64,000 nucleotides of DNA from Rhodococcoides trifolii (GTDB lineage: Bacteria > Actinomycetota > Actinomycetes > Mycobacteriales > Mycobacteriaceae): assembly GCF_014635345.1 (NCBI RefSeq), contig NZ_BMCU01000002.1, positions 62,001 to 126,000 of the forward strand. The letters are read 5' to 3'. This document shows positions 1 through 64,000 of the stretch, piece after piece (position 1 is the stretch's first letter; each line of letters begins with the position of its first letter). The notes under the pieces are model-generated. The model was not told the origin of the DNA. It was given only the letters and a program-made list of their open reading frames with translations, and made no database searches. A program made the translations under genes and the position numbers.

Positions 1-679
<679 letters not shown>

Positions 680-761
680 GATCGAAGTATGTATGCAACG
701 AGTTGCCTATGCAACCCGTTGAACACGACGCCGATGCGCGTCGGGGTAATAAGCTCCAGGA

Positions 762-2078
762 ATGGCCGAAGCCGCTGTCGCCGTGGCGACCTCCAAACGT
801 CAGGTCGCCGCATGGGGATTGTGGGACTGGGGATCGGCCGCATTCAACGCCGTGATCCTCACCTTCGTGTTCTCGGTCTATCTGACCGACGCGGTGGGGG
901 ACGACCTCCCCGGCTCCGTCTCGGCGACGAGCTGGTTCAGCTGGTCGGTCGGCATCGCGAGCGTGTTCGTCGCGTTGCTCGCACCGCTGACCGGACGCCA
1001 GCAGGACAACAGCGGGACCCGAAAGCGCTCGCTGTTCGTACTCACCGCGCTGACCGTCGCCACCATGGCCGGCTTGTTCTTCGTCCGCGACGACTACCAC
1101 TACCTCTGGCTCGGACTCGTCCTGCTGGGACTCGGGTCGATCTTCTTCGAACTGGCGCAGGTGCCGTACACCGCGATGCTGCGTCAGGTGTCGACGCCGG
1201 ACAACATCGGTCGAGTATCCGGCTTCGGTTGGGCCATGGGCTATTTCGGCGGAATCGTGCTGCTGCTGATCTGCTATCTGGGGTTCATCGTCGGCGACGG
1301 CGACACCCGAGGTCTGCTCGGCATCACCACCGACGGTGGTCTCAACATCAGAGTCGTCGCGCTCGTGGCCGCAGTGTGGTTGGCGGCGTTCGCGATTCCC
1401 GTGTTCTTCGCCGTCCCCGAGTTGCCGGCGACCGCTGCGAAGGTCAAGCGACCCGGCATCGTCGAGTCGTACAAAGCGCTGGGCCGGGACCTGAAAGAAC
1501 TGTGGCGCGCTGATCGCCGCACTGTCTACTTCCTGTTCGCGAGCGCGCTGTTCCGCGACGGGCTCGCCGGTGTGTTCACGTTCGGAGCCGTTCTCGCGGT
1601 GTCGGTCTACGGCATCGGATCGGCCGACGTCCTGTTGTTCGGTGTCGCCGCCAACGTGGTCGCAGCGATCGGGGCAATCCTTGCGGGACGGATCGACGAC
1701 CGGGTCGGGCCGAAAAAGGTCATCGTGTGGTCGCTGACGCTCATGATCGTGGCCGGGTTGATTTTGCTGGCCGTGTCCGGTCCCACGATGTTCTGGATCT
1801 TCGGACTCATGCTGTGTGTCTTCGTCGGTCCGGCGCAGTCGTCCGCCCGCACGTTCCTGACTCGCATCACCCCGCCAGGACGCGAAGGTCAGATGTTCGG
1901 GCTCTACGCGACGACAGGGCGGGCCGTGTCGTTCCTCTCGCCGGTGCTCTTCGGATTCTTCGTGTTCATTTTCGACGCCGACCGAGCCGGGATTCTCGGA
2001 ATCGTGCTGGTACTGGCGCTGGGCTTGGCCGCCATCCTGAAAGTCGCTGCGCCACAAGGGGACCTGGCGCGGACCTAA
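762..2078 (+). CDS. UMF1-type MFS transporter
   Basis: 438-aa polytopic membrane protein. The start (WGLWDWGSAAFNAVILTFVFSVYL after residue 17) is the signature of the UMF1/Atg22-like branch of the major facilitator superfamily, which has 12 helices and is common in actinobacteria. Hydrophobic segments are distributed through the whole length with a central hydrophilic loop near residue 230 (VKRPGIVESYKALGRDLKELW). Substrate unknown. It is divergent from the PadR gene and its stop codon overlaps by 4 bp with the stop of the convergent hydrolase, so no terminator separates them. Confidence 0.85.
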   Translation: MAEAAVAVATSKRQVAAWGLWDWGSAAFNAVILTFVFSVYLTDAVGDDLPGSVSATSWFSWSVGIASVFVALLAPLTGRQQDNSGTRKRSLFVLTALTVATMAGLFFVRDDYHYLWLGLVLLGLGSIFFELAQVPYTAMLRQVSTPDNIGRVSGFGWAMGYFGGIVLLLICYLGFIVGDGDTRGLLGITTDGGLNIRVVALVAAVWLAAFAIPVFFAVPELPATAAKVKRPGIVESYKALGRDLKELWRADRRTVYFLFASALFRDGLAGVFTFGAVLAVSVYGIGSADVLLFGVAANVVAAIGAILAGRIDDRVGPKKVIVWSLTLMIVAGLILLAVSGPTMFWIFGLMLCVFVGPAQSSARTFLTRITPPGREGQMFGLYATTGRAVSFLSPVLFGFFVFIFDADRAGILGIVLVLALGLAAILKVAAPQGDLART

Positions 2079-2890
2079 CCGATTCGGTGGACGATGGCTG
2101 CAGCCACCTCGCGGGGGGAGTCCTCGGGAACCCAATGACTGCCGTCGAGTTCGACGAAGCGGTACTCCGCGTCGACCCATTCGTGACACCGCTCCACCCC
2201 GGCGCGGCCGATCGCGGTGTCCCCGGTGCTCCACACGAACGTGGTCGGAACCGTCACCGCGGGTAGGTTCGCGAAGTCCTTCGTCATGGCGCGATACCAG
2301 TTGAGCCCGGCGGTCAGGCCGTCACGAGTGCCGACCACCGGCAGGTACGCGTCGACGATCGAGGGGTCGCGGGCGCCGTCGAACATTGCGCGGAGGCGAC
2401 GGCAATCGTCCTCCAGCAGAACGTCTTCGGCCTTACCCGGCTGACGGAGGAGCTTCATGTAGCTCCCGCGCCGGCGTTGGTCCTCGTCTTCGGCCAACGC
2501 CCACCCGTAGGCTCCGGGATGTGGGACCGAGACCGTGACCAGGCTGTTCACCCGGTCGGGATGACGAGCAGCGACGGCCCACGCGACCACCGATCCCCAG
2601 TCGTGACCGACGAGGGTGATCGCGGGGATCTTAAGGAAGTCCAGGAGGCCGATGACGTCGTCGACGAGGTGGTCCAGTCGGTAGTCGTCGACTGCGGTCG
2701 GTCTCGCGTCGGGTGAGTAGCCGCGTTGATTCGGCACGATCAGCCGAAGCTTCTGGGGCGCCAGCGCGTCCACGACGCCATTCCAGCTGGCCGACGTCGC
2801 AGGCCACCCGTGTAGGAGCACCACCGGCGTGCCGTCGTCGGGTCCGTGGGTGTCGACGTCGAATGTCAGGTCGCCAAGCGGAATGCGCAC
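2075..2890 (-). CDS. alpha/beta-fold hydrolase, epoxide hydrolase/dehalogenase type
   Basis: 271-aa cytoplasmic alpha/beta hydrolase. The oxyanion motif HGWP is at residues 27-30, and the nucleophile elbow GHDWGS carries Asp at about residue 97 rather than Ser. The closing histidine lies in DGSHWVPEDSP near the C-terminus. An Asp nucleophile points to epoxide hydrolases or haloalkane/fluoroacetate dehalogenases rather than esterases; the substrate cannot be read from sequence. It lies 53 bp downstream of the TetR gene in the same direction and could be co-transcribed with it. Confidence 0.85.
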   Translation of the reverse strand: MRIPLGDLTFDVDTHGPDDGTPVVLLHGWPATSASWNGVVDALAPQKLRLIVPNQRGYSPDARPTAVDDYRLDHLVDDVIGLLDFLKIPAITLVGHDWGSVVAWAVAARHPDRVNSLVTVSVPHPGAYGWALAEDEDQRRRGSYMKLLRQPGKAEDVLLEDDCRRLRAMFDGARDPSIVDAYLPVVGTRDGLTAGLNWYRAMTKDFANLPAVTVPTTFVWSTGDTAIGRAGVERCHEWVDAEYRFVELDGSHWVPEDSPREVAAAIVHRIG

Positions 2891-2943
2891 AACCCCAGGC
2901 TAGACCCGATCAGCCGGCGGGAAGGCCGGAGGCCGGCCGGGCC

Positions 2944-3570
2944 TCAACCCGCTCGCGGTTCCCATTTGCTCATGCCGAGCATGATCACGCGCAGCTGACG
3001 CTCGGCGCGCGAGATGATCTCGCGCTCGGCGGCGCTGCCCGGACGTGCGAGGTCGAGCAGATCGACGACGGTCGCCAACATCGAGTTGACGATGAGGCTC
3101 GCGCACATCTCGAGGTCGTCGACGCTCCAACCGTCGAGTCCCGGCATCCGTGAGAGGTCGATGGTGAGCTCACTGACCAGCAGTCGAAGCTCGGTGTCGA
3201 TGGCGCGCCGGACTTCGACGACGCCTCCGTACCGCTCGCGCGTGAGGAACCGGAATCTGTCGTCGTGGGCGTGGACCTGCCGGACGAGGATGGCGAGAGA
3301 TTCACGGGCGTTCTTGGTCGACGGTTGGCGGCGCGCGTCACGAAGCATGTGCCGCAGAACCCGCATGCTGTCCTCGACGACCGCGATGCCCAGGTCTTCC
3401 ATGGACGCGAAGTGTCGGTAGAACGCCGTGGGCACGATGCCGGCTGTGCGGGCCACCTCGCGCAGGCTGACGCTGGCGAAGTTGCGTTCGGCGATGAGCT
3501 CGAGTGTGCTGTCGACCAACGACTGCCGGGTGCGCTCTTTACGCTCCGCGCGACTGACGGTCTCGGCCAT
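2944..3570 (-). CDS. TetR-family regulator beside the desaturase operon
   Basis: 208 aa from ATG 3570 (MAETVSRAERKERTRQSLVD). An upstream ATG at 3594 would read through a likely operator and is less convincing. The N-terminal HTH is typical (SLREVARTAGIVPTAFYRHFASME). It is divergent from the acyl-desaturase operon 3734-6297. TetR regulators next to desaturases (DesT- or FasR-like) commonly sense acyl-CoA and tune membrane unsaturation; that role here is inference from position and from the dyads at 3579 and 3696. Confidence 0.88.
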   Translation of the reverse strand: MAETVSRAERKERTRQSLVDSTLELIAERNFASVSLREVARTAGIVPTAFYRHFASMEDLGIAVVEDSMRVLRHMLRDARRQPSTKNARESLAILVRQVHAHDDRFRFLTRERYGGVVEVRRAIDTELRLLVSELTIDLSRMPGLDGWSVDDLEMCASLIVNSMLATVVDLLDLARPGSAAEREIISRAERQLRVIMLGMSKWEPRAG

Positions 3571-3578
3571 GGTGACGA

Positions 3579-3594
3579 GTGTATGCGTGTACAC
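3579..3594. promoter_or_regulatory. imperfect dyad before the TetR gene
   Basis: GTGTA-N6-TACAC inverted repeat immediately upstream of the TetR start. The position suits an autoregulatory operator; no binding evidence exists. Confidence 0.35.
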
Positions 3595-3695
3595 CCAAAC
3601 GTTGTGAGCCCTCCCTCCGTCACACCAGGTCGGGGTGCGTGACGGTGCTCACATTGGCATTGAAATTACCAGGTACGGGCTGACACACTCATTCG

Positions 3696-3713
3696 AGTGC
3701 ACGGGTGTGCACT
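3696..3713. promoter_or_regulatory. operator candidate before the desaturase operon
   Basis: A perfect 7-bp inverted repeat, AGTGCAC-GGGT-GTGCACT, ends 20 bp upstream of the GTG at 3734 and just before the Shine-Dalgarno GAAGGAGG. Its position between the divergent TetR gene and the desaturase operon suggests a TetR-type operator. Confidence 0.55.
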
Positions 3714-3733
3714 GAAACGAGAAGGAGGCTGAA

Positions 3734-4837
3734 GTGACTCTCGCTCCCGAATCGCCGTCACGGCGGCGCAGCAGACTGCTGTCACTGTTCGAGGCGATGA
3801 CCGCTCCTCATCGCGTCGACCGGTATCTCGAACTCGTCGACCCGATGCTCTCGGTCGACGACATGCGAGCCGAGGTCACCGAGGTTCGCCGTCAGACTCC
3901 GGACACCGTCACGCTGACGCTGCGGCCGACCCGCCATTGGGAGGGTTTCCGCGCCGGCCAGTTCGTGCAGATCGGCGTGGTGGTCGACGGCATCCGTCAG
4001 ACGCGGTGCTACTCGCCTGCGTGCTCGCAGCGTCGTTCCGACGGCCAGATCGAGTTGACGATCAAGGCGCAGAAGGACGGCATCGTCTCCCAGCACCTCA
4101 ATGCGAACGCCGTACCCGGCCTGGTCGTCAGCCTCGAGCAGGCGTCGGGAACGTTCACACTTCCCTCGCCCCTGCCGGACAACGTCCTGCTGATCAGCGG
4201 TGGCAGCGGTGTCACCCCGGTGATGTCGATGCTGCGCACCCTGGTCGACGACGGCTACGCCGGGCGCATCGCGTTCCTGCATTACGCGTACACCGAGAAG
4301 GACGTGCCGTACCGGCAGGAACTCGAATCGATTGCGGCACAGAACGACAACGTCGACGTGTACTTCGCGTACACGGACCAGGATCAGGGCGGCGACCTGC
4401 ACGGGTTCTTCGACACCGAGCACCTGGGAACCGTCGCCCCGTGGCACACCGATGCGCACACGTTCCTGTGTGGGCCTCCCGGCCTCATGAAGGGCGTGTC
4501 CGGCATCTTCGACGACCTCGGCCTCTCCGAGCTTCTGCACACCGAGGAGTTCGTCACGACGCCCGCCGTGGCCGACGAGGACGCCACCGGAACCGTCTCG
4601 TTCTCCGGATCGGACGTCACCGCGGAGAATTCCGGCAGCACCTTGCTCGAACAGGCCGAATCAGCCGGGCTCACACCGGAATACGGCTGCCGCATGGGAA
4701 TCTGCTTCACCTGCACGTCGGTCAAGAAGTCCGGCTGCACCAAGAACGTCAAGTCGGGCGAGATCGATTCCGATCCCGACTCGCATATTCAGCTCTGCGT
4801 GTCGGTTCCCGTCGGCGACGTCGACATCGACATCTGA
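3734..4837 (+). CDS. FAD/2Fe-2S oxidoreductase, electron donor to the desaturase
   Basis: 367 aa, GTG start behind GAAGGAGG. A ferredoxin-NADP-reductase-like module comes first: FAD-binding TRCYSPAC near residue 95, NAD(P) motif GGSGVTP near 157, and CGPPGLM near 253. A plant-type 2Fe-2S domain follows at the C-terminus (CRMGICFTC, then a fourth Cys in QLCVSVP). This arrangement matches Rv3230c of M. tuberculosis, which transfers electrons from NADPH to the stearoyl-CoA desaturase DesA3. The desaturase gene starts 28 bp downstream, so the two form one functional unit. Confidence 0.92.
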
Positions 4838-4865
4838 ACCACCCCACCTACATCCAGGAGGAACC

Positions 4866-6050
4866 ATGTTCGGACTTTCTCTCAATTTCCTACCGTTCGT
4901 CGGCGGTGGCTCCGATCGCGCCGACAAGCCGGGCACCGGCGGCCCGGTCGTCCTGTCCTACGAGGACGTCGAGGAGCTGGGACGTGAGCTCGACGAGCTG
5001 CGCGCCCGCACCGTCGCCTCGCTCGGCGACGAGGACCGCGAATACATCTACAAGATCATCAAGGCGCAGCGTGGACTCGAAGTCACCGGCCGCGGTCTGA
5101 TGTACCTGAGCTTCTTCCCGCCGGCGTGGCTCGCCGCGGTCGGCGCCCTGAGCCTGTCCAAGATTCTGGACAACATGGAGATCGGCCACAACGTCATGCA
5201 CGGCCAGTACGACTGGATGCGTGAGCCGGGCCTGAACTCGCGCACCTTCGAGTGGGACACCGCGTGCCCCGCCGATCAGTGGCGTCACTCGCACAACTAC
5301 ATGCACCACACCTACACCAACATCGTCGGCATGGACCGCGATATCGGCTACGGCATCCTGCGAATGGACAAGGGCCAGAAGTGGAACCCGTACTACCTGG
5401 GCAACCCGCTGTACGCATTCCTGCTGATGACGTTCTTCGAATGGGGCGTGATGCTCCACGATCTCGAAGCCGAGAACGTGATCCAGGGCAAGCGCAAGTG
5501 GCACGACGTCAAACCGCTGATGATCGGCTGGTGGCACAAGGCCGGCCGGCAGGTCCTCAAGGACTACATTGTGTTCCCGGCACTGACCGGACCGCTGTTC
5601 GTCCCGACGCTCGTCGGTAACGCGACCGCGAACATCGTGCGCAACCTGTGGGCCTACTCGATCATCTTCTGCGGCCACTTCCCGACGGGCGTCCAGACAT
5701 TCACCGAGGAAGAGACCGCCGAGGAGACCCGCGGTCAGTGGTACGTGCGTCAGATGCTCGGCTCGGCCAACATCGAAGGTTCGCCGCTGTTCCACATCAT
5801 GTCCGGCAACCTCTCGCACCAGATCGAGCACCACCTCTTCCCGGATCTGCCGGCGCACCGCTACCCGGAGATCGCACCCGAGGTCCGCGCGCTCTGCGAG
5901 AAGTACGACCTCCCGTACAACACCGGGGGCTTCTTCCACCAGGTCGGTACAGTGTGGGGCAAGATCTTCAAGATGGCGCTTCCTGATCGCTTCACCGGAC
6001 CCGACAAGGAAACCGGCGTGATCATCGAACGCCAAAAAGTCGCAGCCTGA
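4866..6050 (+). CDS. desA3: acyl-CoA delta-9 desaturase, DesA3 type
   Basis: 394-aa membrane di-iron fatty acid desaturase. Three histidine boxes are visible: [14 protein letters not shown] and [21 protein letters not shown]. Hydrophobic stretches between them fit the membrane hairpins of the family. It is expected to convert stearoyl-CoA to oleoyl-CoA with O2 and electrons from the upstream oxidoreductase. The Shine-Dalgarno AGGAGGA lies 6-7 bp before the ATG. Length and order agree with Rv3230c-Rv3229c. Confidence 0.93.
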
Positions 6051-6063
6051 GAGGTTTTCGATC

Positions 6064-6297
6064 ATGGTCGGCAAGTTCGAGCGCAACAAGGACACCATCC
6101 AAGAGCTCACCGAGTCGACGGCTGCGCACGTCGGTCGGATCGCGGTGATCATCGCGACAGCGGTCGTGGACGTGACCCGCGAAATCGGCGATCTGATCAC
6201 CGACGGCATCGAGATGCGTGAAGCATCCCGGCGGGCTCAGAACGACGGCCCGCACTTCCAGGTGATCGACGGGGATTTCGAGGAACGGCGAGGCTGA
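6064..6297 (+). CDS. small hypothetical protein of the desaturase operon
   Basis: 77 aa, ATG 14 bp after the desaturase stop and before the operon terminator at 6312, so it is the last gene of the unit. The middle (VGRIAVIIATAVVDVTREIGDLITDG) is an amphipathic or weakly hydrophobic helix, followed by a charged tail ending in DFEERRG. No known domain recognised. It could be a membrane-associated accessory of the desaturase, but nothing in the sequence proves a function. Confidence 0.7.
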   Translation: MVGKFERNKDTIQELTESTAAHVGRIAVIIATAVVDVTREIGDLITDGIEMREASRRAQNDGPHFQVIDGDFEERRG

Positions 6298-6311
6298 GTC
6301 TCGCTACCGAC

Positions 6312-6353
6312 GCCCGATGGCGCATCCGGTTTCGGCCGGGTGCGCCATCGGGC
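6312..6353 (+). terminator. terminator of the desaturase operon
   Basis: Perfect 13-bp stem: GCCCGATGGCGCA at 6312-6324 pairs with TGCGCCATCGGGC at 6341-6353, followed by a T-rich run (TTTCTGG, TTGTTCTTTTGTTT). Confidence 0.85.
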
Positions 6354-6384
6354 TTTCTGGTGTTCTGTTGTTCTTTTGTTTCGG

Positions 6385-6435
6385 ACCCAATGTGACGTTC
6401 GGTCCACATTTGCTACCCAATGTGTCGTTGGGTCC
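6385..6435. repeat. duplicated 21-bp intergenic element
   Basis: Two copies of a 21-bp unit (6385-6405 and 6415-6435) begin ACCCAATGTG and end GGTCC, differing at two bases, separated by 9 bp. Copy 2 contains ACCCAA-N7-TTGGGT. They lie between the convergent desaturase terminator and the end of the secreted-peptide operon. Confidence 0.6.
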
Positions 6436-6440
6436 GGTCG

Positions 6441-6731
6441 TCAGCTCCCGTTCACGTCGATGCCGACGCGTAATTCGTGCGGCGGCCGGAACAAATACCA
6501 CGGGTTGTCGGGTGCGCAATCGATCAGAATGATGTTCCCGTCGGCTCGCTCCGCTGTCACAGCCTGTCGACACGGTGACGGGGCGAAGATCCCTGCTTCG
6601 GTGCTCTCGTAGTACAGCGGCCCGATGTAAGTGGGTGCAGCCGAGGCAGTTCCGGCACTGGCCAACGCGATACCGGCGGCGCCGGCTGCGGAGACGAGGG
6701 CAACGGCGGCGACGCGTTTCAGTGAGTGCAT
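6441..6731 (-). CDS. small secreted protein, third of three tandem paralogs
   Basis: 96 aa. A clear Sec signal peptide (MHSLKRVAAVALVSAAGAAG, cleavage after ASA near residue 32) precedes about 64 mature residues. The mature part shares with its two upstream paralogs an IGPLYYES-like block, a PC...NIILIDC block with two cysteines that could form a disulfide, and a short C-terminal beta-like stretch. Family not recognised. It starts 3 bp after the stop of the preceding paralog. This copy is the most divergent, with a proline/tryptophan-rich insertion (NPWYLFRPPHE). Confidence 0.75.
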   Translation of the reverse strand: MHSLKRVAAVALVSAAGAAGIALASAGTASAAPTYIGPLYYESTEAGIFAPSPCRQAVTAERADGNIILIDCAPDNPWYLFRPPHELRVGIDVNGS

Positions 6732-6734
6732 GGC

Positions 6735-7034
6735 TCAGCTCCCCAAGCTCACGTTGATACCGATCAGGTCGACTGTGTCAGTCCCGAAGATGATCGGGCG
6801 AGACACGCAGTTGACCAGAATGATGTCGCCACGAGCGCGGTTGGCGGCCGCACGTTCGGAGCAGGGGACGGCGTCGGGGTCGATGGAAAGCGTGGAGAAA
6901 CTCTCGAAATAGATGGGCCCGCCCTTCGACGGTTCCCCGGCTGCGGAGGCGGTGCCGGCCCCGGCCAGTGCAATTCCGGCGGCGCCGGCTGCGGAGACGA
7001 GGGCAACGGCGGCGGCGCGTTTCAGTGAGTGCAT
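6735..7034 (-). CDS. small secreted protein, second of three tandem paralogs
   Basis: 99 aa with a signal peptide almost identical to that of the next gene (MHSLKRAAAVALVSAAGAAG). The mature domain contains GGPIYFES, PCSERAAANRARGDIILVNC and ends INVSLGS. The last codons supply the GGGGAGC ribosome site of the following gene, and TGA-GCC-ATG separates them, so the pair is translationally coupled. Two cysteines are conserved with the paralogs. No function assigned. Confidence 0.78.
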   Translation of the reverse strand: MHSLKRAAAVALVSAAGAAGIALAGAGTASAAGEPSKGGPIYFESFSTLSIDPDAVPCSERAAANRARGDIILVNCVSRPIIFGTDTVDLIGINVSLGS

Positions 7035-7037
7035 GGC

Positions 7038-7334
7038 TCAGCTCCCCAAGCTCACGTTGATACCGATCAGATTCTTGTTGCTGTCGAAACCGAATCCGAT
7101 TGTTTTGCAGTCAAGAAGAATGATATCGCCGCGTGCGCGATTCGCTGCTGCGCGATCTGCGCACGAGACGGCGTCTGGGTCGAAGCTTATGCCGAAACTC
7201 TCGTAATAGATGGGCCCGCCCTTCGACGGTTCCACGGCTGCGGAGGCGGTGCCGGCCCCGGCGAGCGCAACTCCGACGACGGAGGCCGCGATGATGGTGG
7301 CGGATGCTGCTGCATTACGGATCGTGCGTGTCAT
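7038..7334 (-). CDS. small secreted protein, first of three tandem paralogs
   Basis: 98 aa. It has a distinct signal peptide (MTRTIRNAAASATIIAASVVG) but the same mature architecture: GGPIYYES, SCADRAAANRARGDIILLDC, and INVSLGS at the end. It is the first gene of the three-gene unit with GGGAG before its ATG. It ends with the same CTTGGGGAGCTGA/ATG junction as its neighbour, showing that the array arose by tandem duplication. Role unknown; extracellular or periplasmic location is inferred from the signal peptide. Confidence 0.78.
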   Translation of the reverse strand: MTRTIRNAAASATIIAASVVGVALAGAGTASAAVEPSKGGPIYYESFGISFDPDAVSCADRAAANRARGDIILLDCKTIGFGFDSNKNLIGINVSLGS

Positions 7335-7409
7335 TCGAACTCCCAGGTGCTCTAGCGACGAAACATGACGATCGGTTTGTCGGGTTCGCTGAGATATTCG
7401 TTACACGTG

Positions 7410-7421
7410 CAAACTAGTTTG
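7410..7421. promoter_or_regulatory. palindrome upstream of the secreted-protein operon
   Basis: The perfect 12-bp palindrome CAAACTAGTTTG, with GTTTAAAC just beyond it (7423-7430), lies about 75-95 bp upstream of the first gene in an AT-rich patch. Plausible regulator site. Confidence 0.4.
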
Positions 7422-7538
7422 AGTTTAAACGACCAAGGCGCCCGAGCAATGGACCACCAGCGTCGACTTCCGGTACGAAAAACGGCTACTGGTGTTCCAC
7501 TCTTTCCGTCATTCGGCGGCGACAGCGAGTGGTAATCG

Positions 7539-7561
7539 TGGTGCCCCCGGCAGGATTCGAA
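7539..7561. other. attL core
   Basis: 23 bp starting TGGTGCCCCCGG and ending GATTCGAA, identical to the 3' part of tRNA-Arg at 16923-16945. Identity stops at the base before (G versus A) and at the base after (A versus C). Confidence 0.9.
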
Positions 7562-7735
7562 AATGCCGACACCAACACTGTTTGTGCTGGTAGACGCGAC
7601 TCTAGCTGCAGGTACAGCCGATAGTGAGTCTGCAGAAGTATGCTCGAACCTGCAGGACTCAGCACTCTTATTGCTCGGTCAGTTGCCGGGTCGGCAGCGT
7701 CTGTATCAGGCTATGTACCAGCAGGAGGAACCGTC

Positions 7736-8935
7736 ATGGCCAGCGACAAGCCCCGTGCCCGCCGACAGTGGGGTCGGATCTACAAGCTGAAGCCGAGCGG
7801 TCGGTACAGAGCCTCGTACACCCACAACGGCAAGCTCTACCACCCGCCGAAAGGCACTCCCGGTACCGGAACGAGCAGAACCGCGACGTTTCAACACAAG
7901 GGCCGCGCCGAGGGTTGGTTGGATTCGGTCAAAGCTCAGATCGACGCCGGTACGTGGCAAGACCCGGCCGAGGTGATCGAGCAGGCCGACCGGAAAGTGG
8001 CCAGCAGCGTGACCGTGACCGAGTACGCCCGGAAACGAGTCGCTGAGCGCACGCTGACTCCCCGGACGCGCAAAGGGTACGAGGAGCTGATCGAACGGAC
8101 AATCGCCGAGTCGAGTATCGGTGCGCTGCCACTCTCAGCGCTGAGCGTGACCGCCGTCCGTAGTTGGTACGCCGCGCTGGACTCGAGCCGACCGACGCGC
8201 CGCGCTCATGCCTACGGACTCCTGCACTCGGTTCTCCGGGACGCCGTGGACGAGCAACTGATCGAGACGAACCCGGCAGTCGAGCGAAAGGCTATGAACG
8301 CCAGACGAGTTCGTAAGATTCGCGCTCTGACAGCGCCTCAGTTGACCGCGCTCATCAATGCGACCGCCGAGGAGCTGAGAGCCGCCGTTGCCGTCGCGGG
8401 TTGGTGCGGACTTCGAGCCGGGGAGCTGAAAGGGTTGCGCCGCAGAGACATTGCCGCCGACGCGTCGGTGATCCACGTAGAGCGGGCTGTGACGTACCGC
8501 AGTGGTGTGTACTACGTCGGCGCTCCCAAGACAGAGGCCGGTGTCCGTGACGTGTCGGTGCCGAGCCGTATCCGTGCCGGGTTGCTGGCCCACATTGCCA
8601 CGCTGGCAGACCCACGGCCCGACGCGCTTGTGTTCCCGGGCGCGGGCGGTCCCGAGGGCTATCAGACGGACTGGGAGCTGAGACGCGCTGTCGGTGCCGC
8701 TGGGAAGCTGATCGACCCGGCCCTGTTCCCGGACGGCGTCAATCCGTACGTGGCGCAGGATCTCAGGCCGCACGAACTACGCCACAGCGCCGCGACTCTG
8801 GCAGCCCAAACCGGCGCTACGACGAAGGAACTCATGAGCCGGATCGGTCACACGACACCAAACCAGGCCCTCCAGTACCAGCACGCCGCCGCCGCCCGTG
8901 ACGCCGAGATCGCCGACAAGCTCGACCGAATGTGA
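7736..8935 (+). CDS. int: tyrosine-type site-specific integrase
   Basis: 399 aa from ATG 7736, chosen because AGGAGGA lies 7 bp upstream; the frame is open further upstream without a ribosome site. An N-terminal arm-binding part and a SAM-like core-binding part (about residues 70-180) precede the catalytic domain. Catalytic residues visible: Arg in GWCGLRAGELKGL, HELRHSAATL, and GHTTPNQALQYQHA with the His and the Tyr nucleophile. It lies 175 bp inside attL and reads into the element. It should recombine the 23-bp core in the tRNA-Arg gene. Confidence 0.95.
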   Translation: MASDKPRARRQWGRIYKLKPSGRYRASYTHNGKLYHPPKGTPGTGTSRTATFQHKGRAEGWLDSVKAQIDAGTWQDPAEVIEQADRKVASSVTVTEYARKRVAERTLTPRTRKGYEELIERTIAESSIGALPLSALSVTAVRSWYAALDSSRPTRRAHAYGLLHSVLRDAVDEQLIETNPAVERKAMNARRVRKIRALTAPQLTALINATAEELRAAVAVAGWCGLRAGELKGLRRRDIAADASVIHVERAVTYRSGVYYVGAPKTEAGVRDVSVPSRIRAGLLAHIATLADPRPDALVFPGAGGPEGYQTDWELRRAVGAAGKLIDPALFPDGVNPYVAQDLRPHELRHSAATLAAQTGATTKELMSRIGHTTPNQALQYQHAAAARDAEIADKLDRM

Positions 8936-9030
8936 ACTGAGGAATATTCCGCAGTTGAATTCGTCGCCGTATTGCTGCCTGTGGATCGCGCTCTCAAATG
9001 TCGGTAACGAACGTATAACGCACTCCGGGT

Positions 9031-9084
9031 ACCACCTGGCCTTCTAGTTTTCGTCTGAATGGCGTTTACCAAACCACCTGGCCT
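9031..9084. repeat. 12-bp direct repeat between int and the excisionase gene
   Basis: ACCACCTGGCCT occurs at 9031-9042 and 9073-9084, 42 bp apart, in a 271-bp stretch without a convincing gene. It may be an operator pair for the rightward genes. Confidence 0.5.
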
Positions 9085-9206
9085 AATGCTTTGGGCACGT
9101 GCAGATCCCAGAATCTCGGAGTAGCTTCTAGCAGGTACGAGCCGGTCCGGTCATCCTCGCAATTCAGCGTCGCACGTGACCCCCGGCATTCACGAACGGC
9201 AAACCC

Positions 9207-9365
9207 ATGGCAACATTTCTCACCGTCGCTCAGGTGGCGGAAAACCTGCAGATCCACGAGGACACGATCCGGCGCGCAATTGCGTTGGGAGACTTGGCAG
9301 TGTCCCGCGTCGGCCGCGCAATTCGGATCAAGCCCGAGAACGTAGACCGTTGGATCGGTGCCTGA
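9207..9365 (+). CDS. excisionase-like MerR/helix-turn-helix protein
   Basis: 52 aa (MATFLTVAQVAENLQIHEDT..., ending NVDRWIGA). The whole protein is one winged HTH of the excisionase/AlpA type: T-VAQVAE-L-I-EDTIRRAI followed by a VGRAIRI wing. Such proteins bind attachment-site arms and direct excision, and often also repress the integrase promoter. The next gene starts 2 bp after its stop. Short, but the motif match is good. Confidence 0.82.
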   Translation: MATFLTVAQVAENLQIHEDTIRRAIALGDLAVSRVGRAIRIKPENVDRWIGA

Positions 9366-9367
9366 CC

Positions 9368-9532
9368 GTGCTCTCTCAGGGGCAAGTGAACGGCACTCGA
9401 TACCCCGATGAAGCGCCGCCGATATTCGATCCGGAATTGGCCGAGCTGAACGACGACGACGAGGACGACAAAAACTTGCCGCCGGTAGTTCGCCGCATGC
9501 TGGCGCGCACACGAAGGGCGGCTCAGACATGA
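9368..9532 (+). CDS. small acidic/basic hypothetical protein
   Basis: 54 aa from GTG 9368, 2 bp after the excisionase stop. The centre is acidic (ELNDDDEDDKN) and the C-terminus basic (RRMLARTRRAAQT). Its TGA overlaps the ATG of the next gene (ATGA at 9529-9532), which supports real translation within an operon. No family recognised. Confidence 0.6.
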   Translation: MLSQGQVNGTRYPDEAPPIFDPELAELNDDDEDDKNLPPVVRRMLARTRRAAQT

Positions 9533-10329
9533 GTTTCGGAACAAACCTCGAAGCGGAATTCTTCGACCGGAATCTGACACTCTTCGAAACGCCCGAGGGT
9601 GTCGGGGCCGCGCTGGTATTGCTCGAATTGCGGACCTGGAGCGCGAAAGCGAGAACCGACGGCCGTATTCCGAAAATTGCGCTGCGGACAATTCTCTCGC
9701 ACGACGATCCGCGCTCTGCTGTCGCCATTCTGGTCGACCACGGACTCGCGGTTGCCGACGACGACGGCTGGACCATCGACTGGGCACCCGAGCAGAAGAC
9801 GGCCGACCAACGTGAGCGCGGCCTCGAATCCGGCAGGCAGAAAGCAGCTCACGGGCGCGGGGATCATTCGATGTGTCCTGACACGTGGAAGTGCAGGTCA
9901 AGCACAGTCACCGGTGACGGTCACAAGTCGGCCGTAACCAGTGACGGTCACTCCGTTAGGAAGGGTAGGAAGGCCTTAACTAAAGAAGGCCGTACTACTA
10001 CCCCGGCTTCGCCGTCGGGCCTCGCCGAGGGCTCGTCCTCCGTCTCGCCGGAAAACCGGGATGACGGGGGAGACAGCGCCACCAACCCCAACGACGAAAG
10101 CGATGAGTATTTCGGATTCAGTGAGAACGAATGGAACGCGCTCACAGACGACGAGAAACAAGATGTCCGAGAGAACGAAGACGATTACGACTACGGATAC
10201 TTGAACCGAGAGAACCGCGCTCTATACAAGCAACTCATGGACAAGGACCGTCGGTCGGACGACGAAGAAAAAGAACTCGCACAGCTCGAACAATTCAAGG
10301 CTCCCGAGCCTATTTCCTACATCTTCTGA
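9529..10329 (+). CDS. putative replication initiator of the element
   Basis: 266 aa. Residues about 15-90 look like a winged helix (GVGAALVLLELRTWSAKARTDG, then a DDPRSAVAILVDHGLAVAD recognition region). A linker full of VTGDGH/VTSDGH repeats and basic residues follows, then a very acidic C-terminal third ending YIF. The position after the excisionase and the palindrome cluster inside the gene (9907-9951) fit a Rep-type protein with its origin in the coding sequence, as in many phages and satellites. Function is inference; no catalytic motif is visible. Confidence 0.5.
   Translation: MSFGTNLEAEFFDRNLTLFETPEGVGAALVLLELRTWSAKARTDGRIPKIALRTILSHDDPRSAVAILVDHGLAVADDDGWTIDWAPEQKTADQRERGLESGRQKAAHGRGDHSMCPDTWKCRSSTVTGDGHKSAVTSDGHSVRKGRKALTKEGRTTTPASPSGLAEGSSSVSPENRDDGGDSATNPNDESDEYFGFSENEWNALTDDEKQDVRENEDDYDYGYLNRENRALYKQLMDKDRRSDDEEKELAQLEQFKAPEPISYIF
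9907..9951. other. candidate replication origin: palindrome/iteron cluster
   Basis: GTCACCGGTGAC (9907-9918, perfect palindrome) overlaps GTGACGGTCAC (9914-9924), and GTGACGGTCAC recurs at 9941-9951, 27 bp further on. An AT-rich, purine-biased run with TTAACTAAAGAAGG follows at about 9955-9995. This is typical of an origin embedded in a rep gene. Confidence 0.45.
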
Positions 10330-10342
10330 AAGGTGAAATACC

Positions 10343-10816
10343 GTGAACACACTCGATGATCTACAGCTAGAACTCCGGCAACCGGATAAGAAATCGGGAC
10401 AGACGTTGAAAGGAAAACCGGACGCAGAGTTTCGCGAATACATTTCGACGGGAATCTACGCAGCGTGGAAGACGCCGGACACGTCGGGAGAGCGTGCAGG
10501 ATCACCACTGAGCAGGCAAGCGCTCCTGTCGTACATCTTCCGTGAGATCTGCGCTGAGATCGGTGCCAACTACCCGCCCGGACTGTTTCCGTATCCCTCG
10601 ATGGCGGTTGCCGTGGGAGCAGCGCCGGGATTTCGACCGGGATCGGACCTCAAATACTTCGATCCGGACGACTCTCGCAGAGTGTCCGAGATCATCGCCC
10701 GAGCCAAAGACGCTGTGCAGCAATGGCTATCGCAGGTACAGGAGCAAGGCAGCGCTGACATCGTGCCGCCCCCACTGCCTCCGATAGCGAAGGTCGTTCA
10801 GCCGTGGAAGAACTGA
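10343..10816 (+). CDS. hypothetical element protein
   Basis: 157 aa, GTG start behind AAAGGTGA, 13 bp after the putative initiator. Soluble, with conserved-looking PDAEFREYISTGIYAAWKTPD and a proline-rich end (VPPPLPPIAKVVQPWKN). No domain recognised. It is the last rightward gene before the bidirectional terminator at 10926. The acidic start (LDDLQLELRQPDKK) could be an interaction segment for the replication protein, but this is speculative. Confidence 0.65.
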   Translation: MNTLDDLQLELRQPDKKSGQTLKGKPDAEFREYISTGIYAAWKTPDTSGERAGSPLSRQALLSYIFREICAEIGANYPPGLFPYPSMAVAVGAAPGFRPGSDLKYFDPDDSRRVSEIIARAKDAVQQWLSQVQEQGSADIVPPPLPPIAKVVQPWKN

Positions 10817-10925
10817 TACGGGTTGTTTTGCGCCAAAGATGACGAACCGCACGCCGATTCCGCCCGCCCAGCGTCCACGCACAGCGACCTGGACGCCCAA
10901 GTTGTCTAGGAATGCCCGGACACAC

Positions 10926-10960
10926 GAAAACGGCCCCCAGAATCAACTGAGGGCCGTTTC
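10926..10960. terminator. bidirectional terminator
   Basis: GAAAACGGCCC pairs with GGGCCGTTTC (10951-10960); both strands end in runs of T. It separates the rightward gene ending at 10816 from the leftward mini-gene ending at 10977. Confidence 0.75.
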
Positions 10961-10976
10961 GAGTGTGCTGGTCGAG

Positions 10977-11099
10977 CTAGACCCGTGAGATGACCGAGTA
11001 CGCGATACCGGTCCGGGGATTGACCCCTGTGACCTGACCTGGATCGAAGTACTGAATCGAGACCGAGTTGGTGGGTCGTTCGAGGGTTGGTGCGGACAT
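10977..11099 (-). CDS. 40-aa mini-protein on the opposite strand
   Basis: Starts at ATG 11099 with an excellent GGAGG 7-8 bp upstream (TTGGAGGTAGGCACATG). It begins MSAPTLERPTNS and ends AYSVISRV, with a YFDPGQVTGVNPRTG core. It has its own terminator at 10926. Oppositely oriented and well expressed by signal, it could be a small regulator or modulator of the element. No family recognised. Confidence 0.6.
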   Translation of the reverse strand: MSAPTLERPTNSVSIQYFDPGQVTGVNPRTGIAYSVISRV

Positions 11100-11187
11100 G
11101 TGCCTACCTCCAAGTGAGACGTTGCCGACCCCCGAGAGTCTACCCCAAAAAGCCACATTTGCACGCAACACAGAGAGCTCAAAAATC

Positions 11188-11532
11188 ATGACACAGAACA
11201 GATTCAGAGAAGCGCTACAGACCGCGCTGACCGACGACGGCAGTGTGATCGACGCGCTGAGGACACAGCTACCGGACCTGATCGCCGCCGAGCTTGTCGA
11301 CCTCGAACGCGAACGCCTGAGGCAGGAACGCCGCCCGCTCGACGACGTGCGAGACATCGTGGCAACGGCCGGACCCGAGGGGATGTCGATGGCCGAATTC
11401 ACCCGAATCATGCGCGGGGACTTGGGCCTGTCCCAGAGCGGGGCCAAGCGCCGGATGATCGAAGCGCATGAGCGCGGACTGATCGCCGCGAAAGACCCGA
11501 CCGCAGCTCGTCGACGCTGGATCGCTGCGTAA
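11188..11532 (+). CDS. hypothetical element protein, helical with HTH-like C-terminus
   Basis: 114 aa. The N-terminal half is helical and charged (RFREALQTAL, ELVDLERERLRQERRP). The C-terminal half (EGMSMAEFTRIMRGDLGLSQSGAKRRMIEAHERGLIAAKD) reads like a winged or KfrA-like DNA-binding helix pair. It is followed after 4 bp by another winged-helix gene. A role in control or in small-terminase-like DNA recognition is possible, but no family match is certain. Confidence 0.6.
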   Translation: MTQNRFREALQTALTDDGSVIDALRTQLPDLIAAELVDLERERLRQERRPLDDVRDIVATAGPEGMSMAEFTRIMRGDLGLSQSGAKRRMIEAHERGLIAAKDPTAARRRWIAA

Positions 11533-11536
11533 AACG

Positions 11537-11800
11537 ATGTTGCACAACGGATATCGTGTACGCAGTGATATCGAGTCTCAGACCCTCGCCTTGCTCGATG
11601 CCCATGGCCCGCTGGCGGTTTCAGTGCTCGTGGGATTGGTTCGGCTACGGCCCAACGTCACGACGAAGCGCGTGGAAACCGTCCTCGCACACCTCGAGAG
11701 TCTGGGCGAAGTCGGCAAGGCCAGCGCGACCGCCGACGGCAAATTCCGATACAGGATCTCCGACCAGATCCGCGACGAGCTGAGAGTAGAGACAAGATGA
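11537..11800 (+). CDS. small winged-helix protein
   Basis: 87 aa, with TLALLDAHGPLAVSVLVGLV, TTKRVETVLAHLESLGEVGK and a wing ending FRYRIS, a compact winged-helix DNA-binding fold. It starts 4 bp after the previous gene and overlaps the next start by ATGA (11797-11800). It could be a transcriptional regulator of the capsid genes downstream; no direct evidence. Confidence 0.6.
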   Translation: MLHNGYRVRSDIESQTLALLDAHGPLAVSVLVGLVRLRPNVTTKRVETVLAHLESLGEVGKASATADGKFRYRISDQIRDELRVETR

Positions 11801-11967
11801 GCAGGGGAACAAAGAAAGCACCCAAGTTCAAAGAGCAGAGATTCTTTCTGGACAAGCAGATCGAATTGGAGAGAGAATTCCTACGGAATAACGCGAGCAG
11901 AGTCGACCGAGGAGAAGAACAAATTTCCTGGGAAGAGTTCAACCGACAGAGAAAAGGATCACAATGA
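11797..11967 (+). CDS. 56-aa basic/helical hypothetical protein
   Basis: MSRGTKKAPKFKEQRFFLDK... through EEFNRQRKGSQ, highly charged and probably one long helix with Lys/Arg at both ends. Both boundaries overlap neighbours by ATGA, so it sits inside a tightly coupled operon. Many AGA/AGG codons and low GC contrast with the chromosome. No known family. Confidence 0.6.
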   Translation: MSRGTKKAPKFKEQRFFLDKQIELEREFLRNNASRVDRGEEQISWEEFNRQRKGSQ

Positions 11968-12236
11968 TTTTCACAGAGAAACTGCGAGAAGTTCTGGAGC
12001 AGAGTCTCGATAGCTTGGACGACGAATCGCGACAGAAGATCGCGGACAATCCGGGTACCAGCGCTCGACAGGTGGGCGACGATGTCGAGTTCTCAGCAGC
12101 CGGAATCGTCTACGCCGTGGTCGACTCCGAATGGCTGGCCGACGACCAACAGGGCATCGCCGACGCGACCTTGCACGTGCTACCAAGCGCTCCTGACGAT
12201 ATTTCCGAGCTGACCGAGGGCGGCGGCACCGACTGA
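11964..12236 (+). CDS. hypothetical element protein
   Basis: 90 aa, acidic, predicted soluble (MIFTEKLREVLEQSLDSLDD..., centre DVEFSAAGIVYAVVDSEWL, ending ELTEGGGTD). Coupled to the upstream gene by ATGA overlap. It is the last gene before a 292-bp gap that precedes the capsid operon. No domain recognised. Confidence 0.6.
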   Translation: MIFTEKLREVLEQSLDSLDDESRQKIADNPGTSARQVGDDVEFSAAGIVYAVVDSEWLADDQQGIADATLHVLPSAPDDISELTEGGGTD

Positions 12237-12528
12237 CGATCTCGACCCCGCAGAATCGAACTCAGCGGCTCCGGGGTACCTACCGCGAAAGGTGCTCCGG
12301 GGTTGCTGTCTCGGGGGTCGGGCGGAACCGCAAAACCTCGAGTAACATTCGAACCAGCAGGTCGCCCCGACCACGCTCATCACGAGCTTGTAGGGAATCG
12401 CCAGCGCCGCAGCAACGCTCACCAGCGAAGAAGCGCCTTGCCGACAAGAGTCACAGGGCCGCAGCGCATATCAAGGGCCGTTCTCGAAGCAGACCGTGTG
12501 ACAAATCCACGTCCTCGAACGGATACCC
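12237..12528. other. non-coding or decayed stretch before the capsid operon
   Basis: 292 bp with no credible start, ribosome site or recognisable protein in any frame. An open rightward frame from 12303 gives an Arg-rich product without a family signature. In related elements a small terminase-like or HNH gene sits here, so it may be a remnant or the promoter region of the capsid genes. Confidence 0.4.
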
Positions 12529-13080
12529 ATGTCCTCCAACATCGTTCATCGCGCAGCACCCGTCGACCTCGAACTCCGGGGATCGGACGGGCGTACCGTC
12601 GTGGGAATTTGTGCCCCGTTCGATCAACCCGCTGACATCGCCGAGCACGGTTTCCGGTTCACCGAGACCATCCGTCGGGGATCGTTCACCAAGACGATTG
12701 CCGAGCGTGGAGACCGCGTCAAATTCCTCGCTCAGCACGACGCCCGCTCGATGCCACTAGGCCGCGCAACGCTTCTCAGGGAAGACGCTGCAGGGCTTTA
12801 CGGTGAGTTCCGGGTGTCGAAGACGCAGGCAGGCGACGAAGTTCTGGAGCTGATCAACGATGGCGCGCTCGATGCGCTGAGCGTCGGAATGCGCGTGATC
12901 GCCGAGACGTGGACCTCGAACCGCAGCGCTCGCAGCATCACAGAGATTGCGCTGGCGGAGGTTTCCGCAGTGAACTTCGGTGCCTACTCCGGGGCCGTCA
13001 TTCTGGGCACACGGTCGCAGTCCGACAACGTCATTTCTCCAGAGCAGGCCGCTCGCCGGCTTCGACTCCTGGACCTCTAA
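12529..13080 (+). CDS. HK97-family prohead protease
   Basis: 183 aa, close to the family's usual 180-200. Residues 10-165 carry the expected order: VVGICAPFDQPADI, FTETIRRGSFTKTI, the catalytic His in FLAQHDARSMPLGR, the catalytic Ser in GALDALSVGM, and EIALAEVSAVNFGAY. The protease cleaves the scaffold-like delta domain of the capsid protein during head maturation. It lies 21 bp before the capsid gene, the standard pairing. Similar to Rv1577c/Rv2651c of phiRv1/phiRv2. Confidence 0.9.
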   Translation: MSSNIVHRAAPVDLELRGSDGRTVVGICAPFDQPADIAEHGFRFTETIRRGSFTKTIAERGDRVKFLAQHDARSMPLGRATLLREDAAGLYGEFRVSKTQAGDEVLELINDGALDALSVGMRVIAETWTSNRSARSITEIALAEVSAVNFGAYSGAVILGTRSQSDNVISPEQAARRLRLLDL

Positions 13081-13101
13081 AACATATCTAGGACAACAAC
13101 T

Positions 13102-14379
13102 ATGAAGATCTCTAAGATGAACCTGGCGGAGCTGAAAAGCTACATCGCCGAAGCTCGCACCGAGGCAACCGAACTGGCAACCCGCAGTGAGGATCTGACC
13201 GGCGAGAGCGCTGACCGATTCGACACGCTCGAGTCCGGACTGAAAGAAGCGACCGCCCGAAAGGCTCAGATCGAAGCACGCGCCGAGTCCGTGAAGAACG
13301 GTTTCGCCGCTGGCAAGGTCGGCTTCGAGGACGGGGCACCCGGTGGTTTCCGCACCGAGGTCCGCGACGAAAAGCCCTCCCTCAAGGGTGCTCTCACTCT
13401 CCGCAGTGACCAGACCCTCACGCAGTGGAACCATGACAACGGCCGCACCGAGCGCGCTGGCATCACGCTCGACCAGATCGTCCGAGGTCTGGCCGTCGGT
13501 TGGAGCGGAGTTCCGGATGAGCAACGTGCTTTGGTCGAATCCACACAGTCGGCCGGTGGAGTCCTGGTACCGACCCCGGTTGCTGCCAGCGTGATCGACG
13601 TGGCGCGCGCTCAGGCTCGAGTGCTGCAGGCGGGCGCAACCATCGTCCCGATGCAGTCGGCCACGAGCAAAATTCCTCGCATCACCAACGAAGGCGCAGC
13701 GCGATTCTATGCCGAGGGTGAACAGCGAGTCCCGCAAGACATCGCGTTCGATGCCGTTACGCTGCAGGCAAAGTCGTTCGAACGCCTGATCCTCGTGAGC
13801 AACGAGCTTCTGGCCGACAGTGACCCGAGCGTCGGCAACGTGATCGAGCAGTCGTTCTCCGCTCAGATCGCGGCCGGTCTCGACCAAGCAGCCCTCTACG
13901 GCACAGGCGCAGGTAGCAACCCGACCGGTATCGCCAACACGGCCGGAGTCCTGCAGGTCGCTCACGGGGCCAACGGAACGGCACTGAGCAACTACGACTG
14001 GCTTATCTCTGCCGAGGGAGTCATCCGGGCGAACAACTGGGAACCGACCGCGCACATCGCGTCCCCGCGCACGGCAACGAACCTGGCTCTGCTGAAAGAC
14101 TCGCAGGGCCGTTACCTGGACGCGCCGAGCACGCTGGCACCGATCCTCACCTCGACCAACATTCCGGTGAACCTCACGACCGGAACCTCGACCACGGCCT
14201 CCCAGATCGTGAGCGGCGACTTCCGGCAGGTGCTCGTAGGTGTCCGATCCGATCTGAAGATCCGAGTGCTGACAGAGCGTTACGCCGACACCGGGCAGAC
14301 GGCATTCCTGGCCACGCTCCGGATCGACGTGCAGCTCGCGCACCCGACAGCGTTCGTGGTCGACAACGGAATTCTGTAG
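13102..14379 (+). CDS. HK97-type major capsid protein
   Basis: 425 aa. Residues 1-100 form a charged, coiled-coil delta/scaffold domain (NLAELKSYIAEARTEATELA, LESGLKEATARKAQIEARAE). The HK97 fold follows, with GGVLVPTPVAASVIDVARAQ, ERLILVSNELLADSD, DQAALYGTGAGSNPTGIANT and the closing FLATLRIDVQLAHPTAFVV. It forms the icosahedral shell after cleavage by the adjacent protease. Full length with no frameshift, so it is likely functional. Equivalent genes are Rv1576c/Rv2650c in phiRv elements. Confidence 0.95.
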   Translation: MKISKMNLAELKSYIAEARTEATELATRSEDLTGESADRFDTLESGLKEATARKAQIEARAESVKNGFAAGKVGFEDGAPGGFRTEVRDEKPSLKGALTLRSDQTLTQWNHDNGRTERAGITLDQIVRGLAVGWSGVPDEQRALVESTQSAGGVLVPTPVAASVIDVARAQARVLQAGATIVPMQSATSKIPRITNEGAARFYAEGEQRVPQDIAFDAVTLQAKSFERLILVSNELLADSDPSVGNVIEQSFSAQIAAGLDQAALYGTGAGSNPTGIANTAGVLQVAHGANGTALSNYDWLISAEGVIRANNWEPTAHIASPRTATNLALLKDSQGRYLDAPSTLAPILTSTNIPVNLTTGTSTTASQIVSGDFRQVLVGVRSDLKIRVLTERYADTGQTAFLATLRIDVQLAHPTAFVVDNGIL

Positions 14380-14385
14380 GCCGTC

Positions 14386-14586
14386 ATGTTCGGAATCAAC
14401 GGTCTCGGAAAGCTTCTCGGCGGGGGCAACTGGCTCGACGCCGAGGTTGCCCGACGACAGGCTCAGTTGGCCGAGATGTCAAGCGGCCGAGGGACACGGG
14501 AAGGCATACCGGTTTCGACCTGGCGCGCTCTCCCGGACAGCCCGACCGCCGACCCGAGCAAGCTGGTTCAGAAATTGCCCGACTGA
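14386..14586 (+). CDS. 66-aa protein following the capsid gene
   Basis: Starts 6 bp after the capsid stop (MFGINGLGKLLGGGNWLDAE), with a Gly-rich hydrophobic start, a helix (VARRQAQLAEM) and a C-terminal region with TWRALPDSP. Its place in phage modules suggests a head-completion or decoration protein, but no family is recognised. Confidence 0.6.
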   Translation: MFGINGLGKLLGGGNWLDAEVARRQAQLAEMSSGRGTREGIPVSTWRALPDSPTADPSKLVQKLPD

Positions 14587-14596
14587 CAACGGGCAC

Positions 14597-14695
14597 ATGA
14601 GTTTCGAGCTGTCAGGTGCTTTCGACGAAATTGCCACCGACGCGACCGCTCGAAGATCCACACGCCTGCCCCTGGCGAGCACCTTGGGTAAGTGA
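14597..14695 (+). CDS. possible 32-aa peptide
   Basis: ATG 10 bp after the previous stop, MSFELSGAFDEIATDATARR to a TGA at 14693-14695. No clear ribosome site and no homology recognised. It may be a short real gene or chance. Confidence 0.25.
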   Translation: MSFELSGAFDEIATDATARRSTRLPLASTLGK

Positions 14696-14775
14696 GGTGG
14701 GCAACCAAAGTCCATGCTGGTGCGCGAACGGAACTCCTGCCCATCGCGCACGACCGCACAGCACGGCACGCAGCT

Positions 14776-14823
14776 AGCACGGTCCGGGGGTTTCCTCGTC
14801 TGGGATGTGACCCGGACCGTGCT
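14776..14823. other. large stem-loop downstream of the capsid operon
   Basis: Perfect 13-bp arms: AGCACGGTCCGGG at 14776-14788 and CCCGGACCGTGCT at 14811-14823, with a 22-nt loop, flanked on both sides by AGCT. It could terminate the capsid operon or be part of a packaging site. Confidence 0.65.
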
Positions 14824-14942
14824 CAGCTCCAACAGTTTCGAACCTTGCTGGCGCCGACCCCCGACCCGGCCGACTCAAGGTTCGATAGGTTCGAAGCAGC
14901 GCCGGGGCTTACCTCCCCCTAGCCGCGCTCGAACCGAACCGC

Positions 14943-15010
14943 GACCGGCCCTCTGTTCATCCTTGTGCGACCCCCGTTGCCCGCATGAGGATTCGAGCAG
15001 GGGGCCGGTC
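14943..15010. other. second large stem-loop just upstream of the HNH gene
   Basis: GACCGGCCCTCTG (14943-14955) pairs with CAGGGGGCCGGTC (14998-15010) with one mismatch. The loop contains a further ATCCT/AGGAT pair, giving a long composite structure 33 bp before the HNH start. With 14776-14823 it fills most of the 348-bp gap. Confidence 0.6.
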
Positions 15011-15043
15011 GTCGTTAATCCGCAACCACTTCGACGAACAGAG

Positions 15044-15550
15044 ATGACGATGGCAAACCACAGCACGTACGCATGGCGCAAGGCAGCACAGGAGTTCAAA
15101 GCCGAGTGCTATCGACAGGGAATCGTGATCTGTCATCTGTGCGGAACAGAGATCCCCGAGAATGCGCCCCGTAATTCCAAAATGGAGTTTTGCGCCGACC
15201 ATTTGATCCCGATGGAATTGCTCGACGACCCAAGCGACACAAGCGCGTTGGCACCCTCCCACAGGGTCTGCAACACCCGTCGTGGACTTGGACCTGTTCG
15301 TCCGATGAGTCCACCACAGCAAGCGCTACCTGCCCCCGTGGTGCCCGCTGCAGCGCCGACAATCGTTGCCCCACAACCCAAGCGCGCCATGGTCAAATCC
15401 TCGATGCTCTGTGTCGACAGCGCTGGCCTTGGTGGTCACCCTCGAATTGCCCAGTGTCGCAACGCACCTGGCCACCACACGCTCGTAGCCTACGTCGCAC
15501 GCGCTGAAGCAGAGCAGAGTCGCATCGCTGTCTACGATCACCAGCGCTGA
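15044..15550 (+). CDS. HNH endonuclease
   Basis: 168 aa from ATG 15044 (a second ATG lies at 15050). The frame is open for 330 bp upstream, but that part crosses two hairpins and has no domain. Zinc/HNH signature: ICHLCGTEIP, then FCADHLIPMELLDD and HRVCNTRRG. The C-terminal part is Pro/Ala-rich (PPQQALPAPVVPAAAP) with a further Cys pair. HNH proteins beside head genes usually assist terminase in cos cleavage; here no terminase is present, so it may act with a helper phage terminase. Confidence 0.85.
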   Translation: MTMANHSTYAWRKAAQEFKAECYRQGIVICHLCGTEIPENAPRNSKMEFCADHLIPMELLDDPSDTSALAPSHRVCNTRRGLGPVRPMSPPQQALPAPVVPAAAPTIVAPQPKRAMVKSSMLCVDSAGLGGHPRIAQCRNAPGHHTLVAYVARAEAEQSRIAVYDHQR

Positions 15551-16314
15551 GACAGGCATGGCAGCAGAGGTAGGCAGCAGCACCTACCTACGTGCCGACT
15601 TGGTGTGAGTGCCTGCCTAGGTGAGCGCGTCGGCCGAGCGTCCCCATACTGCCCTCTGACTGCAACGCTGAGACACGAGAACCGATGCCCTGGCACGCAG
15701 ACCCCGAGCAGATCCGGTGCCGTGGTGCTGACGTGCAAATGCAATTGAGAATCTGAGGACGATGGCCCCGTGACAGTGAGTGCCCCGAGCAGCAGCGTCG
15801 ACCACCTGCCCCGACCGGACCCGCGCACCCCATCACGTCGACCAGATCGGTTTAGCATCGCTTGACCATCGGCTTTACCATCTGTTCGAACGGAGGCCGG
15901 ATCCGAATTCTGCAGTCGCGCAGCATGATCGGACGGCTCGAACGTGGGGGGGGCCATGAAATGCGTTGGCGCAGAGGGGAAGACGACCCCGTCTCGCGCC
16001 CTTTTCCTCTCTCTCTGATCTGAAATTCTGACGATATCTGAGAGAAGCACCCTAGAAACCCCAGGTCAGAGGCTTAAGGCCCAGGTCAGCGAGCCGTCGT
16101 CGAGTTGGTTTCCGGGGTCGAAACCAGTCTCAAAGTAGAATCGACGAAAAGTGATTCCGGATATGCTACAAACGCTGGTACACAAGAGTACTCCCGACCA
16201 GCTCCGACGCGCACGTATCCGTCCCGAATCGACCGGCCGAGCGTTCACCTGGCCCCGAAAGGTAAAGGATCGGCCTCAACTGAGGACAATTCCGCAGTAG
16301 GTCGACCGGGAATC
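15551..16314. other. 764-bp non-coding region with short repeats
   Basis: No convincing gene. Contents: an AGGTAGG/CCTACCT stem-loop (15568-15589) right after the HNH stop; a run of eight G (15946-15953); a pyrimidine-rich tract near 15998-16017; and a 10-bp direct repeat CCCAGGTCAG at 16060 and 16080. It ends at the tail of the leftward mini-operon. Confidence 0.55.
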
Positions 16315-16506
16315 TCAGCGCTGTTCGGCTGTGCTCTTGTCGGTGCCGTAGACACTCGGCGGGCATGGATCGACAGCAAACACGCCGCCGCCCTCGACGT
16401 GAGTGATGGCGCTGCCGTGCTCGCCGCCGACCAGAGTCCCGCCACACTCAGCGCACCGAGCCGGGTTGTGAGTCTTACCGCAGATGTCGCACGTCTTAGT
16501 CGTCAT
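16315..16506 (-). CDS. small zinc-ribbon protein
   Basis: 63 aa with CDICGKTHNPARCAECGG at residues 6-23, two CxxC knuckles typical of a zinc ribbon, then a Gly/His-containing tail. It lies 36 bp downstream of another small leftward gene, forming a two-gene operon at the attR end. It may bind nucleic acid or protein; cargo or regulatory function unknown. Confidence 0.6.
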   Translation of the reverse strand: MTTKTCDICGKTHNPARCAECGGTLVGGEHGSAITHVEGGGVFAVDPCPPSVYGTDKSTAEQR

Positions 16507-16542
16507 CGCCCGATCATGCGCCGATGCGTCCGGCCGTGTGGA

Positions 16543-16710
16543 TTAATCGGGTTCGTCCATCGGAACCCACTTGCCATACTTCTGCTCACGCTGCTCGGGA
16601 GTCAGACGCGCATCCTCCCGCATCCGAGCATTGAATTCGTCGGCGATCCTCTCGTCTTCGAGATCCTGTGCAAGCTGCTTCAGTCGGTCCATCGGTGCCT
16701 GTTCGGTCAT
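16543..16710 (-). CDS. 55-aa charged hypothetical protein
   Basis: Start set at ATG 16710 (MTEQAPMDRLKQLAQDLEDE), because the open frame upstream reads into the tRNA gene and gives the usual tRNA artefact GSNPAGG. The product is helical and acidic, ending KYGKWVPMDEPD. It is first in a leftward operon with the zinc-ribbon gene. No family recognised. Confidence 0.6.
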   Translation of the reverse strand: MTEQAPMDRLKQLAQDLEDERIADEFNARMREDARLTPEQREQKYGKWVPMDEPD

Positions 16711-16756
16711 GTGTTCGATTATTCCAGACAAACCGGTCGTGCCGTTGTACACCAGC

Positions 16757-16823
16757 GGCGCGTGTCGAGACTTCACTGGGGTTGTCATTCGGTCGACTGT
16801 CATTCGAACGACCGACACGCGCC
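16757..16823. repeat. inverted and direct repeats near attR
   Basis: Perfect 11-bp inverted repeat, GGCGCGTGTCG (16757-16767) and CGACACGCGCC (16813-16823), enclosing two direct copies of TGTCATTCG (16783-16791 and 16798-16806). Candidate integrase/excisionase arm sites, or operator of the leftward operon. Confidence 0.6.
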
Positions 16824-16832
16824 GAGCAGACA

Positions 16833-16851
16833 CTACTACGATCGGTAGTAG
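16833..16851. promoter_or_regulatory. CTACTAC-N5-GTAGTAG dyad
   Basis: Perfect 7-bp inverted repeat with GATCG at the centre, between the leftward operon and attR. The half-sites equal those of the dyads at 50051 and 54411, although the spacing is 2 bp shorter. Confidence 0.5.
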
Positions 16852-16922
16852 CCGCTTATTGCCTGTCGGGTGCAACGTCGCTGGCCCGAAACCCGAAAAG
16901 CGTTGCGAGACAACGTAAAACA

Positions 16923-16945
16923 TGGTGCCCCCGGCAGGATTCGAA
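16923..16945. other. attR core inside tRNA-Arg
   Basis: The 23-bp repeat shared with 7539-7561. It covers the encoded CCA, the 3' acceptor strand and part of the T arm, so integration leaves the tRNA intact. Confidence 0.9.
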
Positions 16946-16998
16946 CCTGCGACCAAAGGATTAGAAGGCCTTTGCTCTATCCCCTGAGCTACGGAGGC
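16923..16998 (-). tRNA. tRNA-Arg (anticodon UCU)
   Basis: Acceptor stem GCCTCCG with CGGGGGC, D arm GCTCAGGGGATAGAGC, anticodon loop CTTCTAA (anticodon TCT, decoding AGA), T arm GCAGG-TTCGAAT-CCTGC, and encoded CCA. The last anticodon-stem pair (C31-U39) is not canonical. It decodes AGA, a rare codon in this genome but frequent in the element's small genes. Confidence 0.93.
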
Positions 16999-17030
16999 GT
17001 ATGGGGCGTGGTGAGTCTAACGGTCATACG

Positions 17031-18149
17031 ATGGGCGAAATGCGCGAGGTTCTGAACGAGATCATGGCGGTCTGGCGATCCGGTGGTACCGCTGGCGTCG
17101 GAACCGTTGTGCGCACGTTCGACTCGGCGCCTCGCCCGCCGGGAGCATCGATGGTGGTGACACCGGACGGTCGCGTGTTCGGGTCCGTCTCCGGTGGATG
17201 CGTCGAAGGGGCCGTGTACGAGGAGGCGTCGGGTGCAGCAGCGCCCGGGCTGTTCAGGTACGGCGTCACCGACGACGATGCGATGGCTGTCGGGCTCACC
17301 TGTGGCGGCAGTCTCGACGTGTTCGTGGAGACGATCTCGCCCGCCTCGTTTGCGGATCTCGACCAGGTGGCGGCGGACGTCGAGAACCACCGGCCCGTCG
17401 CTATCGCGACCGTCATCGAACACACGGACGCGGCGTGGGTGGGTCGACGCTTGGTCGTCCGTCCGACGTCGGCGTCTGGGACTCTCGGCTCTGCACGCGC
17501 GGATCAGGCAGTCGCCGACGATGCGCGCGGACTGCTCGCAGCAGGCGCGACCGACGTCCTGCACTACGGAACCGACGGTGAACGCCTGGGCGACGGGATG
17601 ACGGTGTTCGTCTCGTCCTTCGCCCCGCGGGCCCGAATGATCGTGTTCGGTGCCATCGACTTCGCGTCGGCGCTGGCGCGACAGGGCGGTCTTCTCGGCT
17701 ACCGAGTGACGGTGTGCGACGCCCGCCCGATCTTCGCCACCGCGGCGCGATTTCCGACCGCCGACGACGTGGTCGTGGACTGGCCGCACCGGTACCTGCG
17801 GGCAATGGACGACGCGGGACAGATCGACGAGCGCACGGTCCTGTGCGTTCTCACACACGACCCCAAGTTCGACCTGCCTCTCCTCGAGACCGCCTTGCGG
17901 CTGCCCAAGGTTGGATACGTGGGTGCGATGGGCTCGCGGCGAACCCACGTCGAACGGATGACGAAACTGAGGAAAGCCGGGGTCAGCGACGCGCAGCTGG
18001 CCAGATTGTCGAGCCCGATCGGCTTGGACCTCGGTGCGCGCACGCCCGAGGAGACGGCCGTGTCGATCGCCGCGGAGATCATCGCGCGGCGGTGGGGTGG
18101 CAAGGGTGAGCCCTTGCGCGACCTGTCCGGCCGTATCCATCACGGTTGA
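17031..18149 (+). CDS. XdhC/CoxI-family protein
   Basis: 372 aa from ATG 17031; an earlier in-frame ATG at 17001 lies right beside the tRNA and is less likely. XdhC_CoxI domain at residues 1-70 (PPGASMVVTPDGRVFGSVSGGCVEGAVYEEA), and a Rossmann-like XdhC_C domain from about residue 205 (RMIVFGAIDFASALARQGGLLGYRV, YVGAMGSRRTHVERM). These proteins load sulfurated molybdenum cofactor into xanthine dehydrogenase-type enzymes. No molybdoenzyme subunits are adjacent, so its partner must be elsewhere. Confidence 0.88.
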   Translation: MGEMREVLNEIMAVWRSGGTAGVGTVVRTFDSAPRPPGASMVVTPDGRVFGSVSGGCVEGAVYEEASGAAAPGLFRYGVTDDDAMAVGLTCGGSLDVFVETISPASFADLDQVAADVENHRPVAIATVIEHTDAAWVGRRLVVRPTSASGTLGSARADQAVADDARGLLAAGATDVLHYGTDGERLGDGMTVFVSSFAPRARMIVFGAIDFASALARQGGLLGYRVTVCDARPIFATAARFPTADDVVVDWPHRYLRAMDDAGQIDERTVLCVLTHDPKFDLPLLETALRLPKVGYVGAMGSRRTHVERMTKLRKAGVSDAQLARLSSPIGLDLGARTPEETAVSIAAEIIARRWGGKGEPLRDLSGRIHHG

Positions 18150-18199
18150 CCATTGCCACGCCACTACGGCGTGTCGTACGGCCGATCTACTCTGGAGTC

Positions 18200-20230
18200 A
18201 TGGCTACCACCGAACTCTCACGGAACGAGTCTGCGAGGACGTCCGAACCTCGCAGCGGTTCGTTCGGTGTCTTCGTCAGCGCCGGTCTGATCGCGGCCGT
18301 CGTTGCTGCGTTGATCGTCGCGCTGTCCGCGTCACAAGCTCTCGTCCTCCTCGGCATTCCCGATCCCGGTCCGGTCACCACGTACGGCGTCTCCGCTGTG
18401 CGCGCGCTCGGTGAGGTGGCGGCCGTCATCACCATCGGGTCGCTCCTGCTGGCGGCGTTCCTCGTACCACCTCAGAAATCGGGTGTCCTCGACGTCGACG
18501 GTTACCGTGCGGTGCGTACGGCCTCGACGGCTGCCGTCGTGTGGGCGGCCTGCGCCATCGTGCTCGTGCCGCTGACGCTGTCCGACACCTCGGGTCAACC
18601 GGTGTCCGTCGCGCTGAACCCCACCAACCTGTGGACCGGCCTGGGACAGGTCGAGATCGCAAGCGCGTGGCGCTGGACTGCGGTTGTTGCCATCGTGCTC
18701 GCGATCGCGTCGCGGGCTGTGCTGCGATGGGCCTGGACACCGGTTCTGTTGGTCGTGGCGATCGGATCGTTGATGCCGTTGGCCGTCACCGGTCACTCGT
18801 CGGCGGGCGGCTCGCACGATCTCGCGACCAACAGCCTCATCCTTCACCTGGTGGGGGCGTCGTTGTGGGCAGGCGGCTTGTTCGCGCTGCTTGCGCACGC
18901 TCGCCGCCGCGGCGCCTACACCGATGTCGCTGCCCGACGGTTCTCGCTCGTCGCCACCGTGTGCTTCGTGGTCATGGCCGCGAGCGGCGTGGTCAACGCG
19001 TTGGTGCGCGTCCCGTTGAGTGATCTGTTCACCTCGACCTACGGCCGACTGGTGATCGCCAAGGTCGTCGCTCTGATCGTGTTGGGTGTCTTCGGATACG
19101 TGCAGCGGCAGCGCGCCCTGCCCGCTCTCGCCGCCGATCCGTCGTCGCGCGGGAATTTGGTGCGCTTCGCCGGCGCCGAGGTCTTGGTGTTCGCGGCCAC
19201 GATCGGGTTGGCGGTCGGTCTCGCTCGTACGCCACCTCCCGCGGACGCGAACTTGAACCTGACCATCACCGAAGTCGAGCTCGGGTACAACCTGGACGGG
19301 CCGCCGACGCTCGGACGATTGCTCTTCGACTGGCGCTTCGACCTCATCTTCGGCACGGCAGCCATCGTGATGGCCGGGCTCTACCTGTACGGCGTGTACC
19401 GGATGCGTGCCCGTGGCGACGCGTGGCCCGTCGGGCGGACCGTCGCCTGGGTGCTGGGATGCCTGGTGATGCTGTTCGCAACGTCGTCCGGTGTCGGTCG
19501 CTACTCGATGGCGCAGTTCAGTGTGCACATGGGCGCGCACATGGCGCTGTCAATGCTGGCGCCCGTGCTGCTGGCGCTCGGCGGCCCGATAACCTTGGCG
19601 TTGCGCGTCTTACGGCCCGCGGGCAAGGACGGTATTCCCGGTCCGCGCGAGTGGATTCTCGACGCTCTGCACAGCCCGGTGTCGAAGTTCTTCACGCAAC
19701 CGTTGATCGCGGCCTTCATTTTCGTCGGTGGTTTCTACGCGCTGTATCTCGGTGGGATCTACGGTTCGACCGTCGACTCCCACACGGCGCACCTGCTGAT
19801 GAACGCTCACTTCCTGCTCAGCGGTTACCTGTTCTACTGGGTCGTCATCGGTGTGGACCCGGCGCCGAGACGGCTGTCCCCGGTGACCAAGCTCGCGATG
19901 GTGTTCGGCTCCTTGCCGTTCCACGCGTTCTTCGGCGTCGCCCTGATGAGCACCGACTCCGTCATGGGTCAGGTGTTCTTCCGCGGTCTGTCGCTACCGT
20001 GGAACTCCGACCTGCTGGCGGATCAGCGGCTCGGGGGCGGAATAGCCTGGGCGACAGGCGAAATCCCGCTGGTGCTCGTCATGTTGGCACTGTTGGTGCA
20101 GTGGTCGAGGTCCGACCGTAAGGAAGCTGTCCGAATGGACCGCGCTGCGGACCGGGACGACGACGCAGCGTTGGCGGCACACAACGCCATGTTCGCGGAG
20201 CTAGCGCGTCGCGAGCGCGAAGGTCGCTGA
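18200..20230 (+). CDS. CopD-CtaG membrane fusion protein
   Basis: 676 aa from ATG 18200, preceded by TCTGGAG; an in-frame ATG at 18146 has no ribosome site and overlaps xdhC. Two modules: residues about 20-370 are a CopD-like copper-resistance membrane domain (conserved GHSSAGG, LILHLVGASLWAGGLF), and residues about 390-640 a caa3-type CtaG domain (MGAHMALSMLAPVLLALGGP, HTAHLLMNAHFLLSGYLFYW). Such fusions (Rv0102-like) are linked to copper handling and cytochrome oxidase assembly. About 14 or more hydrophobic helices. Confidence 0.88.
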   Translation: MATTELSRNESARTSEPRSGSFGVFVSAGLIAAVVAALIVALSASQALVLLGIPDPGPVTTYGVSAVRALGEVAAVITIGSLLLAAFLVPPQKSGVLDVDGYRAVRTASTAAVVWAACAIVLVPLTLSDTSGQPVSVALNPTNLWTGLGQVEIASAWRWTAVVAIVLAIASRAVLRWAWTPVLLVVAIGSLMPLAVTGHSSAGGSHDLATNSLILHLVGASLWAGGLFALLAHARRRGAYTDVAARRFSLVATVCFVVMAASGVVNALVRVPLSDLFTSTYGRLVIAKVVALIVLGVFGYVQRQRALPALAADPSSRGNLVRFAGAEVLVFAATIGLAVGLARTPPPADANLNLTITEVELGYNLDGPPTLGRLLFDWRFDLIFGTAAIVMAGLYLYGVYRMRARGDAWPVGRTVAWVLGCLVMLFATSSGVGRYSMAQFSVHMGAHMALSMLAPVLLALGGPITLALRVLRPAGKDGIPGPREWILDALHSPVSKFFTQPLIAAFIFVGGFYALYLGGIYGSTVDSHTAHLLMNAHFLLSGYLFYWVVIGVDPAPRRLSPVTKLAMVFGSLPFHAFFGVALMSTDSVMGQVFFRGLSLPWNSDLLADQRLGGGIAWATGEIPLVLVMLALLVQWSRSDRKEAVRMDRAADRDDDAALAAHNAMFAELARREREGR

Positions 20231-20249
20231 TGCACCGAGAACCGGAGGG

Positions 20250-20696
20250 TCAGAAGACCGGTCCGCGGAACACCAAGCCGCGCAATGCGATGAAGCGCAA
20301 ACCACCGACGATCGCGGTCACGGTGACCACCACTGCGGCGGCCACGAAATCACTGGCCGACGGAAGCACCACTCCCAACGCCGCGATGGCGGCGGTGGTG
20401 GCGACCAGACCGACGAGCGCGAGCCCGCCCGCTTCCCACTGAGCAGTGAACCAGCCGACGCGGTCGGCGGCATGGAACGTGAGTCGGCGGTGCAGTTCGT
20501 TGGCGAGGACCGTACTGCTCGCCGCGCCGACTGCGTTGGCCACCAGCGCGCCCTCCGGACGCATCAGCAAGAACACCACGACGTACACGATGTTGCTTGC
20601 GCCACCGACCATCGCGAACCGAACGAGTTGCGCCAGTGCGCGATCGCTGTCCAGACGAGAGAGGGTATGGGCGATCGGCCGGGTCAGCGCAGTCAC
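20250..20696 (-). CDS. GtrA-family membrane protein
   Basis: 148 aa from GTG 20696, which overlaps the TetR stop (GTGA). A longer open frame upstream lies within the TetR gene. Four hydrophobic helices in the GtrA pattern (LVRFAMVGGASNIVYVVVFLLM, ELHRRLTFHA, ALVGLVATTAAIAALG, VVVTVTAIVGGLRFIALRGLVF). GtrA proteins are thought to flip polyprenyl-linked sugars in envelope glycan synthesis. Convergent with the CtaG gene, 19 bp apart. Confidence 0.85.
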   Translation of the reverse strand: MTALTRPIAHTLSRLDSDRALAQLVRFAMVGGASNIVYVVVFLLMRPEGALVANAVGAASSTVLANELHRRLTFHAADRVGWFTAQWEAGGLALVGLVATTAAIAALGVVLPSASDFVAAAVVVTVTAIVGGLRFIALRGLVFRGPVF

Positions 20697-21361
20697 CGGC
20701 CGCGCCCGTGCATTCCGGCCTTGACGCAGGCGATCTCGTCCTGGGTGAACGGTCGGCCCGGCAACGTCGTCGTTCGGTCGGGGCGTTCTCGCAGTCCGTC
20801 GATGACGATCGCGAAGTACCGACGCCAGTTCTCCGGGTCCACGGCGGCCGTGCACTCGGTCGCGGCACCGATCATGTAGATCAGCGGGAAGAAGTCGTTC
20901 GCGGACACGTCACTTCTGAGGTCTCCGGACTGCTTGGCGCGGTTGATGATTCTGTCGACCAGCGGATCGAGTTTGGCCTTGACCGCTGCCACCTTGGCGT
21001 AACCGTCGTCGCTACCCATGACAATCTCACCGAGGCCGCGATTCATCGACATGCCCTCGCAGACGCAACCGAAGAACTCGACCATGGCATCCCAGGGTTC
21101 GTCACTGCCCAGAATGATCCGTGCGCGCTCGAGGAGATCCTCGAACCGTTGCTCGAAGACGCCGTCGATCAGTTCGAGTTTGTTGGCGAATCGTCGGTAC
21201 ACGGTGCCGACACCGACGCCGGCGTGCGCCGCCACGTCGTCGAGCGTGATGTCGATGCCGCGTGCTGCAAACAATTCTGCGGCTGCGTCGACGATCCGAC
21301 GTTTGTTGCGCTCGGCGTCCGCACGGAGGGGGCGGTTCACCGTGTCCGGGTTCACAGTCAC
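20693..21361 (-). CDS. TetR-family repressor of the adjacent MFS exporter
   Basis: 222 aa from GTG 21361 with ACAGGAC upstream; the frame extends to 21517 but would cross two operators. HTH at residues about 15-60 (RIVDAAAELFAARGIDITLDDVAAHAGVGVGTVYRRFANK), then a ligand-binding helical domain with FGCVCEGMSMNRGLG. It is divergent from the DHA2 exporter, and two CGGAGG/CCTCC dyads lie in the shared 104-bp region, so it is probably the exporter's repressor. Translationally coupled to GtrA. Confidence 0.88.
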   Translation of the reverse strand: MTVNPDTVNRPLRADAERNKRRIVDAAAELFAARGIDITLDDVAAHAGVGVGTVYRRFANKLELIDGVFEQRFEDLLERARIILGSDEPWDAMVEFFGCVCEGMSMNRGLGEIVMGSDDGYAKVAAVKAKLDPLVDRIINRAKQSGDLRSDVSANDFFPLIYMIGAATECTAAVDPENWRRYFAIVIDGLRERPDRTTTLPGRPFTQDEIACVKAGMHGRGR

Positions 21362-21385
21362 GTTTGTCCTGTTTCGAAAATTAAG

Positions 21386-21444
21386 CGGAGGTGGTTCCTC
21401 CACATAGCTGCTACTATCTTGCTTAACCGGAGGATACACCTCCG
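21386..21444. promoter_or_regulatory. two operators in the TetR/MFS divergent promoter
   Basis: CGGAGG-TGGTT-CCTCCA (21386-21402) and CGGAGG-ATACA-CCTCCG (21428-21444), each a dyad with a 5-bp spacer, centres 42 bp (four helical turns) apart, flanking a TACTAT -10-like hexamer. Likely sites of the adjacent TetR protein. Confidence 0.7.
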
Positions 21445-21465
21445 CATAGACAATTCGAGGACCCG

Positions 21466-22989
21466 ATGTCCACATCACCCACTGAGAGAGTCGACACAAC
21501 GCCGGCGCTCGACGCACCCGCGAAGAACTCGAACACCAGGTGGTTCATCCTCGGTGTTCTCGGTCTCGCGCAGCTCATGGTCGTGCTGGATGCGACCGTC
21601 GTCAACATCGCCCTGCCCGCCGCCCAGCTCGATCTCGGCTTCGACAACGCCGACCGATCGTGGGTCGTCACGTCCTACGCACTCGCCTTCGGCAGCCTGC
21701 TGCTCCTGGGTGGGCGGCTCAGCGACCTCTTCGGTCGTCGTAACACCTTCCTGATCGGCCTGGTCGGCTTCGCCGTGATGTCCGCAGTCGGCGGCGCTGC
21801 CGTGAACTTCGGCATGCTGGTCGCGGCCCGCGCAGGTCAGGGTATCTTCGGTGCGCTTCTCGCGCCGGCTGCCCTGTCGTTGCTGGCCACCACCTTCACC
21901 GATCCCAAGGAACGTGCGAAGGCGTTCGGCATCTTCGGCGCCGTGGCCGGCGGCGGTGGCGCGATCGGTCTCCTGCTCGGTGGCGTACTGACGGAATGGG
22001 CCAACTGGCGCTGGAGCCTGTACGTCAACCTGATCTTCGCCGCGGTGGCATTCGTCGGCGGGTTCCTGCTCCTCGAGCGGCACACCACCTCGGCGCACCG
22101 CCCGAAGCTCGACATCCCCGGAACAGTCACCGTGTCGGCAGCATTGTTCTCGATCGTCTACGGCTTCGCACACGCGGAGTCCGACGGCTGGGCCGATGCC
22201 GTGACCATCGGCTTCCTGGCGGTCGGTGTGGTTCTGCTCGGAGTGTTCGTCTACCTGCAGAACCGCGTCGAGCACCCGTTGCTACCGCTACGCATCGTTC
22301 TCGATCGCACCCGCGGCGGGTCGTTCCTGGCCATGTTCATCACCGGCACGGGCATGTTCGCGGTGTTCCTGTTCCTGACCTACTACCTGCAGAACACCCT
22401 GGGGTACACCCCGATCACCACCGGATTCGCGTTCATGCCGATGATCGGCGCATTGATCGTCACCGCAACCGTGGCGACGTCGATCATCCTGCCGCGCTTC
22501 GGTCCTCGCATTCTGATGACCTCCGGTCTGGTCATCGCGTCGATCGGCATGGCTCTGCTCACGCGCATCACGCTCGACAGTCATTACGTGTCGCACATCC
22601 TGCCGTCGCTCATCATCATGGGTGTCGGGTTGGGCGCAACCTTCGCTCCGGCCATGCAGGGCGCCATTTCCGGTGTCAGCGCCGATGATTCGGGTGTGGC
22701 GTCGGCGACGGTCAACACGATGCAGCAGATCGGTGGCTCCATCGGAACGGCCTTGCTGAGCACCATCGCTGCGTCGGCCGGAACGAGCTACGCGAGTTCA
22801 CACATGGGATCGGTCACCGATGCCGCAGGCGCCGCACTGCTTCAGGCAAACGCCGAGGTCGCGAGCTACACCACCACGTTCTGGTGGTCGTCGGGGATCT
22901 TCCTCCTCGGCGCCGTGGTTGCTGCCGTGCTGGTTCGTCCGGGCAAGCTGGCGGACGCGGCCGAGGGAGCCATCGTCGTCGGGCACTGA
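21466..22989 (+). CDS. DHA2-family (EmrB/QacA) drug:proton exporter
   Basis: 507 aa, about 14 hydrophobic helices. Characteristic motifs: LGLAQLMVVLDATVVNIALP (helix 1 motif of DHA2), SYALAFGSLLLLGGRLSDLFGRR, GQGIFGALLAPAALSLL (motif C region) and GVASATVNTMQQIGGSIGTA. Expected to export cationic or hydrophobic drugs using the proton gradient. Under probable control of the divergent TetR protein. Terminator 23006-23052 follows. Confidence 0.92.
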   Translation: MSTSPTERVDTTPALDAPAKNSNTRWFILGVLGLAQLMVVLDATVVNIALPAAQLDLGFDNADRSWVVTSYALAFGSLLLLGGRLSDLFGRRNTFLIGLVGFAVMSAVGGAAVNFGMLVAARAGQGIFGALLAPAALSLLATTFTDPKERAKAFGIFGAVAGGGGAIGLLLGGVLTEWANWRWSLYVNLIFAAVAFVGGFLLLERHTTSAHRPKLDIPGTVTVSAALFSIVYGFAHAESDGWADAVTIGFLAVGVVLLGVFVYLQNRVEHPLLPLRIVLDRTRGGSFLAMFITGTGMFAVFLFLTYYLQNTLGYTPITTGFAFMPMIGALIVTATVATSIILPRFGPRILMTSGLVIASIGMALLTRITLDSHYVSHILPSLIIMGVGLGATFAPAMQGAISGVSADDSGVASATVNTMQQIGGSIGTALLSTIAASAGTSYASSHMGSVTDAAGAALLQANAEVASYTTTFWWSSGIFLLGAVVAAVLVRPGKLADAAEGAIVVGH

Positions 22990-23005
22990 CGTCGCAGAGA
23001 TCCCG

Positions 23006-23052
23006 GATCCGGTGTACCCGACCACTTCACAGGTGGTCGGGTGCGCCGGATC
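23006..23052. terminator. terminator shared by the MFS gene and overlapping the marR 3' end
   Basis: GATCCGG (23006) pairs with CCGGATC (23046-23052), and inside it CCCGACCAC pairs with GTGGTCGGG; TTTCTT follows on the plus strand. The last codons of the convergent marR gene form part of the stem. Confidence 0.75.
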
Positions 23053-23467
23053 TTTCTTGTATGCGGTCCAGGAGCGAGCGCAACTGGTCCCGCTCGGCCG
23101 GGTCGAGGACGTCGAAGAGATCGGACGAGGTCCGACGTTGTGCGATGGCAAGTTCCGAGACCAAGGTGCGACCGGAGGCGGTCAGCTCGATCAGTACGGC
23201 GCGGCGGTCCGCCGGGTCCGAGCGTCGGTGCACGTGCCCCGATTGTTCGAGCGCATCGATCACGTCCGTGGCCGAGCGCGGCACGATGTGCAGTCGTTCG
23301 GCCAGATAGCCGAGTCGGACCGGCTCGTCGGCACGGGCCAGTACGCGCAACGCTCGACTGTGCGACGGCGACAGTCCGAACGGCTCGAGGGCGGACATCT
23401 GCCGACGCCGGATGTCGCGCGCGACGGTCATGAACGAATCCGACAGATCACGGTCGCGGGAATGCAT
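23027..23467 (-). CDS. MarR-family regulator
   Basis: 146 aa. Winged helix at residues about 30-100 (SHSRALRVLARADEPVRLGYLAERLHIVPRSATDVIDALEQSGHVHR, then the DPADRRAVLIELT wing). Divergent from the ABC exporter gene with only 72 bp between starts, and the perfect palindrome at 23496 sits between them. The pair is therefore likely a drug- or metabolite-responsive exporter switch. Confidence 0.88.
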   Translation of the reverse strand: MHSRDRDLSDSFMTVARDIRRRQMSALEPFGLSPSHSRALRVLARADEPVRLGYLAERLHIVPRSATDVIDALEQSGHVHRRSDPADRRAVLIELTASGRTLVSELAIAQRRTSSDLFDVLDPAERDQLRSLLDRIQERSGAPDHL

Positions 23468-23495
23468 GCGCCGAGTCTAGCGTTGTGTCAGTCAG

Positions 23496-23508
23496 CCTCA
23501 TAATGAGG
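23496..23508. promoter_or_regulatory. MarR operator candidate
   Basis: CCTCATAATGAGG, a 13-bp perfect odd palindrome centred between marR and the ABC exporter gene, 32 bp before the latter's GTG. Confidence 0.65.
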
Positions 23509-23539
23509 TAGCCTCGCAATTGAACTTCAGGAGGTCCTC

Positions 23540-25315
23540 GTGACAGCACCCTTCACCAAAGACACACACGATCCCGCGCCGTTGCGCCGAGTCGTCGCAC
23601 TCTTCCGCCCGTACCGTCCCCAGATCGCGCTCACGTCGCTGGTGATCGTGATCAGCGCGATCGTCGCGCTGGGATCACCGCTCCTGTTGCGCGACATGCT
23701 CGATCACGCAATTCCGGAAGCGAACGTCACCCTCGTGACCGTCCTCGCCGCCGGCATGATCGCCATCGCCGTCGTCACCAGCGTGCTCGGCGTCGCCGTG
23801 ACCTGGATGTCCAACAGCATCGGCCAGAAGCTGATGCACCAGCTTCGCGTGTCCGTGTACACGCACCTACAGCGGCAATCGCTCGGCTTCTTCGCACGGA
23901 CCCGTACCGGTGAAGTCCAGTCGCGCATCGCCAACGACATCGGCGGAATGCAGTCGGTGGTCACCAACACGGCCACCTCGATCGCTCAGAACGCCACCAC
24001 CGTCGCGGCCACCGTCGTCGCCCTGTTCCTTCTCGACTGGCGTCTCGCCATCTTCTCGCTTCTCATTCTTCCGGTGTTCGTGCGGATCGCCCGCAAGATC
24101 GGCGACGAGCGTCGTCGCATCTCCGGAACCCGGCAGCGGCTGCTCAGCGACCTGTCGGTGCAGGTCGAGGAGTCGCTCTCGGTCAGCGGAATTCTCCTGG
24201 GCAAGACCACAGGTGCGTCGAGAGCACTCACCGACAGGTTCACCTCGCGGTCGACGGAGGTCGCCGACGTCGAGTTGCAGTCGATGATGGCCGGAAAGTG
24301 GCGCATGGCCACGATGTCGATCAGCTTCGCCGCCATGCCCGCTCTGGTGTACTGGTTCGCCGGCTTCACCATCGGGCACGGAAACGCCATCACCGTCGGC
24401 ACCCTGGTCGCGTTCACCACCCTGCAGACACAGCTGTTCCGGCCCACGATGATGTTGTTGAACACCGGTGTCGAAGTGCAGAGTTCGCTCGCATTGTTCG
24501 GCCGCGTCTTCGAATACCTCGACCTGCCGGTGGAGATCGACGAGCCGGCGCACGCCACCACCGTGTCCGACGTGCGCGGTGAACTGTCCTTCCGCAGCGT
24601 CGGTTTCACCTACCCGAGCGCGAGCGCACCCACGCTCACCGACATCGATCTGACGGTCCCGGCCGGAAGCACCCTGGCCGTGGTCGGCGAAACCGGCTCC
24701 GGCAAGACCACTCTCGGCTACCTCACCGCACGGTTGTACGACCCCACGGTCGGCTCCATCACCGTGGACGGAGTGGACCTGCGTGACATGTCGCTCGAGT
24801 CGGTGTCGAGTCTGGTGGGCGTCGTGTCGCAGGAGACCTACCTCTTCCACGCGTCGATCCGCGAGAACCTGCGGTTCGCCAAGCCCGATGCCACGGACGC
24901 CGAGATCGAGGAGGCCGCCCGGACGGCGCAGATCCACGAGTTCATCACCGCCCTCGACGACGGATACGACACCGTGGTCGGGGAACGGGGATACCGATTC
25001 TCCGGTGGGGAGAAGCAGCGACTCGCCATCGCGCGCACGGTCCTTCGCAACCCGCCGATCCTGTTGCTGGACGAAGCGACGAGCGCGCTCGACAACGCCA
25101 CCGAGCGAGCGCTGCAGGACGCCCTGGACACTCTGATGGTCGGCCGTACCACAGTGGTTGTCGCACACAGGCTTTCGACGGTACGCAACGCCGATCGCAT
25201 CATGGTCCTCGACCACGGCCGGGTTGCCGAATCCGGAACCCACGACGAACTCGTCGAGCGCGGCGGCCGCTACGCCACGTTGCTGACGTCGTCGGGCGAA
25301 TTGGCCGCGGCATAG
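23540..25315 (+). CDS. ABC exporter, fused permease and ATPase
   Basis: 591 aa half-transporter. Six-helix membrane domain in residues 1-320 and a nucleotide-binding domain after residue 345: Walker A GETGSGKTTLGYL, Q-loop SQETYLFH, signature FSGGEKQRLAIAR, Walker B ILLLDEATSALD, H-loop VVAHRLSTV. It should act as a homodimer exporting lipid or drug. The GTG start is preceded by AGGAGG. Likely controlled by the divergent MarR protein. Confidence 0.93.
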   Translation: MTAPFTKDTHDPAPLRRVVALFRPYRPQIALTSLVIVISAIVALGSPLLLRDMLDHAIPEANVTLVTVLAAGMIAIAVVTSVLGVAVTWMSNSIGQKLMHQLRVSVYTHLQRQSLGFFARTRTGEVQSRIANDIGGMQSVVTNTATSIAQNATTVAATVVALFLLDWRLAIFSLLILPVFVRIARKIGDERRRISGTRQRLLSDLSVQVEESLSVSGILLGKTTGASRALTDRFTSRSTEVADVELQSMMAGKWRMATMSISFAAMPALVYWFAGFTIGHGNAITVGTLVAFTTLQTQLFRPTMMLLNTGVEVQSSLALFGRVFEYLDLPVEIDEPAHATTVSDVRGELSFRSVGFTYPSASAPTLTDIDLTVPAGSTLAVVGETGSGKTTLGYLTARLYDPTVGSITVDGVDLRDMSLESVSSLVGVVSQETYLFHASIRENLRFAKPDATDAEIEEAARTAQIHEFITALDDGYDTVVGERGYRFSGGEKQRLAIARTVLRNPPILLLDEATSALDNATERALQDALDTLMVGRTTVVVAHRLSTVRNADRIMVLDHGRVAESGTHDELVERGGRYATLLTSSGELAAA

Positions 25316-25342
25316 ATTGCGCTCCGGCGCAACACCCTTCAC

Positions 25343-25382
25343 GCGAACTGTGGACAACCGACATCGGTTGTCCACAGTTCGC
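25343..25382. promoter_or_regulatory. 40-bp palindrome with two head-to-head DnaA-box-like sequences
   Basis: Two 19-bp arms (25343-25361 and 25364-25382) are perfectly complementary with only CA between them. Each arm contains TTGTCCACA, the high-GC actinobacterial form of the DnaA box. It lies 27 bp after the ABC gene and about 90 bp before ssb; no T-run follows, so a simple terminator is less likely. Confidence 0.75.
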
Positions 25383-25472
25383 CGTCGTGTCTCCCGAGAC
25401 GCCGACACGGCTCACATACTCGAATTCTCCCGATTCGATCCGCTCGAATCGGACCAACGAGAGGCGAGAGAC

Positions 25473-25928
25473 ATGTACGAGTCCTACATGACCGTGGTCG
25501 GGCAGATCATCACGAACCCGGTCAAGCGCATCACCACCACCGGGGCCGAGGTGTACAGCTTTCGGGTGGCCAGCAACGCACGCCGCTTCGACCGCGAGAC
25601 GGGGGAGTGGGTGGACAACGGGACGCTCTACGCGTCGGTCAACTGCTGGAACAAGTTGGTGGGGAACGTCGCCAGCTCGTTGATGCGAGGAGACCCGGTC
25701 ATCGTCCACGGAGTGGCGAAGACGAACGAGTACGTCACCAAGGAGGGCGTGTCCAGGGCCGATCTCGACATTCGCGCGATTGCCGTGGGGCCCGACCTCT
25801 CGCGATGCTCGGTCATGATGCAGCGGGTCAAGCCGGCTCCGGTCGAGCCGGCGGCGGAGCAGGACACGTCCGAGCACTTCGAGTCGGAATCGGAGGAGTC
25901 GGACGAGCGCGAGAGCGTCGGCGTCTGA
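25473..25928 (+). CDS. ssb: single-stranded DNA-binding protein paralog
   Basis: 151 aa from ATG 25473 with GAGAGGCGAGAG upstream; alternative start ATG 25488 (MTVVGQI). One OB fold at residues about 5-110: VVGQIITNPVKRITTTGAEVYSFRVASNARRFD, ASVNCWNKLVGNVASSLMRGDPVIVHG. An acidic tail follows, but it lacks the DDDIPF-type tip of the main SSB. It corresponds to Rv2478c and probably is a secondary SSB used in recombination or repair. Confidence 0.85.
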   Translation: MYESYMTVVGQIITNPVKRITTTGAEVYSFRVASNARRFDRETGEWVDNGTLYASVNCWNKLVGNVASSLMRGDPVIVHGVAKTNEYVTKEGVSRADLDIRAIAVGPDLSRCSVMMQRVKPAPVEPAAEQDTSEHFESESEESDERESVGV

Positions 25929-26058
25929 CCCGTGAGCGCCCCGACCTGGACGAGCCGGGGCGCTCATGGCGGTCGTCGCCAGCGGCTAGACTCTCTGCGA
26001 ACGCATTACCGCTGCAACACCGCAGGTAAGCGACGAAAAGCAAATTCGAGAGGGACTC

Positions 26059-27738
<1,680 letters not shown>

Positions 27739-27747
27739 CGGCCGCCG

Positions 27748-28155
27748 ATGTCGGGAGCGACGTTCACTGCACATCTCCAGGTGCGGTGGGCCGATTCCGA
27801 TCGTCTCGGGCACGTGAACAACGTTCGGTACGTCGAGTACGCGCAGGAAGCACGGGTTCAGTTCCTGTCGCGTCTCGACGACCGCGGTGCGACCGTGGTG
27901 CGCAGGCTCGAGGTCGACTACCTGCATCCCGTCACCGATAACTCGGGTCCCCTCGAGGTCGAGGTGTCGGTCACCCGGGTGGGGACGACGAGCTGCCACA
28001 TCCAGCACGTCGTCAAGGACCGAAACGGCCGCGTCTGCGCTGAAGTGGTCGCAGTGATGGTCGGTTTCGAGTCCGAAACCGAGACATCGCGCCCGTGGTC
28101 GGACGCGGAACGATCACTGTTCGACGAGTTCTCGGTGGCGTCCGAGGTCAGCTGA
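27748..28155 (+). CDS. hotdog-fold acyl-CoA thioesterase
   Basis: 135 aa 4HBT-type hotdog protein. The active-site stretch RWADSDRLGHVNNVRYVEYAQEARVQFL is at residues 10-37, with the usual Asp and HVNN. Starts 9 bp after ettA. A similar gene lies on the other side of gdh (33158). The substrate is probably a medium or aromatic acyl-CoA; not deducible. Confidence 0.88.
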   Translation: MSGATFTAHLQVRWADSDRLGHVNNVRYVEYAQEARVQFLSRLDDRGATVVRRLEVDYLHPVTDNSGPLEVEVSVTRVGTTSCHIQHVVKDRNGRVCAEVVAVMVGFESETETSRPWSDAERSLFDEFSVASEVS

Positions 28156-28289
28156 CCCGCGCGCCTTTTCGGTGTTTCGCCCTCATCTCGGGTGCCTTCA
28201 TGGAGTCTCCCCTGGCGCGGCACGTCGGCACTAGGCTCGTGGCGACGTCGCAGGTGCGGCTCGCACGATCAACCAGAGGGTGGGGTTCG

Positions 28290-31200
28290 ATGAGTTCGTC
28301 GGTAGGGGCAGCAGGAGGAATGAAGCCTGCGGAACGACCCGACAGGACTGTGGAGCCTGCGGAACGACCCGACGGGATTGCGTCGGACGAGGAACTCTAT
28401 TTCCGCCACGTCGACACGAGCGAATTCGAGTCGATGTGCCGTGCGCCCCGCGAAGAAGTGCTGCGTCGGCACCGGGAACTCGCGTCGTCGCGGGAGCCGG
28501 GAGAGCCCGTCGTCACGGTGTACCGGCGCAGTGACAGCGACCTCGGCCCCGCCGTGCAGGTAGCCACCGACGACATGCCGATGCTGGTCGAAGCCGTCAC
28601 CGCGCTGCTCGGTGATCTGGGCGCGAACATCCTCGAAGTCGTCCACCCCATCGTGTGTGTCACCCGTGGCGACGACGGATCCATTCGGGAGATCGGTGAC
28701 ATCGACGCCGCCGCCGCGGACGCCGGCTCGACCGTCGAATCGTGGATTCACGTGCAGCTGCATCCGTCCACCTCCGAGGCCGTGCTGTCCGCGATCGAAC
28801 AGTCTCTGCCGCGAGTGCTCGCCGACGTTCGACGCGTCGACGCCGACACCGAGGCCATGCGGACCACCGAACGCGAGCTTGCCGATCGCTTGGACGGTAC
28901 GGACGCCTCGCAGGACAGCAAGGACGCGGCCGAACTGCTTCGGTGGTTGTCGGAGGACAACTTTCGGCTCCTCGGTTACCGTCGCTACCGCCTCGACGCG
29001 GGCGTTCTGGTTCCGGTTCCCGAATCAGGTCTGGGCATTCTGCGCGAGTATGCGGGAGCGGACGACGTGGATCTGCCCGGCCGGATCGACGGCCGCAGCG
29101 ATCTCCTGGTGCTGACTCAGGGGTCGAGCTCGGCGTCGGTTCACCGATCCGCTTACCCGTACTTCGTCGGTGTTCAGGACATCGACGACGACGGTAACGA
29201 GGTGGGCGAGCATCGCTTCGCCGGTGCCTTCACCATCACCGCGCTGCACGGCAGTGTGCTGGACATTCCCGTCGTCGGACGACGGGTGCGCCGGGCGATC
29301 GAGCGCGCTGGTCATCCCCTCACGTCGTACTCCGGGCAGGCCATGCTCGAGACGGTGCAGTCGTTCCCCCGTACCGAACTGTTCTCCGTGGATACCGACA
29401 CGCTGTTCGACGCCATCACCGCAGTGGAGGGTATCGGTCTGCGCGGTGATGTCCTGCTGATTCTGCGGCGAGACGGATACGGGCGATTCGTCTCCGCCCT
29501 CGTCTATCTGCCGCGTGAGCGCTACACCACCCGAGTGCGGCTCGAGATCAGACGCATTCTGCTCGCCGAGCTCGGCGGGGTGTCGATCGACTACACCGCC
29601 CGGGTCTCCGAAAGTGCGCACGCACTACTGCATTTCACGGTGCGGTTCGAACCCGGTTCGCCCGCCGACCCCGATCTGTCCGAAGACCACCGGCTGCGTC
29701 TCGAAGCACTGATCACCGAGGCGACGCGTACCTGGGAGGACTCTCTGCGCACGGTGGCCGACCTGGACACGGTGGTGGCCCCGGACATCGCGGCGCACTA
29801 TGGGGAGTCGCTGCCCGATGCGTACAAGCAGGACTTCGACGCAACCCGTGCGGTCTCGGACATCGTGCGCATCCAGGCACTTCCGGAGCACTCGATCGAT
29901 CTGCAGCTCTACCGCCGGGCGGACTCCGAAACCGGCCACTGGCGGTTCTCGCTCTACGTCGCCGGTGACGAGGTCTCCCTCAGCCAGGTGCTGCCGGTGC
30001 TGCAGAGTCTCGGAGTGGAGGTAGTCGACGAACGTCCCTACGCGGTGGTTCGCCCTGACGGATCACGCTGCTGGATATACGATTTCGGACTCACCGCCGG
30101 GCGGGAGGTGCTGCGGGGGGCGCTCGACCGCGACATCGACGCCGAGCTCGAAGCGGGCGACGAGATGGCCCAACGCGTCAGCCGCCGCTTCAACGATGCG
30201 TTCACCGCCGTCTGGTACGGCCGGGCCGAAGCGGACCGTTTCAACGAACTCGTGCTTCGAGCGGGTCTCGAATGGCGGCAGACGGTGGTGCTTCGGGCGT
30301 ACGCGAAGTACCTGCGGCAGGCGGGTTTTCCGTACAGCCAGTTCAACATCGAAGGCGTGCTCCTGAGCAACCCGCGTACGGCGCGGCTGCTGATCGATCT
30401 GTTCGAAGCCCAATTCGAGCCCGACACCGCGTCGAGCGACCGTGCGGACGAGCTCGCTGCCGAACTGACCACGCTCATCGACGAGGTCGTCAGCCTCGAC
30501 GCGGATCGCATCCTGCGCGCGATGTTCGGACTCATTCGCGCTACCTTGCGCACCAATCAGTACGTCGTCGACAACCGCGGTGCGCCGCGAGACTTCCTGT
30601 CGCTCAAGTTCGATCCGCGGGCGATTGCCGAACTGCCCAAGCCCAAGCCGCGATTCGAAATATTCGTCTACTCGCCGCGGGTCGAGGGAGTGCATCTGCG
30701 CTTCGGATCCGTCGCGCGCGGCGGACTCCGCTGGTCGGATCGACGCGAGGACTTCCGTACCGAGGTGCTCGGACTCGCCAAGGCGCAGGCGGTGAAGAAC
30801 GCGGTGATCGTTCCCGTCGGTGCCAAGGGCGGATTCGTCGTGAAGCGCCCACCGACCGCGACCGGTGACGTCGCCGTCGACCGACAGGCCACCGCGACGG
30901 AGGGGCGCGCCTGCTACCGGTTGTTCATCGCCGGACTGCTGGACGTGACCGACAACCTCGACAGGTCCACGGGTGCAACCCTTCCGCCCCAGCGAGTAGT
31001 GCGCCGCGACGGCGACGACTCCTATCTCGTCGTGGCCGCGGACAAGGGAACCGCGACGTTCTCCGACCTCGCCAACGAAGTGTCGGCCGAATACGACTTC
31101 TGGTTGGGTGACGCGTTCGCGTCGGGCGGATCGGTCGGTTACGACCACAAGGCGATGGGCATCACCGCCAAGGGAGCCTGGGAGAGCGTGAAGCGGCACT

Positions 31201-33161
31201 TCCGCGAGCTCGACGTGGACACGCAGACACAGGATTTCACCGCTGTCGGAATCGGTGACATGAGCGGCGACGTGTTCGGCAACGGAATGCTGCTGAGCGA
31301 GCATCTTCGAATCGTGGCCGCGTTCGACCATCGGCACATCTTCCTCGACCCCACCCCGGATACGGCTCGGTCGTTCGCCGAGCGGTCACGCCTGTTCGAA
31401 CTGCCCCGCTCGTCCTGGGCCGATTACGACACGTCCTTGATCAGCGACGGAGGCGGGGTATGGGAACGGACGCGTAAATCGGTTCCGATCAGCGCAGCCG
31501 CGCGCAACGCCCTCGGCCTCGGTGCGGACGTCACCGCCCTGTCGCCACCGGAACTGATGCGTGCGATCCTGCGGGCGCCCGTCGATCTGTTGTGGAACGG
31601 AGGCATCGGCACCTACATCAAGGCGCGCATCGAGTCCGACGCAGACGTGGGGGACAAGTCCAACGACGCGGTGCGCGTCAACGGCGGCGACATTCGCGCC
31701 AAAGTGGTCGGCGAGGGCGGCAACCTCGGTGTCACCGCGTTGGGGCGCATCGAATACGCGTCCGCCGGCGGCAAGATCAACACCGACGCCGTGGACAATT
31801 CGGCCGGTGTCGACTGCTCCGATCACGAAGTGAACATCAAGATCCTCCTCGACACCCTGGTCCACTCGGGTGAACTGGCCGAGAACGAACGAAACACGTT
31901 GCTGGCGTCCATGACCGACGAAGTCGGCCGATTGGTGTTGTGGGACAACGTTGCTCAGAACGATCTGCTGGGAACCTCGCGTTCGGACGCACCGGCCCTG
32001 ATCAGCGTGCACGCGCGACTGATCGCGGACATGGTGGCCCGGACGGGCCTCGACCGGGAGCTCGAGGTGCTGCCGTCCAAGTCCGAGATCGCCCGGCGCG
32101 AACAGAACCACACGGGCCTGACCTCGCCCGAGCTCGCGACGCTGATGGCCCACGTCAAACTGTCGCTGCAGGAGGAGTTGCTGGCGACGGATCTGCCCGA
32201 CGGCGAGGTGTTCGCCGGCCTGGTCTCGGACTACTTCCCCGAGCCCCTGCGGGACAGGTTTGCGACGTCGATCAAGGCGCACCCGCTCCGCCGCGAGATC
32301 GTCGCGACCAGAATCGCCAACGAGACAGTCGATTTCGGTGGTATCACCTATTCGTTCCGGTTGGCGGAGGACTCCGGTGTCGGTGCGACGGACGCGGTGC
32401 GTGCGTTCACCGCGACCACGCAGATCTTCGGCATGCGCGAATTGTGGACGACCATCGCGCAGACGCCGATGCCCACGGCAGCGTCGGACCTGCTGACCCT
32501 CGAATCGCGCCGACTGCTCGATCGTGGATCGCGCTGGCTGTTGTCCAACCGCCCGCAGCCGATCGCAGTCGGAGCGGAAATCACGCGGTTCGCCCGCAAG
32601 GTGCGCGCCTTGTCCCCATCCATCTCGGAATGGTTGCAGGGCAGGCAAGCTCGCGGAAACGAGATCCGGGCGCAGGTGGCGATCGACGCGGGAGCGCCGC
32701 AGGAATTGGCGCTGCAGGTCTACCGGCTGCTGGACGTGTTCTGCCTTCTCGACGTGATCGAGTCGAGTGACATCGGTGGTTACGACGAAGCAGACGTCGC
32801 ACGGTTGTACTTCGCGCTGGACGAGCACCTCGGCGTCGACTGGTTGCTCTCGGCAGTGTCGGGTCTCGAGCGTGGCGATCGCTGGCACGCGTTGGCGCGG
32901 TTGGCTTTGCGTGACGACCTGTACGCGTCGCTCCGCTCGTTGACCCTCGACGTTCTGGCCGGCGGCGAACCGGGGGAGACGCCCGCGGAGATGATCACCG
33001 AGTGGGAAGCCGGCAACGCCTCACGCTTGTCGCGGGCCCGGTCGGCGCTGCGGGAGATCGGCGAATCGGGAACGCTCGACCTCGCAACGTTGTCGGTTGC
33101 TGCCGGTCAGGTGCGAAGCATGGTGCGCGGCGCGGGAAGCCGCACGGAGGTGGCGCGGTGA
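28290..33161 (+). CDS. gdh: NAD-specific glutamate dehydrogenase, large 180-kDa class
   Basis: 1623 aa from ATG 28290, matching the usual length of about 1600 for this class (Rv2476c). An upstream in-frame extension crosses the end of the thioesterase gene. Regulatory ACT-like repeats occupy roughly residues 60-650. The catalytic region lies around residues 790-1220 (FGSVARGGLRWSDRREDFRTEV, IVPVGAKGGFVVKRPP with the catalytic Lys, ITAKGAWESVKRHF, GIGDMSGDVFGNGMLLS). It oxidises glutamate to 2-oxoglutarate with NAD. In mycobacteria the enzyme is inhibited by the FHA protein GarA. Confidence 0.95.
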   Translation: MSSSVGAAGGMKPAERPDRTVEPAERPDGIASDEELYFRHVDTSEFESMCRAPREEVLRRHRELASSREPGEPVVTVYRRSDSDLGPAVQVATDDMPMLVEAVTALLGDLGANILEVVHPIVCVTRGDDGSIREIGDIDAAAADAGSTVESWIHVQLHPSTSEAVLSAIEQSLPRVLADVRRVDADTEAMRTTERELADRLDGTDASQDSKDAAELLRWLSEDNFRLLGYRRYRLDAGVLVPVPESGLGILREYAGADDVDLPGRIDGRSDLLVLTQGSSSASVHRSAYPYFVGVQDIDDDGNEVGEHRFAGAFTITALHGSVLDIPVVGRRVRRAIERAGHPLTSYSGQAMLETVQSFPRTELFSVDTDTLFDAITAVEGIGLRGDVLLILRRDGYGRFVSALVYLPRERYTTRVRLEIRRILLAELGGVSIDYTARVSESAHALLHFTVRFEPGSPADPDLSEDHRLRLEALITEATRTWEDSLRTVADLDTVVAPDIAAHYGESLPDAYKQDFDATRAVSDIVRIQALPEHSIDLQLYRRADSETGHWRFSLYVAGDEVSLSQVLPVLQSLGVEVVDERPYAVVRPDGSRCWIYDFGLTAGREVLRGALDRDIDAELEAGDEMAQRVSRRFNDAFTAVWYGRAEADRFNELVLRAGLEWRQTVVLRAYAKYLRQAGFPYSQFNIEGVLLSNPRTARLLIDLFEAQFEPDTASSDRADELAAELTTLIDEVVSLDADRILRAMFGLIRATLRTNQYVVDNRGAPRDFLSLKFDPRAIAELPKPKPRFEIFVYSPRVEGVHLRFGSVARGGLRWSDRREDFRTEVLGLAKAQAVKNAVIVPVGAKGGFVVKRPPTATGDVAVDRQATATEGRACYRLFIAGLLDVTDNLDRSTGATLPPQRVVRRDGDDSYLVVAADKGTATFSDLANEVSAEYDFWLGDAFASGGSVGYDHKAMGITAKGAWESVKRHFRELDVDTQTQDFTAVGIGDMSGDVFGNGMLLSEHLRIVAAFDHRHIFLDPTPDTARSFAERSRLFELPRSSWADYDTSLISDGGGVWERTRKSVPISAAARNALGLGADVTALSPPELMRAILRAPVDLLWNGGIGTYIKARIESDADVGDKSNDAVRVNGGDIRAKVVGEGGNLGVTALGRIEYASAGGKINTDAVDNSAGVDCSDHEVNIKILLDTLVHSGELAENERNTLLASMTDEVGRLVLWDNVAQNDLLGTSRSDAPALISVHARLIADMVARTGLDRELEVLPSKSEIARREQNHTGLTSPELATLMAHVKLSLQEELLATDLPDGEVFAGLVSDYFPEPLRDRFATSIKAHPLRREIVATRIANETVDFGGITYSFRLAEDSGVGATDAVRAFTATTQIFGMRELWTTIAQTPMPTAASDLLTLESRRLLDRGSRWLLSNRPQPIAVGAEITRFARKVRALSPSISEWLQGRQARGNEIRAQVAIDAGAPQELALQVYRLLDVFCLLDVIESSDIGGYDEADVARLYFALDEHLGVDWLLSAVSGLERGDRWHALARLALRDDLYASLRSLTLDVLAGGEPGETPAEMITEWEAGNASRLSRARSALREIGESGTLDLATLSVAAGQVRSMVRGAGSRTEVAR
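28324..28373 (+). repeat. 30-bp tandem duplication in the gdh N-terminus
   Basis: AGCCTGCGGAACGACCCGAC occurs at 28324-28343 and 28354-28373, giving the protein repeat KPAERPD / EPAERPDG before the conserved region. Confidence 0.75.
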
Positions 33162-33592
33162 CGGACATCGCCGCGCGGGTGGGGTATCACTGCGCGGTCG
33201 AGGTGCGGTGGTCGGACATGGACGTGTATCAACACATCAACCACGCCCGGATGGTCACCCTTCTCGAGGAAGCGCGCATCCCGTGGCTCATGGCCGACGG
33301 TGTCCCCACCGCATCGCTGCGCAACTCCGCGGTGATCGCCGACCTCCACGTTCGGTACCGAGGCCAACTCAGACACGAGGATTCACCGCTCGACGTGTTC
33401 ATGTGGACGTCGAAGGTGCGGGCGGTGGACTTCACCGCGAATTACGAGGTGCGCCCTCGCGGGGCCGACATGTCGTCGCCGCCGGCGATCGTCGCGTCCA
33501 CGCAGATCGCGACGTTCGACATCGACACTCAACGGTTGCGGCGGTTGACCACGGAGGAACGCGACTACCTGCTGCGGTGGCAGTCGGAGTGA
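33158..33592 (+). CDS. hotdog-fold thioesterase (Rv2475c-like)
   Basis: 144 aa from GTG 33158, overlapping the gdh stop (GTGA) with GGAGG 8 bp upstream. Active-site block VRWSDMDVYQHINHARMVTLLEEARIPWL at residues 17-45. Probably hydrolyses acyl-CoA; translational coupling to gdh and conservation of the pair in mycobacteria suggest a linked metabolic role, not understood. Confidence 0.88.
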   Translation: MTDIAARVGYHCAVEVRWSDMDVYQHINHARMVTLLEEARIPWLMADGVPTASLRNSAVIADLHVRYRGQLRHEDSPLDVFMWTSKVRAVDFTANYEVRPRGADMSSPPAIVASTQIATFDIDTQRLRRLTTEERDYLLRWQSE

Positions 33593-34230
33593 CCGCCCTC
33601 GCCGAGCGATCCCTGGCCGTGCCGTCGGCAGCCGACCGGGACGATCTGGCAACGTTCCTGCACCGAGCGATCCGGCTGGACGAGGCCGCGGTCGTGCGGC
33701 TGCGGCGGCGGGGACGCGATCGTGTCGAGACATGGGCGCCAACCGGTTTCGAGGTGATGGCGGTGCGGGTGGTCGGCGGGACCGTGGCCCCGGCCGACAC
33801 CACTGCGGCCGCCGACGCGGTGCTCGCGTCCGTTCGGCAAGCCGACAGTTCGCCGTTCGAACTCGGCTTCTCGATGGATTCTGCGTGGCAGGGAGTCCTA
33901 CCACCGGAGGACGGATTCGCCCACGTCGACGACGTCCCCGCGCAGGTGCTGGTGGACCTCGCCAAGCGGGGGGTCGAGCTGGCGTCCGAGCACAGTCAGG
34001 GTCCGCCGGTGTCGCTGCTCGATCAGAACGTGCTCGAGGTCGTGGGCGACGGCGGCCGCGCGGCAATTCCCATGCGAATGGTGTTCGCGCTCAACGCCAT
34101 GGGATTCGCGCCGGACTCCCTGGACGAGGCCGTGAGAGTGCGCACCAACAGGTCGTGGCTGCGCCTCGACGCCCGCTACGGATCGGTTGCCGTCAACCGA
34201 ACTGCGCGACTACCGCTCAGCGTTCGCTGA
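33589..34230 (+). CDS. conserved hypothetical protein (Rv2474c-like)
   Basis: 213 aa from GTG 33589, overlapping the thioesterase stop. Mixed alpha/beta composition (RAIRLDEAAVVRLRRRGRDRVETWAPTGFEVMAVRVV, later NRSWLRLDARYGSVAVNRTARLPL). No catalytic motif seen. Position and length match the gene after Rv2475c in M. tuberculosis. Third gene of the gdh operon; converges with aglA 2 bp away. Confidence 0.75.
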   Translation: MTALAERSLAVPSAADRDDLATFLHRAIRLDEAAVVRLRRRGRDRVETWAPTGFEVMAVRVVGGTVAPADTTAAADAVLASVRQADSSPFELGFSMDSAWQGVLPPEDGFAHVDDVPAQVLVDLAKRGVELASEHSQGPPVSLLDQNVLEVVGDGGRAAIPMRMVFALNAMGFAPDSLDEAVRVRTNRSWLRLDARYGSVAVNRTARLPLSVR

Positions 34231-34232
34231 TC

Positions 34233-35828
34233 TCACACCAGCCAGGCGGCCGAGTTGGGCGCCAGGCGTCCGTCCTCGGTCGGCGCGCTCGTCAGGAGCA
34301 GCTCGCCCGGTGGAAGCGGGATGGCGTCGTCTGTCGTGTTCAGTGCGCAGATCAGCCCACCGCGGCGTCGAAACGCAAGACACCCCGGCGGGCTGCCGTA
34401 CCAATCGATGCCGCTGTGCGCGAATTCTGTTCGTGCCGAACGTAATTCGATCGCCGTGCGGTACAGGTTGAGAATGGAGTCGACGTCTTCGAGTTGCACC
34501 TCGACTGTCGACGACGCCCAGTCGGCCGGCATGGGGAGCCACGTCTGCGCGGTGGTGGAGAAGGCAAACGGGGGCGTCTCGCCCTCCCAGGGGAGGGGTA
34601 CCCGGCACCCGTCGCGCCCACGCTCGGTGTGACCGGATCGTTCCCACACCGGGTCCTGCAGCACTTCGTCGGGTAGGTCGGCGTTCGGCAGTCCCAACTC
34701 GGATCCGTTGTAGACGAACGGAACTCCCGGGAGGGCGAGCATGAACAATGCCATCGCTCTGGCGCGCAGCAGCCCCACGGACCCGCCGCCGTACCGGGTC
34801 ACCTCACGGGTGATGTCGTGGTTCGACAGCGTCCACGTCGGCGTACCTCCGACGCGTTCGACCGCGGCGATCGAGTTGTCCACGGCATCGCGGATGGCCG
34901 TCGCGTCGAAGGCCGCTTCGGCAAGCCGGAAGTTGAAGCCGAGGGTGAGCTCGTCGGGCCGCAGGTACTCGCCGAAGCGTTCGTTGTCCTCGACCCAGAT
35001 CTCGCCGACAGTCATCGCGCCCGGGTACTCGTCGATCACTCGGCGGATACCGCGGTGGATCTCGTGGACGGACTCGTGATTGAAGCGGGGGTCGTTGTCG
35101 TCGTTCTTGAGGAGCTCGTTGACGGAGAGGTCCATGTCGGGAAGCCCGGCCGGTTTGGCCATCCCGTGTGCGACGTCGATACGAAATCCGTCGACGCCAC
35201 GGTCCAACCAGAATCGCAGCGTGCGTGCGAGGTCTTCGGGAACTTCGGGGTTCTCCCAGTTCAGGTCCGGCTGTTCCGGTGCGAAGAGGTGGAGATACCA
35301 CTGTCCGGGTTCGCCGGACGGCTCGACGACGCGGGTCCAGGCCGGTCCGCCGAAGATGCTGGGCCAGTTGTTGGGCGGCTGCGACCCGTCGCCCCGGCCG
35401 TCCCGAAAGATGTAGCGCGATCGTTCGTCGCTCCCTGCCGGTGCAGCCACGGCGGCCCGGAACCACTCGTGCTGGTCGCTCGTGTGGTTGGGGACGAGGT
35501 CCATGGTGACCTTGATCCCGCGTGCGTGTGCTTCGACGATCAGAGCGTCCATGACCTCGAGCGACCCGAACAACGGGTCGATGTCCCGCGGGTCGGAGAC
35601 GTCGTAGCCGTGGTCCGCCATGGGGGAGCGCATGACAGGGCTGAGCCAGATGGCGCCGACACCGAGGAGTTCGAGGTAGCCCAGCTTGTCGCGGACACCA
35701 CCCAGGTCGCCGACGCCGTCACCGTCGGAGTCGGCGAACGATCGGGGGTAGATCTGATAGAAAACCGCGTCCGTCCACCAGTCGTCTTCGGCCGCGCTGC
35801 CGCGCGGGGGTTCGGTCGCAGTACTCAC
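34233..35828 (-). CDS. aglA: GH13 alpha-glucosidase
   Basis: 531 aa. GH13 regions in order: VFYQIYPRSFADSDGDGVGDLGG, VTMDLVPNHTS, DGFRIDVAHGM with the Asp nucleophile, TVGEIWVEDNE with the acid/base Glu, and LSNHDITR. Cleaves alpha-1,4 or alpha-1,6 glucosidic bonds in malto- or isomalto-oligosaccharides, and may contribute to trehalose/glycogen recycling. Cytoplasmic, no signal peptide. Corresponds to Rv2471. Confidence 0.92.
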   Translation of the reverse strand: MSTATEPPRGSAAEDDWWTDAVFYQIYPRSFADSDGDGVGDLGGVRDKLGYLELLGVGAIWLSPVMRSPMADHGYDVSDPRDIDPLFGSLEVMDALIVEAHARGIKVTMDLVPNHTSDQHEWFRAAVAAPAGSDERSRYIFRDGRGDGSQPPNNWPSIFGGPAWTRVVEPSGEPGQWYLHLFAPEQPDLNWENPEVPEDLARTLRFWLDRGVDGFRIDVAHGMAKPAGLPDMDLSVNELLKNDDNDPRFNHESVHEIHRGIRRVIDEYPGAMTVGEIWVEDNERFGEYLRPDELTLGFNFRLAEAAFDATAIRDAVDNSIAAVERVGGTPTWTLSNHDITREVTRYGGGSVGLLRARAMALFMLALPGVPFVYNGSELGLPNADLPDEVLQDPVWERSGHTERGRDGCRVPLPWEGETPPFAFSTTAQTWLPMPADWASSTVEVQLEDVDSILNLYRTAIELRSARTEFAHSGIDWYGSPPGCLAFRRRGGLICALNTTDDAIPLPPGELLLTSAPTEDGRLAPNSAAWLV

Positions 35829-35982
35829 AAGGGCTCATAGTGCCAAACGAGTCGTCCCCATCCCGCCGCCCCCGCCCGAGCCCGTCGGAAAATTTCGCCG
35901 ATTCGTTTACTTGAATGATGCACAGTGACCGGTTCGTCATGTACTTTCATACCAATTTCCAAGAAAAGGTAAAGGAACGCGG

Positions 35983-36414
35983 ATGACAAGTTCGGTTTTC
36001 GAGTCTGTGAGCTTGAACGATGTGGTGCTCCAACCGGCACCCATCGAGCCCACCTGGATTCTGGAGGGCAACCCGGTCGCACGGAGCGGCAAGTGGTCTC
36101 AGAGTCTCGACAGCAGTACCTCGACCTGGGTCTGGGACTGCACGGCCGGACGCTTCAACTGGTATTTCGACAGCGACGAGACCATCCACATCATCGAGGG
36201 TGAGGTCGTCGTTCGTGCCGCGAACGGGGATGCCCGCACACTGCGCGCCGGCGACGCCGCGCTGTTCGCGGCCGGAACGTGGGCCGAGTGGTACGTCCCG
36301 ACCTACGTTCGCAAGCACGCCATCCTCCGCCCCCACTTGCCGAAGACCCTCTGGTTCACGATGCGCGTCATGCGCAAGCTCAAGGGCTCCAAGTCTGCGA
36401 AGGCGTTCGCCTGA
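35983..36414 (+). CDS. cupin-domain protein
   Basis: 143 aa small beta-barrel cupin (WVWDCTAGRFNWYFDSDETIHIIEGEVVVRAANGDARTLRAGDAALFAAGTWAEWYV), similar to the DUF861/EutQ-like cupins. Possible metal ligands His/Glu in TIHIIEGE. Divergent from aglA with a 154-bp gap and convergent with glbO, 9 bp apart. Function not assigned; perhaps a small-molecule or sugar binding protein. Confidence 0.8.
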   Translation: MTSSVFESVSLNDVVLQPAPIEPTWILEGNPVARSGKWSQSLDSSTSTWVWDCTAGRFNWYFDSDETIHIIEGEVVVRAANGDARTLRAGDAALFAAGTWAEWYVPTYVRKHAILRPHLPKTLWFTMRVMRKLKGSKSAKAFA

Positions 36415-36423
36415 CGCTCGTCG

Positions 36424-36819
36424 CTACAGCGGTGAGTTGACCATCGACGCCGCCGCCATCTCGACGTACTCGACGAGAAGGCGGCGGTGTTCGTCGTCCA
36501 TGGTGGCCGAGTCGATGGACGCGATCGCCGTCATCATGCAGCGAAGCCAGGCGTCCCGCTCGAGGGGTCCGATCCGAAACGGTGCATGGCGCAGACGTAG
36601 CCGCGGATGACCGCGTTCGTCGGAGTACGTCCGAGGCCCACCCCAGTACTGCTCCAGGAACATCCGCATGCGCCGTTCCGCGGGCCCGAGGTCCTCTTCG
36701 GGGTAGAGCGGGCGCACCACCTCGTCGCGGGCGATCTCCTCGTAGAACCGAGCGGTGAGCGCACGGAACGTCTCGGCACCACCGACGGCGTCGTAGAACG
36801 TCTGCTGCGGCTCGGTCAT
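36424..36819 (-). CDS. glbO: group II truncated haemoglobin
   Basis: 131 aa, typical length of Glb[23 protein letters not shown] opens the fold; YWGGP and the proximal haem His in [10 protein letters not shown] are present, and a Trp follows in RDAWLRCMM. Binds O2/NO and peroxides and may deliver oxygen to membrane oxidases. Matches Rv2470 next to aglA. A MscS gene in the same direction ends upstream. Confidence 0.92.
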
Positions 36820-36835
36820 CGTGTCCGTCCTCCGG

Positions 36836-37777
36836 TTACTTGGTCAGGGTCTGCACGGGGCCGCCCGGGCGGCCATGGGGATACGGGGCAGCGATCGACG
36901 AGTCGTCGAACGCGTCCAGAATTGCCCGATGCAGACGACGTTGGACTGCCCATTGGCGGCCGGGTCGAACCTTGATGGTGATGCGGATGGTCACGGTGTC
37001 CGCGGTCACCGCGTTCACACCGAGCATTTCCGGTGCCTCGAGAACGTCCTCGTCGAAGTCGCCGCTCTCGATCACGGACTGCGTGGCTCGCTCGGCCACC
37101 TCGCACGCTTCGTCGATGTCGGCGCTGTGCGAGACGGGAAGGTCGAGCACCGCCACGGCGTGGCCCTGGCTCATGTTGCCCACACGCAGCACTTCTCCGT
37201 TGCGGACGTACCACAGGGTGCCCGACACGTCGCGCACCGTCGTGACGCGCAGGCCCACGGACTCGACGGTGCCGCTGGCCTCGCCCAGATCGACCACGTC
37301 GCCGACACCGTACTGATCCTCGAGGAGCATGAAGATGCCCGAGAGGAAGTCGCGGACCAGGTTCTGCGCGCCGAAACCGAAGGCAAGACCGACGATTCCT
37401 GCCGACGCGATGAACGGGGTCACGTTGATACCCACGATTGTGAGTGCCGAGAGTAGGAACCACACCAGGATCACAACGGACACAGCCGATTTGAGAACCG
37501 AGCCGATGGTGCGCGCACGCTGACTGCGGCGCTCGGTGAGAATCGACGTCTTCAGGCCGCTAGGAGCACGGTCCTTGAGGGGGCGAAGCATGGCCGGCGA
37601 CCGATCCGACGGCTTTCGCCTGGTGGTGAACCTGTCGATGGTCCTGTGGAGAAGGAAGCGAATCACCAAGGCCAGAAGCAGATACCCGAGGATCTGCGCA
37701 GGACGTTCGATGAGCCAATTGCGGCCCGTGTCGGACAGTTGCAGGGCAAGGACAGCAGTCTGCTCGAAGGGATACAC
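36836..37777 (-). CDS. MscS-family mechanosensitive ion channel
   Basis: 313 aa. N-terminal helix at residues about 25-45, further helices at 95-140, then the TM3 pore helix and beta domain signature ([60 protein letters not shown]). Releases solutes at hypo-osmotic shock. GTG start. The upstream 211 bp before the divergent HNH gene contain its promoter. Confidence 0.92.
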
Positions 37778-37988
37778 GCACAGAGTCTACGGATCCACTG
37801 CGATCGCGCCACCGAGTCCAGTGGGTGCGTCCGGTCACGGAACGTTCACCGAATGGACGACGCGGGGGCGCGGAATGAGCGTGCGCGCCGATCGGTTTCG
37901 TGGTGGACTGTGATGCATCTTCTCGAGCGCGTCGGCAGTGCCGCAACCAGTGACACCGGCCGTACCGCTACCGGTCACTGGAGGTGGC

Positions 37989-38723
37989 ATGAAGAACAAG
38001 AGCCACAGGCATCGACAACTGGGGCCCGCTGACGATCGCTCGTCGGGGGCTTCCGCTCTTCATGCAGTACCGGACAGACCCGATGTATCCATCGGTCGAG
38101 TGTCCGACGCCCAAGTCGCCGAAGCGGACGCCATTGTCGCCGACGTGGTGGCCGGCGGCGCTCCGCCGATCTCCGACACGCCGCCCGCGGGTGACTCCGT
38201 TCCCGCCTGGGCCAAACGCCGCGTCCTGCTACTCAACGCCACGTACGAACCGCTGACCGCGCTCCCGATGCGCCGCGCCGTCGTGCTTCTCGTGTGCGAG
38301 AAGGCAGTCGTGGTCCACGACGACGAAGAGGGACCGTTCATTCGGTCCGCAGGACTGTCGGTCCAGGTTCCCTCCGTGATCCGGCTACGAACCTTCGTTC
38401 GCGTCCCCTACCGAGCGCGGGTCCCGATGACTCGGGCCGCTCTGATGCACCGCGACCGTTTCCGGTGCGCGTACTGCGGATCCAAGGCCGAGACGATCGA
38501 CCATGTCGTGCCGCGAAGTCGCGGCGGCGAGCACTCGTGGGAGAACTGCGTGGCGTGCTGCGCATCGTGCAACCACCGCAAGGCGGACAAGCTGCTCTCG
38601 GAGATCGGGTGGACTCTGCGTGCTGCACTGGTGCCGCCGAAGGGCCCGCACTGGCGCCTGATCGCCAGTACCAAGGAACTCGACCCGACCTGGCTTCGGT
38701 ACCTCGGCGAAGGTGCTGCGTGA
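37989..38723 (+). CDS. HNH endonuclease domain protein (Rv2469c-like)
   Basis: 244 aa from ATG 37989 with GGAGGTG 4-8 bp upstream. A variable first 75 residues precede RVLLLNATYEPL and RFRCAYCGSKAETIDHVVPRSRGGEHSWENCVACCASCNHRKADKL, an HNH nuclease with two zinc-binding Cys pairs. This is a chromosomal family conserved in actinobacteria beside glbO/pepN, distinct from the phage-type HNH at 15044. DNA substrate unknown. Confidence 0.88.
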   Translation: MKNKSHRHRQLGPADDRSSGASALHAVPDRPDVSIGRVSDAQVAEADAIVADVVAGGAPPISDTPPAGDSVPAWAKRRVLLLNATYEPLTALPMRRAVVLLVCEKAVVVHDDEEGPFIRSAGLSVQVPSVIRLRTFVRVPYRARVPMTRAALMHRDRFRCAYCGSKAETIDHVVPRSRGGEHSWENCVACCASCNHRKADKLLSEIGWTLRAALVPPKGPHWRLIASTKELDPTWLRYLGEGAA

Positions 38724-38784
38724 GGCGGCGAAACCGCCGACCCCGGTAGCGCCGAAATTGCTCGAATCGGTTACCGTAACCGGC

Positions 38785-39045
38785 GTGAGCATCCTCGAGA
38801 CGGCCCTTCTCTTCGGAGTCATACCCGTGGTCGCCATCATCGTCATCGGTGCGTGGAACATGGCACGGGCCAAGACCAACAACCCGAGCCCCAAGCCGTA
38901 TCGGCTGGGCGACACCTGGGACCGCGATCCCATCCTGTGGAGCGCCACCGACGAGATCACCTCGTCGAGCCATCACAGCGGGCACGCCGAGCTCGACGCG
39001 GCGCCGGCAGATCTGATCGGAGGCACGGCAAGTGGCAAGTGGTGA
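38785..39045 (+). CDS. small single-helix membrane protein
   Basis: 86 aa from GTG 38785. One transmembrane helix at the N-terminus (SILETALLFGVIPVVAIIVIGAWNM), then a soluble tail containing KPYRLGDTWDRDPILWSATDE. The frame reads further upstream but without a ribosome site. It overlaps the following DUF5130 gene by 14 bp, so they are co-translated. The related aa3-type actinobacterial proteins have no known function. Confidence 0.72.
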   Translation: MSILETALLFGVIPVVAIIVIGAWNMARAKTNNPSPKPYRLGDTWDRDPILWSATDEITSSSHHSGHAELDAAPADLIGGTASGKW

Positions 39046-39502
39046 TCTGGTCAAGCAGAACATCTCCGAGGAGGACCTCCCGGTCGGCCACGTGCTGACC
39101 GCCAGCGGGCGCATCTCCGCGGTCCATCAGATCGGATCGCTCAACTCGCAGGAGCTGCCGTTCAGCACCGCCGAGCTGCTGCAGCTCGACGAGACTTTGG
39201 CCTTGGCAACCCGGTCGACTCGCATCCGCTTCAACGTCTACGTCGGTGACCTCGGGTCCGAGACCGCGGCCGGAGCCGACGCGCTGTTCCCGACGACGCC
39301 GGATGCGAACACCTCGGTGCTCGTGGCGGTGTCGCCCAACGAGCGTGCCATCGAGGTCCGCTCGGGCCGCAATGCGCACGTGAGCGATCGCGTCGCGCAG
39401 CTGGGCATCACCGCCGCCACCGCATCCTTTCGCGACGGCAACCTCATCGACGGTCTCGTCGCAGCCGTGCGGGTGATGAGCGCGGCCGTCATCGCGCCGT
39501 AG
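39032..39502 (+). CDS. DUF5130 (TPM-like) protein
   Basis: 156 aa, GTG start within the end of the preceding membrane-protein gene. Contains the DUF5130/TPM-like pattern (FSTAELLQLDETLALATRSTRIRFNVYVGDLGSE, VLVAVSPNERAIEVRSGRNAHVSDRV). Similar to Rv2468c of M. tuberculosis. Possibly works at the membrane through its partner protein. Followed by a strong terminator. Confidence 0.8.
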   Translation: MASGDLVKQNISEEDLPVGHVLTASGRISAVHQIGSLNSQELPFSTAELLQLDETLALATRSTRIRFNVYVGDLGSETAAGADALFPTTPDANTSVLVAVSPNERAIEVRSGRNAHVSDRVAQLGITAATASFRDGNLIDGLVAAVRVMSAAVIAP

Positions 39503-39519
39503 CCTTCGCCACCGACGAC

Positions 39520-39556
39520 AAGTGCCCCTCACTCGCTTCCCGAGTGAGGGGCACTT
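39520..39556 (+). terminator. strong terminator after the DUF5130 gene
   Basis: Perfect 16-bp stem: AAGTGCCCCTCACTCG and CGAGTGAGGGGCACTT with a CTTCC loop, followed by TTCGATAG. Confidence 0.88.
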
Positions 39557-39596
39557 TCGATAGATGGCGCAGACCCCGACCGGCCTCCGGTAGTGG

Positions 39597-39621
39597 GGGT
39601 GCCCCTGAGTCAGGGGCGCCC
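39597..39621 (-). terminator. terminator after pepN
   Basis: CCCCTGA/TCAGGGG stem extended by GGG/CCC on either side, placed just downstream of the pepN stop; no U-run is visible on the minus strand. Confidence 0.55.
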
Positions 39622-39622
39622 T

Positions 39623-42199
39623 CTACTGCGCGTCCGCGGCCCGCGCAGCGAGTGCGCGCACCACACCTGCGCGCCCCTCGATGACGAGACGACGCAGAGC
39701 CGGCGGGTGGTCGCCGTCGAGGAACGCGTCCGCCTTGGCGACCGAGTCCTCACTGATCGACCACGACGGATACAGCCCGATGACGACGGTCTGTGCGACC
39801 TCGCTCGACCGCCGCGCCCAGACCTCGGGGATGTCCTCGAAGTACCGGTCGACGAAGGACTCCAGGATGTCCCCCTGGCCCGGCTCGTCGAACCCGCCGA
39901 TGATGGCGCGCGCGGTGATGTTGGGAACCGTGTCGTCTTCGACCACCCGCTTCCACACCGACTCCTTGACCGCCTTCTGCGGTCGGGCAGCCCGAGCAGC
40001 CGCCGCAGATCGAGCGCCGGCCGCCGTGTTGTCTTCTGCCGCAACGGAATCGATGAACGGTGACTGCTCACCGTCGGAGTCGATGGCACCGGCCGCGGCG
40101 AGAGCAGTGACGAGGCGCCACTTCAGATCGGTGTCGACGGTCAAGCCGCCGAGGCCCTGGCCGTCGACGTCCCCGTCGAGCAGCGCACGCAGGATGTCGG
40201 TGTGCCGCTCCTGTAGCGCCGACGATGCGAGCGCGTTGACGAACGCCAGTTGATGATCCGAACCGGCCTCGGCCGTTCGTGCGAGCTCCACGAGACTGTC
40301 CGCGAACTCCGGCCAGCCAGTGCTCTCCGCCCACTCCGGGTCACCGTAGGTACCCACGGCGGTCTGCGCCTGCAGCAGAAGGCGTTGCACGACACCGACT
40401 TCGGTCTCGGAACCGATGCCGCGCTCGATGAGCGCGACGAAGTCGCGTGCCTTCATCTCCGCCTGACGAGTCATCTCCCACGCCGCCGACCAGGCCAGGG
40501 TGCGGGGGAGCGAGTCCGCGATGTCGCCGATACGCGCGATCAGTGTCTCGAGCGATTCCGGGTCGAGCCGCACGGAGCAGTAGGTCAGATCGTCGTCGTT
40601 GACGAGCACGAGCTTGCCTCGGGATTCGCCGACCAGATCGGGGACTTCGGTGAGCTCCTGTACCAATAGGTCGAGCTCTACTCGCTTGGTGCGCACGAGC
40701 TTTCCGTTGTCGTCGTCGTCGTAGATGCCGACCGCGATGCGGTGCACACGTCGTTCACCCGCACCGGGCTCGGCGCCGTCCTGCCGGACGGAGAACGAGG
40801 TGAACTTGCCGGCGTCGTCGACCTCGAACTCGGGGCGAAGGGTGTTGAGCCCGGTCGTGCGCAACCACTGCGCGCCCCAGTCGGACAGGTCGCGGCCGGA
40901 GGACTTCTCCAGTGCCGACAACAGATCCGAGAACGTGGCGTTGCCGAACGCGTGCTCTTTGAAGTACGAGCGCAATCCGGCGAGGAAGTCCTCGATGCCC
41001 ACGTAGGCGACGAGCTGCTTGAGAACACTCGCACCCTTGGCGTAGGTGATGCCGTCGAAGTTGACCTCGACCGCCGCGAGGTCGGGGATGTCCGCCGCGA
41101 TGGGGTGCGTCGACGGCAGCTGGTCCTGGCGGTAGGCCCACGACTTCTCGACGTTGGCGAACGTGGTCCACGCATTGGTGTACTCGGTTGCCTCGGACTG
41201 GCACAGCACCGAGGCGAACGTGGCGAAGGACTCGTTGAGCCACAGATCGTCCCACCAGGTCATGGTGACGAGGTCGCCGAACCACATGTGCGCCATCTCG
41301 TGCAGCACGGTCTCGGCGCGGCGCTCGTAGCTGTACCGCGTGACCTTGGACCGGAAGACGTAGTCCTCGAGGAAGGTGACGGCGCCTGCGTTCTCCATGG
41401 CGCCGGCGTTGAACTCCGGCACGAACAGCTGGTCGTACTTTCCGAACGCGTACGGAGTGCCGAAGTTGCGGTGGTAGAACTCGAAACCTTGCTTGGTCTC
41501 GGTGAACAGACGCTCCTCGTCCATGTGCTCGGCGAGGGAGGCGCGGCAGTAGATGCCCAGCGGGATGGTGCCGTGCTCGTCCGAGTACTCGTCCGTCCAC
41601 TCGGCGTACGGGCCGGCGATCAGCGCGACGAGGTACGTGCTCATGATCGGCGTGGTGTCGAAGACGTGCTCCCCGGCGGCGGGTTCTGCCGCGTGCGGCG
41701 CGTTCGAGATGACCTTCCAGCTGTCCGGCGCCGTCACCTTCAGGTCGAAGGTCGCCTTGAGGTTCGGCTGATCGAAGCAGGCGAACATGCGCTTGGCGTC
41801 GGCGGTCTCGAACTGGCTGTATAGGTAGACCGAATCGTCGGAGACGTCCACGAAGCGGTGCAGTCCTTCTCCGGTATGCGAGTAGACGCACTGCGCGTCG
41901 ACGACGAGCTCGTTGGTGTCGGCGAGACCGGTGAGGGCGATGCCCGTGCTCTCGTCGTACTCGGAGACGTCGATGCTCTCACCGTTGAGGGTTGCCGAAT
42001 TGATCTGTGACGCAACGATGTCGACGAACGTCGACGATCCCTCGGTCGCGCGGAAAGCGATGGACGTGTGCGATCCGAAGGTCTTCTCGCTGGGGTTTCC
42101 GGCGCCGTCGGTGAGGTCGAGCGCGATGCGGTAGGAGTCGACGGAAACGATGGAAGAGCGTTCCTCGGCTTGGTCGCGGGTCAAATTGGGGGCAACCAC
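39623..42199 (-). CDS. pepN: aminopeptidase N, M1 family
   Basis: 858 aa from GTG 42199 ([13 protein letters not shown]), the length of mycobacterial PepN (about 861). The frame continues upstream through the divergent gene's promoter and is not used. GAMEN motif in [11 protein letters not shown] and zinc site [13 protein letters not shown]...WLNESFA. ERAP1-like C-terminal domain. Removes N-terminal residues from peptides in the cytoplasm. Equivalent to Rv2467. Confidence 0.95.
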
Positions 42200-42311
42200 G
42201 TGTGGCCCTTTCTGTTCGTGTCGGGCTGGTCGTGATGTCCATCCCATCATGCCCAGCCGACAAGCGCGGGAGCACAATGGGAAGGCAACTACTTCGATGG
42301 AAGGATCCTTT

Positions 42312-42938
42312 GTGACCGACTCGGTACAGACGACCGGAAAAGACACCGCCGACTTCTGGTTCGACCCGCTCTGCCCGTGGTGCTGGATCACGTCACGGTG
42401 GATTCTCGAGGTGGAGAAGGTGCGCGACATCGACGCCAACTTCCACGTCATGAGCCTCGCCGTGCTCAACGAGGGCAAGGATCTCCCCGAGGAGTACGCC
42501 GAGATGATGAAGACAGCGTGGGGCCCGGTACGCGTGGCCATCGCCGCTGCGCAGGCTCACGGCGACGAGGTGCTTCTGCCGCTGTACACGGCGATGGGGA
42601 CTCGAATTCACAACGAGGGCAACAGGAACTTCGACGAGGTCATCCCGCAGGCGCTCGCCGAGGCGGGCCTGCCCGCCGAGCTCGCCGACGCCGCGTCGAG
42701 CACGGACTACGACGAGGCGCTGCGCAAGAGTCACCACGAGGGCATGGATGCCGTGGGGCCGGACGTCGGTACGCCCACCATCCACGTGAACGGCGTTGCG
42801 TTCTTCGGCCCGGTCATCTCCCGGATCCCGCGCGGTGAGGAGGCCGGCAGGTTGTGGGACGCGTCGGTGACCTTTGCGTCGTACCCGCACTTCTTCGAGC
42901 TCAAGCGCACCCGCGACGAGGATCCGCAGTTCGATTAG
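42312..42938 (+). CDS. mycothiol-dependent DsbA-like reductase (Rv2466c type)
   Basis: 208 aa from GTG 42312 (GAAGGATCC upstream). Thioredoxin-like/DsbA fold with [16 protein letters not shown]: the active site CPWC is at residues about 21-24, and the cis-Pro region lies in [17 protein letters not shown]. In M. tuberculosis Rv2466c is a mycothiol-using nitroreductase induced by oxidative stress through SigH and activating thienopyrimidine prodrugs. Divergent from pepN as in mycobacteria. Confidence 0.92.
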
Positions 42939-42946
42939 GCGCTCCG

Positions 42947-42996
42947 CACACGGGTGTGAAAATGAGTTCAGGGGGACTCTTTTTCACACCCGTGTG
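42947..42996. terminator. long bidirectional hairpin
   Basis: CACACGGGTGTGAAAA (42947-42962) and TTTTCACACCCGTGTG (42981-42996), perfect 16-bp arms with an internal GAGT/ACTC pair. Lies between convergent genes, so terminates both. Confidence 0.8.
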
Positions 42997-43007
42997 GCGC
43001 AGCCGCC

Positions 43008-43661
43008 TCACACCGCGATCTCGCCGCCGAGGACCCGCGCCTCTCCATCCGCGAAGCGCGTAGCAGACCAGGCCGCGGCGATGGCGTCGAGCACGTCGTC
43101 CATGGCCGGGCCGGGGGGAATGGTGGCCATCGCGTCGACCAGGGTGCGAGGCGGAAGAAACGCGGACAGCGCTTTGATGCGCTGACCGGCGCCCTGTGCG
43201 GTCTTCTTGGACGCGGTCACCCCGTCGCCGATCACCCGGAACGTCGTCTCCGGATGTACCTCCACGATGCGTGTGCGATCGACGTCGGCCGCGATCCACG
43301 CCCGGATGGACGGCAGCAGATACCAGCTCTGCTTGCTGATCGCCTTGCCGGTGATCGCGCGAGACACCGCGCACGCCTCGACGTAGGTCTCGGTGTCGAG
43401 CACGGCGCGCACCGGCGTATGGAAGATCGACGACCGAGCCGGGCCGAGAAGAACTTTCGCTTCCAGCTCGCACGGCCGATAGCCGGTGTCGGGCATCTCG
43501 AGCGGCATGTCGACACCCACCGCGACGCATTCGGCGGTCACGTCGAGGACGTCGGAGACGGTCTGCGCCGCGTGCAGACGCAGGGTTGCCCCGTCCGTGA
43601 TCGCCACGATCCACGCTCCGCGCGCCCCGTCGACGCCTGCATTCCATACGCGTTTCGGCAC
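43008..43661 (-). CDS. DUF429-domain protein
   Basis: 217 aa. Starts with the RNase H-like pattern VWNAGVDGARGAWIVAI; conserved CVAVGVDMPLEMPDTGYRPCELEAK and HPETTFRVI follow, typical of DUF429, a predicted nuclease-like fold of unknown substrate. Cytoplasmic. Convergent with the Rv2466c-type gene and divergent from rpiB, 16 bp apart. Confidence 0.82.
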   Translation of the reverse strand: MPKRVWNAGVDGARGAWIVAITDGATLRLHAAQTVSDVLDVTAECVAVGVDMPLEMPDTGYRPCELEAKVLLGPARSSIFHTPVRAVLDTETYVEACAVSRAITGKAISKQSWYLLPSIRAWIAADVDRTRIVEVHPETTFRVIGDGVTASKKTAQGAGQRIKALSAFLPPRTLVDAMATIPPGPAMDDVLDAIAAAWSATRFADGEARVLGGEIAV

Positions 43662-43677
43662 CTGTCAAACTTTAGGC

Positions 43678-44157
43678 ATGCGCGTATACCTGGGTGCCGA
43701 CCACGCCGGCTTGGAGTTCAAGAAGCAGATCATCGATCACCTCACGGCCGCGGGCCACGAGCCGATCGACTGCGGTGCGTACGAGTACGACCCGGTCGAC
43801 GACTACCCGGCCTTCTGCATCGATGCTGCGCGGCGCACCGTCGCCGACCCGGAGAGCCTCGGCCTCGTTCTCGGCGGCAGCGGCAACGGTGAGCAGATCG
43901 CCGCGAACAAGGTCCCCGGCGCTCGCTGCGCGCTTGCCTGGAGCGTGGAGACGGCTCAGCTCGCTCGTCAGCACAACAAGGCACAGTTGATCGGCATCGG
44001 CGGCCGCATGCACACGCTGCCCGAGGCGTTGGCGATCGTCGACGCGTTCCTGTCCACTCCGTGGTCCGGTGAAGAGCGCCACCAGCGCCGTATCGACATC
44101 CTGGCCGAGTACGAGCGCACGGGCGTCGCGCCCGAGGTTCCCGGATCGCATGCCTGA
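43678..44157 (+). CDS. rpiB: ribose-5-phosphate isomerase B
   Basis: 159 aa from ATG 43678. LacAB/RpiB fold: MRVYLGADHAGLEFKKQI, ARRTVADPESLGLVLGGSGNGEQIAANKVPGARCALAW with the phosphate-binding GGSGNG, then HNKAQLIGIGGRMHT. Interconverts ribose 5-phosphate and ribulose 5-phosphate in the pentose phosphate pathway. Equivalent to Rv2465c. Overlaps nei by 8 bp. Confidence 0.95.
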   Translation: MRVYLGADHAGLEFKKQIIDHLTAAGHEPIDCGAYEYDPVDDYPAFCIDAARRTVADPESLGLVLGGSGNGEQIAANKVPGARCALAWSVETAQLARQHNKAQLIGIGGRMHTLPEALAIVDAFLSTPWSGEERHQRRIDILAEYERTGVAPEVPGSHA

Positions 44158-44956
44158 GGGTCATACACTTCACCGCTTGGCCAAGCTCCACCAGAAGCGC
44201 TACGCAGGTAAACCTGTCGAATTGTCCTCTCCACAAGGACGTTTCGTCGACGGCGCGGAATGGGTATCGGGGCACGTCCTGAAGCGCGCAGACGCCTGGG
44301 GCAAGCATCTGCTGCACCGGTACGACAACGGCGCGACCGTGCACGTGCATCTGGGCCTGTACGGGAAGTTCTCGGAGCAGTCCGTGCCGATGGCCGATCC
44401 CGTCGGTCAGGTACGGATGCGCATGATCGGCGAAGAGTACGGAACCGACCTACGCGGGCCGACGGCGTGCGAGATCTACGACGACACCCAAATCGACGCG
44501 TTGATCGCGAGACTCGGCCCGGACCCGCTGCGCAAGGAGTCCGACCCGGACAAGGCGTGGAACCGAATTCACAAGTCCGCCATGCCGATCGGTGCCTTGC
44601 TCATGGAGCAGAACGTCATCGCCGGCATCGGCAACGTCTATCGCGCCGAGTTGCTGTTCCGGCATCGGGTCGACCCCTTCAAGCCCGGTAAGCAGCTCGG
44701 GTCGGGGGAGTGGGACGAGATGTGGACCGACCTCGTCGAGCTGATGAAGGTCGGGGTGCGGCGCGGCAAGATCATCACCATCGACAAGGAGTACGACCAC
44801 GGCGATGCGCCCTACGGCCGCGGCGGTCGGGGTCGTCCCCGCACGTACGTCTACCGCCGCGCCGGCTCACCGTGCCGGGTGTGCGGCAACCCGATCTCCA
44901 TTGCAGACATGAAGGGACGCAACCTGTTCTGGTGTCCGGTCTGCCAGACCAGCTGA
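44150..44956 (+). CDS. nei: Fpg/Nei-family DNA glycosylase
   Basis: 268 aa from ATG 44150. The N-terminal Pro2-Glu3 catalytic pair is in MPEGHTLHRLA; the helix-two-turn-helix includes LLMEQNVIAGIGNVYRAELLF, and a C-terminal zinc finger (CRVCGNPISI, FWCPVCQ) follows. Removes oxidised pyrimidines or purines and cuts the AP site. Corresponds to Rv2464c. Translationally coupled to rpiB. Confidence 0.93.
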   Translation: MPEGHTLHRLAKLHQKRYAGKPVELSSPQGRFVDGAEWVSGHVLKRADAWGKHLLHRYDNGATVHVHLGLYGKFSEQSVPMADPVGQVRMRMIGEEYGTDLRGPTACEIYDDTQIDALIARLGPDPLRKESDPDKAWNRIHKSAMPIGALLMEQNVIAGIGNVYRAELLFRHRVDPFKPGKQLGSGEWDEMWTDLVELMKVGVRRGKIITIDKEYDHGDAPYGRGGRGRPRTYVYRRAGSPCRVCGNPISIADMKGRNLFWCPVCQTS

Positions 44957-44980
44957 CGCTGCGGCTGCCCGAGCGGTGGG

Positions 44981-45805
44981 TCAGAAACCGCCGAAGTCTC
45001 CGCCACCGCCGAAGTCCCCGCCGCCGCCGAAATCCTGGCCGCCGTCGAAGCCGCCCTGGTCGTACCCGCCCTGGTCGCCTTGGTCGTACCCGCCTTGGTC
45101 GCCCTGGTCGTACCCGCCCTGGTCCTGCCCGCCCTGGTCCATGCCGTCTTGGTACCCGTCGCCGTACCCGCTCTCGAAGGCCTGCGCGTCGTACCCGACG
45201 CCTGACATGCCCGCGAACATGGCCGAGAACAGGAACATGGAGCCGACGCCCCAGGCGCCGGCAACCAACGCCGGCTTCCACCAGGGTTCGGAGTACCAGC
45301 CTGCGGGAACGGGCCGACCGGCCACGCGTCCACCGGGGTAGTAGTTGGGTGTGCGGTCGGACGGGTTGGGCGACGCCTCGACCTCGCGGCCCTCGAAATC
45401 GACTTTCCGAGTTTCGGTGACCGATCCGGCGCTGCGCTGACCGTCGATGCTGGGGACCTCCGGGCCGGGGTCCATTCCCATGGCCAGACGCGCGGCGCGA
45501 ATGTAGTAGAGACCTTCGAGCGCAGTCTGCTTCGCCAGGCGAGCCTGGGCGGGACTTGCCGCCTGATCGATCTGGGACCCCGCGGCATTGAGTCGTTCGG
45601 AGGCGTCGGCGATGGCCTGCTTGGACGCGGTATCGGTCCCCACCAGGCTGTAGACCTGACCGCCCAGTCGCTCGATCGATTGACGCGCGTCCGCCTTGGC
45701 ATCGTCGAGTTGTGTAGCGGTGGCACCCGCCTTGCGGCGTTGGGAGATCATGACCACGGCGACCACCGCGGCGAGGACGACCAATATCAGCAGCAGGCTG
45801 TTCAT
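44981..45805 (-). CDS. membrane protein with DUF1542-like region and YDQGG repeats
   Basis: 274 aa from ATG 45805; upstream residues in the frame are shadow. N-terminal helix (NSLLLILVVLAAVVAVVM), a helical region to about residue 110 (LDDAKADARQSIERLGG, SERLNAAGSQIDQAA), a second hydrophobic stretch near residue 180 (WWKPALVAGAWGVGSMFLFSAMF), and a C-terminal tail of repeated DQGGYDQGDQGG then FGGGGDFGG. Likely surface-exposed or cytoplasmic low-complexity tail. Function unknown. Confidence 0.75.
   Translation of the reverse strand: MNSLLLILVVLAAVVAVVMISQRRKAGATATQLDDAKADARQSIERLGGQVYSLVGTDTASKQAIADASERLNAAGSQIDQAASPAQARLAKQTALEGLYYIRAARLAMGMDPGPEVPSIDGQRSAGSVTETRKVDFEGREVEASPNPSDRTPNYYPGGRVAGRPVPAGWYSEPWWKPALVAGAWGVGSMFLFSAMFAGMSGVGYDAQAFESGYGDGYQDGMDQGGQDQGGYDQGDQGGYDQGDQGGYDQGGFDGGQDFGGGGDFGGGGDFGGF
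45053..45140 (-). repeat. tandem repeats encoding the YDQGG tail
   Basis: Imperfect 18- to 30-bp units rich in CCCGCCCTGGTC / TTGGTCGTA on the plus strand encode GGYDQGDQ repeats on the minus strand. Length variation between strains is likely. Confidence 0.7.
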
Positions 45806-45824
45806 GCCGTTCAGGCTACCTGCG

Positions 45825-46370
45825 TCACTCCGGGACGTAGGAGATGGAAAGGCCCGAATTGGGTCCGTTCGGGACGCCCGTCGCGGTCGCCGTGCCGGGG
45901 GGCCGACGCAGGTCGTCCAGGACGGCCGACGCGGACAGAACATCGCCGACCTGCACAGTCACGGCACGGTCCAGTCGGCGGTTGGCGCCCCGTTTGCCTT
46001 GGCTGACGATTACCTTTCCGCTTCCACCCTTGTCGGTCGCACGGCGGCACATCGCGCGCATGTAGAAGCGGTTGTATTCACCTTCCGCCAGGGTCCGCGC
46101 CGAGGTGCGGGCGGTCGTCGAGGTCTTGAGGGCGCTGGTCCGCACCTCGAGGTGCCACAGCGAGCCGGGTACCGGCTCGAGAACCTGCTGGAGCGACAGT
46201 GGTGTGCCCTCGGCGAGAGCGCCTTCGAGCGCCTCGGTGAAGAGTCGTCGACCTTCGTCGTTCAGGCGATCACCGGTGTAGAGGCGTTTGCCTCTGCAGT
46301 CTGCCGAGTACTCTTCGAGCATCAGCTCACGTGTTCGGGCGTCGAGCTGAGGGAATTCGAAGGACGACAT
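45825..46370 (-). CDS. hypothetical protein
   Basis: 181 aa, soluble, no recognised domain (SSFEFPQLDARTRELMLEEYSADCRGKRLYTGDRLN, GEYNRFYMRAMCRRATDKGGSGKVIVSQGKRGANRRLDR). The ordering of basic residues around the FYMRAMCRRA stretch could suit nucleic-acid binding. It lies 19 bp upstream of the DUF1542-like gene in the same direction and may be co-transcribed with it. Confidence 0.65.
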   Translation of the reverse strand: MSSFEFPQLDARTRELMLEEYSADCRGKRLYTGDRLNDEGRRLFTEALEGALAEGTPLSLQQVLEPVPGSLWHLEVRTSALKTSTTARTSARTLAEGEYNRFYMRAMCRRATDKGGSGKVIVSQGKRGANRRLDRAVTVQVGDVLSASAVLDDLRRPPGTATATGVPNGPNSGLSISYVPE

Positions 46371-46399
46371 CCACTAACTGTCTCACGGATGCGCTGCGT

Positions 46400-46645
46400 T
46401 CACGTCCGTGTCAGCTCGGCCGGACCTTCCCAACCACAGCTGTCACATCCGGCGTACGACGCCGAGTGTTCGGACCCGTTCCGGATGGTGACCACGGTCT
46501 CGGCGGAACACGAACTGTTGCACATGGGACAGGTACCGACGAAGTTGGGTTCTGGGGTGTACATCGACAAGGGCGTGACCAAACCGCTCGGTGCACCCGT
46601 ACCCGGGTGCACAAGGACTTCCGACACACGCGCGAACGCGCTCAC
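46400..46645 (-). CDS. small zinc-ribbon protein
   Basis: 81 aa from GTG 46645, or 54 aa from ATG 46564. The C-terminal half is a zinc ribbon with CPMCNSSC and CDSCGW (GTCPMCNSSCSAETVVTI...YAGCDSCGWEGPAEL), so at least this part is real. The start is uncertain because no ribosome site is convincing. Function unknown. Confidence 0.55.
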   Translation of the reverse strand: MSAFARVSEVLVHPGTGAPSGLVTPLSMYTPEPNFVGTCPMCNSSCSAETVVTIRNGSEHSASYAGCDSCGWEGPAELTRT

Positions 46646-46774
46646 GGGTGAGGATACCTGTGTCGTGGCCTATCGGCGGTACATCCTCGGTGTCGGCATC
46701 GGTAGGCTGATTCGTCGGCGCGGGAACAGTCGGTGGACCGACCCCCGTTCCGGCTCAGGAGAGGATTTCGATGC

Positions 46775-47488
46775 ATGGCTGACAGTGCTCCCATCGCCGA
46801 GGCTGCGGCTGTGTTCGCCGGCCTCGGCAAGGTCGTCTATCGCGGGTCCACTGCGGACGACGTGTACGACGCGATCGCGAATGCTGCGGCGACGTTGGTG
46901 GACGGCTGCGATCACGCCAGCATCATGATGAGACAAGGCGATGTCTACCGCACGGTCGCTGCGAGCGACGATGTCGCCCGACAGGTCGACGAACTCGAAC
47001 GCGCGACGGGAGAGGGTCCGTGTCTGGACGCGATCATCGACGAGTCCGCTCAGGTGGAGCCCGATTTCAGGGGTGTCTCGGAGTGGCCTCGACTGGCGCG
47101 CGCAGTGGTGGAGAGCACGCCGGTGCGCGGTGCGATGGGGTTCCGGTTGCTGATCGACTCACGCAAGGTCGGTGCGCTGAACCTGTTCACGGACACACCG
47201 GGCGTCTTCACGACGGAGTCGGTGGAGCAGGCAGTCCTGATGACGGCCTTTGCGTCGGTTGCGGCGACCGCCGTCGCGAAGGGCGAGCAGGCGGAATCGC
47301 TGCGGCAGGGAATGTTGAGTAACCGCGAGATCGGGAAAGCGATTGGGTTGCTGATGGCGTTGCACGACATCGACGACGACACGGCGTTCGATTTGCTACG
47401 GCGAACGTCGCAGGACATGAACGTGAAGGTCATCGAACTCGCGAGGCGAATAATCGAACAGCATCGAGGCGAAGGTCGAATCGGATGA
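46775..47488 (+). CDS. GAF-ANTAR domain RNA-binding antiterminator
   Basis: 237 aa from ATG 46775 with AGGAGAGG upstream. GAF domain at residues about 25-165 (ATLVDGCDHASIMMRQGDVYRTVAASDDVARQVDELERATGEGPCLDA). C-terminal ANTAR three-helix domain (GMLSNREIGKAIGLLMALHDIDDDTAFDLLRRTSQDMNVKVIELARRII). Such proteins bind hairpin pairs in mRNA and prevent termination in response to a small molecule. Common in rhodococci and mycobacteria. Confidence 0.9.
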   Translation: MADSAPIAEAAAVFAGLGKVVYRGSTADDVYDAIANAAATLVDGCDHASIMMRQGDVYRTVAASDDVARQVDELERATGEGPCLDAIIDESAQVEPDFRGVSEWPRLARAVVESTPVRGAMGFRLLIDSRKVGALNLFTDTPGVFTTESVEQAVLMTAFASVAATAVAKGEQAESLRQGMLSNREIGKAIGLLMALHDIDDDTAFDLLRRTSQDMNVKVIELARRIIEQHRGEGRIG

Positions 47489-48228
47489 ACATCGTTGCAG
47501 GCGCAGAACCGTTCTCCGCGGACGGCGGCCCCGTCGGATTCGTCGTCAGTCACGGCTTCACCGGAAATCCCGCGTCGGTCCGCGGCTGGGCCGAGCACCT
47601 CGCCGGTGCAGGTTTCACAGTGCGTGCGCCGCGATTGCCGGGACACGGAACCACGTGGCAGGACGCCAACACCACCACGTGGCACGACTGGTACGGCGAG
47701 ATCGAACGTGCCTACGACGACCTGGCGGCACGGTGCGACCACGTCTTCGCGGCCGGTCTGTCGATGGGCGGCACGTTGGTGACGCGGCTTGCCGAACAAC
47801 GACAGGTCGCAGGTCTGGTGTTGGTCAATCCCGCGTTCGCGACCGAGCGGGTCGACGCCAAACTGGCCAAATACATTGCCTGGGCGGTGAAGTCGCGTCC
47901 CGCGATCGCCGGCGACATCAAGAAGCCCGGTGTGGTCGAGTCCGCCTACTCTCGAACCCCGGTGCCGGCGTTCGTGTCACTGCAGGAACTGTGGGCCGTG
48001 ACGCGGGCCGACCTGGGCTTGCTCACGTGCCCGGTCACGCTGTTTCGCAGTATCGACGATCACGTCGTGGAACCGCTGTCGGGCAAGTTGTTGATCGAGA
48101 ACGCCACTGCCACAACAGTGTCGGAGACCCTGCTGACGAACAGCTTTCACGTCGCGACGATGGACAACGATGCACAGGCAATCTTCGATGGAACGGTGGC
48201 GTTCGCGAACGACGCGCTCGGTCGCTGA
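47485..48228 (+). CDS. alpha/beta hydrolase, carboxylesterase/monoacylglycerol lipase type
   Basis: 247 aa. Coupled to the ANTAR gene by ATGA. Oxyanion region SHGFTGNPASVRGW, nucleophile GLSMGGTL (Ser near residue 95), acid Asp in RSIDDHVVE and His in TNSFHVATMD. Resembles Est30-type carboxylesterases and bacterial monoglyceride lipases. The ANTAR regulator upstream may control it through its own mRNA. Confidence 0.88.
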   Translation: MNIVAGAEPFSADGGPVGFVVSHGFTGNPASVRGWAEHLAGAGFTVRAPRLPGHGTTWQDANTTTWHDWYGEIERAYDDLAARCDHVFAAGLSMGGTLVTRLAEQRQVAGLVLVNPAFATERVDAKLAKYIAWAVKSRPAIAGDIKKPGVVESAYSRTPVPAFVSLQELWAVTRADLGLLTCPVTLFRSIDDHVVEPLSGKLLIENATATTVSETLLTNSFHVATMDNDAQAIFDGTVAFANDALGR

Positions 48229-48282
48229 CCGTCGCCTACCGTCGCCTACCATCGACGAGGACGATGCGAGAGAGGGTCACAT

Positions 48283-48666
48283 GTGATGCGCCGACGATCC
48301 GGACACCTCGAGGACGCCATTGTCGCTCTCCTCGGTGACAGCGAGCCGTTGCTCGTTGCCGATGTTCGTGATCGAATCGATCCGTCTCTTGCGCACACGA
48401 CGGTCATGACCGCCTTGGTGCGCTTGACCGACAAGGGGTTGGTGGTCCGGGAGAAGCAGGGTCGCGCGTTCGCGTATTCGCTTGCTGCACCCGTCGATTC
48501 GCTACCGGCGTTGCGTGCTGCCCTGCGGATGCGTACCGAATTGGACGCCCGAACCGAGCGAGCGGACGTGCTGGCCAGTTTCGTTGCGGCGCTCGACCCC
48601 GAAGACGAGGCGACGTTGCTGAACCTGTTGTCGGAGTCCGCATCTCGCGAGCGCGACCACCCGTGA
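48283..48666 (+). CDS. BlaI/MecI/CopY-family repressor
   Basis: 127 aa (GTG 48283, or ATG 48286). Winged helix: HLEDAIVALLGDSEPLLVADVRDRIDPSLAHTTVMTALVRLTDKGLVVREKQGRAFAYSLAAP; the helical C-terminus supplies the dimer and the protease-sensitive segment. Its TGA overlaps the GTG of the M56 peptidase gene, as in BlaI-BlaR pairs (Rv1846c-Rv1845c). TACTAC/GTAGTA dyads near 50051 and 54411 are probable targets. No such dyad is seen before its own gene. Confidence 0.9.
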   Translation: MMRRRSGHLEDAIVALLGDSEPLLVADVRDRIDPSLAHTTVMTALVRLTDKGLVVREKQGRAFAYSLAAPVDSLPALRAALRMRTELDARTERADVLASFVAALDPEDEATLLNLLSESASRERDHP

Positions 48667-49550
48667 TCGCGCTGGGAGCGGTCGCCACGGCTCCATGGCT
48701 GCTGTGTGTGCTGATGGCACGTGTGGTGCACCGGGGCGATCGGTGGCTGGTGCCGGCCACCGCGGTGATCGTGCTGCCGAGTGTCGCGCTCGTTCTCGCC
48801 GTCTCCGCGGCAGCTTCTGCGCTTGCCGTGGGGACCGTGTTGGTCACGGCCGGTTCTCGGTGGTTCTCCGTGATGGGTGTGGCGCTGCTCGCCCTCGTCG
48901 CCTGGAGGATCGTCGAAGTGTTTCGTCATCTGCTCCGCGTGCGGTCCAGCAGCAGAGCCGCGGCTGAATTCGGGCACCGTGCGGACCCGCGTACCCGACT
49001 GCTGGTCATCGACGACGACGAACCGGACGCGTTCGCAGTGGCGTCCGGTGGTGGCGCGGTGGTGATGACCTCAGGGCTCGTCGCGCAGCTGTCCGACGAC
49101 GAAGTGAACGCGCTGGTACTGCACGAGCGAGCTCATCTGCGATACCGGCACCAGGTGTCGGTGCAGCTGACCGAAGTTGCCACGCAGCTGGTTCCACCAC
49201 TTCGCGGTGCGTCGTCGGCGGTGCGTCACGCAGCGGAACGGCACGCCGACGAATGCGCCGCCCACGGGGATCGGCGGCTGGCCATGACGTCACTCGCCCG
49301 CGCCGCGCTGGTGTGTTCTCGCGGTACCGGCGGATCGGGGTCCGCCGCACTCGCGAGCACGGGGGGCGACGTCGTTCGCCGCGTTCGCGCGCTGTCCGGC
49401 CCGCCGCCGGCCCCGCAGCGGCGCATCGTCGTCGCCGTCGCGGTGGTTCTCGTGGTGTTCGCCTGCGCGCTGACCGCCGCGCTGGCCGACGTGGTGCAGG
49501 ATGTGGTCTCCCCCGAATCGGGAGAGGTCAGCACCGACATGTTTCGGTGA
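48663..49550 (+). CDS. M56-family membrane metallopeptidase (BlaR1-like without sensor domain)
   Basis: 295 aa. Membrane helices at the N-terminus (residues about 1-85) and a C-terminal helix (VVAVAVVLVVFACALTAALADV). Zinc peptidase motif HERAHLRYRHQ near residue 155. It lacks the penicillin-binding sensor of Staphylococcus BlaR1, as usual for actinobacterial members. Expected to cleave or inactivate the BlaI-like repressor after an unknown cell-envelope signal. Confidence 0.88.
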   Translation: MIALGAVATAPWLLCVLMARVVHRGDRWLVPATAVIVLPSVALVLAVSAAASALAVGTVLVTAGSRWFSVMGVALLALVAWRIVEVFRHLLRVRSSSRAAAEFGHRADPRTRLLVIDDDEPDAFAVASGGGAVVMTSGLVAQLSDDEVNALVLHERAHLRYRHQVSVQLTEVATQLVPPLRGASSAVRHAAERHADECAAHGDRRLAMTSLARAALVCSRGTGGSGSAALASTGGDVVRRVRALSGPPPAPQRRIVVAVAVVLVVFACALTAALADVVQDVVSPESGEVSTDMFR

Positions 49551-49551
49551 A

Positions 49552-50043
49552 CTATCCGTCCTCACCACTCGGACCGACGACCGAGTAGTCCTGGTCACCC
49601 CACGTTGCGGTCGCCCCCGAGTCGCCGATCAGATAGACCCCGACGATCGACGCGATGCCGGCCACGATGGACACCACTGCGACACCGGCTTTCAGTAGCG
49701 TCGGCGCTCCTGCCTGCCGTCGCTCGCGAAGGTGCAGGAATACCAGCGCGGCAGCGGCGACGACGAGTGCGATCGAGTAGTACAACATCGTGTCGCCGAG
49801 CTCGGTGTGCTTGTGGACGGCGGCGCTGCGCTCGACCCGCTTCTCCAGCCACTCCCCGGCGTCCGTGGTGATGGGTGTCATCACCAGAGTGACCACCGCA
49901 AGGACTGCGACCAGCCATACGAGCCGTCGACGTGCGGCGGGCCAGAGGCTGCACACGATTGCGAGGATTGCCGTCAGCGGGGCCAGGACCACGATGAAGT
50001 GGACGAGCAGTATGTGCGCGGGGAGGCCGTCGACAGTGGACAT
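49552..50043 (-). CDS. DUF2231-like integral membrane protein
   Basis: 163 aa with four hydrophobic helices (LVHFIVVLAPLTAILAIVCSLW, LVWLVAVLAVVTLVMTP, TMLYYSIALVVAAAALVFLHL, VAVVSIVAGIASIVGVYLIG). Starts MSTVDGLPAHILLVHF, typical of DUF2231. It lies 9 bp downstream of the NRPS stop, and its start is just beyond the dyad 50051-50069, so it is a likely member of the BlaI-controlled set. Redox or membrane role unknown. Confidence 0.85.
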   Translation of the reverse strand: MSTVDGLPAHILLVHFIVVLAPLTAILAIVCSLWPAARRRLVWLVAVLAVVTLVMTPITTDAGEWLEKRVERSAAVHKHTELGDTMLYYSIALVVAAAALVFLHLRERRQAGAPTLLKAGVAVVSIVAGIASIVGVYLIGDSGATATWGDQDYSVVGPSGEDG

Positions 50044-50050
50044 GTGTTGA

Positions 50051-50069
50051 TACTACATATCTTGTAGTA
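50051..50069. promoter_or_regulatory. BlaI-type operator candidate before the DUF2231 gene
   Basis: TACTACA-TATCT-TGTAGTA, perfect 7-bp arms, 8 bp before the DUF2231 ATG and overlapping the NRPS stop codon. The TACA...TGTA core is that of BlaI/MecI operators. Confidence 0.7.
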
Positions 50070-53000
50070 GTTGGTCGATGGACGAATCGGGTTCGATCGT
50101 CACCGTCCGTACCATCTCGTGGAACTGGCGCGAGAACTCTTCCATGGTGTGCTCATCGAACATGTCCGTCGCGTACACGATGTCCACCGCCATGTCGTCC
50201 GCACCGTCGTGGCGCCGCTGCTCGGTGAGGTGAACGTGGATGTCGCAGTGCGCGACATCGGTCGGCCGAGGGTCCACGTGAACCTCCACGTCACCGATTC
50301 GAATCGACGACGGCGCAAATCGGTCCAGGGACAGTGCCACCTGAAAACAGGGATGGATCGACGGCGTGCGGGTGAATCCCACGGCGTCCACCATGTCTTC
50401 GAACTGCAAGTCGGTGTGGTCGAGCGCGCGGGCTTCGGTGCGCCGGGCGTCGTCGACGAGGGCGGCGAAGGTCGAGGCGGGCGACAACTCGGCCCGCAAG
50501 GCGACAGTGTTGACGAAGTTGCCCACGACGTCGTCGAGCATTGGATCATCGCGTCCTGCAACGGGTGTCCCGATCACCACTACTCGTTGGCCGGACCACC
50601 TGCCCAGCAACACCGCCAGAGCCGAACGCAGAACGGTGTACACGCCGGTGCCGCGCTTGCGGGCGAGAACCTCGATCGCATCGAGCGTCGTGCGGTCGAA
50701 CGTCGACACCACCCGCGCGCCATGACCGGACCACACCGGCGGCCGAGGCCGGTCGGTCCGAAGGGTCAGGCACGCAGGAACATCGGCGAGTTCCTCGCGC
50801 CAGAAGGTGAGATCACCGGTGGTGTCGACATCCGCTCGCCAGACGCTGTAGTCCGCGTACGAGAGGGGGAGCGCCGGCAGCGCGTCCTGGATCCCGGCGG
50901 CGCGCGAGACGTAGAGCGCAGCCAGGTCGCGAGCCAGCACGCCCAGTGACCATCCGTCCGCCGCAATGTGGTGAATTGCGCAGGAGAGAACAACTTCGGT
51001 GTCGGACACGTCGAACACGGTTGTCACGATGGGCAACTCGGAGCGGACATCGAATCTGTGTTCCAGGACGGCCCGTATTGCTGTGTCCGAGAACGGTTCG
51101 AGCGGGCGGGACGACAGGGAGTCCGGCACCGGCAGCGTCACCTGTCCGCCGCCGTCGGGGTGCAGGGTGCGCAGACTCGCATGTCGTTCCAGCACGTCGC
51201 GCAGAGCGCCTCGAACAGCGTCGCGGTCGACGGTGCCGCGCACGGTGATCGTGAACGGCAGGTTGTATCGATCGGTCGCGATCGAACGATCGATGATGCG
51301 CTGAGAAGGAGACAGTGGTACGACCGCTCGTTCCCGTGCCGACCCCGGCACGGGCCGAGACAGCAATGCTCCCCGCGTTTCCTCGACACGTGACGCGAGC
51401 GCCGAGACGGTGGGTGCCTCGACGATGTCACGGACGCCGATCGACGCCGCCGCGTCGACGTTGACCCGCCCGACGACCCTCGTCGCGGCCAGGGAGTCTC
51501 CGCCGAGATCGAAAAAGGACGTGTGTACGTCCACCTCGTGCGATCCGAGCACCAGGGCGAAGGCGCCGGAGACGATAAGTTCCGTCGGAGTCGACGCCAA
51601 AACCGGTTCGACACCGCGTGTTCCGAGGTCGGGCGATGGCAGGGCCGCCACGTCGAGCTTGCGGTTGGGCGTCAGTGGGAGCGCATCGAGGACCGTGATC
51701 GAGGCCGGAATCATGTAGGACGGCAGGCGTGTGGCCAGGTGCTCTCGGACGAGGTTCTTGTCGATGCTGTCGCTGGTCGGCACCACGTACGACGCCAATG
51801 TCGGTAAGACGGATCTGGTGTCCAGCACGGTGGCAGAGAGGGCGACACCGGGTGCATCTCCGAGCGCGGAGTCGATCTCTCGCAGCTCTATTCGGAACCC
51901 GCGCAACTTGATCTGATCGTCGGTGCGGCCGAGAAATTCGAATGCACCGGACGCCGTCGCCCGCGCGCGATCACCGGTCCGGAACATACGCGCCCCTCCG
52001 GTCGGTGCCGCCACGAACCGGCCCGCCGTCTGCGCTGCGGCACCGACGTATCCCCGTGCGACAGCGGGGGAGACGATATAGAGCTCGCCCACGGCCCCGA
52101 CGGGGACGGGACGCAACCGACGGTCGAGCAGAATCGCCGTCACGCCGACCATGGCCCGCCCGATGCTCACGGGCCGGCCGGGCACCAGCGGGTCGGTCAG
52201 GGTGACACTGCACGTCGTCTCGGTGGGGCCGTACGCATTACGCATGGTCGCACGCCCGGCCCAGCAGTCGACGAGCGACGGTGGGCACACCTCTCCGCCC
52301 ACGATGAGCCCCGACAGGTCGTCGAGCGGTGCCGGGTCGACGGTGGCCAAAGCGGACGGAGTCGCGAACAGATGTGTGACATGTTCTCGTGCAAGCAGTT
52401 CGGTCAGTTCTCCGCCGCCGTACACGTGGTCGGGGATCACGACGACCGTGGCGCCGGCCAGGGCCGCCGACAAGACTTCGACCAGTGCCGTGTCGAATCC
52501 CGGTGCCGCGAAGTGCGACACCCGCGACGACGAGTTCAAGCCGTAGCTCGCGCGCATTTCCTCGGCGAGCCCGGCGAGCCCGGCGTGGGTCACGACAACA
52601 CCTTTGGGCCGCCCGGTCGAACCGGACGTGTAGATCACGTATGCGGCGTGGTCTTCTCGGACGGGTGCCGATTTGTTCAGCGGTGCTACACCGTCGTCGA
52701 CGCAATCCACGTGCAACCAGGGGATGAGCGCGGTGCGATCCGTCGACCGGCCGTGCGTCGTCAGCCCACGGACCGCCCCGCTGTCGGTCACCATGAACGC
52801 TTCCCGCTCGGGCGGTGCCAGCGGATCCAACGGCAGGTACGTCGCTCCGGATGCAGCCACCGCCCACAATGCGAGGACCGACTCGAAGGAACGCGGAATC
52901 GATACGGCAACACAGTGTTCGGGCCCGATACCGTCACCGACCAACCGTGCGGCGAGCCGGTCGGATCGATCGTGCAACTGCCGGTAGGTCCATCGCTGCC

Positions 53001-54387
53001 CGCGGTCGGTCACCGCGGTCGAGTCCAGCGAACCGGGCAGGGAAGACGCGAGAAGGTCGGATAGCGAACGGTTGTCGATGACGTCTCGACCGTGATGCGG
53101 CGCGGCCAGGTCGTCGACGAGGTGGAGCGGCAGATCGGAAATCGCTCTGTCGTCGCCGTGCTCGTCCGACCAGCTGCGCAGAAAGTGCAGAAAGCGTCGG
53201 TGATGTGTGGACAGGTCCGTGATGTCGTACGTTGCGGGGTTCGCCTCGAAGTCCACTCGCAGCGTGCTGTCGGCGGCGCCGGGGTAGATGTTGAGCGCGA
53301 GATCCGTTGTGGGACCGGTGGTCAGGATGTGAACGTCGCCCGTCACGTCGCCGAGCGAGACCTGCCGGTCGAACATCATGACGTTGACCACGGGGCCGAA
53401 ACGGCCCGACGCGAAGCCGCCGGAATCGGGACGGTATCGCTGGTGCCGAAGCACGCCGAAGACCGCGGTCTCGACATCCTTCATCGCACTTCCCACCGTC
53501 CCTGCGCCGATGCCGGTGAGCCGGAGCGGAACGACGTTCGACACCGTTCCCGCCGCACGTCGCAGCGTCGCGTCGGTTCGTGCCGACACCGGAAGCGCGA
53601 GAACGACATCGTCCGTGTCGGTCATCCGGGCGAGGTACGCCGCGAACGCTGCGATCACGACGGTGGACGGTGCCCGTGAGGTACGTGACAGTGCGAGGTC
53701 CAGATCGGTGTCGAGAACGCAACCCACGCGCAGGGTCGACGCAGTGGGCTCACACGGCGAGGCGGTCAGTGTGACGGCGGGTGGAAGGTCGGCGACGACG
53801 GCTGTCCAGAAGTCTCGGTCCCGCTGGTGGCGGCTCGACGCGCGATATCTGTCGTCGGCCGACGTCAGTGTGTCCACATTGGGTGTTCGAAGAGGTGGGA
53901 GTTCGCCGCTCTGCAGTACTTCGCCGTAGTTCTCGGCGAGTCGACGCAGGAGCATCATGCCGGCGTATCCGTCGAGAGCGATGTGGTGTGCGCGGGTGTA
54001 CCAGAAGCACCGCGCGTCACCGAGTTTCACGATGGCGCAACGGACCAGCGGTCCGTCGAGCGGCATCGGACCCGACGCGTCGGCGGTCATCCAGCGGGCA
54101 GCAGCGGACTCGGGATCGTCGTCGCCGGAGCAGTCGACGATCGTCGGAATGTCGACTGCGTCGTCCGCGTACGTCACGTGCGGGACCCCGTCGACGGTGA
54201 CGACGCGCATCGACGAGCACCCGAACTCGGCCAGCACCAGTGAGGCGCAGGCCGACAGGAGGGCGTGGTCGACGCTCCCCACCAGGTCGACGTAGTACGC
54301 GATGGTGAAGGGAATATGGGGTTCGAGTTGCTGGGCGTACCAGATGTCGGACTGTGCGGAACTGAGAGACATGGGCGCCGAGGTCAC
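50053..54387 (-). CDS. non-ribosomal peptide synthetase, C-A-PCP-C
   Basis: 1444 aa from GTG 54387 with AAGGGGG upstream. Domains in order: condensation (active AHHIALDGYAGM near residue 140); adenylation, about 450-940 (YTSGSTGRPKG, NAYGPTETT, RTGDRAR, GRTDDQIKLRGFRIELREID, TPNRKLD with the catalytic Lys); peptidyl carrier (FFDLGGDSLAAT near 965); and second condensation, 1010-1440 (IHHIAADGWSL near 1135). No thioesterase or reductase domain, no MbtH-like protein nearby. It accepts an acyl or amino starter and passes the loaded residue to a further acceptor. Product unknown. Confidence 0.95.
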   Translation of the reverse strand: MTSAPMSLSSAQSDIWYAQQLEPHIPFTIAYYVDLVGSVDHALLSACASLVLAEFGCSSMRVVTVDGVPHVTYADDAVDIPTIVDCSGDDDPESAAARWMTADASGPMPLDGPLVRCAIVKLGDARCFWYTRAHHIALDGYAGMMLLRRLAENYGEVLQSGELPPLRTPNVDTLTSADDRYRASSRHQRDRDFWTAVVADLPPAVTLTASPCEPTASTLRVGCVLDTDLDLALSRTSRAPSTVVIAAFAAYLARMTDTDDVVLALPVSARTDATLRRAAGTVSNVVPLRLTGIGAGTVGSAMKDVETAVFGVLRHQRYRPDSGGFASGRFGPVVNVMMFDRQVSLGDVTGDVHILTTGPTTDLALNIYPGAADSTLRVDFEANPATYDITDLSTHHRRFLHFLRSWSDEHGDDRAISDLPLHLVDDLAAPHHGRDVIDNRSLSDLLASSLPGSLDSTAVTDRGQRWTYRQLHDRSDRLAARLVGDGIGPEHCVAVSIPRSFESVLALWAVAASGATYLPLDPLAPPEREAFMVTDSGAVRGLTTHGRSTDRTALIPWLHVDCVDDGVAPLNKSAPVREDHAAYVIYTSGSTGRPKGVVVTHAGLAGLAEEMRASYGLNSSSRVSHFAAPGFDTALVEVLSAALAGATVVVIPDHVYGGGELTELLAREHVTHLFATPSALATVDPAPLDDLSGLIVGGEVCPPSLVDCWAGRATMRNAYGPTETTCSVTLTDPLVPGRPVSIGRAMVGVTAILLDRRLRPVPVGAVGELYIVSPAVARGYVGAAAQTAGRFVAAPTGGARMFRTGDRARATASGAFEFLGRTDDQIKLRGFRIELREIDSALGDAPGVALSATVLDTRSVLPTLASYVVPTSDSIDKNLVREHLATRLPSYMIPASITVLDALPLTPNRKLDVAALPSPDLGTRGVEPVLASTPTELIVSGAFALVLGSHEVDVHTSFFDLGGDSLAATRVVGRVNVDAAASIGVRDIVEAPTVSALASRVEETRGALLSRPVPGSARERAVVPLSPSQRIIDRSIATDRYNLPFTITVRGTVDRDAVRGALRDVLERHASLRTLHPDGGGQVTLPVPDSLSSRPLEPFSDTAIRAVLEHRFDVRSELPIVTTVFDVSDTEVVLSCAIHHIAADGWSLGVLARDLAALYVSRAAGIQDALPALPLSYADYSVWRADVDTTGDLTFWREELADVPACLTLRTDRPRPPVWSGHGARVVSTFDRTTLDAIEVLARKRGTGVYTVLRSALAVLLGRWSGQRVVVIGTPVAGRDDPMLDDVVGNFVNTVALRAELSPASTFAALVDDARRTEARALDHTDLQFEDMVDAVGFTRTPSIHPCFQVALSLDRFAPSSIRIGDVEVHVDPRPTDVAHCDIHVHLTEQRRHDGADDMAVDIVYATDMFDEHTMEEFSRQFHEMVRTVTIEPDSSIDQLLQDM

Positions 54388-54410
54388 CGACCATCCCCCT
54401 TCGCCCACGA

Positions 54411-54433
54411 ATTACTACATGATCTGTAGTAAT
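54411..54433. promoter_or_regulatory. BlaI-type operator candidate before the NRPS gene
   Basis: Perfect 9-bp arms ATTACTACA and TGTAGTAAT separated by TGATC, 24 bp before the GTG of the synthetase. Same half-sites and spacing as 50051-50069. Confidence 0.78.
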
Positions 54434-54481
54434 CAAGATAGCGCACGGCCATCCGAACGGTGGACAGCGCCGAGTCGCCAC

Positions 54482-54527
54482 CGACGGGAGACGCAGGCAG
54501 GACCGAGTCTGCCCGCGACTCCCGTCG
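54482..54527 (-). terminator. terminator of the transglutaminase gene
   Basis: CGACGGGAG (54482-54490) pairs with CTCCCGTCG (54519-54527), extended by GGCAG/CTGCC inside; just downstream of the stop at 54536. Confidence 0.6.
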
Positions 54528-54535
54528 CCGGGCGA

Positions 54536-55342
54536 TCAGGTCAGCGAGACGAGCTGCGTGATGTCGTCGTTGGGGAGACCGCCCTGCACGACGGCGGTCA
54601 CGACGGAGCTGTTGAGAACGATGCCGCCCTTGTGGTTGTCGAGGAACGCGGTGTCGGCTGCGTCGCGACCGGTGGCGATGCGCACGAGGGTCTGACGCGG
54701 CGCGAGGCACGTCGCGTCGACGACGCGCCACTGGCCGCCGACGAAACCTTCGGCGACGGCGTGGAAGTCCATCGGGTCGCACCCGGGTGCGTACACGGCC
54801 ACGAGGCGGGCCGGCACGTTGAGCGCGCGCAACATCGCAACGACGAGGTGGCTGTAGTCGCGGCACACGCCGGCGCCGGCCAGGAGGGTGTCGGTTGCGC
54901 CGTCGATTGGGTCGCTGCTACCCGGTACGTAGTCGAGGCGATTGCCGACCCACGCGGCAACCTTGGCCAGCAGATCCTCGGAATCGGCGTAGTCGCCGAA
55001 TTCCGTTGCCGCGAAACCGAAGAACTTGTCGGCTTCGGCGTAGCGGCTGGGACGGAGGTAGACGCTCATGTCGTAGTCCGTGACGGGAGCAGGAGTCGTG
55101 TTGCCGACGATCGTGGCGTCGTAGGCCACCTGCAGGTTGCCCACGCCGGCCGGGAACACGTGGATACGGTTTCCGTGCGGGCCGCTGACTTCCTTGGCTT
55201 CGATCTTGGTTCCGTCGAGAACGAAGGAGAGGGACTCGGTCACCTGCGTGTTGGGGTGCGGTGCAATGGCGATCTGAAATTCGAGGGTGGTGTCGCCGGT
55301 GATGTCGACATCGAGGCGTGCGGACACGTCGCGGGTAAGCAT
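54536..55342 (-). CDS. transglutaminase-like cysteine peptidase
   Basis: 268 aa. N-terminal beta-rich part, then a transglutaminase-like fold: catalytic Cys in LAGAGVCRDYSHLVVAMLRALNVPARLV, His in DPMDFHAVAEGFV, Asp in WRVVDATCLAP. The family cleaves or crosslinks amide bonds; many actinobacterial members are cytoplasmic with peptide or cyanophycin-like substrates. TGGAGATCCC precedes its ATG. No signal peptide. Lies between the NRPS and a membrane-protein gene. Confidence 0.88.
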   Translation of the reverse strand: MLTRDVSARLDVDITGDTTLEFQIAIAPHPNTQVTESLSFVLDGTKIEAKEVSGPHGNRIHVFPAGVGNLQVAYDATIVGNTTPAPVTDYDMSVYLRPSRYAEADKFFGFAATEFGDYADSEDLLAKVAAWVGNRLDYVPGSSDPIDGATDTLLAGAGVCRDYSHLVVAMLRALNVPARLVAVYAPGCDPMDFHAVAEGFVGGQWRVVDATCLAPRQTLVRIATGRDAADTAFLDNHKGGIVLNSSVVTAVVQGGLPNDDITQLVSLT

Positions 55343-55467
55343 GGGATCTCCAGGTTCGGTGTGGTCGGTGAACAGCGTGCACGGAATGGGGCCGGGTGCT
55401 TCGACCGAGGTGTGCTCTAGCAGGGTATTCGATGTGAGGGCCCGCCCCTACCAGTCGTGAGCAAGAC

Positions 55468-56733
55468 TCAGGACACGGGGGTGGCGCTGTTGCGGCGAGC
55501 AAGACCCTTGCGGTCGTAGTACCAGACCGTGACCGCTCCGAACGTCAGCCCGATCGACAAGCCGACGAACGTCGCCGACAACCCGTGGGTGAGACCCGCA
55601 TCCGCACGTGCGTCGAAATACAGGATCGATCGCACGGCGACGAAGACCTGGTGCATGGGCTCGAATTGCGCGAGCCAGCCGAAGATCCTCGGTGTTGCCT
55701 CCAACGGAATGGTCGCTCCAGCGGACGGCAGTCCGAGGACGATGAAGAGAATCAGATTGATGAGAAGACCGGCTGTGCCGAACACCGACACGATCGACGT
55801 AGCCGTGATTCCGACCGCGGCAATGGCCAGCGCACCGTACATCCACAGCAGCAACGAATGTGGTGAAGGCATGCCCAGGCTTGTCGAGATCCACAGATAC
55901 AACGCGGAGACGATCAGCCCGATCCCCACCATGATCACCCATTTGACGAACATGGTCTGTAGCCGTGAAATCGCGGCTGTCTGCCGGTGTTTGAAGAACG
56001 GGCCGTATTCGGTGGGGGTGAAGCCCAACGCACCGTCGACCAAGGCGCTCACCACCATCGCACCCGTGAACCCGGCCAGCAGCAGCAACAAGGCGTAGTA
56101 GAACGCAGCCAGTCCCAGGCCGGTTCCGTCGGGCAAGGGGTTGTACGGCGTGACGATGACGTCGATGGGCTGGGCCAAGGTGAGTGCAGCGGCACCGGAT
56201 ATCGGCTCGGTCACCGTATCGCCCACCGTTTTCGTCACCTGCTGTCCCACAGTGGTATTGGCGGCATCGAGGGCCTCGTCGCCGATGGTGGTCACGAGCG
56301 AGGATGCGAGCGTGCCGGCTCGGGGGTTGGTCAGGACGGTGATGACCGGCTTGTCGACTTCACCCGAGACCACGCCGGCCTCGGCCAGAATCACCATCCG
56401 TTTGGTGAAGTCGCTCGGAACGACGATGGCGCCGTACAGGTCTCCGCTTGCCATCCCGTCCTGCGCCTGCGCGATACCCATGGGTTGCAGGTCGACCTTG
56501 CTCGAGTCGATACCCGAAACGAGGCCGTCCGCGATCTGCCGTCCGAAGTCCGCCGGCTGACCGGAGGGAAGGGTGTCACCTTCGTCGCTGTTCACGAGCG
56601 CAACGGGGAAGTCGTGGAGGCTCTTCTTCGGGTCGACGATGCCGCCGATGTAGAGGGCGGACAGCAGCGACATCAGCAGCGCCACCACGACGGTCGGTAT
56701 CAGCCAGAACCTGACGGTCTTCACTGCGTTCAC
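55468..56733 (-). CDS. YhgE/Pip or DUF3533-like membrane protein
   Basis: 421 aa from GTG 56733 (GTGGAGTGAC upstream); an in-frame extension runs into the divergent TetR gene. Topology: one N-terminal helix (FWLIPTVVVALLMSLLSALYIGGIV), a large extracytoplasmic domain of about 190 residues (PVALVNSDEGD, FTKRMVILAEAGVVSGEV), then five to six C-terminal helices (AAFYYALLLLLAGFTGAMVVSALVDG onward). ABC-2-like permeases of this shape export lipids or act in envelope secretion. Probably repressed by the divergent TetR. Confidence 0.82.
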   Translation of the reverse strand: MNAVKTVRFWLIPTVVVALLMSLLSALYIGGIVDPKKSLHDFPVALVNSDEGDTLPSGQPADFGRQIADGLVSGIDSSKVDLQPMGIAQAQDGMASGDLYGAIVVPSDFTKRMVILAEAGVVSGEVDKPVITVLTNPRAGTLASSLVTTIGDEALDAANTTVGQQVTKTVGDTVTEPISGAAALTLAQPIDVIVTPYNPLPDGTGLGLAAFYYALLLLLAGFTGAMVVSALVDGALGFTPTEYGPFFKHRQTAAISRLQTMFVKWVIMVGIGLIVSALYLWISTSLGMPSPHSLLLWMYGALAIAAVGITATSIVSVFGTAGLLINLILFIVLGLPSAGATIPLEATPRIFGWLAQFEPMHQVFVAVRSILYFDARADAGLTHGLSATFVGLSIGLTFGAVTVWYYDRKGLARRNSATPVS

Positions 56734-56774
56734 GTCACTCCACTCGCGATCGGTTTCGGTACGAAAATGTATCC

Positions 56775-56790
56775 GATGCATTAATGTATC
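56775..56790. promoter_or_regulatory. TetR operator candidate
   Basis: GATGCATTAATGTATC, a 16-bp palindrome with one mismatched pair, between the divergent YhgE-like gene and tetR, 5 bp before the tetR ATG. Confidence 0.6.
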
Positions 56791-56794
56791 AAGT

Positions 56795-57415
56795 ATGACC
56801 GAGCAACACCAGATGTCCCGACGACGGGCCGCAACGCGTGAACGCCTGCTCGACGGCGCCATGGAGGTGTTCGTCGAACGAGGTTTCGGTCGGGCGACTC
56901 TCGAACAAGTCTGTGAGCGCGCCGGATTCACCCGTGGTGCCTTCTACTCGAACTTCGACTCGATGGATGAGGTGTTCGTCGCGTTGTGGCGTCGGCAATC
57001 CTCCGCACTCGTCGATCGTGTCCGTTCCGCCCTCGGAACGGTCGACCGCACGGGACACTCGTCCCTGTCCGCGGTCTTGGCGGCGGCGCTGCCGACACTT
57101 CGCCTCGATCCGGCGTGGCAAATTCTCACCGCGGAGTTCAACGCGCACGCCGCACGCAATCCTGCTGTGGCGCAGATGGTTTCGTCCCACAGACGGGCCA
57201 TGCGGGACGCCCTCGTGCCCCTTGTCGCCGATGCGCTCGCCTTGTTCGGACGAGCGCTGCCACCCGATTCCGACACCATGGGACGTGCACTCCTCGCCGT
57301 CTACGACGGGGCCATGGCGCAGCAGATGGTCGAGCCGGACAACCCCGACCCGTCGGCGCTTGCCTACGAACTGATCGCGACCGTGATCTGGAGTTACAGC
57401 AGTCCGGTGAAGTGA
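56795..57415 (+). CDS. TetR-family regulator
   Basis: 206 aa. HTH at residues about 8-55 (RERLLDGAMEVFVERGFGRATLEQVCERAGFTRGAFYSNFDSMDE), then an all-helical ligand domain. Divergent from the YhgE/Pip-like gene with a palindrome between, so probably its repressor. The 61 bp between the starts leave room for only one shared regulatory site. Confidence 0.9.
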   Translation: MTEQHQMSRRRAATRERLLDGAMEVFVERGFGRATLEQVCERAGFTRGAFYSNFDSMDEVFVALWRRQSSALVDRVRSALGTVDRTGHSSLSAVLAAALPTLRLDPAWQILTAEFNAHAARNPAVAQMVSSHRRAMRDALVPLVADALALFGRALPPDSDTMGRALLAVYDGAMAQQMVEPDNPDPSALAYELIATVIWSYSSPVK

Positions 57416-57476
57416 ACGACTCATCGCTTCCGGTCCACGAACGCAGTACGCTGTCGCTCTCCGAGAGGCGCAGGCG

Positions 57477-58283
57477 ATGACTGATCCGGACGACGAGCGC
57501 AAGCAGGCAACCACGGCGATGTTCGATCGCGTCGCACCGAACTACGACGAGGGCGGCTCCGGGTGTTTCGCGCATTTCGGCGCGCGTCTGGTCGATGCAG
57601 TCGGCGTCGAACCGGGTCAACATGTACTCGACGTGGCCTGCGGGCGCGGCGCCGCGGCGATTCCAGCGGCCGTGCTCGCCGGGTCGACTGGTTCGGTCCT
57701 CGGAACGGACCTGTCCTCCGAGATGGTCGCGTGTGCGCGTTCGGACGCCGAGAGGGCAGGCGTCGACGTCGATTTCGCCGTCGGTGATGCCGAATCACTC
57801 GGATTCCCCGATGAATCCGTCGACGTGGTGATGTGCGGTTTCGGCATGATGTTTCTGCCGAATGTCGACGTGGCCTTGCGCGAGTTCCGCCGCGTACTCC
57901 GGCCGGGAGGCACCGTCGGAGTCTCTACCTGGAAGGTCACCCAAGTCGCCGATCTCGGAATCGTCATGGCTCGCAACGGATTCATGGAGGTCGATGGGGA
58001 AGTGCTGCGGTTCGCAGATCCTGCGGTGCTAGCGGGCTACCTGACCGACGCGGGATTCGGCTCCATTGTTGTTCGGGCAGAGACGGTGTCGACCGAGTAC
58101 GTCGACGTGGATGCATACTGGTCCGCAGCTCGCGGCACGGGTATGCGTCGGTGGATCGACCGGCTGGACGGCGACAGATTACTTACCGTCAGAAGCGAAT
58201 TGGGCCAGCGCCTCGCTGCGGTGTCGAACGGTGGGGCACTCGAAGTCGATGCGACAGCACTGATCGCCGTTGCGTATCGGTAG
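57477..58283 (+). CDS. class I SAM-dependent methyltransferase
   Basis: 268 aa. SAM-binding fold at residues 10-160: VDAVGVEPGQHVLDVACGRGAAAIPAAV (motif I), LGTDLSSEMVACARSDAERAG, VVMCGFGMMFLPNVDVALREFRRVLRPGG. Resembles UbiE/Coq5-like enzymes acting on quinones or other small molecules. 61 bp after tetR in the same direction. Substrate unknown. Confidence 0.85.
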   Translation: MTDPDDERKQATTAMFDRVAPNYDEGGSGCFAHFGARLVDAVGVEPGQHVLDVACGRGAAAIPAAVLAGSTGSVLGTDLSSEMVACARSDAERAGVDVDFAVGDAESLGFPDESVDVVMCGFGMMFLPNVDVALREFRRVLRPGGTVGVSTWKVTQVADLGIVMARNGFMEVDGEVLRFADPAVLAGYLTDAGFGSIVVRAETVSTEYVDVDAYWSAARGTGMRRWIDRLDGDRLLTVRSELGQRLAAVSNGGALEVDATALIAVAYR

Positions 58284-58293
58284 CGTGCTGCTC

Positions 58294-59532
58294 TCAGTGC
58301 GTAGGGGCCCGGGGGAGACGAAACAGCAGCAACGATGCAACGGCGAGCACGAGGGTTCGGTCGTAGGTCAGACAGAAAGCGAACTGCCCGTCGGCGTCCT
58401 GCAGCGCGACGACGGCTGCGGCGAAGTGCGGATTGACCACGACGAAGGACCATTCACCGGCGAGTGGCTCGTCGGGGTGGAGGAATACGCGTCGGACCGC
58501 GGAGTCGGCCGGACCGGCGCCGAACATCGCGTAGAGAGCGCAGTTCTCGGAGAGGAGGGCGTCGGACCCGTGCGCGTCCCGGACCGCGTTCGGCACCGTT
58601 GTCAGACAGATGGTCGTGGGGGCTACGGCAAGTGCGCCGCGGCGGAGCTGGTCCATGATTGTCGAGACCACGAAGGACGAACCGCGTCGATTCTTGCGGA
58701 CGGCCGAGGCCATGCCGAACGGTGTCACCGCCGCGGGTACGCGTGCCGTCACCGACGCGGGTACGGACGCGACGGGAATCGTAGGGGCCGTGTCGATTCC
58801 GGGGTACGCCGCGAGCGGTGCGGGCTTGCCGAACAACCACCCCTGGCCCAGGGTTGCCCCCATCTCGCGAGCAGCGCGCAAGTGTTGGTCCGTCTCGATT
58901 CCCTCCGCCAGAACCGCTGCGCCCGTTCGGTCCGACTCGGCGGCCACTGCCATCACGGTCATAGCCGTATCGGCATCGGATCGATTCTGGACCAACCGCA
59001 TGTCGAGTTTGATCACGTCGGGCCGGAGAAACGGGAGGAAGGCCAGGCTGGCTGGGTCCGCACCCACATCGTCGACTGCGATCCGCCACCCCAATTCTCG
59101 CGCGTGCGCCACCGAGCGAAGCAGACCGCCGGGATCGCTCAGGAGGTCGCGTTCGGTGATCTCGACGGTGATCGACAGACCGGTCGAGTCGTCGAGAACA
59201 TCTCGTACTTCGGGCGGTGGAGACATGTCCATCGTCGACGGTTCCATGTTCAGGAAAAGGTGGAGGGACGTCGGCAGATTCGCCTCCAGCGCACCGCGCA
59301 ACGCGGTGGTGCGGCAGGACCAGTCCAGTTCCGCTACCGCACGGCGTTCGGCGGCCGCTGCGAACAACGCGGCCGGCGATTCCATCGAGCCACCGGCGGG
59401 ACCGCGCGTGAGCGCCTCGAAGCCGACCACGTCACCGGTATGAAGGTCGACCACCGGTTGAAACAGAGAGGTAATGCGCAGGCTCGACACCCATGCCTGC
59501 GCGGCTGACTCGGTGGTGCGGAGGTCGCGCAC
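58294..59532 (-). CDS. EAL-domain protein with C-terminal DICT-like sensor
   Basis: 412 aa from GTG 59532 with AGGAAGGG upstream. Residues about 15-255 form an EAL phosphodiesterase domain, but the key motif reads FEALTRG, with ITVEITERDL, IAVDDVGAD (DDVG), LDMRLVQ and VLAEGIETDQHL all present. A DICT-like sensory region covers residues 290-410. It should hydrolyse or bind c-di-GMP; the conserved Glu and Asp residues suggest activity. Divergent from the Ser/Thr kinase. Confidence 0.88.
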   Translation of the reverse strand: MRDLRTTESAAQAWVSSLRITSLFQPVVDLHTGDVVGFEALTRGPAGGSMESPAALFAAAAERRAVAELDWSCRTTALRGALEANLPTSLHLFLNMEPSTMDMSPPPEVRDVLDDSTGLSITVEITERDLLSDPGGLLRSVAHARELGWRIAVDDVGADPASLAFLPFLRPDVIKLDMRLVQNRSDADTAMTVMAVAAESDRTGAAVLAEGIETDQHLRAAREMGATLGQGWLFGKPAPLAAYPGIDTAPTIPVASVPASVTARVPAAVTPFGMASAVRKNRRGSSFVVSTIMDQLRRGALAVAPTTICLTTVPNAVRDAHGSDALLSENCALYAMFGAGPADSAVRRVFLHPDEPLAGEWSFVVVNPHFAAAVVALQDADGQFAFCLTYDRTLVLAVASLLLFRLPRAPTH

Positions 59533-59673
59533 GATTTCTACCCTTCCTGAACGCCCCCCGCGAGTGCCGAATGTGGACTCAGCGTACTGGGCCGAAAGGG
59601 TCGGATTGCGTCGTCCTGCGTTCGGCGGGGACCATTGCCCGCCATACTGAGGGTCGAGGAGGTTGTCGGCGTC

Positions 59674-60900
<1,227 letters not shown>

Positions 60901-61004
60901 GGCGCCGGACCTCGCGGCTGGGTGTCAGCGGACTCGTCGACACCGGCTGTGATCCTGGACCGTCCGGCGCGGGCCGCCGGCAGCCGTCGGTAGCGTCACC
61001 GCAC

Positions 61005-61571
61005 ATGGCCCTCATCTATCGCGCAGAGCTGTCCCCGTCGAAACTCGAGATGCTGCAGAGCTGGGTGCCCTCGCCACCCTGGGCTGCCGACGTCGACACG
61101 TCCGCGCTCGCGCTGGTGGGGGCGTACCGATTCGACGATCCGGACGGCGAGGTGGGGCTCGAAGCGCATCTGCTCGAAAGTGCCGATGGCCGGATACTTC
61201 ACGTTCCGGTGACGTACCGGAACGCACCACTGCAGGGGTTCGACTCCGCGTTCGTCACGACGATGCAGCATTCGGTACTGGGGGAGCGGTGGGTGTACGA
61301 CGGGGGCGCCGATCCGGTGTTTCTGCGAGCCTTCGCGTCGACGATCGTCAGCGGCGGAGTGCAGGCCGACTTCGACGTCCAGACGGACGACGGAACAGTC
61401 CCGCGACAACTGACCACGTTCGTGACCGGCAGCGGTGGCGACGACAACGGTGGCAACATGTCCATCATTCGGATCGCCGGCACGGTCGACGTGCCGAAGA
61501 GTGCGGCACGGCTGACCGGAACCTGGCCAGGACAACAGGATCCGGCTGTTCTCGCGTTCGTCGAGGAATGA
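61005..61571 (+). CDS. maltokinase N-terminal cap-like protein
   Basis: 188 aa; starts MALIYRAELSPSKLEMLQSWVPSPPWA, the opening of the Mak_N_cap domain that precedes the kinase part of actinobacterial maltokinases. Here it stands alone, with no kinase domain. VPVTYRNAPLQGFDSAFV and MQHSVLGERWVYDGGADPV fit the family. Perhaps a regulator or substrate-channeling partner in trehalose/glycogen metabolism. Coupled by ATGA to the thioesterase. Confidence 0.8.
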   Translation: MALIYRAELSPSKLEMLQSWVPSPPWAADVDTSALALVGAYRFDDPDGEVGLEAHLLESADGRILHVPVTYRNAPLQGFDSAFVTTMQHSVLGERWVYDGGADPVFLRAFASTIVSGGVQADFDVQTDDGTVPRQLTTFVTGSGGDDNGGNMSIIRIAGTVDVPKSAARLTGTWPGQQDPAVLAFVEE

Positions 61572-61996
61572 TGTTCCATCGCACGCTGCCGCTCACGCAC
61601 CGACCCGAGCGCGACGGTTCCGTCACCGAGGCTCGGCATGTTCCGGCCACGTTGGCCGTCGAGTTCGCATCGACAGCGTGGGCTCAGGCGCTCTACGAGT
61701 GTTCGCGAGGCGCGTTGTCGGCGATGGACGTGATGGTGGTCCACATTTCCGCAGACTTCTCGCGTGAACTGCTGACCGGGACCGCGGATGCATCCGTGGT
61801 GGTCACCAGAATCGGGACCAGTTCGGTGACTCTGGACGTGTTCGTCGACCAGGGGGGTGAACGCTGCGCTCGCGTCAGGCACACGTTGGTTCGGGTGAAG
61901 AACGGGGTATCGCACCCGTGGGGAGAATCGGAGAAAGCCCTGCTCGGCGGACTCGAAGTGGAGATGGAGCGGGCGACGGGAATCGAACCCGCGTAA
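61568..61996 (+). CDS. hotdog-fold thioesterase overlapping tRNA-Gly
   Basis: 142 aa from ATG 61568, overlapping the cap-protein stop. Hotdog protein with long helix (VEFASTAWAQALYECSRGALSAMDVMVVHISADFSREL) and GTSSVTLDVFVDQGGERCARVRHTLVRV. Its last codons (ERATGIEPA) and stop lie on the opposite strand of tRNA-Gly, overlapping by 32 bp; the conserved part ends before this. A frame that stops inside a tRNA is unusual. Confidence 0.72.
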   Translation: MMFHRTLPLTHRPERDGSVTEARHVPATLAVEFASTAWAQALYECSRGALSAMDVMVVHISADFSRELLTGTADASVVVTRIGTSSVTLDVFVDQGGERCARVRHTLVRVKNGVSHPWGESEKALLGGLEVEMERATGIEPA

Positions 61997-62038
61997 TTAG
62001 TTTGGAAGACTAAGGCTCTACCATTGAGCTACGCCCGC
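61965..62038 (-). tRNA. tRNA-Gly (anticodon UCC)
   Basis: GCGGGCG acceptor with CGCCCGC, anticodon stem TTAGT/ACTAA with loop CTTCCAA (TCC), T arm GCGGG-TTCGATT-CCCGT, encoded CCA. Confidence 0.95.
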
Positions 62039-62151
62039 ATGCACACGACGGAACCGGGATCGCCGGCCTCGCCGTCTGCGTTGAGTGACTGTACCCAATC
62101 CCGCTTTGAATTCGGAAATCGACCCACCGTAGGATCGACGCGGCAGGTGAA

Positions 62152-62225
62152 CGGGATGTGGCGCAGCTTGGTAGCGCATCCGCTTTGGGAGCGGAGGGTC
62201 GCAGGTTCGAATCCTGTCATCCCGA
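62152..62225 (+). tRNA. tRNA-Pro (anticodon UGG)
   Basis: CGGGATG acceptor with CATCCCG, anticodon stem TCCGC/GCGGA with loop TTTGGGA (TGG), T arm GCAGG-TTCGAAT-CCTGT. CCA is not encoded. Confidence 0.95.
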
Positions 62226-62276
62226 CAGAACGTGAAAGAATCACCGATTCCGATAAGCAATGAAGGAGCAAGTCGC

Positions 62277-63659
62277 GTGAAGAGCACCGTCGAGCAGTTG
62301 AGCCCGACGCGAGTCCGTATCAATGTTGAGGTGCCCTTCGAGGAGCTCAAGCCTGATTTCGACGCCGCGTACAAGACCCTCGCTCAGCAGATCCGTCTGC
62401 CGGGGTTCCGCCCGGGCAAGGCTCCGGCCAAGCTGCTCGAGGCCCGCGTCGGACGGGTCAACGTCCTGAACCAGGTCGTCAACGATGCCCTGCCGGCAAA
62501 GTACAACGACGCACTGAACTCCACGGAGCTCAAGCCGCTCGGTCAGCCGGACATCGAGATCACCAAGATCGAGGACGGTGAAGAGATCACCTTCACCGCC
62601 GAGGTCGACGTTCGTCCCGAGATCGCCTTGCCCGACTACTCGACCCTGAGCGTCACCGTCGACCCGGTCGAGATCACCGACGAGGCCGTCGACGAGCAGT
62701 TGCTCTCGCTGCGTCAGCGCTTCGGCACCCTCACCGGCGTCGAGCGCGCGGCACAGGACGGCGACTTCGTTTCCATCGACCTCAGCGCAACCGTCGACGG
62801 TGAGGACGTCCCGGAGGCGTCGACCGAGGGCCTCTCGCACGAGGTCGGATCGGGTCAGCTGATCGACGGACTCGACGAGGCCATCGTCGGACTGAACGCC
62901 GGCGAGTCCAAGGAGTTCCCCACCACCCTCCTCGCCGGTGAGCACGCCGGGCAGGAAGCCGTCGTCGTGGTGACCGTCAAGAGCATCAAGGAGCGCGAGC
63001 TTCCCGAGGCCGACGACGACTTCGCCCAGCTGGCAAGCGAATTCGACACGATCGACGCACTTCTCGGCGATCTCCGCGAGCGCGTCGCGCGCGTGAAGAA
63101 GGTCGAGCAGGCCGGTCAGATTCGCGACAAGGTTCTCGAAGCGCTCCTCGACACCGTCGAGATCGCCGTGCCGGAGGCGTTCGTCCAGGCAGAGGTGGAT
63201 TCACATCTGCACGACGCGATCCACGGTCTCGATCACGACGAGGACGCGCTGAACAAGCAGCTCGAAGCGGACGGAAGCTCGCGCGAGAAATTCGACGCCG
63301 ACTCCCGCGAGAGCGCGGAGAAGTCCGTCAAGACGCAGCTGCTGCTGGATTCGATTGCCGACGCCGAGTCCACCCAGGTGGGACAGGAAGAGTTGACGCA
63401 GAACATCATCTTCCAGGCGCAGCGCTACGGGATTCCCCCGGAGCAGTTCATCCAGCAGGTGCAGCAGGCCAACCAGCTTCCCGCACTGTTCGCCGACATC
63501 CGGCGCAGCAAGGCGCTGGCCGCCATCGTCGATCAGGTCACGGTCACCGACTCCGCGGGTGCGGCGGTCGATACCAAGGAGCTGTTCGGCGATTCGTCCG
63601 ACGACGACACAGAAGACGTCTCGCCTGCGGATTCGTCCGAGGGCGAACAGGAGAAGTAA
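62277..63659 (+). CDS. tig: trigger factor
   Basis: 460 aa from GTG 62277 with GAAGGAGC upstream; a further-upstream start at 62232 has no ribosome site. N-terminal ribosome-binding domain includes the GFRPGKAP loop ([19 protein letters not shown]), a PPIase (FKBP-like) domain lies at about residues 155-250, and a C-terminal helical chaperone domain with an acidic tail ([17 protein letters not shown]). Folds nascent chains at the exit tunnel. Followed by clpP1, as in most actinobacteria. Confidence 0.95.
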
Positions 63660-63673
63660 CGCTCACAGCGAAC

Positions 63674-63705
63674 GACGGCGGTTCCGGGACTCCGGGGCCG
63701 CCGTC
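63674..63705 (+). terminator. hairpin between tig and clpP1
   Basis: GACGGCGG pairs with CCGCCGTC with an internal CCGG-rich loop, then CTTCGTTAG. A weak terminator or partial attenuator; clpP1 may also have its own promoter downstream. Confidence 0.55.
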
Positions 63706-63757
63706 CTTCGTTAGTGTCGGTGGTAGCAAGTAAATCCGTATGGAGAAGGCAGGTACC

Positions 63758-64000
63758 GTGACCAACCCGAACCCGGCAGCAAGCCCCGTGATGACGTCGG
63801 CCACCGCGGGTCTCAACCTCAGTGACTCCGTCTACGAACGCCTTCTGCGCGAACGCATCATCTTCCTCGGCACTCAGGTCGACGACGACATCGCGAACAA
63901 GTTGTGTGCGCAGATTCTGTTGCTTTCGGCCGAGGACCCCACCCGCGACATCGAGCTGTACATCAACTCTCCCGGAGGTTCGGTGTCGGCCGGAATGGCC
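63758..64000 (+). CDS. clpP1: ATP-dependent Clp protease proteolytic subunit 1, partial
   Basis: First 81 codons only; the gene continues past the right edge. GTG 63758 preferred with GGAGAAGG upstream; an in-frame ATG lies at 63740 and another at 63791. The conserved part starts [21 protein letters not shown] and continues [28 protein letters not shown], the ClpP core; the catalytic Ser, His and Asp lie beyond the window. ClpP1 forms a hetero-tetradecamer with ClpP2, encoded next in other actinobacteria. Confidence 0.95.

Follow-up and report, generated by a model that had tools for sequence, protein, structure and literature searches.

A 9.4-kb element occupies the 3′ end of a tRNA-Arg(TCT) gene in Rhodococcoides trifolii. 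It has exact boundaries, carries an integrase together with its own HK97-type head genes, and follows a plan that recurs in diverged relatives, with either of two integrase types. It probably represents a phage satellite in integrated form, of the phiRv or "candidate PICI" kind, for which a helper phage would supply portal, packaging motor and tail.

Boundaries and gene content

The window analysed is a 64-kb stretch of contig NZ_BMCU01000002.1. Features of the element are listed by window coordinates and strand; L numbers are loci from other genomes.

7539–7561, +: attL, left copy of the 23-bp direct repeat (exact match)
7736–8935, +: tyrosine integrase (PF00589, E 2.5e-11; phrog_1, E 5e-53)
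9207–9365, +: excisionase-type HTH protein, Xis (PF12728; TIGR01764, E 4e-12; phrog_66)
9368–9532, +: small acidic protein (ORF; no PHROG or Pfam match; stop overlaps the start of the next gene, rep)
9529–10329, +: replication-initiation-type protein (phrog_3926, E 3e-11; phrog_2447)
10343–10816, +: orphan protein, 157 aa (no Pfam, PHROG or NCBIfam match)
10853–10897, no strand: short non-coding site, conserved less strongly than the 12354 block (L123: 93% over 29 nt; L125: 78% over 45 nt)
11188–11532, +: small protein (ORF; no credible family match)
11537–11800, +: small protein (ORF; no convincing Pfam or PHROG match)
11797–11967, +: small protein, 56 aa (ORF; no match)
11964–12236, +: small protein kept in sisters (42, 38 and 39% to L134, L123 and L124)
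12354–12528, no strand: conserved non-coding block ahead of the head genes, ∼175 bp (128/165 positions shared with L123; present in L124 and L111 too)
12529–13080, +: HK97-type prohead protease (PF04586, E 4e-24; TIGR01543)
13102–14379, +: HK97-type major capsid protein (MCP) with N-terminal extension (PF05065, E 6e-41; TIGR01554; phrog_10)
14386–14586, +: small protein 3′ of the capsid gene, kept in sisters (matches in L115, L123 and L125)
14587–15043, no strand: stretch without credited gene, inverted repeats present
15044–15550, +: HNH endonuclease-type protein (phrog_338, E 1e-13; Pfam HNH, E 0.022, under cut-off)
16315–16506, −: small zinc-ribbon-like protein (weak; every match under cut-off)
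16543–16710, −: small protein (ORF; no match)
16923–16945, +: attR, right repeat copy, the 3′ end of the tRNA gene
16923–16998, −: tRNA-Arg (TCT), target gene, intact

The 23-bp repeat TGGTGCCCCCGGCAGGATTCGAA was found twice in the window with up to four mismatches allowed; both copies are exact, and their starts at 7539 and 16923 are 9,384 bp apart. No other exact direct repeat of at least 18 bp in the window has copies separated by more than 303 bp; the eight others listed have spacings of 6–303 bp. Because its right copy forms the 3′ terminus of tRNA-Arg(TCT), the repeat is not a chance one. That tRNA alone scored above the cut-off in an Rfam search. The tyrosine integrase gene adjoins the left copy, at the element end opposite the tRNA. 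Its ORF is open from 7640 (7640–8935), and the likely start, ATG at 7736, was picked by likeness to the integrase of L111, a sister element in the same tRNA, to which it is 59% identical. An earlier note on this DNA had claimed an intact-looking small integrative element of 9,384 bp at the tRNA-Arg of a Rhodococcus-type host, with a 23-bp direct repeat at both ends and the integrase at attL; the measured boundaries bear this out. They are joined by its claims that no gene is frameshifted and that integration, replication-type and capsid functions are retained: the integrase, excisionase, replication-initiation, prohead protease, MCP and HNH-type genes are each one uninterrupted ORF, and the first five were recognised by family matches.

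The replication-initiation-type protein is 48% identical over 126 aa to that of sister L125. The Xis-like protein gave a weak match to phrog_57 (small terminase; E 0.044) beside its better excisionase matches. Among the small proteins, those at 11188–11532 and 11537–11800 are perhaps winged-helix proteins, judged by eye; the predicted model of the 11964–12236 protein (pLDDT 70) matched no PDB fold at E ≤ 0.001, and none of 50,697 phage records matched the 157-aa orphan at E ≤ 0.01. The element genes included no recognisable regulator for helper sensing, no PADLOC defence match was obtained for ten proteins tested (eight from the window), and no plasmid matched the element. Promoter and terminator scans performed no better than on shuffles.

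The protease has His70 and Ser118, which we take to be the catalytic pair, invariant in 7/7 sequences, and the N-terminal extension of the MCP is presumably of the delta-domain type. The MCP matched 320 of the 50,697 phage records, all at <60% identity and at 31.8% for the best among the matches listed. Pfam, PHROG and NCBIfam searches recognised no terminase, portal, connector, tail or lysis gene in the element, so a helper would supply portal, motor and tail. A further seven larger ORFs of the window, lying outside the credited genes, had no PHROG or Pfam match; larger unassigned ORFs reach 528 aa, and overlap or oppose credited genes or lie in the right-hand stretch. The only phrog_12 (portal) match in the genome is in a small resident prophage; a search with portal family phrog_104 matched nothing, its controls being likewise silent. 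A terminase small subunit or connector may sit, unrecognised, among the at least nine small genes without a role.

Site occupancy in relatives

The locus (fatty-acid desaturase gene, tRNA-Arg, XdhC-type gene) was fetched from 28 other genomes of the genus as stretches of 8–18 kb, and the att core was sought at up to four mismatches. A single core copy was present in 26 of the 28. Of the remaining two, L111 has two cores, each one mismatch from the query and 9,325 bp apart, around a sister element, and L115 starts at a contig end inside a sister element, retaining only the right core. Some single-core loci differ otherwise in length around the tRNA. Single cores support the empty sites that the earlier note proposed to look for, but the base-exact 9,384-bp difference was not recovered: intergenic sequence to the left of the site could not be aligned at E ≤ 1e-5, so a base-exact attB was not obtained.

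Sister elements and capsid phylogeny

Besides the window genome, 14 genomes of the order had a match at E ≤ 1e-20, and longer stretches were taken from 12 of them (G290 and G190 were left out). Sister MCPs are 45–53% identical and form one group, whose members have tyrosine or serine integrases; that head genes stay uninterrupted across such divergence argues against decay. Further tyrosine-integrase elements measure 10,085 bp at tRNA-Arg(CCT), with a 25-bp repeat, and 7,628 bp at tRNA-Val, with a 30-bp repeat. Serine-integrase elements bear the same head genes.

In an MCP tree of 23 rows, the ten labelled elements fell on one side of a branch with moderate support (84/92), recovered in 98% of 200 bootstrap trees. 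This side also holds an unlabelled viral contig, L044, and is separate from six phage rows and from five rows of loci with a large terminase (TerL) and portal. Within it, the MCP of L134, a tRNA-Arg element, stands beside that of serine-integrase L124 with support 100/98, evidence that integrase type has been exchanged.

The ten group loci were searched with two TerL and three portal queries, and none matched at E ≤ 0.01; the same loci gave an MCP in 10/10 and a protease in 8/10 (none found in L137 and L168). TerL and portal homologues were found in other loci of the same order, namely L139 from Gordonia jacobaea, L169, L172, L185, L187 and L189, of which L169 is absent from the MCP tree.

Conserved non-coding sites

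The block at 12354–12528 is common to four elements, those of the window, L123, L124 and L111. Across the four sequences, 73/150 columns (0.49) are invariant. We base the claim of conservation on third codon positions, whose identity in the protease and MCP genes is 0.36–0.46, below that of the block. The best 165-nt coding windows are as conserved as the block (0.48 in protease, 0.47 in MCP; means 0.40 and 0.35), and for the L123–L124 pair similarity is no lower in the protease gene (0.72) than in the block (0.70). This block is new in this work and a candidate site for packaging or control.

Other roles were considered for the block and rejected. It does not appear to be a structured RNA: its fold z-score was −0.17, with 89 of 200 shuffles folding equally well or better, and the consensus fold of the four sequences had both-sided change in 6/34 pairs and a covariation term of just −0.5. 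Inspection found 2-nt indels between elements, at odds with a coding role, and the ORF spanning the block (12303–12635) had no PHROG or Pfam match. Kinship with a packaging site of the resident prophage found no support, the best shared word being 15 bp and 30.2 bits, inside the 26.3–34.2 bits of 20 two-base-block shuffles; overall, prophage and element shared no DNA above shuffled controls.

Outside the elements, the best block match among the 50,697 phage records had E 0.2. Its exact two-part pattern occurred in no viral contig and in one of 397 genomes of the order, the element's own, in a sample without G026, G028 and G029. The elements of these three genomes carry the block. A genus-wide search at E ≤ 10 gave matches in 37/37 genomes, nearly all by chance; those coinciding with elements were in the own genome, G028 (7e-30) and G026 (1.5e-4), and the G029 element reached just E 0.44.

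Comparison with known elements

The earlier note called the element far smaller than a prophage; the small size stands, but the element is better read as a phage satellite. Its phiRv-like plan also holds, but phiRv1 and phiRv2 are not the closest example. As far as published descriptions go, that is phiBN42_1 of Mycobacterium canettii CIPT 140070010, an element of 8.4 kb and eight ORFs at a tRNA-Arg (PMC3986857). The five genes named in its description (integrase, excisionase, 'DNA primase', prohead protease and MCP) include no terminase or portal, and by locus-tag numbers their order is that found here: integrase, excisionase, replication gene, protease, MCP. All 19 bases of its att repeat, GTGCCCCCGGCAGGATTCG, are contained in our 23-bp repeat. 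The two differ in host genus and in size (8.4 versus 9.4 kb), and apart from the att core the comparison is by description. Compared in the same way, phiRv1 (9.3 kb) and phiRv2 (10.8 kb) resemble the element in size and in integrase-plus-capsid content, and with the serine integrase described for phiRv1 and the tyrosine integrase for phiRv2 they show both types seen among the sisters here; their insertion sites differ, phiRv2 being at tRNA-Val and phiRv1 at no tRNA (PMC3986857). Our capsid scan covered 16 loci, with no M. tuberculosis record among them.

Candidate PICIs of Mycobacterium, phiRv elements included, have been defined by an integrase plus an MCP, and the window element has both; it also matches their tyrosine-integrase members, described as inserted at tRNA genes and flanked by attL and attR (PMC10654092). 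It shares an MCP, head protease and HNH protein with capsid-forming PICIs, whose published definition includes portal, connectors and large and small terminase (PMC10690885). Portal and large terminase were not found in it, however, and no small terminase or connector was recognised, several of its small genes being without family. Since none of the ten group loci matched the terminase or portal queries, it is not a capsid-forming PICI as so defined. The Streptomyces phage satellites MulchRoom and MiniFlayer are also actinobacterial with capsid genes of their own, but are described as carrying terminases, portal, scaffold and head-to-tail adapter, and no obvious replicase (PMC10690885). L139 has a related capsid gene, a 26-bp tRNA-Pro repeat bounding 10,291 bp and an integrase 34% identical to ours, but has its own TerL, portal and primase and falls in a separate MCP group. 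L172, L185, L187 and L189 likewise have a related capsid gene but their own TerL and portal and a separate MCP group, and L169 a related capsid gene but its own TerL and portal; each of these five could be a satellite or a larger prophage.

Alternative explanations

The element could be a cryptic remnant, a prophage that lost its packaging and tail genes, is decaying and has been retained by chance. The missing terminase, portal, tail and lysis genes and the lack of known mobility would fit, and small prophage-like elements have been suggested to become stable through decay and gene loss (PMC3986857). Yet the same reduced set recurs in diverged relatives, at several sites and with two integrase types, the named ORFs are full-length, the protease keeps His70 and Ser118 in all seven sequences, the att repeats are exact, and the non-coding block is conserved above third codon positions; we regard a remnant as unlikely. 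Rather less likely still is that the shell genes have a part in interference or some other function on the host side, such as poisoning helper head assembly or forming a compartment, while the element travels in helper capsids. That only shell genes are kept is compatible with this, and satellites are known to redirect capsids (PMC10690885), but the conserved His and Ser of the protease and the N-terminal extension of the MCP point to genuine head maturation, and no defence family matched the eight window proteins run through PADLOC. It is very improbable that the satellite is complete and capsid-forming, with portal, connector and terminase too diverged to be recognised among small genes such as those at 10343–12236, which lack families. 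The largest credited gene without a role encodes 157 aa, against 381–514 aa for the portals and 478–489 aa for the TerLs encountered in this analysis; the larger unassigned ORFs, up to 528 aa, lack PHROG and Pfam matches, and TerL and portal are recognisable in other loci of the same order.

Proposed mechanism and significance

Under the satellite reading that we favour, the tyrosine integrase would recombine attP with the 3′ end of tRNA-Arg(TCT) without disrupting the tRNA, and would excise the element together with the Xis-like protein. The circle would be copied by the element's own replication-initiation protein. Helper phage growth would turn on the head genes, and protease and MCP would form a satellite-coded HK97 shell, to which the helper would contribute portal, packaging motor and tail. 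The block at 12354–12528 is the best candidate for a site read by the helper motor or by helper-made regulators.

More tentatively, and as a minority possibility, such elements may follow a strategy between capsid-stealing and capsid-forming, bringing only the shell, into which the helper portal and terminase would be fitted. The block might then be a packaging site for the helper terminase, its at least two versions (window, L123, L124 and L111 versus L134 and L125) mirroring two helper types. To our knowledge, no MCP–protease pair of this type has been demonstrated to function with a portal of foreign origin.

Elements of the phiRv type are present in most M. tuberculosis strains, and their induction by phage had not yet been demonstrated according to PMC10654092. 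The Rhodococcus relatives, with uninterrupted genes and exact att sites, offer a test ground for phiRv-type induction outside a dangerous host. The small resident prophage in one genome is a first helper candidate, and the shared non-coding block a concrete site that can be tested.

Boundaries and gene content

The 9.4-kb element at window 7539–16945 is a real, intact-looking integrated phage satellite of a described kind, whose mobilisation we infer. Passages of PMC10654092 describe candidate PICIs with integrase and major capsid protein (MCP) genes, phiRv1 and phiRv2 among them. Among the matches listed in the open-access literature searched, no Rhodococcus member of this kind appeared.

The element's 9,384 bp are enclosed by a 23-bp exact repeat with copies at 7539 and 16923, the right-hand copy being the 3′ end of tRNA-Arg(TCT). 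The whole window holds no other exact direct repeat of at least 18 bp with copies more than 303 bp apart. GC is 0.61, versus 0.64 and 0.66 in the left and right flanks. The element encodes, in order, a tyrosine integrase, an excisionase-type HTH protein, a small acidic protein, a replication-initiation-type protein and a 157-aa orphan, followed by four small proteins, a prohead protease, the MCP, a small conserved protein and an HNH-type protein. Two small genes on the opposite strand close the right end. Among the element proteins scanned, none was recognisable as a terminase, portal, connector, tail or lysis protein, and seven extra ORFs of 110–528 aa, overlapping credited genes or in stretches with no credited gene, had no PHROG or Pfam match. 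Adjoining attL, at window 6441–7334, are three tandem paralogous small proteins, whose starts look signal-peptide-like by eye.

The tRNA-Arg site in relatives

Throughout the genus, tRNA-Arg has the same two neighbours, one gene for a fatty-acid desaturase and one of XdhC type. An XdhC match was found in 33 of 37 genus genomes (own included); in four of these the best E value was about 1e-86 to 1e-89, so they are probably paralogues, and the remaining 28 besides our own were fetched at the site. The earlier note had claimed precise boundaries, to be checked against empty sites at this locus. A single att core was seen in 26 of the 28, which supports empty sites there, but none was obtained to the exact base, because the stretch between genes on the left side is unalignable between species. 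Locus L111 has two att cores, 9,325 bp apart, flanking a sister element (integrase 59%, MCP 48% identical), and the contig of L115 begins within a sister element.

The target tRNA-Arg (window 16923–16998; L103–L122, L126–L133) shares its strand with the XdhC-type gene in 11 of the 28 relatives fetched, whereas in the other 17 the two genes face opposite ways; in keeping with this, the window and L111 elements lie on opposite sides of the tRNA. In L113 and L126, ∼3.2 kb separates the two genes, with no second att core.

Packaging genes and a helper candidate

Two large terminase (TerL) and three portal queries (E ≤ 0.01) matched none of ten group loci, two of which (L134, L043) are truncated where their contigs stop. 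In the eight whole genomes searched, the phrog_12 portal matched only our own (G000), within a separate prophage. The phrog_9 terminase matched that same prophage and one place outside the element in G350; phrog_2 matches occurred in all eight genomes, always outside the elements and strong only in G350 and G055. TerL and portal homologues were present at six same-order loci (L139, L169, L172, L185, L187, L189), of which only L139 is bounded, at 10,291 bp. The split between shell-only and terminase/portal-bearing elements is the one that passages of PMC3986857 give for M. canettii phiBN42_1, described there with protease and MCP, and phiBN44_1/phiMCAN_1, with terminase, portal and MCP.

The resident prophage (G000:C3:398600–417200; L182, L183) is a compact prophage-like region of ∼18.6 kb and low GC (about 0.5). 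It carries serine integrase, TerL, portal, protease, MCP and major tail protein genes; tape-measure and tail-fibre labels were assigned by eye. Its TerL is ∼28% identical to those of 17–18-kb Microbacterium/Curtobacterium phages (15 of 148 matches listed). As the sole phrog_12 portal source in its genome, it is our first helper candidate. We found no sequence link between prophage and element, and a passage of PMC11389934 cautions that presence in the same genome is no proof of helper compatibility.

Related elements and apparent module exchange

Of the 37 genus genomes, our own among them, 6 matched the MCP at E ≤ 1e-100 and another five at 1e-4 to 1e-19; a profile search (E ≤ 1e-30) found it in 10 of 401 family genomes. 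Tyrosine-integrase elements sit in tRNA genes with 25–30-bp repeats, and the integrase is at the tRNA-distal end in L167, L168, L111 and the window element.

Tyrosine-integrase elements at other tRNA genes
L167 element, tRNA-Arg(CCT), 10,085 bp, tyrosine integrase
L168 element, tRNA-Val, 7,628 bp, tyrosine integrase

In L167, a relative from another genus, protease and MCP form one 627-aa open frame (9323–11206). L221 and L223 (G701:C88:379651–380826) match a related capsid in two overlapping pieces; this capsid gene may be broken.

L123, L124 and L125 have the same protease–MCP pair with large serine-recombinase-type integrases (phrog_95 match in L123 and L125, by similarity in L124). In an MCP tree of 23 rows, ten labelled elements fall on one side of one branch with moderate support (84/92). 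The MCP of L134, a tRNA-Arg element of Rhodococcus sp. AW25M09 whose integrase lies off its contig, groups with that of serine-integrase L124 (100/98); this placement suggests that elements have swapped their integration and head modules. Portal-bearing viral contig L044 lies inside the MCP group, at its base. Both L044 and L045 carry genes for a related capsid, a protease and a portal, to which L044 adds a primase; L045 has a 44% homologue of it. They are possible intermediates between shell-only and capsid-forming satellites.

A conserved non-coding block before the head genes

A conserved non-coding block (aligned stretch 12354–12523) separates the gene that stops at 12236 from the protease gene, which starts at 12529. 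It matched L123 at 79% identity over 175 columns (133 bits), L111 at 76% over 75 columns (42.8 bits) and L124 at 95% over 19 columns (31.0 bits); five shuffles per comparison gave maxima of 23–27 bits. The five remaining relatives compared gave no score that stood out clearly from the shuffles. In the element's six further intergenic stretches, no match to any of the eight relatives exceeded 44.6 bits, though a few of these short matches also beat their own five shuffles. Among the four elements with the block, its pairwise identity was 0.61–0.78; in their protease and MCP genes, identity was 0.36–0.46 at third codon positions and 0.56–0.72 over all codon positions.

L134 and L125 lack the block; by eye, a different stretch is common to both at the same place. 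The window element has a second, shorter site (10853–10897) in common with L123 and L125. The block was not found in phages or viral contigs, nor mentioned among the matches listed in the open-access literature searched.

Fold tests did not support a stable RNA, and the block does not look coding. It could possibly be a packaging site, a late promoter/operator or a replication site. Because it sits directly before the head genes, we favour packaging or late control as the role of this candidate block.
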